In this document: positions 1-40,109 of the stretch, in pieces
Layout: the number at the start of each line of letters is the position of its first letter
Position numbering within the stretch: position 1 is the stretch's first letter
Assembly (NCBI GenBank): GCA_017857195.1
Contig: JAFMDM010000002.1
Location: 1 to 40,109, forward strand
Reading direction: 5' to 3'
Length of the DNA: 40,109 bases
Source: Methanobacteriota archaeon
GTDB lineage: Archaea; Thermoproteota; Thermoprotei_A; Sulfolobales; Sulfolobaceae
Position numbers and translations under genes: made by a program
Notes under the pieces: model-generated
Database searches by the model: none
Seen by the model: only the letters and a program-made list of their open reading frames with translations
What the model was told of the DNA's origin: nothing

Positions 1-74
1 GAGGTCGATCATTTCACGCCTTCTCGGCCAGATGTCCTCATCTAGGATGTGACCTATCGAAATATGGTGTAATA

Positions 75-263
75 GTGAGGGAAGAGGTGGTCTGCCAGTG
101 TCATTTCACCCATTTCTCGATAAAGGATGGCAAGGCGATCAAGGGAGCCACAAGGAAATCCCTAAATAAGTTCACAGTGATAGTGGAAGGAAACGGAGTA
201 TGGCTCGAAATCGCCTCCAATTTCATGGAAAGCGGGAGTTCTGGAACAGGAAAAACATCCTGA
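75..263 (+). CDS. hypothetical protein or gene fragment (62 aa)
   Basis: Short ORF from the supplied track with a GTG start; no family recognised; possibly a remnant. Confidence 0.25.
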   Translation: MREEVVCQCHFTHFSIKDGKAIKGATRKSLNKFTVIVEGNGVWLEIASNFMESGSSGTGKTS

Positions 264-379
264 ACATAATTCTATTGTCTTTATAATCAATTGTCTTAGT
301 TATATAAAGCTAAAGTTCATATTACTTGATGAGATAAAATACATTAGAAACTCTTACAGGATCGATAGAAAATTTTTCA

Positions 380-2131
380 TCAACTATTCGAAAAGCATTG
401 CTCTACAAAAGATACTATAACACTGAATTCCCTGGCTTCGGATTCAGGATCGGCTATTGAATGCCCTGAATCATTAACGAATAGCATAGTATCGTTTCCT
501 AAGGCTTTAGATTTAGCCACATATTTTAGGGCATGGGCAGGATGAACTCTGTCGTCAAAAGTTCCGGTAACAACCAATGTCTTAGGGAGTCTTGGCCTTA
601 AATTGTGGTAAGGACTATAAGAGAGGAGGTAATCCCTGTACTTTGGATCTTTCGGATCCCCATACTCATCAATCCAATATTTCCCCACATAAAGCTCAGG
701 ATAACGAATCATATCTAAAACCGGATGGATGATCACTGCACAGTCAATCAACTCCGGAGATCGATTGGCCACAGCTCCTACAAGAAGCCCACCATTACTT
801 CCTCCCATGGCCACCGTCTTTCCTCCGAATTCTTTCACCAACTTAGTGAAACTTTCAAAGTCCTTGAAAACATTCTTCTTGTTAAGGAGCATTCCTTGCT
901 TATGCCACTCCTCTCCATCTTCATAGCCGCCTCTAAGGTTAGTTATCAAAACTGAAAATCCTCCGTCTAATAGGGGTCTCAGATAGGAGGGAAATGAAGG
1001 TAGCAGGGAAATTCTAAATCCGCCATACCCATATACTATAACACCCTTTGACTTCGGAGATTTAGAAAGAAGGAAGCCATGAAGAAGAACATCGCCCTTT
1101 ATGTATACATCAGTTACATTAATGTTGTAGTTACCATACTCCATAATAGTTTTAGTCCGTTGAACCTGTCCTTTCTCCACCGTCTTCTTGTGAACCTTAT
1201 ACTTAAATTTAAATGACGTCTCGCCGAGAAAAAGCGAGCTTCCATTAGAGTCGATGAAGATAACATTATCGTAAGTTTCTTCATTGGTATTTATTCCATT
1301 TATATCATAGTAAAGGATCTGAGTTCTATAATCTTTTATTACATTTATAGCGAGAAAATCTTTACCTGCAGTGGCATTAATTATGGGGAAGTTCGAGTTT
1401 ATACTTTTCTCACCAAGTTTTATTGTATTATTTTTCATATAAATTAATTGATCGGTGTAAGCAATTACGCTAAGTACTTCACCCTCGTCAATCTTTCTAA
1501 GTGAATTGAAGTCCTCACCTACATAGAGTTCACTGAATCGCCATCCCCTGCTCTTCACCACGGTCAGAACACTGCCAAACACCTTCGGTTCAACAAATTC
1601 TCCAGGACCTAAATCCCTCCCATACACTATTTCCTTTCCGCAGAAGATTCTTTCAGATGGAAATTCTCCGCCGTCTGGAGGTGCAGACTCCCTATAACTC
1701 TGTACATAACATAAGTCTCCATTGAAGTAAAAGGGGGAGCTGACAAACTGCCCTAGCTCCTTAATTCCTCCCTCCACTGAGATAAGGAGGGTAGTTAACT
1801 TATCGCTCCCCTTCCTTCCAATGCTAACTCCTATCTCGTCAGAATTATAAACTTTCCAAATTGAGGAGAGAACATAACCCTCAGGTGGAGTGTATAAGAC
1901 CTTGCTCCCCAGAAGTAACTTATTGCTCTCGCCGTATAAGAGCAGGGCAGGCTCGTCCTCTGAATAGGCAAACATGTCTAAAATTTGAGGCTCTCTGAAT
2001 ATCGACAAAAGTGAGGGATATACTTCATTGGCTCTCCCTCCTAAAACTCGATCTGTCTCCTCATTCGACTTTGCAATGAACTCCCTAGTTTTTTCGTTTT
2101 CCAAGTTCTCTAAATACTCGTATTCATCCAC
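380..2131 (-). CDS. prolyl oligopeptidase family serine peptidase (S9); true start probably GTG at 2131 rather than 2221
   Basis: GGSNGGLL nucleophile motif, DDRVHPAHALK (Asp) and GHS (His); typical S9 N-terminus 'DEYEYLENLENEKTREF'. The 30 residues upstream overlap a repeat element. TATA-like CTTATA about 25 nt upstream of the GTG. Confidence 0.85.
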   Translation of the reverse strand: MDEYEYLENLENEKTREFIAKSNEETDRVLGGRANEVYPSLLSIFREPQILDMFAYSEDEPALLLYGESNKLLLGSKVLYTPPEGYVLSSIWKVYNSDEIGVSIGRKGSDKLTTLLISVEGGIKELGQFVSSPFYFNGDLCYVQSYRESAPPDGGEFPSERIFCGKEIVYGRDLGPGEFVEPKVFGSVLTVVKSRGWRFSELYVGEDFNSLRKIDEGEVLSVIAYTDQLIYMKNNTIKLGEKSINSNFPIINATAGKDFLAINVIKDYRTQILYYDINGINTNEETYDNVIFIDSNGSSLFLGETSFKFKYKVHKKTVEKGQVQRTKTIMEYGNYNINVTDVYIKGDVLLHGFLLSKSPKSKGVIVYGYGGFRISLLPSFPSYLRPLLDGGFSVLITNLRGGYEDGEEWHKQGMLLNKKNVFKDFESFTKLVKEFGGKTVAMGGSNGGLLVGAVANRSPELIDCAVIIHPVLDMIRYPELYVGKYWIDEYGDPKDPKYRDYLLSYSPYHNLRPRLPKTLVVTGTFDDRVHPAHALKYVAKSKALGNDTMLFVNDSGHSIADPESEAREFSVIVSFVEQCFSNS

Positions 2132-2180
2132 AATGAGACAGATAACATAAGGGGGTATAAGCTGATCCATAAGTTGGAAG

Positions 2181-2331
2181 AGTGTGTCGATAGTGTCATC
2201 AAGGATTAGGTAAATTAACAAATGCCTATCTGTGGAGATCTATTGACTTGCCACAATCCTCATTAATTCGTGGCAGCGGAATAACGTTCTGAAGCGAAGA
2301 TAATTTATCTTGACAAGTGATGACACTATGG
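2181..2331. repeat. ~150-bp TIR element, copy A (MITE-like)
   Basis: Perfect 12-bp inverted termini ATAGTGTCATCA (2190-2201) and TGATGACACTAT (2318-2329); the core TCATTAATTCGTGGCAGCGGAATAACGTTCTGAA (2260-2293) is identical over 34 nt to 19572-19605. Confidence 0.8.
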
Positions 2332-2349
2332 AGAATTTGCTGATATCAA

Positions 2350-2997
2350 TTACTTGAAAGGAAATATGGCGTGCATTATGTTCCTCAATCTAGAACAGCT
2401 CATCTGCCCAGCCGCTATGGGCTCTCTACCATATCCATATACCAGTTGAGAGCCTATGAGGCCTAACCCTATCCTTTCCTCTGGAGATCCACCCAAAGGC
2501 ATGACGGCCACTTTTCCATATTCCAAAAGTCTGGTGAGGACCCTGAGATAGCCTTCTTTCGCCACAACTGCTACCTTAAAAACTTCAGCCCTTGGAAAGA
2601 GTCTTATATACTCAGCTACTTCCTCAACACGAGGAACCCTGTCCAAATAATGGACTGAGACAACTTCCCCCTCTGTGGGAATTCCATACCTCATGGCGAA
2701 CTTAGCCTCCACGTCATACATTAATCCCTGTTCTCGAAGGGTTGAAAGTAGTTTAACCTTGAGCTCAGGGCTAAACCCATGAACTCCACCCTCCTCTGTG
2801 TCCCTGAGCGTGACAAGAAGCCTCTCCTTATTTTTCTTTAATTCTTCAAAGGGTAGAGGTACGATATCATCCGCAAAATCCAGTCTAAGTTCTATGAGAT
2901 CACCCTCGAATGAGGCTATATCTAGAAGGTCCTCGGCGGACCTAATCGGAATCGAACACACTATTTTAGGTCTCAAGAATTTCCAACCTCGTGCCAA
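2350..2997 (-). CDS. aroD: 3-dehydroquinate dehydratase, type I
   Basis: Type I DHQase-like sequence (VCSIPIRS...LIELRLDF; VKVAVVAKE; MPLGGSPEERIGL); last gene of the shikimate operon. The real start may be TTG or GTG slightly inside. Confidence 0.88.
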   Translation of the reverse strand: MARGWKFLRPKIVCSIPIRSAEDLLDIASFEGDLIELRLDFADDIVPLPFEELKKNKERLLVTLRDTEEGGVHGFSPELKVKLLSTLREQGLMYDVEAKFAMRYGIPTEGEVVSVHYLDRVPRVEEVAEYIRLFPRAEVFKVAVVAKEGYLRVLTRLLEYGKVAVMPLGGSPEERIGLGLIGSQLVYGYGREPIAAGQMSCSRLRNIMHAIFPFK

Positions 2998-4204
2998 GGA
3001 ATCGAAGATCCTCCCAGAATTTAGGATTACTTTTCCTTACGCACTCCGCCTGTTCTATCAAAGCGCCTACCGTGGAACCTATGGCCCCTGCCATCATTGC
3101 TATTCTATGATCGTTGGGACATTTTACGTGTCCATAATGTGGTAATGGACTGCCCCTTATTAATATCTCCTCCGAACCCTCCGTTACCTCGATACCAAAC
3201 CTCCTTAACGCCTCTGAGATCGTGCTAACTCTGTCACTCTCCTTCAACCTTAACCTCTCCACTCCCCTCAAACGAGTTTCTCCATTGGCCATGGCCGAGA
3301 GTACCGCAACACTTGGTGCTAGGTCAGGAGCTTGATTAACATCAACATCTATTCCCCTTAATGACCCTGGTTCCACCCTCCATTTCCCTTCATCATAAAA
3401 ACTTACAGCACCCATTTCCGCAAATAGTTTCACTATGGAATGATCACCGAAATAGTCAGGGGGGTCAGGTAGACCTGAGATCTCAACCTCTCCCCCCGAA
3501 AGGATACCTGCTCCAGCATAAAAGGAAGAGAACAAATAGTCGCCAGGTACGGGACCTGTAAAATCTAAGGTGGGCCCCCCATCAATTTTAACTACTCCTT
3601 CTCCGATTCTAACCTTTGCTCCCAACTGGTTCAACAGATCTGCCGTTAATCTAATGTAGCTCATTGAGCCCAGATCTGTGGGAAATGAGATTGTACCTCC
3701 TCCCCTGAGCATGAAGGCGTAAATGAAGCCTGAGATGTATTGGCTACTCTTTAGTCCCTTTAGTTCCACTTCATCAGCGTCTATCCTTCCTTCTAGAGTT
3801 AAAGGTAGTTTATAGGAGGAAACCCTCATCCCAAGACTCTCTAGCTGTGGAAGGAGATCATTAAGAGGCCTCCTTCGAAGCGTCTCGTCTCCATCAATAG
3901 TCAATCTTCCCCCTAAAATGGAAAAAATGGGAATCAGGAACCTCAGAGAGGTCCCAGAACCGCCTAGGTTTAGATAATCAAGTCGTAATTTGGGCTTGAC
4001 GGGTGGCTTAAGGTGCGTCCCTTCCCTGGAGACTCCCAGAGCCTCCACCACCCTAAGAGAGGTATCCACGTCGTCTGAGCTCTGCAGATCTTGAAGGTTG
4101 ACGTAGGTGAAAATGGATGAGAAAATCAAACGTAAGGCAATTGGTTTAGAGGGTGGAGCCCTTATTGTACCAGATACCTTTGACCTGTTCAACTTAACCA
4201 TCAA
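2966..4204 (-). CDS. aroA: 3-phosphoshikimate 1-carboxyvinyltransferase (EPSP synthase)
   Basis: NLGGSGTSLRFL, LKESDRVSTISEALRRFG and NDHRIAMM motifs. Confidence 0.95.
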   Translation of the reverse strand: MMVKLNRSKVSGTIRAPPSKPIALRLIFSSIFTYVNLQDLQSSDDVDTSLRVVEALGVSREGTHLKPPVKPKLRLDYLNLGGSGTSLRFLIPIFSILGGRLTIDGDETLRRRPLNDLLPQLESLGMRVSSYKLPLTLEGRIDADEVELKGLKSSQYISGFIYAFMLRGGGTISFPTDLGSMSYIRLTADLLNQLGAKVRIGEGVVKIDGGPTLDFTGPVPGDYLFSSFYAGAGILSGGEVEISGLPDPPDYFGDHSIVKLFAEMGAVSFYDEGKWRVEPGSLRGIDVDVNQAPDLAPSVAVLSAMANGETRLRGVERLRLKESDRVSTISEALRRFGIEVTEGSEEILIRGSPLPHYGHVKCPNDHRIAMMAGAIGSTVGALIEQAECVRKSNPKFWEDLRFLGTRLEILET

Positions 4205-4991
4205 TGGGGACCGCCTCTGTCCTCAACACTCTTCCTAAAGATGAAAGATAATCCATGAGGGGACCCTCCTCGCCTTCCTTGCAGGCAGCGAACAGAGAGG
4301 GACCATTACCGCTGATTCCTGCGGCCAATGCCCCTTTCCTCAATGATTCCTCTATTGGAGTTGTGTCGTAACCGAGTATCTCAGCCACCGCCACACCATT
4401 CAATCTCATGGCCTCCAACACTTTCCCCTGCAGCGCCAATTCGAATAATCTCCTAAAGAGACTTGGATATGCTCTGAGCGCCTTGGGATCAGTGGTTCTA
4501 CCTCCGCGCGGTACAATAAGAAAAACAATCCCCCCAGGTGGCTCATAATGTTTTAATACCTCCATCCTTGCGTTATCAGTTACACTTATCCCTCCTCTAT
4601 AGGACGCGAAAGCGTCATCATAAGCTCCAGTTAACGAGACCCCAGCCTCCCGGGAGAACTTGGCAGAGAGATAGGGGGGATGTAAAGGAAGATCAAACAG
4701 CCTTGATATGCCCTTTATGAGTGCCACGGTCACAGCACTACTACTTTTGAGTCCTCCGCCTTGGGGAATGGGCGAGTTTACCGTTACTCTGATAGGGGGT
4801 AGAGAATATTGTTCTCTAAGGCGTTCTATTACATAACCCAACAGTCCCTCTACCTTCCCCTCACCTACCTCAATGTTCACATTGACCTGAAGGTTTACAG
4901 CCATGGTTGATCCTAGCCATGCAGCTACAGCGTTAACTACTGAGATTCCTCCGAATGCCCTTTCCTGCACTGCTCTGTGTAGGTTTTCCAC
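4194..4991 (-). CDS. aroK: shikimate kinase, archaeal GHMP type
   Basis: GHMP motif [18 protein letters not shown]; position between aroC and aro[13 protein letters not shown] motif. Confidence 0.92.
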
Positions 4992-6115
4992 TTTTCCTCT
5001 ACCTCACGCCCCTGATCGGACGTCAATTTGACCCTTGGTATTAGTGAAGCCCTTAGTGCATGATCTGCTAAAACTATAGCAACCATTGACTCAACAACCG
5101 AAACGCCCCTGACCGCCACGGCAGGATCGTGCCTACCTATTACTGAGACCGTGGTCTCCTCCATTGTATTTAGGTCTACTGTTCTCTGAGGTATTCGTAT
5201 GGAGCTGGTGGGTTTGAAAGCCGCCCTGATCACGAGGTCTTCTCCATTGGATATTCCCCCTAGCATACCGCCTGCTATATTTTTCCTCCAACCCAACTTT
5301 CCATCCTTCAGAATTATCTCGTCGTTAGCCTCACTTCCCCTCATTTTAGCTAATTTGAAACCTAGACCATATTCAAATCCTACCACTGCTGGAATGGACA
5401 TAACGGCCTTCCCCAGGTCTGCCTTCAATTTATCGAAAACGGGCTCTCCAAGCCCTGGTGGGACGTTTTTGGAAACAACCTCTGCAATTCCACCATAACT
5501 ATCTCCATCACTCATGGCCTTCCTTATTAACTCCTCATAGGAACTCTCTAAACTCGTGGAGGCTGCCCTAACTGGACTGTATTTAGAGCACAGGATCTCC
5601 TCAAATGAGTAATCCCTATCTGCCTCAACGGTTCCAAGCGACTTCAGATGGGCAGCGACCATGACTCCAACTAGCATAAGTAATTTCTTGGCGATGGCGC
5701 TGGCGGCAACCCTCCCTACAGTCTCTCTTGCGCTGGCTCTCCCTCCGCCTCTATAATCCCAGTTCTCAAAGCCATACTTAATAATATAGGTCAGGTCGGC
5801 GTGACCTGGCCTCGGCTTATGCCTTATCTCAGAGTAAAGCGATGATATGACGTCCGAATTCTTCACCAGGATGGTAATTGGGGCCCCTGTTGTTTTGCCC
5901 TCAAAGAGGCCAGAGACTATCATGGGGATGTCCTCCTCCCTCCTGCCTGAGACGAAAGGCCTTCCAGGCCGTCTAAACGACAGCTCGAACTTAATGTCGT
6001 CTTCGCTAAGAGGTAGTCCGGCTGGAACCCCGTCTATTACCACACCTACCATTGGGCCATGACTCTCACCGAAGGTAGTGAGCCTAAATGACTCACCGAA
6101 TGAATTGGCCGTCAT
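4937..6115 (-). CDS. aroC: chorismate synthase
   Basis: [33 protein letters not shown] and [11 protein letters not shown] motifs. Confidence 0.97.
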
Positions 6116-6884
6116 ATAAGAACATCCTCACCTCCTCTGGACTTAGGGATTTGCCAAACCATATCTTTTGAGCTTCCAATGCCTGATTAATAAGGATGGA
6201 AAGTCCGTCAATTACTTTCATCCCTCGTGATATGGCCGTTCTAAGAAAGGGGGTCAAAAGCGGAGAGTAGACGAACTCTACTGCGAGTTTACCTCTTACA
6301 CATTCGGGTGGCACTAAATCAGGTTTGGGTGTGGCATTAACAACAACCTTAACCTGATGATCTCCACAACTGGCAATGAAAGAAGCATCAATTCCCAAAG
6401 AAGATAATCTCTTAGAGAGTTCCATGGCCCTCCGTGGTGTCCGATCCATTAACATGACTTTACATCCCAATTTACCAAGGCTCAGTGTTGCTGCCGCAGC
6501 AGCGCCTCCAGCACCAAATACAAGACAGCCTGAATCATGGAGGTCCAGCTCAAGCCCATTGAAGATCTTAATCAATGCCCTATAGTCAGTATTATATCCC
6601 CTTCCATTAACTACCGTATTTACAGCACCTAGTTCCCTACATTCGTCCTCGCACTGAATTAACTCAGCCACCCTCTCCTTATAGGGTATTGTCACGTTAA
6701 AGCCGTAGGCCACCTTGGTAAGACCGTTAATTACGGTTTCCAAATCGTCAGGCTTGATGTCGAAAACTAAATAGACGGCGTCAATGCCCAGCTTAGAAAA
6801 GGAGTAATTATGAATGGCCGGAGATAGGGTGTAGCTAATATTATTCCCTATTAACCCTAAGAGCTTAGTTCTTACTCCAAACAC
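6093..6884 (-). CDS. aroE: shikimate dehydrogenase (start probably GTG at 6884; track start 6935)
   Basis: [33 protein letters not shown] and GAGGAAAA motifs; the GTG overlaps the aroB stop by 13 nt. Confidence 0.92.
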
Positions 6885-7912
6885 TGTACAACAAGCCCCT
6901 GAAGCGTTTCTAGAGGGACCTTGAACTTCGTCCATTCTCCAATTCTAACTGGGACGGGCATCAGGATTTCCCCTCCCACACGTTTCTTATCTCCAACGAG
7001 AGCATTGAGAGCAATATGCCTATCCACCTTGACCTTCAGTTGGTCCACTGAAATTGGGAGACCATATAATTGGAGGAGCCATAACACGTCCTCTACGACT
7101 CCCTCCTCTACAGCTCCTAACTCTTCTGCTACCTTGGATTCGCAAACCATTCCTACGGAAACTGCCTTGCCGTGAGGTATGGAGAAGTTAGACCCCGCCT
7201 CAAGGGCGTGGCCTACGGTATGACCGTAGTTAAGTACAATTCTTATCCCTTTATTATCTAACTCATCTTCCCCAACTATCTTCATCTTGTTTTCTGTGGA
7301 CCTATATACTATCTCCTCCACTTTGGCTAAATCCCTAGACTTCAAAGATTCAAAGTTGGAGGACATATAATCGTATAGGTCCTTATCCAGTGTTATACCG
7401 TACTTTATTACTTCTGCCAGTCCGGTAATGTACTCATCCTGAGGTAGTGTGGACAGGAAATTCAACTCATCGATTATCAAACCTGGTTGGTAGAAAGTTC
7501 CCAACAAATTCTTTACTCCTTCGAAGTTGATGGCGTTTTTACCTCCCATGCCAGCATCTACCATACCCAGTATAGTAGTTGGGACATTTACAAGGCCCAC
7601 TCCCCTCATGTAAATAGAGGCGGCGAAGCCGGCCACGTCCATAACCGTACCTCCTCCTACCGCCACAACAAAATCGGATCTTCCTAATCCTGCTGACTTC
7701 ATAATCCTTATTATTTCTAGCACATTCTCTAGATTCTTAGCACCCTCCCCATCGTCCACAACATATTCCGCGTCAAAGTCAAAAGGCATCTCTACTCGTT
7801 TAGACCTTATTAATATCTTCCTTCCTTTTAGCTGGTCAACGAGCGCAGAAGATTTCACTCCAATAACTATCTTGATTTCCCTTTGGCCTATCTTGTATGC
7901 GATCTCTCTCAA
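6872..7912 (-). CDS. aroB: 3-dehydroquinate synthase
   Basis: VAVGGGTVMDVAGFAASIYMRG, NVPTTILGMVDAGMGGKNAIN and NYGHTVGHALE motifs. Confidence 0.96.
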   Translation of the reverse strand: MREIAYKIGQREIKIVIGVKSSALVDQLKGRKILIRSKRVEMPFDFDAEYVVDDGEGAKNLENVLEIIRIMKSAGLGRSDFVVAVGGGTVMDVAGFAASIYMRGVGLVNVPTTILGMVDAGMGGKNAINFEGVKNLLGTFYQPGLIIDELNFLSTLPQDEYITGLAEVIKYGITLDKDLYDYMSSNFESLKSRDLAKVEEIVYRSTENKMKIVGEDELDNKGIRIVLNYGHTVGHALEAGSNFSIPHGKAVSVGMVCESKVAEELGAVEEGVVEDVLWLLQLYGLPISVDQLKVKVDRHIALNALVGDKKRVGGEILMPVPVRIGEWTKFKVPLETLQGLVVQCLE

Positions 7913-8901
7913 ATTGACCTCCCTATTGCCTTGGCTAACTCTGCTAATCTTTCCATGAGGAGTCTGAAGGAGTTAAGATCTAACTGTTGTTCGGAATCGC
8001 TCTTTGCCCTCTCTGGATCTGGATGGACTTCCACCAACAGTAGGTCTGATCCCGCTGCCACTGAAGCAAGGGCTAAAGGAAGAACTAGATCCCTCTTCCC
8101 AGCGGGATGGCTTGGATCGGCTCCCACAGGAAGGTGGGTATTTAATTTAGCGGCTATCATTCCCCCCAAATCTAAGGTAAACCTTGTTGCCCTTTCGAAG
8201 GTTCTTATTCCCCTCTCGCATAGCACAACATTTCCATTCCCTTCTGAAAGGAGGTATTCAGAGGCCAATAACCACTCTTCAACGCTATTTCCCATCCCCC
8301 TTTTGAGGAGAACTGGAATTCCAGTCCTTCCTACTTCTCTCAATAATTGAAAGTTCTGTGCGTTTCTAGCCCCAACCTGAAGCATGTCTACTCTACCCTT
8401 GAAAGCTGGAATGTCCCTAGGGTCTACGACTTCCGATACTACGGGCATCCCTGCATCTTCTCCGGCCCTTCGCAGGAGCTTAAGGCCGTCCTCTCCCATT
8501 CCTTGAAATGAGTAAGGACTGGTCCTGGGTTTATATGCGCCACCTCTCAGCAACATTGCCCCCGCCCTTTTTACTGCCTTAGCAGTCTCCACCACCTGCT
8601 CTAAGCTCTCCACCGCGCATGGTCCTGCTGCAACCACAACGCGTGAACCTCCGATCTCTACTCCTCCCACATTAACTACGGTCTTCTCTTTCCATTCATT
8701 ACTTGCCAATGGATAAGGTCTGGCGACCTTTACCTTGGAGATGACAGAACTGTCATTTAACTGGATCGCATGTTCATCGGGCCAGGCCAGAAAGATGGTT
8801 TGACCGTAAAGTTCCAATCGCTTCCAAGAGGCGGAACTAGCCTTCAATTTTTCCTTCAGGTTGCTAGAATCCGACCCTTGTTTAAGGATGAAAAGGATCA
8901 T
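7909..8901 (-). CDS. 3-deoxy-7-phosphoheptulonate synthase, type I-beta (DAHPS) with N-terminal ferredoxin-like domain
   Basis: AAGPCAVES, RGGAYKPRTSPYSFQG, VGARNAQNF, LLKRGM, DPSHPAGKR and EVHPDPE motifs. Confidence 0.95.
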   Translation of the reverse strand: MILFILKQGSDSSNLKEKLKASSASWKRLELYGQTIFLAWPDEHAIQLNDSSVISKVKVARPYPLASNEWKEKTVVNVGGVEIGGSRVVVAAGPCAVESLEQVVETAKAVKRAGAMLLRGGAYKPRTSPYSFQGMGEDGLKLLRRAGEDAGMPVVSEVVDPRDIPAFKGRVDMLQVGARNAQNFQLLREVGRTGIPVLLKRGMGNSVEEWLLASEYLLSEGNGNVVLCERGIRTFERATRFTLDLGGMIAAKLNTHLPVGADPSHPAGKRDLVLPLALASVAAGSDLLLVEVHPDPERAKSDSEQQLDLNSFRLLMERLAELAKAIGRSI

Positions 8902-9929
8902 AGAGCTCCCTCTATCTTGGAGGAGATCGTACCAAGCTCCCTTAGGGTTATTTCTCTTACTTTGGAGGCATGAGGATTAGAAAGTTGAACTTCCATAATA
9001 ACATTCTTCAAACTTCTTACTCTTCTTCTTATTCTGTTGAGCTCCCTAAAGGTAACTGTGCTAAACTTCTGTGGATCTACCTGCATCTCCCTGGACGCAA
9101 CTTCCACAGCCTGATCAAAACCCAGGATAAGGAAGTGAGTGAGGACTTGAACTACGGCCATGGCTCTCTCATGTTCGTCGACAGAACTTAACACTGGAGT
9201 GAGCCCAGAATGGAGCCAGAAGCCACACACGTCGTTCAGCACATTGGATTCAATGTTCTCTCCAGGAATTATTACGATTCTCTCTCCAACCGGATAAATG
9301 TGAGGACCAAACAGGGGATGAGTACTTACATAATTAAATTGAATTTCTTTGGAAAGTTTGTTTAACTTGGAGAAAGCGGTTGTTTTGGAAGAGAAAATAT
9401 CCATAACTACCTTCCCATTACTCATCCTAAGGATGCCATCTATAATCTCCGACTGCAGTGCTGCAGGGGGAACTGCAAGGAGTAAGTACTCTCCCCAATT
9501 AACTGCTTCCCTCCAATTCATTGTCACTATGTTGAACTCTGAGGCGAATGCGTCAGCCTTTTTCATGTCCTCCCCTGTTACCGTAACAGCATGACCCGCC
9601 ATGATCATGAGTGATGAGAGAGATCTAGCCATTCCCCCATATCCTACAATCACAACCCTTCTTTTCTGAGATGCAGTGGAAACCTGGATAGCTCTTGAAA
9701 AAGACATAAGCTCTTCAAAAAGAATTTGAAGGAATTGTTCAGGAACCGGATGGGACTTGGAGAGGCTTAACCATCTCTCCCATACCTTGAGTTCTCTACT
9801 TTCGTCCCTAATGCCAGTACCTAGCTTAGACTTCAATTTTCCCATCTCCTTAGATAGTGCGAATCTCCTACTGAGGAGCGAAATCAGTTGCTCATCTACT
9901 CTATCTATCTCCTGCCTAACTCTCTCCAT
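8898..9929 (-). CDS. chorismate mutase (AroQ)/prephenate dehydrogenase (TyrA) fusion
   Basis: N-terminal AroQ helix (RQEIDRVDEQLISLLSRRFALSKEMGKLK) followed by a Rossmann domain RRVVIVGYGGMARSL and HPLFGP. Confidence 0.9.
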   Translation of the reverse strand: MERVRQEIDRVDEQLISLLSRRFALSKEMGKLKSKLGTGIRDESRELKVWERWLSLSKSHPVPEQFLQILFEELMSFSRAIQVSTASQKRRVVIVGYGGMARSLSSLMIMAGHAVTVTGEDMKKADAFASEFNIVTMNWREAVNWGEYLLLAVPPAALQSEIIDGILRMSNGKVVMDIFSSKTTAFSKLNKLSKEIQFNYVSTHPLFGPHIYPVGERIVIIPGENIESNVLNDVCGFWLHSGLTPVLSSVDEHERAMAVVQVLTHFLILGFDQAVEVASREMQVDPQKFSTVTFRELNRIRRRVRSLKNVIMEVQLSNPHASKVREITLRELGTISSKIEGAL

Positions 9930-9939
9930 TTCCTCCGTA

Positions 9940-10878
9940 TCAACCCACCACTTCCAATACGGATTTCACAATGGATTCAGCGTTGATACCGAAGTGATCC
10001 AGCAGCTCACGTTGACTTCTGGCGGATCTACCGAAGGTGGTCGCTCCCACCATTCGCATGGGAACCGGATATCTTTTAACAACACTCTCCGCCACAGCAG
10101 ATCCTAACCCGCCAATAATACTATGCTCCTCAACAGTAACCATCCTCCCAGTCTTCCTAGCATAATACTCCAATAGACTCTCATCCAGGGGCTTAATGGT
10201 GGAGAGGTTAATTACTGCCGCACTGATCCCCATTCTACTTAATTGCTCCGCCGCTTGAATAGCATCCCATAATACCACTCCTGCACCCACGACTGCAACG
10301 TCATCTCCTTCCCTTAGGACGCTTGCCTTACCTAATTTGAACTCATAATCAAATCCCTGAGTGACCGGGGGAGAGTAATCTCTTCCCACTCTGACGTAAA
10401 CTGGCCCCTTATGAGATATTACCTCTGGCATAGCCTTTACTACCTCAATGGGATCAGCGGGGACAACTACGGTGAAGTTGTTCAATACCCTCATCAAGGC
10501 TATATCCTCGAGAGATTGATGGCTGGACCCGTCGCCGCTATCGCTGTAGCCAGAGTGGGTTGCTATGAACTTGACCCCTAGATTCATTCTAGCTACCGTA
10601 TTCCTTATCTGTTCCCACGCCCTCATGAGAAACATAGAGAAATTCACCACAACTGGCTTTTTCCCTACCGATGCCAGCCCCGCAGCGAAGTCAACTAAGT
10701 GTTGTTCCGCTATTCCCACATTAAAGTATCTGTCTGGAAACTTTTCCCTAAAGTAGGAAGCTCTGCTCGAGTCGCCAACGTCCGCTGTTAGCACTAATAG
10801 GTCTGGGTCGAGCTCACCTAATCTGACGAGCTCTTTACCCATCGCTTCACGCATTGAGGAGAAACTTCCTTGCATCAT
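9940..10878 (-). CDS. transketolase, C-terminal subunit
   Basis: [61 protein letters not shown]. Likely start MREAMGKEL at 10854. Confidence 0.93.
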
Positions 10879-11683
10879 CTGGGGACGACCTTTGATACTT
10901 GGTGTTTTCTATGGGCTTGAATCCCTTCCCCCTTAAAGTGGAGGCAAATATGACCACAGGAGCAGCGGCCTTCTGGGCCTCTTCTATGGCCGAAAGGATG
11001 CTCATGAAATCGTGGCCATCGCACGTAAGAGTTGTCCAGCCCGCCTCTCTCCAGACTGTCTGAAGGAATGATTTGGGCTTTATGCTGTTAACGTCTCCAT
11101 CCAGTTGGTAACCGTTGAGCTCCACGAAGACCACTATGTTGTCAAGTTCCTTCACTACCTTTTGGGTGAATCCTTCCCATACCTGTCCTTCATCCTGTTC
11201 CCCATCTCCCATTATTACGAATACTTTTCCTTTCCTTCCAGACATTTTCATCCCCTTAGCTACTCCCAAACCGAAGCTTAGACCCTGACCTAAGCTTCCT
11301 GTGGACATATCCACGCTCGGAATGAATATCTCTGGATGTCCTTGTAGAATACCCTCTAACGATTGTATCTTCCACAACTCATCCTCTCTTATGATGCCCT
11401 TCTCCGATAACACTGCGTAGAGCGCTGGAGCAGCATGACCCTTGCTTAGTATCAACCAATTTCTATCCTGGGGAGAGTGGTCGGCAGCTTGATACTTGAA
11501 TATGAGGGTAGTCAAAATCTCTATGCTGCTAAGGGAAGAGCCGACATGGATGCTCTGGTCATAAAAGAGCATCCTTATCACATTCTTTCTAGCCCTTTCT
11601 GCTACTTCCCTTAGCATGTTTAATTCTTCTAAGGATATTGGCTGGGCATCAGCCCTTCCCATTGGCTCAACACAACACCCCAC
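10847..11683 (-). CDS. transketolase, N-terminal subunit (TPP-binding)
   Basis: [45 protein letters not shown]. Confidence 0.93.
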
Positions 11684-11999
11684 TACCTCCCTTCAAGCTT
11701 ACCTAATTAACTTTTCTCAGATCGCGTTCCGAAGACCAGAAGTAACTACTCCTATTTCCTGTTGAACGCTTGCCGAAGATATGTACTTTCACATAATCTA
11801 GCGGAGGCTAGGGAAGGTAAGACCGCTTCAAATATACTAAATCTTCTCTTCCCCACTATTAATTTCCACGCATAATATTAACAGGGACTGGGAAGGGTTA
11901 GAAGAAGGAAGCTTAAAGGAGTTGAAAGCAGTTGATACGATATCACTTTGATTTTCTGCAGATGCCTAATTTATTTTTAGGGACACTAAGAATTAGGTC

Positions 12000-12884
12000 G
12001 TGGAGAGATACAGCAGACAAATTATCACTCTAGGACTAGATCTGCAGGAGAGGCTTCAGAAGACCACTGTTCTGATTGCGGGATGTGGGGCTACGGGTTC
12101 CAGAGTTGCCGAGTTGTTGGCTAGAATGGGGGTGGGTAAAATGTTAGTGATAGATCCTGACATCGTTGAGCTCAGTAACTTACATAGGACAGCGCTATTC
12201 AGAGAGTCTGACGTGGGTTTTCCTAAGGCCCAGATATGTGCGTCGAGAATAGAAGAATTGAATCACGACGTGAAGGTGGAGCCTATAATAGATCTAATAG
12301 AGCCTGAGAACGTCCTCTCTATTGTAAATCAGGTAGATTTCGTGTTTGATGGACTTGACTCCATTCATTCGAGGCTTGTACTTAACGACGCGGTAGTCCT
12401 TCTGGGGAAGGTAATGGTTTTTGGAGGAATTGAAGGGGAATATGGTACAGTTGCCTTGGTAAAGGCAGGAGAGACTCCATGTATTTCCTGCTTCCTAGAA
12501 GGAGAAGAGAGCGCAGGGGCGTGTGAGATTGTAGGGACTACGGGTCCTCTGGTGGATATTGTAGCATCCCTTGAAGTCCAACTTTTCCTTAACTATATGA
12601 GAGGAAATTCAGCAGAGGGACTAATCTACATAGATGGAAGGACCTTGGAGTTGCGAAGAGTTCAACTAGAGAGAAATACCGAATGCCAGGCATGTTCCTT
12701 GGGATTATTTGTATACCTGAGGGGCCAGGTTCAAGACTCAAGTTGTCGAATAGTAAGAACAAAAGAACCCCAGAATATGAGTCCCGAAATGGAGAAACCG
12801 GGAGTCAAGGTATTCTCCACATTAAATGGTCAAACGATCTGCTACGAAGGGGGAAAGTGTTTCAACAAACTTCAAATACAGTAG
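12000..12884 (+). CDS. ThiF/MoeB/HesA-family E1-like adenylyltransferase (GTG start)
   Basis: RYSRQIITLGLDLQERLQKTTVLIAGCGATGSRVAELLARMGVG; paired CxxC motifs (CISC, CQAC); TATA-like TTTATTTTTA about 25-30 nt upstream. Confidence 0.88.
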   Translation: MERYSRQIITLGLDLQERLQKTTVLIAGCGATGSRVAELLARMGVGKMLVIDPDIVELSNLHRTALFRESDVGFPKAQICASRIEELNHDVKVEPIIDLIEPENVLSIVNQVDFVFDGLDSIHSRLVLNDAVVLLGKVMVFGGIEGEYGTVALVKAGETPCISCFLEGEESAGACEIVGTTGPLVDIVASLEVQLFLNYMRGNSAEGLIYIDGRTLELRRVQLERNTECQACSLGLFVYLRGQVQDSSCRIVRTKEPQNMSPEMEKPGVKVFSTLNGQTICYEGGKCFNKLQIQ

Positions 12885-12897
12885 GCTCATAGGACAC

Positions 12898-13827
12898 ATG
12901 GTGGATAAGAGACTTCTGGTGTCGGCCCTACTGATACCATTATTTATACTGATCTATTCTATAGTGACTAAACTAAATATAATATCAGTTATAGAGTCAA
13001 TTAGGCCAATGGTTATCCTTTCCTTCGTGGCAGCATATCTAACTCAGGTAACCACTTTGAGCATAAGGGACGTGATAATCACCAGAATGGTGGGTTCAGT
13101 CAAACTCAAGCTGACCACCACATTGAGGGCTAGGCTCGCCGGAAACGCGGTGGGATTGGTTATTCCAGGTTGGATAGGACCTGATCTCTCAAGAGCCCTT
13201 AGGTATAGTAAGGATGGGATGAGACTACAGGAGGCTCTCTCAGCGTCCCTATCGGAGGCATTTTATGACGTTATGGGAATGTGTGTAATGTTTGTGGCAC
13301 TATTCTTCATACTGGCCCACGAACCCATCTATATCCCATTTCTCCTGATTTCGTTAGGTAACATAGCGGGATGGATTACGGCGTTCGTTTACTTTCAGGC
13401 AAACCCACAGCTCAATTGGCTCGAGGCAAAAGCCATACAACTGATGCCCTATAAAACCGTCATATCGAAGATATATGAGGCAGTGAAGGGCAACTTCACC
13501 AAGCCAATTGCCAAGGTCAAATACTTCCTCTCACTCCTGGCCCTAACCAGCCTAGGATGGACAATGAACGTGCTTCCCTTTTGGTACTATACAGACTCCC
13601 CCAGAATGGCTCTCTTCGCCGGCTTCCTGTACTTCGTCTCAGGACTTATACCTATTCCAGCCAGTGCCGTGGGAGTGCCTGAGGTTTCACTTAGTCTCCT
13701 TCTACCTGCTAGGGTCGTAGTGCAGATAGTAGTAATGGAAACAGTCAGCATAGCACTTGGATTACTGTTCCTACATGAAATCAATCTCAGCGAACTTAAA
13801 AAGATAGCCAAGGAGATCGAAAAGTAA
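12898..13827 (+). CDS. UPF0104 / lysylphosphatidylglycerol synthase-TM-like integral membrane protein (track start 12826)
   Basis: Many TM segments; GNAVGLVIPGWIGPDLSRALRYSKDG and GLIPIPASAVGVPEVSLS are typical of the family. Confidence 0.75.
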   Translation: MVDKRLLVSALLIPLFILIYSIVTKLNIISVIESIRPMVILSFVAAYLTQVTTLSIRDVIITRMVGSVKLKLTTTLRARLAGNAVGLVIPGWIGPDLSRALRYSKDGMRLQEALSASLSEAFYDVMGMCVMFVALFFILAHEPIYIPFLLISLGNIAGWITAFVYFQANPQLNWLEAKAIQLMPYKTVISKIYEAVKGNFTKPIAKVKYFLSLLALTSLGWTMNVLPFWYYTDSPRMALFAGFLYFVSGLIPIPASAVGVPEVSLSLLLPARVVVQIVVMETVSIALGLLFLHEINLSELKKIAKEIEK

Positions 13828-13830
13828 CTG

Positions 13831-14805
13831 ATGGAAAGTTTCATTAGGTCAACTCAGGAGGAAGAGGCGAGGGCTGCCCTTACAGCCCTAAAAGGGAAGG
13901 AACTAGTCAGAATAATTCTTCCCTATGATCCAGATGCTATGCTCCTTGCCTTCACTCTAGCAGGAATTTACAAACGAATCTCGATATCATGGAACGGAGG
14001 GGACGGAGACTTAATCTTGGGGTCGTCAAGTGAGCGAAGCATCTCTATACTTGGTGAATCGTATAATATTGGACACTCATCATTCAGCTCAATTGTCCCA
14101 CTTAGTTTCAACCTGCTCCCAGTTCAGCTCTCTGGTATGCAAATATCATGGTTGTTGGAAAGAAGGGAGCCGACGCCGTGGGAATTTAACGTCCTCAAGG
14201 GTTCGGAAAGAGGAGGAGTGAGGCTCGAGAAGGGGCCTAGGTTACCTGCCTATCATATGCTTCCTCTTCAATATTCAATCTTAATGTCAATGGAGCCTTT
14301 CTTTTTAGGGATATCAGGGAATAAGGAGGCCTCAGCCACTTTGGTGAGGGAGATAGGTGGGGATGATACAACTTACCTTAAAGATCTTCAAGAGTCCCAA
14401 CTTAGCACATTATTAGACAGACTATCTAAGGCCTCAATGGGAAGACCAGTTGTATCAACTAGGATATTCATAAATGACGTTGACCTACTAGAGCTTGCCA
14501 TGGCCATTATCTATTTCTTTGACCTAGAGGGAACGGCGGTCTGCTATAAAGTGGCAAATTATGACAATTACCATAAAGAGCTACTGCAGAGGTATAGACG
14601 AAGTTTAAGCACGGGCTTTCAAGTTTCTTGGCACAAAGAAGATTCGAAATTGATAGTAAACACTAATCTGAGGTCTCCACTCCTCATGAAGGTGTCCATA
14701 GGAGATCTGGAGGTATCCTTTGTCGAACTGGAGCTTCCAGATGGGAAATACAGTAGCAGGTACTTCAATAAATTTCAAGGGGAGGGGTTGGTGAAACTGG
14801 GTTGA
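13831..14805 (+). CDS. probable Cdc45/RecJdbh-like replication protein (degenerate DHH-superfamily)
   Basis: Vestigial 'YDPDAMLLAFTLAG' in place of the HxDxDG motif of RecJ/DHH proteins; neighbours pcc1, L10e and tkt resemble the Sulfolobus RecJdbh locus as remembered. Confidence 0.55.
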   Translation: MESFIRSTQEEEARAALTALKGKELVRIILPYDPDAMLLAFTLAGIYKRISISWNGGDGDLILGSSSERSISILGESYNIGHSSFSSIVPLSFNLLPVQLSGMQISWLLERREPTPWEFNVLKGSERGGVRLEKGPRLPAYHMLPLQYSILMSMEPFFLGISGNKEASATLVREIGGDDTTYLKDLQESQLSTLLDRLSKASMGRPVVSTRIFINDVDLLELAMAIIYFFDLEGTAVCYKVANYDNYHKELLQRYRRSLSTGFQVSWHKEDSKLIVNTNLRSPLLMKVSIGDLEVSFVELELPDGKYSSRYFNKFQGEGLVKLG

Positions 14806-15047
14806 TAGTTGAGATAGAGCTGGAAATAAATACAATTCACGGAGACGAAATGAGGCGAAGCTTAGAGGTGGACAATATAGATTTCCCTAAGGGACTCTCA
14901 ATGGAGATGGACTATCAGGAAGGGAAACTAAAAATAAGATTGAAATGTGAGGGAGGACCTAAGATCTTACTCACATGTAGAAACACAGCAGACGAGATAT
15001 TGGAACAAATTAAATCTCTCGAGGAGGTATTTGAGCGACTTCGATAG
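14802..15047 (+). CDS. KEOPS complex Pcc1-like subunit (TTG start)
   Basis: 81 aa with Pcc1-like alternating beta and C-terminal helix (LLTCRNTADEILEQIKSLEEVFERL); overlaps the upstream stop codon. Confidence 0.6.
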   Translation: MIVEIELEINTIHGDEMRRSLEVDNIDFPKGLSMEMDYQEGKLKIRLKCEGGPKILLTCRNTADEILEQIKSLEEVFERLR

Positions 15048-15082
15048 GAAAGTTTTAAAGTATTAAATCATGTGCGTCACCT

Positions 15083-15595
15083 ATGCCGCTTAGACCAGGG
15101 AGATGTTATAGGAAGTTTTCAGGACCTGCCTACACCAGGAGGGAATACATTCCTGGATTTCCAATGCCTAAGATAACAAAGTTCACAAGTGGTTCACATA
15201 GCGGAGACTATGACTACGAAGTTAGGCTGGTCACAGTTCAAAAGGGACAGATAAGGCATAACGCTCTCGAGGCAATGAGAACAATCACTTTGAAGACCAT
15301 GGCCTCAAGGATAGGTAACGAGACCGATTTCTATCTTTGGGTCCTCAAATACCCTCATCATATAATTAGGGAGAATAAAATGATGGCCTTCGCTGGAGCA
15401 GATAGATTACAAGACGGTATGAGACTATCATTTGGTAAGCCCATAGGCACTGCGGCCAGAATAGAGAAATTGGAGGAACCTATAATAATTCTCAAAGTTA
15501 AGAAACAGCACTTGGAAATAGCCAAAGAAGCCCTTAACATAGCATCCATGAAGATGCCCCTAAGGAGTAGAATAGATGTAATAAAAGTGAAATAA
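15083..15595 (+). CDS. rpl10e: 50S ribosomal protein L16/L10e
   Basis: [34 protein letters not shown] and [17 protein letters not shown]. Confidence 0.97.
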
Positions 15596-15608
15596 TAGAT
15601 GATAAGTA

Positions 15609-16607
15609 ATGTATATTTTTGAGGAGGATAAGCTAAAGGATGAAATAAGAAATAGAGGAGTCAAGAAGGTTCTCTTGCAGTTTCCCGATGGGCTTAAGCC
15701 CATGTCCACTGAGGTGGTCTCTAGACTCTCAGAGGCCATGCCAAATGTTGAATTCGTAGTCTCAGGAGAGCCTAGCTTTGGTTCGTGTGATATTGCTGAA
15801 GACGAAGCCAAACTTCTGGGCGTTGACTTGATAGTTCACTTCGGTCATACACCTTACACCTGGTATTACCCAAAGTTCCCTACGCTATTTGTGGATGCCA
15901 AAAGCACCCTCACATTAACCAAGGAAGAGATAGATGACCTGAGAATAGCAATAAGAAAGAGAGAAGCCAAAATCGTCTCTCTCACGTCTACGGTACAGCA
16001 CAGCGATTTAGTTAGATCTTTAAGGAGTGAGTTGGAAAATGAATTTGAGGTGAGAGTTGGTAAGCCGTCCAACCCCTTCATGTATGATGGGCAAGTATGG
16101 GGGTGCGACTATAAAGCGGCTACTTCTGTGGACGCAGACGTATATGTAAGCATATCCGGAGGAGAATTTCACTCTCTGGGTTTGGGATTAGCCACGGGAA
16201 AGCCCACAATAAAACTAGATCCCTACACTGGTAAAATAGCCGATGTAACACAGGAAGTATGGCGGGTCCTAAAGGTTAGGTACTCAAAGATCTACAAGGC
16301 TATTGAAGGTAGAACTTGGGGAATAATACAAGGACTCAAGGTTGGACAGAATAGACCATTGATGGTTAAGCAGCTCGAGCTATCTTTATCGAGAAAAGGG
16401 GTTAGGACCTTCGTCTTCACATCGAAATACCTCACACGGGATGTAATTAGGAACTTCGATAGAAGCTACATTGATGCTTATGTGGTGACCTCATGCCCAA
16501 GATTACCAACAGATGACCTATATGACTTCGAAAAGCCTATACTTACGCCAGGGGAGGCGAAGATGATAATAGTGGGCAAAATGGAACCTTATATATTCCC
16601 GTGGTGA
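15609..16607 (+). CDS. dph2: diphthamide biosynthesis protein Dph2
   Basis: VLLQFPDGLKP, GEPSFGSCDIA, VHFGHTPY, YDGQVWGCDY and SCPRLPTDDL motifs. Confidence 0.95.
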   Translation: MYIFEEDKLKDEIRNRGVKKVLLQFPDGLKPMSTEVVSRLSEAMPNVEFVVSGEPSFGSCDIAEDEAKLLGVDLIVHFGHTPYTWYYPKFPTLFVDAKSTLTLTKEEIDDLRIAIRKREAKIVSLTSTVQHSDLVRSLRSELENEFEVRVGKPSNPFMYDGQVWGCDYKAATSVDADVYVSISGGEFHSLGLGLATGKPTIKLDPYTGKIADVTQEVWRVLKVRYSKIYKAIEGRTWGIIQGLKVGQNRPLMVKQLELSLSRKGVRTFVFTSKYLTRDVIRNFDRSYIDAYVVTSCPRLPTDDLYDFEKPILTPGEAKMIIVGKMEPYIFPW

Positions 16608-17182
16608 CACAATTGGATCAAGGAAACATAGTCTTACCTGGAACATATCTCTCTACAATAGAGGAATTCATGCCCGGAGACGGTACCTACGATAAGCAAG
16701 GCCTTGTTTACGCAGGAGTAGTTGGGAGAACATTCTATGACATGATTAACAGGAAGGTTAACGTAATAGGATTTAAGAAAAATTATATGCAGACCTTAAA
16801 GAAGGCCAAGTCTCTTATAGGAGTTATTACTTCAGTGGATGAGGATATGGCACAGGTCTATATTATTGCGGCAGACGAGACTAGATTCCTGAGGCCGTTC
16901 TCTGGGGTTCTACACTCCTCCCAGGTATCTCAGAAGAGGCTAGAACAAATAACGCTGGCCGTAAGGATTGGAGACATCATAAGAGCAAGACCATTATCTG
17001 CAGCGGTCCCATTACCATTAACGATCAAGGGTAAGGAGTTTGGGGTCCTCGTTGCCCACTGTTCCCAATGTGGAGGTATAATGAAAAAGATTGATGATGA
17101 GCACGTTAAATGTAGCAGATGTGGACAGGTAGAAAACAGGAAACTCTCCAATTTCACGATGGTGAAAAAGCATGGAAGTTGA
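16601..17182 (+). CDS. csl4: exosome RNA-binding subunit Csl4 (GTG start)
   Basis: S1-like domain plus C-terminal zinc ribbon CSQCGG...CSRCG; adjacent to rpoL. Confidence 0.92.
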   Translation: MVTQLDQGNIVLPGTYLSTIEEFMPGDGTYDKQGLVYAGVVGRTFYDMINRKVNVIGFKKNYMQTLKKAKSLIGVITSVDEDMAQVYIIAADETRFLRPFSGVLHSSQVSQKRLEQITLAVRIGDIIRARPLSAAVPLPLTIKGKEFGVLVAHCSQCGGIMKKIDDEHVKCSRCGQVENRKLSNFTMVKKHGS

Positions 17183-17444
17183 AATCAGAAGAACAGGGGA
17201 TAGTTACGCAGAGGTAGAGATAGAAGGAGAAGAGCACACGCTAGGTGCACTTCTAGTTGATCTGCTCCTAAAGGAACAACATGTTAAGATGGCCTCCTAT
17301 TCACAACCACACCCGCTGGAGGAGAAAATAGTAATAAAAATCTTAACTGACGGTCAGATTGACCCTGCGGATGCGTTCAGGAAAGCGGTAGAACGCGGGT
17401 TGGAGTTGGTTAATAAATTCCAGAGGGATGTAGAGTCACTTTGA
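17172..17444 (+). CDS. rpoL: DNA-directed RNA polymerase subunit L
   Basis: EHTLGALLVDLLL...HPLEEKIVIKILTDG...DAFRKAVERG. Confidence 0.95.
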   Translation: MEVEIRRTGDSYAEVEIEGEEHTLGALLVDLLLKEQHVKMASYSQPHPLEEKIVIKILTDGQIDPADAFRKAVERGLELVNKFQRDVESL

Positions 17445-17725
17445 AACATGGAACAAGAACTGCAGTAATTTTGAAAATAGATCACTTTTTTCTATGTGTG
17501 TTCAGAGGGGAATTTCTGGAAGGGTTCTTCATAGGTGATTCGAAGGACCAGGTAGAACGGGCATTAATTTCCAGGGACTTTCACAAGGAAATTAGTTACT
17601 CAAATTTCTCTTTGGGAAAGCCGTATTCAGGGGAACTGGAGGTAAAGTGCCTAAAGTTAGGAACCATGCTGGAGGAAAAACTAAAAAACCACGAAAGAGG
17701 GAGTGATGGTTTATCGGTGACCTAG
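17441..17725 (+). CDS. conserved-looking hypothetical protein, 94 aa (TTG start)
   Basis: Overlaps the rpoL stop by 4 nt and ends 1 nt before tfs; no family recognised. Confidence 0.7.
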   Translation: MKHGTRTAVILKIDHFFLCVFRGEFLEGFFIGDSKDQVERALISRDFHKEISYSNFSLGKPYSGELEVKCLKLGTMLEEKLKNHERGSDGLSVT

Positions 17726-17726
17726 T

Positions 17727-18056
17727 ATGAAGTTCTGCCCAAATTGTAGAAGTATGATGACGCCTAAAAAAATAAATGGAAAGACGGCATACAAATGTCA
17801 AAAGTGTGGCTACGAAGAGGAGGCCACTCAAAGCTTAACAATAGTAAGTAAGGTGAAACATAACGAAAAAGACAAGATGCTAGTAATAGATGAACAAGCG
17901 CCAGCAGGCAGTCAGAAAATGAAAGGTCTAATCTGCCCCTCATGCGGAGGAGATGAAGCCTTCTACTGGATGCTACAAACTAGGAGTGCGGATGAGCCAA
18001 TAACAAGGTTCTACAAATGTACAAAATGTGGAAAAGTGTGGAGAGAGTACGAGTGA
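17727..18056 (+). CDS. tfs: transcription factor S (TFIIS/RPB9-like)
   Basis: N-terminal zinc ribbon CPNC...CQKCGY and C-terminal CPSCGGDEAFYWMLQTRSADEPITRFYKCTKCGKVWREY. Confidence 0.97.
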   Translation: MKFCPNCRSMMTPKKINGKTAYKCQKCGYEEEATQSLTIVSKVKHNEKDKMLVIDEQAPAGSQKMKGLICPSCGGDEAFYWMLQTRSADEPITRFYKCTKCGKVWREYE

Positions 18057-18115
18057 CGAGCTAAGTTAACCCCCTAAAGAAGAAGGCTTTAATCTAGTTT
18101 CCTCACCTTGTCCAA

Positions 18116-18508
18116 ATGCAACGAAATCCTAAAAAGCATCATGATGACATCTATGAGGTATGTGCTAGGTCCTACTCTAGCCCTATAGACAAAAGTCTTT
18201 TTTCCCTATTTTCTACAACTGCCTCACATGCCAATCCATACGTTGGCGAATGTCACCAATGTAAGTGTCGGCCCATATGTAACGGGGGGATATGTATCGG
18301 GGAATATCACAAATGCAACTTACATTCCCACCCCGACGCCGTTCAGTGGGGGTACAGCCGTTTATACTACTCCATGGTACGTGGCCGCTGAACCGCTCCT
18401 GATCCTCCCCTGATCCTCCTCGCCGGTTTGATCGTAATAGGGATCACCCTCTACTTCTCACCCTATAGGAGGACCCTAACTAAACTGCTAAGGTTAAGGA
18501 AGGGCTAA
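18116..18508 (+). pseudogene. decayed secreted/membrane-anchored protein gene
   Basis: In-frame TAG at 18186; reading frame NVTNVSVGPYVTGGYVSGNITNATYIPTPTPFSGG...AAEPLLIL breaks at an 11-bp tandem duplication. Removing one unit (18399-18409) joins it to LAGLIVIGITLYFSPYRRTLTKLLRLRKG*. Confidence 0.6.
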
Positions 18509-18695
18509 GAACCTTAAAAACTTGGCCGTCCAGTACGAGAGTGTCCCTCTCTCGTTGACTTTCATGCTCCCTCTTCCTCGTGATTCCTTCAAGTAGCTCC
18601 CTGTCTACTCATGCAGTAGTATTAGGCCGTCTAGGTTTCTTGATGACCTCTCCCCTCGCGAGGTCCTCGGCTTACCCTTAACTTCCATAAAATTG

Positions 18696-18855
18696 TATCG
18701 GGAGATCATAATTGACATTGATTAGGCAAATTAACATGTGCCTATCTGCCAAGCTCTGTTAACCTGCTACAATCCTCATTAGTTCATGTCAATCACACAA
18801 TGTTCTGAAGGGCGAGATAATTTATCCTGATAAGTGAGGAGACTATCGACACACT
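18696..18855. repeat. TIR element copy B (degenerate left end)
   Basis: Shares ATTAGG.AAATTAACA..TGCCTATCTG, CAATCCTCATTA and GAGATAATTTATC.TGA.AAGTGA with copies A and C; right end ACTATCGACACACT is the reverse complement of the left end of copy A (AGTGTGTCGATAGT). Confidence 0.7.
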
Positions 18856-19211
18856 CAAAGCACATCTGAAGTCTTCTTAGATCCTCTCCTCACTAAGTCC
18901 TTATCATCGCTGATTAAAGGGACTCCATACTTCCTGCTTAGGAACAGGTATGATGCGTCGTAGTAAGTTATGTTCTCCTTCTCAGCGATTAGAAGCACGT
19001 TTTCGTTCAGACCAATACTTTCGATTTTCAAAAACTTCATAACGTTCTGGAAGTCGGTGACCAAATTAGTTCTTTTGACTTTCCATAGGAAATTCCCTAT
19101 TTCGTAGTAGGCCAGATCTGCGGTCAGACATTCCTTGAAGAGATCTATGACGGCTTCTCCAGCCTTTTCAGTAAGGTTAATTATCGCGGAAGCGTCCAAT
19201 ATATATTTCAC
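18855..19211 (-). CDS. vapC: VapC family PIN-domain toxin
   Basis: YILDASAIINL, YYEIGN, TYYDASYL and ISDDKDL PIN acidic residues. Confidence 0.9.
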   Translation of the reverse strand: MKYILDASAIINLTEKAGEAVIDLFKECLTADLAYYEIGNFLWKVKRTNLVTDFQNVMKFLKIESIGLNENVLLIAEKENITYYDASYLFLSRKYGVPLISDDKDLVRRGSKKTSDVL

Positions 19212-19438
19212 CTGTCATCCCTACCCTCCCTGATCAACCTGGCCACCTCCTCCTCTGACACCTTCAATTCCCCAACTATCCTTCTTGCGGACGCCCTAGC
19301 CTCTTCCTCTTCTCTCCTCGAGATCTCCTGTTCTAAAGCTCTCCTCAATACCTCCGACACGTTGATGTTATACCTCCTCGCCATTTCCCATATCTCCCTT
19401 CTGACTTTAGTGGAAACCGTGACCCATTCCATGATCAT
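19208..19438 (-). CDS. vapB: VapB family antitoxin (track start 19702; real start probably ATG at 19438 or 19432)
   Basis: MEWVTVSTKVRREIWEMARRYNINVSEVLRRALEQEISRREEEEA ribbon-helix-helix-like; overlaps vapC start by 4 nt. Upstream translation is repeat element C. Confidence 0.85.
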   Translation of the reverse strand: MIMEWVTVSTKVRREIWEMARRYNINVSEVLRRALEQEISRREEEEARASARRIVGELKVSEEEVARLIREGRDDR

Positions 19439-19484
19439 TACTACATTCATGGTAATAATAAATTTTACTACCTGGGGGGATAAC

Positions 19485-19646
19485 AATGTGTTGACAGTGT
19501 CGTCACAGGTTAGGTAAATTAACAGACCCCTATCTGTCGAGATCTCAAGATCTATTGACTCACCACAATTATCATTAATTCGTGGCAGCGGAATAACGTT
19601 CTGAATGGAGAGATGATTTATTCTGACAAGTGACCACACTATTACA
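19485..19646. repeat. TIR element copy C
   Basis: Termini ACAGTGTCGTCAC (19494-19506) and GTGACCACACTAT (19630-19642) are inverted with 2 mismatches; 34-nt core identical to copy A. Confidence 0.8.
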
Positions 19647-19682
19647 TAGTCGAATCTTACGAGAAGTTGAAGCTTGGGGGTA

Positions 19683-19699
19683 TGGGGGATGTGCCCCCA
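19683..19699. other. GC-rich hairpin TGGGGG-ATGTG-CCCCCA just 3' of tRNA-Arg
   Basis: Perfect 6-bp inverted repeat with 5-nt loop. Confidence 0.6.
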
Positions 19700-19702
19700 C
19701 AA

Positions 19703-19777
19703 CGGACCCGGGGGGATTCGAACCCCCGACCACTGGCTTAGAAGGCCAGCGCTCTATCCTGGCTGAGCTACGGGTCC
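19703..19777 (-). tRNA. tRNA-Arg (anticodon TCT), intronless
   Basis: Reverse complement folds as GGACCCG-TA-GCTC...-CTGGC CTTCTAA GCCAG-...-GGGGG TTCGAAT CCCCC-CGGGTCC-G. Confidence 0.97.
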
Positions 19778-19828
19778 CGACATTTTCTTATTTGAAGAGG
19801 CTTTAACGTTTATCCTTGCTCTTCCTAT

Positions 19829-19999
19829 GTGCCTAGTAAACGCACTCCTGCGATTAAGACTTCTGTAATTAAGTTGGATACATTTTCCTTTACAAAAACT
19901 AAAGACGGCCTGGTCCCTCGGGAGGATTGGCTACGAACCTATACACTAGAGGATATTCAAAAGATAGCGAACCTGAGACTCTACATCCTACAAGGTTAA
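19829..19999 (+). CDS. small protein, 56 aa (GTG start; below ORF cutoff)
   Basis: MPSKRTPAIKTSVIKLDTFSFTKTKDGLVPREDWLRTYTLEDIQKIANLRLYILQG; TATA-like GGCTTTAAC about 26-28 nt upstream of the GTG. Confidence 0.55.
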   Translation: MPSKRTPAIKTSVIKLDTFSFTKTKDGLVPREDWLRTYTLEDIQKIANLRLYILQG

Positions 20000-20024
20000 A
20001 ACGTTCCGGTCATATCGGTTCTTT

Positions 20025-21014
20025 ATGAGAGCTTTAGTCTTCGATAGACAAGGAATTGATAATCTATCAGTCAGGAGCGTTCCTGATCCAAATCCTGGGC
20101 GAGGAGAAGTTTTATTGAAAATAATGAGAGCCGGAGTTAACCCTGTTGACTATCTAACTGTGACCAGCCTCAAGGTCCCACTACCACACATTCCAGGAAC
20201 AGAGTTCGCCGGAGTGGTTCAGGAGGTTGGACCTGATGTAACTGGTATAAAGCCTGGTGAGAGGGTGGCACTATACACTAGATTCTTCGATGGAAAATGT
20301 GATATGTGCCTCAAGGGTAAACAGATGCTATGCAGGAATGGTGGGAGAATAGGAGTGGATGTAAACGGGGGATTCGCAGAGTTTATCGTAGTCAAGGATA
20401 CCACGGTATTTCCCTTCACTGGTGAATGGGAGTTAGCGGCCAGTCTGTCAGTGGCAGCACTCACCGCGTATCATGCGTTGAAGGAGGCCAATGTAGGAAT
20501 GGGGAAGGTGGTGGCTGTGTTAGGCGCCTCAGGAAATACAGGCATGTTTGCCATACAACTGGCCAAGAAGATGGGCGCCAAGACTGTTGCGGTAAGTCGC
20601 AAAAGATGGTTAAAGGAGATGGGAGCTGATGTTGTAACAGGTTATGAGGAGGCTGAAAGGGAAGTTAGGGAATTAACTCACGGCAGGATGGCTGACGTGG
20701 TCATCAATTCCTTAGGTGCCAGTTTCTGGGAAATAGGGACCTCCCTTCTCGGATTAGACTCAACCTTGGTTACATTTGGAGTAATGACAGGAAACCAAGT
20801 AAGGCTTGATCTCTCGAAGCTCTACTCGAAGCATATCAGAATAATTGGAACTAATCGCGGTAGCCTAGAGGACTTCAGGGAGCTAATAGAGGTCTGCAGC
20901 GACTGCAGGGTAAGGGTGTGGAAAGAGTTTTCATTGGAAGAGGGAAAGGATGCCCTAATTGAACTCTCCAGTTCAGAGAGAAACGGAAGGATCTTCATAG
21001 ATCCAACGAAGTGA
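20025..21014 (+). CDS. zinc-type alcohol dehydrogenase (MDR superfamily)
   Basis: GRGEVLLKI..AGVNPVDY, HIPGTEFAGVVQEVG, CDMCLKGKQMLC, VLGASGNTGMFAIQLAKKMGAKTVAV. Confidence 0.9.
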   Translation: MRALVFDRQGIDNLSVRSVPDPNPGRGEVLLKIMRAGVNPVDYLTVTSLKVPLPHIPGTEFAGVVQEVGPDVTGIKPGERVALYTRFFDGKCDMCLKGKQMLCRNGGRIGVDVNGGFAEFIVVKDTTVFPFTGEWELAASLSVAALTAYHALKEANVGMGKVVAVLGASGNTGMFAIQLAKKMGAKTVAVSRKRWLKEMGADVVTGYEEAEREVRELTHGRMADVVINSLGASFWEIGTSLLGLDSTLVTFGVMTGNQVRLDLSKLYSKHIRIIGTNRGSLEDFRELIEVCSDCRVRVWKEFSLEEGKDALIELSSSERNGRIFIDPTK

Positions 21015-22249
21015 ATAGTATGGACAAACAACCTCTTCAGTCATTATTACCAATAATTCAAGAGGCAGCTGATCCGTATAGGGCCTTGAGCGAAACACTA
21101 TCGGTGAGGAGTGACGAGTTGGAGATTTTCGGTGAAAGGCACAAGTTAGGTAGAGTAAAAGTTATCTCCATAGGGAAGGCTGCGTATCCGATGGCCAAGT
21201 GGGCCATGCATTCTCTGAGGCCAATAAAGTGCATTACCGTAGTCCCTAAGGGGGTTAATATATCATTGGAGGGAGCTACAATTCTTCAGGGTGCCCATCC
21301 TATCCCTGATGAATCGAGTTTGAAAGCCGGTGAAGAGGTAATGAGGGAGGTTTCCGAAGACGACTATGATACACTAATAGTGATGCTATCAGGAGGCGCC
21401 TCGGCCATGGTTGAGGTTCCCCTATTACACCTGGAGGAACTAATAAATGTTAACAAAAAGCTTGTGACCTCGGGTCTTTCCATTAGGGAAATAAATGCTG
21501 TGAGAAAGCATCTATCACTAATAAAGGGGGGAAGACTTGGGAAGCTCAGTAAGGGGAAAATCATCAATTTCATTGTGAGTGATGTTCCAGGAAACGACAT
21601 CGCCTCGATTGGAAGCGGCCCTACCGTACCGGATCCCACCACATTCAATGAGGCGTTGGAAATTGCCTTAAAGATCGGATTAGATGAAAAAGTAATTCAA
21701 GTGTTGCGAAGAGGTGTAGCAGGAGAGATAGAGGAGACCCCTAAAAGTTTGAACAGTAAAAGTTACATAGTTTTAGATAACATGAAGGTTCTGAGAAGAA
21801 CTGCAAAGGAGTTCAAAAATTCCCTTATACTAACATCCGAGCTTCAAGGAAGCGTAAACGAGGTAGCTAAAGTTATGGCGTCAATATTCAAGAGTTGCAC
21901 TCGATACGGTCTCCCCCTTTCAAGACCTTTCATCCTGTTCTTTGGAGGTGAACCTGAGGTGGAGGTTAAAGGAAGGGGAGGGGTAGGAGGTAGAAACAGT
22001 GAAATGGCACTCCATTTACTCAAATTACTGAAGGATGAAGAGTTCGGTCTTCTTGCCTATGCCACAGATGGAATAGACGGAAACAGCCCATATGCTGGGG
22101 CCATTGTAACGGACTCCATAAAAATTAATGAAATTGAATCCTACCTAGCTGCCCACGATACGTATACCCCCTTGGCTAGATTAGGGGCCACAATAAAGAC
22201 AGGATATACGCATACTAACGTTAACAATATTTACGCACTGATGGGTTGA
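21011..22249 (+). CDS. glycerate 2-kinase (MOFRL/DUF4147 family)
   Basis: VISIGKAAYPMAKWA, LSGGASAMVEVP, INAVRKHLSLIKGGRL, SDVPGNDIASIGSGPTVPDPTT, GGRNSEMALH, ATDGIDG. Confidence 0.93.
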   Translation: MNSMDKQPLQSLLPIIQEAADPYRALSETLSVRSDELEIFGERHKLGRVKVISIGKAAYPMAKWAMHSLRPIKCITVVPKGVNISLEGATILQGAHPIPDESSLKAGEEVMREVSEDDYDTLIVMLSGGASAMVEVPLLHLEELINVNKKLVTSGLSIREINAVRKHLSLIKGGRLGKLSKGKIINFIVSDVPGNDIASIGSGPTVPDPTTFNEALEIALKIGLDEKVIQVLRRGVAGEIEETPKSLNSKSYIVLDNMKVLRRTAKEFKNSLILTSELQGSVNEVAKVMASIFKSCTRYGLPLSRPFILFFGGEPEVEVKGRGGVGGRNSEMALHLLKLLKDEEFGLLAYATDGIDGNSPYAGAIVTDSIKINEIESYLAAHDTYTPLARLGATIKTGYTHTNVNNIYALMG

Positions 22250-22767
22250 GCTTTCAAAGGCTGAACATTCTTGCCCCTTATTTTCTGCTGTAGCATAAGC
22301 AGGCCACGGGCCAAGGCTTCTGGCCTAGTTGGGCAGCCAGGGAGATATATATCAACAGGTATGCCAATCTCACTTGCAAGGACTAGGTTATAGGAGTTCC
22401 AGAATATTCCTCCTTCTAGAGAACATGCGCCCATCGCGATAGTGTATTTAGGTTCTGGCATCTGCTCGTAGACCACTCTTACAGCTCTAGCCATCTTTCG
22501 AGTCATGGTCCCTTCTATAACCAGCAAATTACATTGCCTTGCGCCGTTGAAGGGAAGCATCCCAAATCTCTCGGAGTCGAACCTTCCTGCCGCAAAGGCC
22601 CCAAACTCAGTTCCGCAACAGCTCGTGGTCAAATGAGGTGGCCAGAGGGAGAAAGATATACCCCAATCCTTAAGACTCTTTATGGGTTTCTTTTCCAATA
22701 ACCATTTCGCCGCCTTCTTAGCGGCGGTATCCAAGTTACCTGTCAGGAGAAGCTCTTCCTTAGCCAT
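22231..22767 (-). CDS. nuoB: NADH-quinone oxidoreductase subunit B-like (NuoB); track start 22788, alternative ATG at 22767
   Basis: TSCCGTEFG, MGACSLEGG and LPGCPTRPE cysteine motifs (4Fe-4S N2 ligands); internal start MAKEEL. Confidence 0.9.
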   Translation of the reverse strand: MAKEELLLTGNLDTAAKKAAKWLLEKKPIKSLKDWGISFSLWPPHLTTSCCGTEFGAFAAGRFDSERFGMLPFNGARQCNLLVIEGTMTRKMARAVRVVYEQMPEPKYTIAMGACSLEGGIFWNSYNLVLASEIGIPVDIYLPGCPTRPEALARGLLMLQQKIRGKNVQPLKAQPISA

Positions 22768-22849
22768 GGTGATCATATAGCTATACACGTAGAACCTAAA
22801 ATAGGTTGTGTAAGAACAATATAACTTGTATTTGTCTTTTTAGTTCTGC

Positions 22850-24559
22850 CTAAAAAGAGGCCATGGTTCTGTATCTGGCCATCTCAATGCTCTTTCTATA
22901 ACACTGAAGGGCATATTCTCTAGCTGCATCCCACGTGAAGTTTTCACTTACTCGCTTCACTGCGTTTTCTCTGACCTTGAACCAGAACTTAGGGTCACCA
23001 GTTTGAATTACCCCTTGTGTGGAAAGAAGAGAAGCATTACCACTTTCTGCAGCCTTTGAAAGGATGAGAGAGGCATAGATATATTCGGAAAGCTCCTCTA
23101 CACTCTCTGGTCTCGCCAGGAGACCTGTACCCTCGGCGTTAGATCTAAAGTCAACTACAGTCTCAGCCACTCCCCCAACTCTATAACCTACTACTGGCGT
23201 ACCCACAGCCATGGCCTCTACAACATTTATGCCAAATGGTTCCCATCTGGAGGAAGAGACGAACACTGAAGCCGCGTAGTGAAGAAGTCTATATATTCGT
23301 CCATCAATTTGCGAACTTACTAGAAGTCTTACATTATTCTTCATGGAGGAGGCTTCACTCACCACTTCCCTCAACAATTCATACTCTTTTCCAGGTATTC
23401 CGAGAACTATTAGCCTAGCGTCAGGAATTCTGAAGACGACTCTCCTGAAAGCCTTCATTAGAAGCTCCACTCCCTTTTGGTATACCATTCTTCCAGTGAA
23501 TAGAACGAGCTGACCACTGGCCATTGGTTCATAGGTCCAGTCATCTCTAATTCCGAGGGACTCCCTTGACTGCCAAAGTATACTACCTGTGGAGAAGTCC
23601 TCTGGTACTGCCCTCATGGAATACATCGATGAAAGTAACTTATCTCTTAGTTGAGCTCTATCAATGGTTCCCATCTCCTTGGCCATTTGCTGGACCTGGG
23701 AGAAGCTCCAATCAGTGCCATCATAGGTCACACATGACTTATTCTCAGCCCAGCTACCCACAAAATTGATTACTTCTTTGAGATAGTTTGAGCTTACAGA
23801 TGTCAATAGATCGGCCTCATAGGCCGCAAACCTCTCTAGGTATCCGCCCGATAGATCGTCCCAAACCTCTCTAGTTCTCCTAAGGACGTGTTTGCTTACT
23901 GACCATATATAGTGGGGACAATTATAGAGTCCCGACCACTCCTCTGAGGCATAGTGCCATGGGGCACCAACCTTGTTCAGAAGATGTACAGTGAAGATTG
24001 TAGGGACTACGACTCTCCTTATCTCTAGTTCATTTTTAGTGGATATGCCCGCTAACACAGAATGCCAATCATGGATATGTATTAAAGAAGGGACCTCTGA
24101 TTGATCTATTAGATACTGAACGAGAGCAGGGGCAGCCCTCGCCATGAGGGAGGACTTCTCCATGCTCCAATCATAAACCCCCCATGCATCAAGAAGGGCA
24201 CCAGTTTCACGATCCATTCCCTTCAACAGTATTATATTAACCCCATCTAAGCTGCCTCTCTCAGCCCCTATTGAATATCTATAAGTATAACCGTCAACTC
24301 CTCTCCTTTCTCCTGCTGTTCTTAGCCCAATCTCTTTCAGTCCGAGCAACTCCCTATGCTCAGCGCTTAGATGTCTACCATGGCTCGGCATTACTACTAT
24401 GACCTTCATCCCAGCCCTGGCTAGGGCGGTGGACAGCCCATATACAGCTGCCCCAAGTCCTCCTCCCGACGCTATGGGCGACATCTCAAATGAAAACATT
24501 AGGATTGATTTCAGTTCGCCATCAAACCAGAGCGATTCTACTCTCTTCATTTTAGCCAC
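22850..24559 (-). CDS. glgA: glycogen/starch synthase (GT5-like)
   Basis: FEMSPIASGGGLGAAVYGLSTALA, IHIHDWHSVLAG, VLFTGRMVYQKGVELLMKAF, SRWEPFGINVVEAMAVGTPVVG. Confidence 0.9.
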   Translation of the reverse strand: MAKMKRVESLWFDGELKSILMFSFEMSPIASGGGLGAAVYGLSTALARAGMKVIVVMPSHGRHLSAEHRELLGLKEIGLRTAGERRGVDGYTYRYSIGAERGSLDGVNIILLKGMDRETGALLDAWGVYDWSMEKSSLMARAAPALVQYLIDQSEVPSLIHIHDWHSVLAGISTKNELEIRRVVVPTIFTVHLLNKVGAPWHYASEEWSGLYNCPHYIWSVSKHVLRRTREVWDDLSGGYLERFAAYEADLLTSVSSNYLKEVINFVGSWAENKSCVTYDGTDWSFSQVQQMAKEMGTIDRAQLRDKLLSSMYSMRAVPEDFSTGSILWQSRESLGIRDDWTYEPMASGQLVLFTGRMVYQKGVELLMKAFRRVVFRIPDARLIVLGIPGKEYELLREVVSEASSMKNNVRLLVSSQIDGRIYRLLHYAASVFVSSSRWEPFGINVVEAMAVGTPVVGYRVGGVAETVVDFRSNAEGTGLLARPESVEELSEYIYASLILSKAAESGNASLLSTQGVIQTGDPKFWFKVRENAVKRVSENFTWDAAREYALQCYRKSIEMARYRTMASF

Positions 24560-25878
24560 TCCTCTAGATATTTCTCATATTGTTTCATTGAGGGATCCCT
24601 TTTCATAACCTCATGGGCCTCCTCATCGTTCCAGGCCACACCGAATTTCCTACCTCCCTTATAAAAGAAGAAGGGCTCCTTCCTAACCCCAAGTCTCTCA
24701 AGCTCTTCGCTAAGAAACATCGAGAGAGCGTAGAATTCATTGATGAACGCCTCAACCGGTGAATCATATGCGTTGAAATAAGAATGTACCTCAGCGGGAC
24801 CCCCTTCTCCTACATACATGTAATAATAGTTATCGCTGGTGCTGAAATACCTCCACGCTTTCAGGAAATCTCCTCCCAACTCTTTGGATGGCAACTCCGC
24901 CCTTAACACCAATTCATCGTAGGCCCTCTGCATCTGATTACCAAGCCAACCGCTCTCGTCTTTCCTCACGTCTGCCCATGAGGAAAGTCCTTCCAGTTCA
25001 ATTTCCTCCGAGGCTTCGCTTAATACCTCTGATGGAGTAACCATTTCTACCCCTTTCTTTTCCAATTCTCTAGGTAACCATCTGAGGAAGTCCATTATGC
25101 CTGACTGTTCGTAATGATGCTCTCCGAACGTTTCATAGTCCACAAATATGAGTCCGCTATATCCCTCCGACTGAGAAATCCAATTGGCAAACTTCTCAGC
25201 TGTTAGAGGATATTGATCCCAGAGACGGTTAGAAAATCTAAATGCCACGTCGTCACTTAACTTATAGTTTCTGAAAAAAAGCCTGAAGTCCGTCCCCTTT
25301 AATATATAAGGATAGTTGGGACTCCTTCCCTTGAGGAGGGACTCCTTCCCCTCCACCAATGCTCCCTTAAAACCTAAAGACTTAACCTCACGCATTATTG
25401 AGAGGTTGGATAGTAGCTCGGTGTTCTCAAATATTTGGGGTATATAGTTGAATAAATTCTTCAGAAGTGATCTGTGTGCCTCAACCTGTTCCCTGAACTC
25501 AGTCTTATCCTCCCAAGTTCCCGCCAAGGAATGATAATAGGTTTGTCCCAAAAACTCTACATTGTTTGTGTATCTAAGCTCCATAAGTAAATCAAGGAAG
25601 TCCTTACCCCATCTCTCTGCCTGTTCCAGTAAGGTTCCAGAAAGACTAAAGAAGAACTTGACTTCGCTGCCCTCCTCATGTGCCCTCTCTATTTCATCTA
25701 AGATGATCTTTGTGGCAGGAACATAACACCTACGCTTTACTCTTTCAAATATTTCTTTATTTATCATTGTATCAAAGAATCTATCCAAAAGCTCTCCTCT
25801 CAACCTAGGGTTCCAAAAGAAGTCTCTTCGCACTCTGAAGGGCTGATGAACCTCAAATCCAATGGCAACTCGTCTCAT
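24547..25878 (-). CDS. glycoside hydrolase family 57 (alpha-amylase-like)
   Basis: GFEVHQPFRVRRDFFW start, SLSGTLLEQ, FVDYETFGEHH catalytic region. Confidence 0.9.
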   Translation of the reverse strand: MRRVAIGFEVHQPFRVRRDFFWNPRLRGELLDRFFDTMINKEIFERVKRRCYVPATKIILDEIERAHEEGSEVKFFFSLSGTLLEQAERWGKDFLDLLMELRYTNNVEFLGQTYYHSLAGTWEDKTEFREQVEAHRSLLKNLFNYIPQIFENTELLSNLSIMREVKSLGFKGALVEGKESLLKGRSPNYPYILKGTDFRLFFRNYKLSDDVAFRFSNRLWDQYPLTAEKFANWISQSEGYSGLIFVDYETFGEHHYEQSGIMDFLRWLPRELEKKGVEMVTPSEVLSEASEEIELEGLSSWADVRKDESGWLGNQMQRAYDELVLRAELPSKELGGDFLKAWRYFSTSDNYYYMYVGEGGPAEVHSYFNAYDSPVEAFINEFYALSMFLSEELERLGVRKEPFFFYKGGRKFGVAWNDEEAHEVMKRDPSMKQYEKYLEEWLK

Positions 25879-25913
25879 GCAGAGTTATTTGTGAATTCCG
25901 CTAATATCTGATC

Positions 25914-27164
25914 ATGGATCTATCAAAGCTGAAGGTAATTGTTCCAATAGGAGGGGAGGCTCTTAGACTGAGACCCTTAACGATAGAGACCTCCAAAGCA
26001 ACCGTTAGAATACTTAACAGACCTCTTTTGGAGTTTCCCATATTGGAACTAGCCAGGCAAGGCGTGAAAGAGTTCATATTTGGTGTAAGGGGTTATGTAA
26101 ACTACAAATCATTATTTGATAATTTCAAAGAGGGAATAGGCCTTTCCTCCAGATATAAGATAAGGCCTAGACTGCATTTCAAGTATCAGCCCAGGATAGA
26201 CAGTGTTGGCAACGCGGACTCAGTTAGAATAAATATGGATTATTATGATATAAATGATATAACTATGGTAATTCAAGGTGATAATCTTTTCCACTTAGAA
26301 TTAACTAAATTCGTGGAATACCATGAATCTAAAAAGGCTACTATGTCAATTGTACTAAAGAAAATGGATTCTATAGAGGGCTTTGGAGTGGCCGTTATGG
26401 ATGAGAATAAAAGGATAACTAAATTCGTGGAAAAACCTAAGTCACAGGAGGCCCCTTCAAACGTTGTCAACACTGGAATATACTTGCTTTCCCCTGAGGT
26501 AAGGGAGATCTTCAAGGAGAAGGAAGTTGTAAAGATGCGAAAGGAAGGAAGGATGGATTTTGGAAAAGATTTCATACCTTACCTGATTGAAACCGGAAGG
26601 AAGGTTTATGGTTATGAAACTGAGGATCTGTGGTTTGACGTGGGAACGCCCGAAAGATATCTGGAGGCTATGTTAACGTTACTTAAAACAGTTCCTGATG
26701 AGGGGTTCCTAGGTAAAAAAATAGATGAGGACAGAAGGATATTCATACAGGGTCAAAGCCCTGACTCTATAAGGAGAAGAAACTACATAAGAAGAAAGTA
26801 CAAGGAAAAAGAGATAGAATTAGAAGGAAACATTTTGATAGGAAGACATTGCCACATAGGGAGTGGCACATACATAGAGGAGTCAGTTGTGGATAACTTT
26901 AGTGTCATAAGGGCGGAGGCTAAGATAATCAAGTCCGCAGTAATGGATCGTGTGTATGTTGGGGAGGGGACGACAATAGAGAATTCCATAGTTGGTAGAC
27001 ATTGTGAGATAAGGTCAACTAAGGATAACCCAGTTAGGATAGTAAACAGCACGCTAGGTGACGACGTTGTTGTTGAGGAAGGAACCGTAATAATAAGGTC
27101 AAAGGTCTATCCACATAAACTCATAAACGCTAACAGTAGAATAGAAGATAGCGTAATAGTGTGA
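25914..27164 (+). CDS. NDP-sugar (glucose-1-phosphate) nucleotidyltransferase with left-handed beta-helix
   Basis: VPIGGEALRLRPLTIETSKATVRILNRPLLEF, VNTGIYLLSPEV, WFDVGTPERYLEA; C-terminal hexapeptide repeats. Confidence 0.9.
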   Translation: MDLSKLKVIVPIGGEALRLRPLTIETSKATVRILNRPLLEFPILELARQGVKEFIFGVRGYVNYKSLFDNFKEGIGLSSRYKIRPRLHFKYQPRIDSVGNADSVRINMDYYDINDITMVIQGDNLFHLELTKFVEYHESKKATMSIVLKKMDSIEGFGVAVMDENKRITKFVEKPKSQEAPSNVVNTGIYLLSPEVREIFKEKEVVKMRKEGRMDFGKDFIPYLIETGRKVYGYETEDLWFDVGTPERYLEAMLTLLKTVPDEGFLGKKIDEDRRIFIQGQSPDSIRRRNYIRRKYKEKEIELEGNILIGRHCHIGSGTYIEESVVDNFSVIRAEAKIIKSAVMDRVYVGEGTTIENSIVGRHCEIRSTKDNPVRIVNSTLGDDVVVEEGTVIIRSKVYPHKLINANSRIEDSVIV

Positions 27165-27529
27165 ACTTACCCTCATTATGGGGAATTCCTCCTTCGATCT
27201 ACCACCTTGCTCTCGTTTGCAGGTAAGGATATGGCTCCTCAGACTCAACAGTCCTAAGCCTGAAGATAGGCCTAAGTTACCCATGGGGCCCCTTTATGGG
27301 GTGCGTACCTCGTAAATCCTTGCTTCAACTTCGGCAGCCCTTACCAATTCATGAGTGTCGTTGAAACCCTGAGGAAACAGACTTGAAAACCTTTGGAGGA
27401 TTATCTGTCCATACAGGCTCTTCCACTCTCGTGAAGATAAGAGTTAATGACTCCACAATCATAGGTAAGGCAAAATTCAGAAAATAACTAAATATAAAAT
27501 ATAGATATTATTTTATAAAATAAAAGAAT

Positions 27530-27657
27530 ATATCGTTATTTGAAAATCAAAATAAAGTCCCTTAGATCCACTAAATTAAACGGAACTAAGGATGCGCTTT
27601 ATGAACGTAGTGGTTAATTGCTTGAAAAGTTAGATCTCCTAACCGATAAGGATGAGG
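27530..27657 (+). pseudogene. possible decayed small gene (C-terminal fragment)
   Basis: Protein-like translation KIKIKSLRSTKLNGTKDALYERSG*LLEKLDLLTDKDEE* with one internal stop; not in ORF track. Confidence 0.25.
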
Positions 27658-27815
27658 AGTGAGGTGATCTCTGAATAAATGATGAAAAAATGAGATCTGT
27701 GTTTTAACTTAAGAGTAAGAAAAGAGAGTTGCTTTTCTCATCAACCATCTTTTAGGAAATTAATGGTAATAGTTATACAACAAGTTCCAGTTTACGCTAA
27801 ATATCTACAAAATAA

Positions 27816-28382
27816 TTACTGTAGTTTGTACCCACAGCTTGGACAATACTTGAATGAGGCAGACAGTTGAGTTCCGCATGCGGGGCAGTAAGAGAATCCT
27901 TGGTTGACTGGTTGTGGCTGGGTGATCGGTTGCTGATAATTGGGTTGAGGTTGCTGATATTGCACGGGTTGTGCGGGCTGAAAAGTCTGTGACGATAAGG
28001 GGGCCTGATTAACAACATTTTCAATAATTTTTGAGAACTTCCCCTCTATATGCTCGTTATATAACATCTCCGGCACATCCACCAACAGGAATAGCGGACT
28101 TAGTACAATTGTCTCCACAGCAGTGGCCGCCAGGTTTTCAACCCACGCTCCCATTCCTATCTTTACTTGCAGTCCATTGATAGTGTTGTTAAAGGTGAAG
28201 GTGAATGCCCTATTAGCAGCCACAAGGGTCCGTAATATTCCCTCTTTCTTGGCTTGTACCACAGCCATGTTCTGTCCAACATTGGATTGGACCTTATAAC
28301 CTTCAGAACTTAGTTGACCCACTAGAGAATTTACTACGTAATTTAAATCGACCTGCTTTGGAAAGTACAGCTCTTTTGGCAT
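27816..28382 (-). CDS. uncharacterised protein with N-terminal domain, Pro/Gln-rich linker and C-terminal zinc ribbon
   Basis: PAQPVQYQQPQPNYQQPITQPQPVNQGFSYCPACGTQL...YCPSCGYKL. Confidence 0.75.
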   Translation of the reverse strand: MPKELYFPKQVDLNYVVNSLVGQLSSEGYKVQSNVGQNMAVVQAKKEGILRTLVAANRAFTFTFNNTINGLQVKIGMGAWVENLAATAVETIVLSPLFLLVDVPEMLYNEHIEGKFSKIIENVVNQAPLSSQTFQPAQPVQYQQPQPNYQQPITQPQPVNQGFSYCPACGTQLSASFKYCPSCGYKLQ

Positions 28383-28460
28383 TAGGATGAAATAGCAGAG
28401 GGGATTAAAACACTACTTGAAACCTTCATGTTTTTTATATGTGGTGGAGAAAACGCCAAC

Positions 28461-29177
28461 ATGAATCCCGTTCATATTTTGGCTAAGCCAGAGGACCTAG
28501 CTCAAAAGGCGCTGATAGCCGGAGATCCTGGTAGGGTGAAGAAAATTTCCGAATTTCTGGACAAACCTAAATTGGTAAACGACAATAGAGGCTTTTTAGT
28601 ATACACCGGTAATTATAAAGGAAGTAAAGTTACTATAGCTACCCATGGGATAGGAGGACCGTCAACAGCAATTGTGGTTGAGGAACTTCATATGTTGGGA
28701 GTCAAGACTTTCATCAGATTAGGTACGGCTGGCTCATTGGTTCCCACTCTGAAGATAGGCGATGTCTTGGTAGCTACAGGGGCATCTCATCTGCCTGGGG
28801 GAACCATAGGACAGTATGTGGGCCAAGGGGTTACCATATCTCCTGCTCCAGACATAGCGCTCACAATGGCACTGACCCAGAAGTTAAGAGAAAGAGGTAT
28901 AAACTTCAGGGAAGGTATGCTCTTTAGTAGTGACGCTTTCTATGCGGAGGATTCATCGTTTGTTCAAAAATGGTCTTCTCTAGGGAATTTGGCCGTGGAA
29001 ATGGAATGTGCCACACTTTTCAGTCTGGGAAGACTTCGTGGACTTAGGACTGCCGCATCAGTTATAATAAGCGATGAATTGGCGGGAGAAACAAAGTGGA
29101 TTGATAGAAGTACGTTAGAATCCAAGGTTGAGCAGGTATCTAAAGCAGTCCTCGAGGTTTTAGCGGAGGCGGGTTAA
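28461..29177 (+). CDS. purine nucleoside / 5'-methylthioadenosine phosphorylase family (PNP/UDP)
   Basis: MNPVHILAKPEDLA, IAGDPGR, THGIGGPSTAIVVEEL, LGTAGSL, FSSDAFYAED, NLAVEMECATLF. Confidence 0.93.
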   Translation: MNPVHILAKPEDLAQKALIAGDPGRVKKISEFLDKPKLVNDNRGFLVYTGNYKGSKVTIATHGIGGPSTAIVVEELHMLGVKTFIRLGTAGSLVPTLKIGDVLVATGASHLPGGTIGQYVGQGVTISPAPDIALTMALTQKLRERGINFREGMLFSSDAFYAEDSSFVQKWSSLGNLAVEMECATLFSLGRLRGLRTAASVIISDELAGETKWIDRSTLESKVEQVSKAVLEVLAEAG

Positions 29178-30415
29178 TGAAGCTTATTAGGGATCCAATT
29201 CACGGCTACATCGAACCATCTGAGACTCAACTGGAGATCATCTCCTCTCCTCTATTTCAAAGACTGAGGTACATCTCTCAAACAGGCCTAGCCAGTCACG
29301 TATATCCCGGAATGACTCACAATAGGTTCGAACATAGCTTAGGCGTTATGAAAGCTTCAGGAGAAATGGCAGTGATGATAGGAAGGAACAGCGGACTGGA
29401 TATAATTAGCCCAGGGCTTGTCCAATTCATATCAACTTTAGGAATGCTGCATGACATAGGCCACCTTCCCTTCTCGCATACGTTTGAGTTGGCCATAGAA
29501 ATGGCAAATTGGATATATGGGATGAAGCTGAACGAAAGTGGACGAAAGACCCACGTTCATATAGGCCTTAAGATAATTGAAGAGGAACTTTCAAAACAAT
29601 TGGAGAAAGTCGCCAAAGAGACAACGATTTCCGACCCCATAAAAGCGACTAAACATGCCCTTCTTAACGAACCAACCACTGAAGAGGAGAGGCTTAGCAG
29701 TTACATAATATCTAGTTCCATCGACGCGGACAGATCTGATTATCTGCTTAGGGATTCATACTATGCAGGAGTGGTCTACGGCCTTTTCGATTTAGAAAGG
29801 TTAAAGAGAACTTTGGTTTACAAAGAAGGAAGGGTTGAAGTTCTAGAGAAGGGAATTCCAATAGCTGAAGAATTCCTTCTTGGCAGGGCCCACATGTACC
29901 AGAATGTGTATTTTCACAGTGTAGTAGGTATGTACAATGCGATATTGGCACTGGCCATAGCAAATATACTGAAGTCCGAAATTATAAAAATTCCAGAAAG
30001 TTCCACTGATCTTCTTAGCCTTACCGACTTCAAGGTCCTAAATCTTATATCATTAACTCAAAATAAATTTAGTAAAGCTATACTTTTTAGGAAAGGTTTC
30101 AGGAGGGATAAGGACTTAGAGCTGACTGGCGAATGTGCTAGGAAGTTTGAGAAAATCAAGACAGACGCTATGGAGCTAATTAGCGAGTCCGAAGGATCTG
30201 TAATTTTCCATGAATTCTCGGACGTACCAGAGCAGGAACCGCTTAGCCTCTTCGTTTCCACTAAGAACGGTTCGATGGACATCAAGAAAGTATCCAGAGT
30301 TGCTTCTTCCCTAGGAAGATTAGATAAAGTTATACTATTCCATCAAGAGGATGTAAGCCCCACAATTCTCAAAAGTGCCAGGGACATGATTGATAGTCTA
30401 AGAACAAGCTGCTAA
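29177..30415 (+). CDS. HD-domain phosphohydrolase (SAMHD1/dNTPase-like)
   Basis: IRDPIHGYIEP, HNRFEHSLGVM, GMLHDIGHLPFSHTFE, SSIDADRSDYLLRDSYYAG. Confidence 0.92.
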   Translation: MKLIRDPIHGYIEPSETQLEIISSPLFQRLRYISQTGLASHVYPGMTHNRFEHSLGVMKASGEMAVMIGRNSGLDIISPGLVQFISTLGMLHDIGHLPFSHTFELAIEMANWIYGMKLNESGRKTHVHIGLKIIEEELSKQLEKVAKETTISDPIKATKHALLNEPTTEEERLSSYIISSSIDADRSDYLLRDSYYAGVVYGLFDLERLKRTLVYKEGRVEVLEKGIPIAEEFLLGRAHMYQNVYFHSVVGMYNAILALAIANILKSEIIKIPESSTDLLSLTDFKVLNLISLTQNKFSKAILFRKGFRRDKDLELTGECARKFEKIKTDAMELISESEGSVIFHEFSDVPEQEPLSLFVSTKNGSMDIKKVSRVASSLGRLDKVILFHQEDVSPTILKSARDMIDSLRTSC

Positions 30416-30422
30416 ACAACCC

Positions 30423-30860
30423 TCACAGCCTTAATACACCAACAACCTCTTCTCCATCAAATGAAAGTTGAAAACCTAACTTTCTACCTAAAGCTATCAT
30501 GGGATAATCTTCGGGCAAGGTGTAAAACTTCACCTCCTTAAGTCCCAATTCCTTGGCCTTGATTATTAGTTGTTTGACTAGGTTAGTCCCCAGGTGCGCC
30601 CTCCTATATGACGGGGACACTACTACTGAAAATTCTCCGTCAGGATGAATAGTTGCTTCTCCCACTATTTCTCCTCCCGCCTCGGCCACCACGGTGTAAT
30701 GATCTTCACACTTCGCTAACTTAACGGCGTCCTCCGCACTCATCCTGTAGATATGAAAGAACCGTAAATATAGATCTTCGGATGGTAGAGAATTATAGAA
30801 TTTCAATACCGCATTCCAGTCACTCTCTCGTATTTGGCGTACTTTTACTAATGCTTCCAT
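30423..30860 (-). CDS. GNAT family N-acetyltransferase
   Basis: IRESDWNAVLKFYNSLPSEDLYLRFF; VSPSYRRAHLGTNLVKQLIIKAKELG. Confidence 0.88.
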   Translation of the reverse strand: MEALVKVRQIRESDWNAVLKFYNSLPSEDLYLRFFHIYRMSAEDAVKLAKCEDHYTVVAEAGGEIVGEATIHPDGEFSVVVSPSYRRAHLGTNLVKQLIIKAKELGLKEVKFYTLPEDYPMIALGRKLGFQLSFDGEEVVGVLRL

Positions 30861-30969
30861 GGTTTATACATGGGATTATTAGATATAAAAATCTTCTGTC
30901 CACACCAGAAGATAAGAGGTGTTTAACATATGGGAAAATGTGTAGATTTAAACACAACTTACCATTGAC

Positions 30970-31149
30970 TTAAGTCTCCAAGACTAGGTCCTCATCTTTA
31001 AGGAAATCGTTTACGACACTTTCCAAACCTCTCTCCTTCATCTCTGAGAGAAGTCTCTTGAGGGCAATCTGAGCTAACTCAGCACAATCAGGAGCTATTT
31101 TTTCATCCAAATACATAGCCACGAATTTTAGGAATCTGATTTCATCCAT
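30970..31149 (-). CDS. small acidic helical protein, 59 aa (below ORF cutoff)
   Basis: MDEIRFLKFVAMYLDEKIAPDCAELAQIALKRLLSEMKERGLESVVNDFLKDEDLVLET; intact ORF, protein-like composition. Confidence 0.5.
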   Translation of the reverse strand: MDEIRFLKFVAMYLDEKIAPDCAELAQIALKRLLSEMKERGLESVVNDFLKDEDLVLET

Positions 31150-31347
31150 ATTTCATGTAATGCTAGTAAGTCAGTGGGTGAGGGGCGAAACTGACTTGAC
31201 TACTGAAAAAGTAGTGAAAGAAATTACATCCTCACTGGAGGGTCTGCCCGTAAGATAGAACTAACCTACGTGGTTAGTCTATAACCCGTTTTCTTTGTTT
31301 CAATGAATCTGGGAAAAGTTTAAAGCTTACATTGAAGAGAAAGACAC

Positions 31348-31554
31348 ATGAAAGAGAGGGAAGTAGAGGCAAGAAGACTAACCGGGAGGAAAGTGGTAAA
31401 GGGGAGGACTTACCAATACGAATACTATACCCTTCCACTAAACCTCTACGTCCCAAAGTCAATGGTTGAGAAGTTTGGTACTAAGTTCTACCTTCAGGTT
31501 GATGAGGAATCTGGAATGATAATAATAAGACCTAAAACTGAAAAAGATCAATAA
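31348..31554 (+). CDS. small conserved-looking protein, possible swapped-hairpin AbrB-like fold
   Basis: TYQYEYYTLPLNLYVPKSMVEKFGTKFYLQVDEESGMIIIRPK resembles an AbrB-like beta pattern; TATA-like GTTTAAAG upstream. Confidence 0.55.
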   Translation: MKEREVEARRLTGRKVVKGRTYQYEYYTLPLNLYVPKSMVEKFGTKFYLQVDEESGMIIIRPKTEKDQ

Positions 31555-31642
31555 TTCTTACGATCAATTAGATTTTGAGTCCTTTAGAGATATGAAGGGA
31601 ATTCGACGGAAATAGAAAGATGAATTTAGGGTATGGGCCTGA

Positions 31643-31650
31643 TTTATTAT
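31643..31650 (+). promoter_or_regulatory. TATA-like box for the C/D sRNA
   Basis: TTTATTAT about 25-30 nt upstream of the predicted RNA 5' end. Confidence 0.5.
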
Positions 31651-31674
31651 TGTGACAACGATGCTCATACTGAA

Positions 31675-31732
31675 CTAGGTGTGATGAGGGGATTAGTACT
31701 GAGCGTGATGTAAGAACCCGCGTCTGACCTTG
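31675..31732 (+). ncRNA. box C/D guide sRNA
   Basis: AGG-TGATGA (C, 31681-31687) - GGGGATTAGTA - CTGA (D', 31699-31702) - GCG - TGATG (C') - AAGAACCCGCGT - CTGA (D, 31724-31727) - CCT; AGG/CCT terminal stem. Confidence 0.8.
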
Positions 31733-32019
31733 AAAAGGAACAGTAAAACATGTATTGGATGTAAGAACATATCAACACTAACATATATCTTTGTTCAAAA
31801 AATTGAACAGATTTAATCACCTAGTCCATTGTCTAGCAAGGTACGTGATAATGAAAAAGTTCGGACTTATTAGTACGAAGAATGTAATTAGAAGTACTAA
31901 ATTAGCAAGAGCTAGATTCGATTATCGTAAAGTATAATTATATAAGGCTTGACGTGCTGTACGATTTTCATCAATTAAAGTATAAAGGAATTGAAGTTTA
32001 AGTTCATCTTCGATCGCCC

Positions 32020-34134
32020 GTGATAATTGATAGATACATTGACATTCCAAAGCAAAAAGGGGTAGAATTTTGGGATATACAGAGGATATCATATATAAGA
32101 AGACTTTCGTCGACAGGCAAAGGAAATCTTACGTTAGAGAGAACTAGTTCGTTGAGAGTACTTGATAGGGTAAACTTTAAGCTTATAAAAAAGGGAAGAG
32201 GGTCCAATACTGCCAGGAAAATACTAGGAAAGGAGCTCTCTGCTCCCATATACCTTGGCGACATGTCTTTTGGGGCACTTAGCGGTGTGCCCAATATGGT
32301 AATAGCAGAGGCAGCTGACAGAACCAATACACTTGCAGGGACTGGAGAAGGAGGACTTAATCCAGCTGTATCTAAACATAGCAACATATTGGTTCAGTGG
32401 GCCTCAGCCAGATTTGGTGTTAGTATAGAAACACTGACCAAAGGTATAGGTATAGTGATAAAAATTGGCCAGGGAGCTAAACCTGGTATAGGTGGACACT
32501 TACCTGGATCCAAGGTCACTGAACCAATATCGCTAACCAGAAGGATACCCAAGGGTCTCGACGCCATATCACCAGCGCCGCACCACGATATTTATTCCAT
32601 AGAAGATCTCGGGCAAAGGATAGAGTCCCTGAAGGAGGCAACTGGCAAGCCTGTATTAGTGAAGGTAGCTGCTACTAACTATATTCCATATGTGGTATCA
32701 GGGATAGCGAGGATGGGAGCCGATGGCGTAATAATAGATGGACACGGAGCCGGTACAGGTGCTACACCCGTGATAGTGAGAGACAACGTTGGTATACCAG
32801 TGGAGATGGCCGTGGCTGCGGCTGACAGGGCCTTGAGGAGGGAGGGCAGGAGGGATGGATTCCTAATAGTTGCTGGCGGGCGAGTAGGTGACGCATTAGA
32901 TGCAGCCAAGTTGATGGCATTGGGGGCCGACATCGTAAACTTAGGGACTAGTGTTCTCATAGCAATGGGATGCGTAATGGTACATAAATGCCATATTGGT
33001 TCATGTCCAACAGCATTAACCAACAAGATCGATGGGAGTAGGGAGATTGATTTTAATTTCGCTTTAGGTAAAATAAATAACTTTATAAGAGGATTTATAG
33101 AAGAGCTCTCAGAGATAGTAGGCGGTGTAGGCCTTTCATCCATAGACCAGTTAGTAGGGAGAAGAGATCTATTGAAAGGTAGTTCCCTCACCCGAGATAC
33201 GCTTAACGTACTGGGTGTTGAGGGAATACCAGAGGATTCGGATCCCGTTATGAGAAATTGGGAGTCAAGTGACGTCATTTCTCATCTCCATGAGTTGGCT
33301 TCAAAGGGTGTTCCCACAATAGTCAGCATGGGGAGTAACGCACCTCCTGATGTACAACCACCTCGAAGAATCACGGATTGGCTAAGAATAGATGGGGCAC
33401 AAGTTACTAGGCCTTCCATAGATCCTTACAGGGAGCAGATAGACACAAGGATCAAATTGCTCGGGGGCACACTTGAGTTTTCTGCACCAATGGGCATAGA
33501 TCTAAGGGGGAGCCCAAGAGCAATAAGGGAGGCAATGGAATGGGCAGCCCTGGCAACCAATATTCCGGTTCTGGTAGAGGACGTGAACCCTGGCTATGAG
33601 GAAATCTCCATATCCAGCGAAGTTAATGGAGCAGGATTGTGGGAGAGATCGCCAAGAGAGGGAAAGTATTGGATGATAAATAACATATCAAAGGGGTTAG
33701 AGATAGTGGAGAATAATAGAATAGCAGGACTGATTCTTGAGGAATTTGAGGAACCAGTAGAGGTTATGACGTCAGAACTGGATACATACCTAAAGAGGTT
33801 GGGCGTAAGAGACAGATACGACATTATGGTAACGGCTGAGAGTCTTAGGGACGTTGGTGACGTAATGAAGTTAGTGGGATTGGGCGCAGAAGTAGTGTTT
33901 CTACCCTGGAAAATAATGGAACTGGCATTAGGAGATGGAGGCAGAACCAACCTCTTTGAAAAGTCGTTTAACCTTATTGCTGCGTCAAAAAGAGAAATAT
34001 CATTGTTGGCAGGGGCAGCGGGAGTATATAACGTCTATAACAGTATAATAGGAAACAGGGAACTCCTAAGGAACATTAATCTGAACAGTGAAATAAGCAG
34101 GAGGCTTAGAGTCAAGGTGGCGGGTTCTCTATGA
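32020..34134 (+). CDS. glutamate synthase, FMN/3Fe-4S synthase-domain protein with C-terminal degenerate barrel
   Basis: PIYLGDMSFGALS, GTGEGGLNP, IKIGQGAKPGIGGHLPGSKV, ISPAPHHDIYSIEDL, DGHGAGTGA, CVMVHKCHIGSCPTAL (CX5CX4C). Confidence 0.92.
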   Translation: MIIDRYIDIPKQKGVEFWDIQRISYIRRLSSTGKGNLTLERTSSLRVLDRVNFKLIKKGRGSNTARKILGKELSAPIYLGDMSFGALSGVPNMVIAEAADRTNTLAGTGEGGLNPAVSKHSNILVQWASARFGVSIETLTKGIGIVIKIGQGAKPGIGGHLPGSKVTEPISLTRRIPKGLDAISPAPHHDIYSIEDLGQRIESLKEATGKPVLVKVAATNYIPYVVSGIARMGADGVIIDGHGAGTGATPVIVRDNVGIPVEMAVAAADRALRREGRRDGFLIVAGGRVGDALDAAKLMALGADIVNLGTSVLIAMGCVMVHKCHIGSCPTALTNKIDGSREIDFNFALGKINNFIRGFIEELSEIVGGVGLSSIDQLVGRRDLLKGSSLTRDTLNVLGVEGIPEDSDPVMRNWESSDVISHLHELASKGVPTIVSMGSNAPPDVQPPRRITDWLRIDGAQVTRPSIDPYREQIDTRIKLLGGTLEFSAPMGIDLRGSPRAIREAMEWAALATNIPVLVEDVNPGYEEISISSEVNGAGLWERSPREGKYWMINNISKGLEIVENNRIAGLILEEFEEPVEVMTSELDTYLKRLGVRDRYDIMVTAESLRDVGDVMKLVGLGAEVVFLPWKIMELALGDGGRTNLFEKSFNLIAASKREISLLAGAAGVYNVYNSIIGNRELLRNINLNSEISRRLRVKVAGSL

Positions 34135-36026
34135 TATATCAGCCTTCTGGGTGCGGAGTGTTTGGAATACTAAGGAAAAAGGAGAGCCGCCGAATAACAG
34201 GAAAAGAGGTATTAAGGGCTATAAACAGGGTCAAGCATCGAGGGAGCGAACTTGGGGCCGGATTCGCAGTCTTTAGTGCAGAAAGATCCGATAGGGTTAG
34301 GCTCAGGGCATTTACCAGGAGTCCTGATCTCGTGACCGACAGATTAAGCGCGATGGGAGTTAAGATTGACGAGGTGATTATAAATAGAAACTTTGGTGAA
34401 TTATGTGACTGTTCTCTCTCGGTAATAGATGAGCCATCTGTTAGAAGGGCAGTGAGGCGTGCAAATGAAATAATGTGGGAGGAGGGAGAGGGCAGAATAT
34501 ATTCAATCGGAAGGTCTCTCCAGGTGCTTAAAGGAGTAGGTTATCCTGAGAAGGTGGCTAACGAGACACAAATCGGCGAGACTGAGGGGGATTTATGGCT
34601 TGCACATACCAGACAACCTACCAATTCACCTGGATATTATCCGTTCTGGTCACATCCATTCTCTGGGTTCGACGTTGCAGTCGTCCATAATGGTGATGTA
34701 AGTTCCTTTGGTGCAAATGTGGAGTTTCTTAAATCAAGGGGGGTCAGGAGCTTTGTTGGTACAGATAGCGAAGTAATCGCTATGCTGTTCGAGGAGTTGT
34801 TAGAGGAAGGATTGAGTGTCGAGGAGGCAACACAAACCCTAGTGGGTGAGAGGGAGTTTGTAAGAGGGACATCTCTAGACGGGCCATTTACGGCAGTCTT
34901 GGGTTACTATGGTGATGATCTCTATCTAATTGTAATCGCGGATAAGGCTAAGTTCAGGCCAGCTGTGATAGGAGAGGATGAGAACTTTATCTATGCTGCC
35001 AGTGAAGAGAGTGAGATTAGGGAACTAAGCGATGAAGCACGGGTTTGGACCTTGAAGCCTGGGGGATATATGATAGCTTCCCTGAAAAGGGGCATCATAA
35101 GATATGGCCGAGAACCTCCGCTACCACCATCAATGAAAACTCCATCGAACGCCATAGACATTAGAAATCTTGATTATAGAACAATAAACGAGATTATAGC
35201 CAAACTCGCGAAGGAGGGAAGAGAGGTAACACTAATCAATGCCATGGGTCCAAGATTTTTAGGCATCACTCTCCCTCGGTTAGGAATAAGGAACGCCAAG
35301 GTTACCGTTTATGGCACTGTTGGAAACTGTTTGGCCAACCTAAACAATGGAAATACGTTCTATATCTACGGAAACGTCGGTGATGATGCTGCGGATACCA
35401 TGCACTCCGGAAGAATAGTGATAATCGGGGATGCTAGAGACGTTCTAGGCCAAGCTCTACAGGGAGGAGAAATATTTGTGAAGGGCAACGTTGGAAACAG
35501 GGCGGCAATCCAGATGCGTGAGTATAAGGACTCGAGGCCCTACTTGGTGATAGGAGGGACCTTTGATGACTATTTGGGCGAATATATGGCAGGAGGAGTA
35601 GCAATAATTTTCAATAAAGAGGACAGAGAATTAGGGAATCATATAGGATCGGGTATGGTAGGTGGTAGAATATTTGTAAGAGGATACGTGAAAGGGGATC
35701 ACATAGGACTCGGGATAAACAAGGTTGAACTAATCAGGTTCTTGAAGGCACTTGGTATGAGAGGACTTATAGATCCTCAGAAGATTGACGAGATGAAAGA
35801 ATTAAGCTATTTCGAGCTGAAACCGCTGCTTCCTCCCTCGGCCCGAGAGTTTGCCGAGAAAATATTTGAGGACAAGGTGGGCGCTCCTACTGTTGAGTAT
35901 AGACATCTTACACAAACTGAAAGGGAGGAAATTGTACCCATAATCTCCTACTTTTCAAGTGCTACAGGAGAGGAGTTCATCCCATTAATGGAGGATAAAT
36001 TCACCGTAATATCCAGAGGAAAGTAG
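34131..36026 (+). CDS. glutamate synthase, class II glutamine amidotransferase + GXGXG domain protein
   Basis: CGVFG with Cys8 after a 7-residue propeptide, HTRQPTNSPGYYPFWSHPF, VHNGDVSSF, GTDSE; C-terminal GxxGxxxG repeats (YGNVGDDAADTMHSGRIVIIGDARDVLGQALQGG). Confidence 0.92.
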   Translation: MIYQPSGCGVFGILRKKESRRITGKEVLRAINRVKHRGSELGAGFAVFSAERSDRVRLRAFTRSPDLVTDRLSAMGVKIDEVIINRNFGELCDCSLSVIDEPSVRRAVRRANEIMWEEGEGRIYSIGRSLQVLKGVGYPEKVANETQIGETEGDLWLAHTRQPTNSPGYYPFWSHPFSGFDVAVVHNGDVSSFGANVEFLKSRGVRSFVGTDSEVIAMLFEELLEEGLSVEEATQTLVGEREFVRGTSLDGPFTAVLGYYGDDLYLIVIADKAKFRPAVIGEDENFIYAASEESEIRELSDEARVWTLKPGGYMIASLKRGIIRYGREPPLPPSMKTPSNAIDIRNLDYRTINEIIAKLAKEGREVTLINAMGPRFLGITLPRLGIRNAKVTVYGTVGNCLANLNNGNTFYIYGNVGDDAADTMHSGRIVIIGDARDVLGQALQGGEIFVKGNVGNRAAIQMREYKDSRPYLVIGGTFDDYLGEYMAGGVAIIFNKEDRELGNHIGSGMVGGRIFVRGYVKGDHIGLGINKVELIRFLKALGMRGLIDPQKIDEMKELSYFELKPLLPPSAREFAEKIFEDKVGAPTVEYRHLTQTEREEIVPIISYFSSATGEEFIPLMEDKFTVISRGK

Positions 36027-36051
36027 TTTCAGTCCTCACACGGGTCTTCAT

Positions 36052-37089
36052 CTATCTGACCGGAGTTCTTTTCATCATCAAGTCTTCCAATCTTCTTCTT
36101 CTCTCTTCTAAACTCAAACTATCTTGTTCCGGTGGAGACTTAAAGTATAGTGAGCACACCTCCTTCAAAGGACCTCCCTTCCTCTCTCCTAAGAAAATCT
36201 TGGCAAGCTGAACCAACTCAAGTAGAGGAACAACCGCATTAGGCCCATCATAGGTCTTCATGGAAACGTCCACTCTCACTGGAACGCCGAAGGAATATAT
36301 CCCTTCTATTACCATATAACTTACTCTCCTGTCTCCTAGGAAACCTACATAATCGGAGGTACCCGCTGTCACCTCAGCACCGTCAGAGACCGTAGCGATT
36401 AAATTACTCTTAAGACCCTTTTTCAGTTCTTTCCTCCATCCCTCGAGTGATATGGTCGCCTCAGTGGTTCCGGCTATGTCGACTTGATATGACCGTACAA
36501 CCTTCACACCTCTTTCGCGCAAAAATGATATTATTCCCACATGAGCAGCAGTACCTCCAATTTGACTTAGTAAGTCATCACCGAAAATAGGGATTTTTGA
36601 CTGATAGAACTTTTGACCTAACTCCTTTGCTACGGCAGAGGGTGTGGTGTTTATGAACGCAGCACCAGCCTCCAAGCTCTCCTCCGCATAAAATCGGGAC
36701 GCTTTATCGGTTCCAGTAGGTAGCAGGGAGACCACTACCTCAGCTTTAGTGCGTATAAGTTCGTCTCTAACACTTACGGGCTGATCGTCTGACTCATCTA
36801 TAATGTCACTTAAAATGCCCTCTCTTCCATCCAATGTGGGTCCCCTTAAGACGATCAGATCATTTCTAACTTCCGTATACTTAGCAACGACGTTGGGAGG
36901 TGAAAATATGGCCTCTTTAAGTGGCTTCCCCACCTTCCTCTTATCTATGTCAAAGGCGGCCACTATTTCGATAGGTTCCTCCAGAAATTTATGCATACCA
37001 TATATATCATGTTTATTATTAAATAATTCTAATGATTGAACAAATGCTGAGGACGCGTTGCCAACTCCTACTAAGGCCACTCTGACCAT
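36052..37089 (-). CDS. myo-inositol-1-phosphate synthase
   Basis: VALVGVGNASSAFVQ, LLPTGTDKASRFYAE, INTTPS, FGDDLLSQIGGTAAH, VDIAGTTEA. Confidence 0.93.
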   Translation of the reverse strand: MVRVALVGVGNASSAFVQSLELFNNKHDIYGMHKFLEEPIEIVAAFDIDKRKVGKPLKEAIFSPPNVVAKYTEVRNDLIVLRGPTLDGREGILSDIIDESDDQPVSVRDELIRTKAEVVVSLLPTGTDKASRFYAEESLEAGAAFINTTPSAVAKELGQKFYQSKIPIFGDDLLSQIGGTAAHVGIISFLRERGVKVVRSYQVDIAGTTEATISLEGWRKELKKGLKSNLIATVSDGAEVTAGTSDYVGFLGDRRVSYMVIEGIYSFGVPVRVDVSMKTYDGPNAVVPLLELVQLAKIFLGERKGGPLKEVCSLYFKSPPEQDSLSLEERRRRLEDLMMKRTPVR

Positions 37090-38477
37090 TATACCACCAG
37101 CAAAAAGATCAGTGGAGCAATAAATCCTATTGTCACGGTCAAGATAGAGGCTAAGATTACACTATCTCTCTCTGAGGTTAACGGTAGGCGTAGATTTCCG
37201 GACTTGAACATCTCCCTTATGATAGGAATGTAGTAGCCAGCAGATATGGCACTATTTATGACGCCTAATACTAGCAGCCAAGGTTGACTGAAACTGGATT
37301 CGAAGAGAAAAAGCTTACCCCAGAAGCCCAAGAGTGGTGGAATTCCCAGTAGACTGAGGAGGAGCAAGGAAACACTTATGGCTAGAGATCTATCACTGGA
37401 GGAGAGACCATTAAGTACTGAAAGGGAAGTATCCCCCGTTGCTCTATCCAAGGCATTTATAAATAGGAAAAGCCCAGCCTGCGCTATGACATATGCGATT
37501 GTCTGAACTGCTATGGCGACCTCAGCTATTTGAGGCTGGAATACTATCATGGAGAAACCTATCATCAGGAAGCCAACCTGGGTAATGCTACTAAATGCCA
37601 ATATCGCTGAGAGATCTCTTCTTGAAAAAGCGGTAACATTTCCTACTACCATACTCCCCACAGAAATAATGGCAAAAGCCAAGAAGAGGTAGAGATCGTA
37701 GGGTTGAGCTAACTTAACAAACTGGAACACTCTGAGAAGGGCAGCTATACCTATAACTTTAGACGTAGAGGATATGAAAGATACAGCTACCCTATCAGAG
37801 CCGGTGTATACATCAGGAAGCCAGGCCTGAAACGGAAAGGCGCCTATCTTGAAGCTGAAGGCGACTATAAGGAAGAAGGAACCCAGGAGGAACAGAGGGT
37901 ATATGGGATCCGCGACAATCAGCGAGAAGCCGAATCCAGAGGATAGTATATACAGAGAGAAACCAAATATCATCAGCGAGCTTGAGACTAGACCCATCAC
38001 AAGATACTTGATCCCAGCATCGGCCGAACTATAGTCCTTCCTGATCATGGCTATGGCATATGAAGCCGCGGATGCTATTGCCCAAGCCGAAACTATGACC
38101 AACACATTAGCGGCTAAAGATATGAAGATCGTCCCCAATAAGGTAAGGAGAACCAGTGACACGAAGGAAGTCCTAGTTTTCCATTCAACAATTGTATTGT
38201 TGGCTCCAAGTAACGTGATAAGAGTTGCTATGGCCGCGGCAATAGAGAGAAGGTAACCAGTATCGTCTAGAACAACTGTATTAGAAAATGCATACCCGTG
38301 AATTCTTAAACCTAGGCCCAAGCTTACAACTATTATAGAGATTATTACGCTTACTATTGCAGTCCAAGAGACTCTGCTAAACGAAGACTCTGAGCCATCG
38401 TCCATATACAGTATGGTTACTGCAACCGCAGTTAATAGAGCGGTTGGAATTCCCAATATCAGGTCTCCGACGTTCAT
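37089..38477 (-). CDS. nuoN: NADH-quinone oxidoreductase subunit N-like
   Basis: Multi-TM; KIGAFPFQAWLPDVYTGSDRVAVSFISSTSKV, FSSITQVGFLMIGF. Confidence 0.9.
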   Translation of the reverse strand: MNVGDLILGIPTALLTAVAVTILYMDDGSESSFSRVSWTAIVSVIISIIVVSLGLGLRIHGYAFSNTVVLDDTGYLLSIAAAIATLITLLGANNTIVEWKTRTSFVSLVLLTLLGTIFISLAANVLVIVSAWAIASAASYAIAMIRKDYSSADAGIKYLVMGLVSSSLMIFGFSLYILSSGFGFSLIVADPIYPLFLLGSFFLIVAFSFKIGAFPFQAWLPDVYTGSDRVAVSFISSTSKVIGIAALLRVFQFVKLAQPYDLYLFLAFAIISVGSMVVGNVTAFSRRDLSAILAFSSITQVGFLMIGFSMIVFQPQIAEVAIAVQTIAYVIAQAGLFLFINALDRATGDTSLSVLNGLSSSDRSLAISVSLLLLSLLGIPPLLGFWGKLFLFESSFSQPWLLVLGVINSAISAGYYIPIIREMFKSGNLRLPLTSERDSVILASILTVTIGFIAPLIFLLVV

Positions 38478-38478
38478 C

Positions 38479-40098
38479 TTACCTCACCCCAAGGAAGAGA
38501 ATTAAGAAAAGCAAGAATAGGACCACTATTCCAGCTCCATAAACAGCCACGTAGTCCCTTAGGACTTGGGTCTGTATTCCGTTGAATATCTTAGAGCCGG
38601 CGGAAGTAATCGAGGAGGGAAGTTTGTAATTTATCAAATTATCTAGCACCCCAGTCTCAAATCCCTTAAACACTAGTTCGGAGAACCTTCTATATCCCAT
38701 ACCTATGGCGTCAAAGGCTGGATTTATATACCAACCATAGTAGAAGAAGTTAATTATCCCACGTGTTATGTTATTACCATAGAGATCTACCTGACCGACA
38801 TAGAAAGCAAGGATAGCTATCGCTATCCCTACTAATCCTACAATGATTGAGCCAATATCGAGACCATAGATAGCATAGGATAGACTAAAAGTGGAAGAAA
38901 TGAAGTGATAAAGGCTATAGAAAGTCCCTCCAACCACGATAGATGCTAATACCAACAGCAGCGGCGAAACAATCATTATCCTAGAGGCCTCATGTTCTTC
39001 CACTTCCTCAGCTTTCCTCCAATTGAACGTCTTAAATACAAGCCTCATTATGTAGATGGAGCCTAGTAAGTCAAGCAGTAATGTGGCATAGAATAGTTCC
39101 GTACTAGCGGAAATGTTAGATATCACATCATGTCCCCAGAAGCCCAAAAGGAATGGAAAGTTGGCCAGGTTAAGAGCCGCAATAAGTTGGAGAACAAAAA
39201 CCACCGGGGCCTTTCTGTATAAATTGCGGAATGATGAGATATATCTATTTTCTGTTAGGTGTATGACATAGCCCGCATTCATAAAAAGGGAGGCCTTGTA
39301 AATTCCGTGTGCAATCATCTGGATTAGCCCTGCCACAATGCCTGCCACAAGTAGGGCGGGATTGCCAGTATAGAAGGATAAAAGACCCCCAAGGGAAGGA
39401 GCAAAGATCATAAGTGATATCTGGTCTGCCGTCGAGTTAGCCAAGATAAGCTTCTGTTCTCTAGCTACTAATGCGTTAAAACTAGCGTAAAAAGCAGTAA
39501 AAAGGGTCACGCCCACTGCTATCTCCATATAGAGGGCAGTTTGAGCACTGGCTAAATTCATGAAGGGATAAAACAGAAATGTTAACATGGCACCCAAATT
39601 GACCATAGTCGCTGCGTGTATCAACGCACTCACCGGAGTTGGTCCTGTCATAGCCGTAAGTAACCATTGAGTGAAGGGAAATTGTGCGCTCTTCGATAAA
39701 CCGCCAAGGAAAATGAAAAGCATTATGAGCCATGCAAATGAAGGATATCTGGACGGTAAGGAGGCCAAGAAGGTTACTAGTCCTCCTGAGGGGGAGGGAT
39801 ATAATAAAGTGGTTCCAGCAAATTGAGTGTGACTGGTAAGTAACACCAGGACACCTAAACCTGTGAGCATAGCTACATCTCCAATTCTGGTGAAAACTAA
39901 GGCCCGTATCCCGCTGATCGTCGGGAAGGAGAGATTCCTAATTCCAAATACCTTTCTGTCGAAGTCACCCACTACGTTTCTCTGATCGTCGTTTAGCCAG
40001 TAACTTATTAGTCCGTAGGAGGCAAGCCCCGTGCCTTCCCAACCGGCCATGAATAGAAGCAAGTTGTCTGAATAGATAACGGCCAACATTGATGCCAC
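38479..40098 (-). CDS. nuoL: NADH-quinone oxidoreductase subunit L-like (N-terminus beyond window)
   Basis: FMAGWEGTGLASYGLISYW, GGLSKSAQFPFTQWLLTAMTGPTPVSALIHAATMVNLG, NSTADQISLM. Confidence 0.92.
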   Translation of the reverse strand: MASMLAVIYSDNLLLFMAGWEGTGLASYGLISYWLNDDQRNVVGDFDRKVFGIRNLSFPTISGIRALVFTRIGDVAMLTGLGVLVLLTSHTQFAGTTLLYPSPSGGLVTFLASLPSRYPSFAWLIMLFIFLGGLSKSAQFPFTQWLLTAMTGPTPVSALIHAATMVNLGAMLTFLFYPFMNLASAQTALYMEIAVGVTLFTAFYASFNALVAREQKLILANSTADQISLMIFAPSLGGLLSFYTGNPALLVAGIVAGLIQMIAHGIYKASLFMNAGYVIHLTENRYISSFRNLYRKAPVVFVLQLIAALNLANFPFLLGFWGHDVISNISASTELFYATLLLDLLGSIYIMRLVFKTFNWRKAEEVEEHEASRIMIVSPLLLVLASIVVGGTFYSLYHFISSTFSLSYAIYGLDIGSIIVGLVGIAIAILAFYVGQVDLYGNNITRGIINFFYYGWYINPAFDAIGMGYRRFSELVFKGFETGVLDNLINYKLPSSITSAGSKIFNGIQTQVLRDYVAVYGAGIVVLFLLFLILFLGVR

Positions 40099-40109
40099 AA
40101 ATATGCTAA

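Follow-up and report, generated by a model that had tools for sequence, protein, structure and literature searches.

Two IS1-derived MITEs beside an intact vapBC operon at a rearranged tRNA-Arg locus of a Sulfodiicoccus-like archaeon

The window, i.e., the whole stretch of 40,109 nucleotides analysed here, contains a vapBC toxin-antitoxin operon between two same-orientation copies of a short repeat, with a tRNA-Arg gene adjoining. We consider it likely that a horizontally spread vapBC operon came to lie at a rearrangement junction and that two miniature inverted-repeat-type transposons (MITEs) inserted beside it independently. An otherwise ordinary operon would have ended up at this junction, which lies between tfs and an ADH gene, and two copies from an old family of IS1-derived MITEs would have inserted next to it at different times, one (copy C) just upstream of the vapBC operator and the other (copy B) within the final codons of vapC, whose stop would now come from the terminal repeat of that copy. 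Both copies would survive because operator, antitoxin, and toxin stay intact at these positions. The independence and order of these events, the selective tolerance of the insertions, and the origin of vapBC are inferred from the comparisons below.

About 36 copies of the repeat were found in the draft genome (1.78 Mb) to which the window belongs. The copies are ~150 bp long, with a consensus core of 141 bp, and hold no coding sequence of their own. Ends of ~36-40 bp are common to the repeat and to broken ~800-bp IS1-family transposase genes of the same genome; the terminal repeat GAGTGTGTCSATAGTGTCG also closes these decayed elements, whose reading frames correspond to IS1-family transposase (NCBIfam transpos_IS1, NF033558, E=4e-18, partial match) and whose relatives in other Sulfolobaceae have longer open frames. 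When the flanks at the inner end were examined for a target duplication of 9 bp, five copies agreed at 7-9 of the 9 bases, compared with ~0.4 expected from mismatched pairs. Given the match of the ends to decayed IS1-family transposase genes and the 9-bp duplications in some copies, we assign the repeat, by its sequence features, to an IS1-derived MITE family of short non-autonomous transposons: it is multicopy, shorter than 500 bp, and non-coding, its ends are those of an autonomous-type element, and its duplications are of IS1 length (8-9 bp). The repeat had no match in 30 other Sulfolobaceae genomes or in 40 relatives, including the congener Sulfodiicoccus acidiphilus (G001), and a MITE family apparently confined to one Sulfodiicoccus-like lineage is an addition made by this analysis. 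The family resembles the Sulfolobus MITE families (SM1-SM4, SMN1, and SM3A) in being short, bounded by terminal repeats, non-coding, multicopy, and, as would be expected, dependent on an IS transposase for mobilisation in trans; compared by description only, it differs from them in that its ends match IS1-family relics. An Rfam search of the region returned the tRNA only and so gave no sign of the repeat being a known RNA, and the two exact matches to the terminal repeat in viral contigs both lay inside apparently unrelated coding DNA.

In many MITE copies, the terminal repeat is short of its outermost nine or ten bases at one end of the element or at both. Two forms of the end were seen: the CATAGTGTC end, accompanied by 9-bp target duplications, and a form with about ten extra conserved bases (GAGTGTGTCS), in many cases on just one side. 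Three copies (L037, L052, and L057, on contigs C155, C35, and C17) adjoin a common GC-rich hairpin-like sequence, CCCTCGCCCTTCCAGGGCGGGGAGGAAGTCAG, which bears a likeness to an IS200/IS605-type element end. The best-preserved IS1-family relic of the genome (L150:555-1364, contig C57) is ~810 bp long, with intact terminal repeats and a broken frame, and the remaining IS1-family matches of this genome likewise appear decayed.

The window holds three copies of the family, all on the plus strand: copy A (2178-2330), copy B (about 18698-18856), and copy C (about 19482-19646). The scores of copies B and C against the family consensus (E=1e-35 and E=8e-32, respectively) indicate that neither is a chance match. 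The left terminal repeat of copy B is decayed (about 18698-18720), and the right one is intact (18834-18856; 21 of 23 positions). Copies B and C have an identity of only 0.70 and belong to different subfamilies; those nearest to B are L058 (partial) and L035, and the nearest to C, which is of the A-like subfamily, is L033 in the copy-A group. In the 9-bp flank test, a target duplication was absent from both copies. Copy A covers the first 44 bases of a listed 613-aa ORF (380-2221, minus strand, TTG start), and given this overlap, the true start of that ORF is probably further in.

The operon between copies B and C is carried on the minus strand. vapB (19208-19432) encodes a ribbon-helix-helix antitoxin (CcdA/RHH, Pfam E=6e-6), whose match to NCBIfam TA_anti_VapB_Sulfo (E=2.4e-8) falls short of the model cut-off, and it overlaps the downstream vapC (18855-19211), which encodes a PIN-domain toxin of 118 aa (Pfam E=3.7e-7) with the acidic residues conserved in its homologues. 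This is the layout of a type II VapBC system, and the pair is intact, complete, and family-typical. Upstream of vapB, at 19449-19471, a near-palindromic sequence, GTAGTAAAATTTATTATTAC, is aligned in all homologous loci examined and is taken as the putative vapBC operator; the left end of copy C lies about 12 bp upstream of it and about 50 bp upstream of the vapB ATG (19432). At the other end of the operon, the vapC TGA stop (18857-18855) overlaps the terminal repeat of copy B, which reaches 18856 and supplies GA as its first two bases. The closest homologue, from a Marsarchaeota MAG, ends in SDILTQ, whereas VapC of the window ends in SDVL followed by the stop and is two residues (TQ) shorter. 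The insertion of copy B thus appears to have cut two residues from VapC and donated the stop codon, a clear instance of a MITE supplying the stop of a gene. The sequence-only reading of the window had described this anatomy, namely copies B and C in one orientation around vapBC, the tRNA-Arg adjoining, B ending at the vapC stop, and C starting upstream of vapB, essentially correctly and with the right coordinates; it had also rightly taken the repeats as non-autonomous.

Relatives of this vapBC share 46-67% identity with it (67% in the Marsarchaeota MAG, 61% in G020, a genome of genus g4, 59% in Thermoproteus sp. CP80, and 52% in Metallosphaera javensis) and occupy unrelated loci in Sulfolobaceae, the Marsarchaeota MAG, and Thermoproteus, where no MITE flanks them. 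This scattered distribution fits horizontal spread of the operon. No relative of VapC was found in viral contigs, and plasmids gave a single distant VapC match. Jaubert et al. (2013, PMC3718332) report that all vapBC loci but one in Sulfolobus islandicus LAL14/1 are flanked by degenerate IS copies, which are probably involved in vapBC transposition. Our locus is similar in that decayed insertion elements adjoin the operon, but the neighbours here are MITEs rather than IS copies, they differ in subfamily between the two sides, and the genus is another one. The locus adds another case to the known association between decayed transposons and vapBC in Sulfolobales.

Bacterial composite elements built from miniature elements are on record, both for Tn3-derived elements (PMC4133298) and for Acinetobacter MITEs (PMC10969869). 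We considered whether MITE B, vapBC, and MITE C were once moved together, as a unit of the TIME-COMP type, by an IS1-family transposase supplied in trans. The same orientation of the two copies, whose better-preserved ends face vapBC, the lack of vapBC at this site in five relatives, and the IS1-type relics in the genome favour such a unit. The flanking copies are nevertheless far from near-identical, as the 0.70 identity and different subfamilies show, and when the alignment was inspected outside B and C, no matching target duplication was seen around the unit. A second MITE-vapBC-MITE locus was not found in the own genome, in 40 relatives, or among 47 vapC loci of named genomes, and the contigs that carry the other VapC genes of this genome (C122, C16, and C168) hold no copy of the repeat. 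Like the TIME-COMP and MITE-flanked composites of Pseudomonas and Acinetobacter, the locus has genes between two miniature elements; in those composites, however, the end elements are identical or near-identical to each other and mobility has been shown or is repeated, and none of these traits was seen at our locus. A unit of this kind would also need extra events to account for the inverted tRNA and the long-range break in synteny described below. Transposition as a composite unit is therefore unlikely, and on these sequence comparisons B-vapBC-C is not supported as a mobile cassette. A repeat-gene-repeat arrangement should not be equated with a mobile cassette until subfamily, target duplications, and synteny have been checked.

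Besides the parallel in G020 described below, two points could count against independent insertion, which we still prefer. First, three pairs of MITEs closer than 1 kb were seen, slightly above the number expected by uniform chance (about 0.7 for 36 copies; P about 0.03). The two other pairs lie on C155 (inverted), around an MscS-like gene named from its sequence, and on C109, around ~400 bp without a clear gene; the mild clustering probably reflects avoidance of genes. Second, the target duplications of old insertions could have been lost through decay.

In five relatives, including S. acidiphilus (G001, G002, G003, G012, and G019), tRNA-Arg(TCT) lies no more than about 35 bp behind the genes csl4-rpoL-orf-tfs and points the same way, and the linkage of tfs and tRNA-Arg is, judged from this gene order, ancestral. 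In the window, tRNA-Arg(TCT) (19703-19777, minus strand) lies about 1.65 kb from tfs and is inverted relative to it. Its upstream spacer (19778-19811, minus strand) is like the tfs-tRNA spacer of S. acidiphilus (0 of 1000 shuffles were as similar), indicating that the tRNA moved along with its promoter region. The genes after the tRNA, starting with ADH, correspond to the 193-216 kb region of S. acidiphilus; tfs is located in that genome at 2,293 kb, about 275 kb away on the circular map. The locus between tfs and the ADH gene is thus a lineage-specific rearrangement junction. None of the five relatives carries vapBC or the repeat at the tRNA-Arg site. Contig C165 holds a further tRNA-Arg that might have been the true ancestral copy, but it was ruled out, its anticodon being that of Arg(CCT).

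Since synteny is broken, the tRNA is inverted, and two MITEs are present at the locus, an alternative is that recombination between dispersed MITE copies produced the rearrangement and placed vapBC beside tRNA-Arg. The visible limits of synteny, however, fall outside the MITEs: the tfs stop (18057) is 640 bp and the tRNA spacer (19811) 165 bp away from them. The sequence between the tRNA and copy C is weakly S. acidiphilus-like (20 of 1000 shuffles reach its similarity), and this speaks against C as a breakpoint; the copies are also too divergent to recombine easily. Such recombination is accordingly quite improbable. The proposal of the sequence-only reading that the repeats mobilise vapBC or serve as its recombination sites is not supported, on several counts: copies B and C differ in subfamily and have no target duplication, whether shared or at the outer ends, the other close pairs bracket unrelated DNA, the other VapC genes have no repeat, and an inverted tRNA with a long-range synteny break is not expected of a simple cassette insertion. 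It had pointed to two things to look for, the same vapBC with the same flanks at other loci and an empty tRNA-Arg site with a single repeat, and neither occurred in any genome searched. The arrangement that it had named as its own refutation, vapBC beside the tRNA as an ancestral state, was not borne out either, since the relatives have no vapBC there.

A parallel to copy C was found in G020. There, an IS1-family relic ends in the same terminal repeat at a distance of 9 bp from the same putative vapBC operator, on its upstream side; measured from that operator, this is within 3 bp of where copy C lies. The elements differ, an IS relic in G020 and a MITE here, and the two therefore look like separate insertions. 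The parallel may be a matter of survivorship, the operon being left unharmed by insertions at this position, or of target preference; it comprises two cases among the loci checked. It could also be taken as a recurrent association of IS1-type ends with vapBC, which would count against independent insertion. In its strongest form, IS1-type ends would lie repeatedly upstream of the vapBC operator across genera, with IS1 transposition (MITE or IS) recurrently capturing or regulating vapBC and the operator flank serving as a preferred target; we regard this as highly doubtful. The G020 relic, whose end adjoins the putative operator, is interrupted by an IS607-type element (a resolvase and a TnpB-like ORF; L086:6500-9244).

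That the junction is an assembly artefact is extremely improbable: the draft consists of 193 contigs, is 87.7% complete, and the repeat is multicopy, but the G+C is 0.44 in both halves of the window and each is about 70% identical to S. acidiphilus, which makes a cross-species chimera unlikely, the divergence of B and C is too high for collapse, and the vapBC operon is complete and family-typical. The stretch from the end of tfs to copy B (18057-18697) had no substantial match in 25 relatives. It holds fragments that resemble the broken 3' end of a membrane-protein gene, and at 18250-18508 a frameshifted fragment resembles the C-terminal membrane anchor of a protein.
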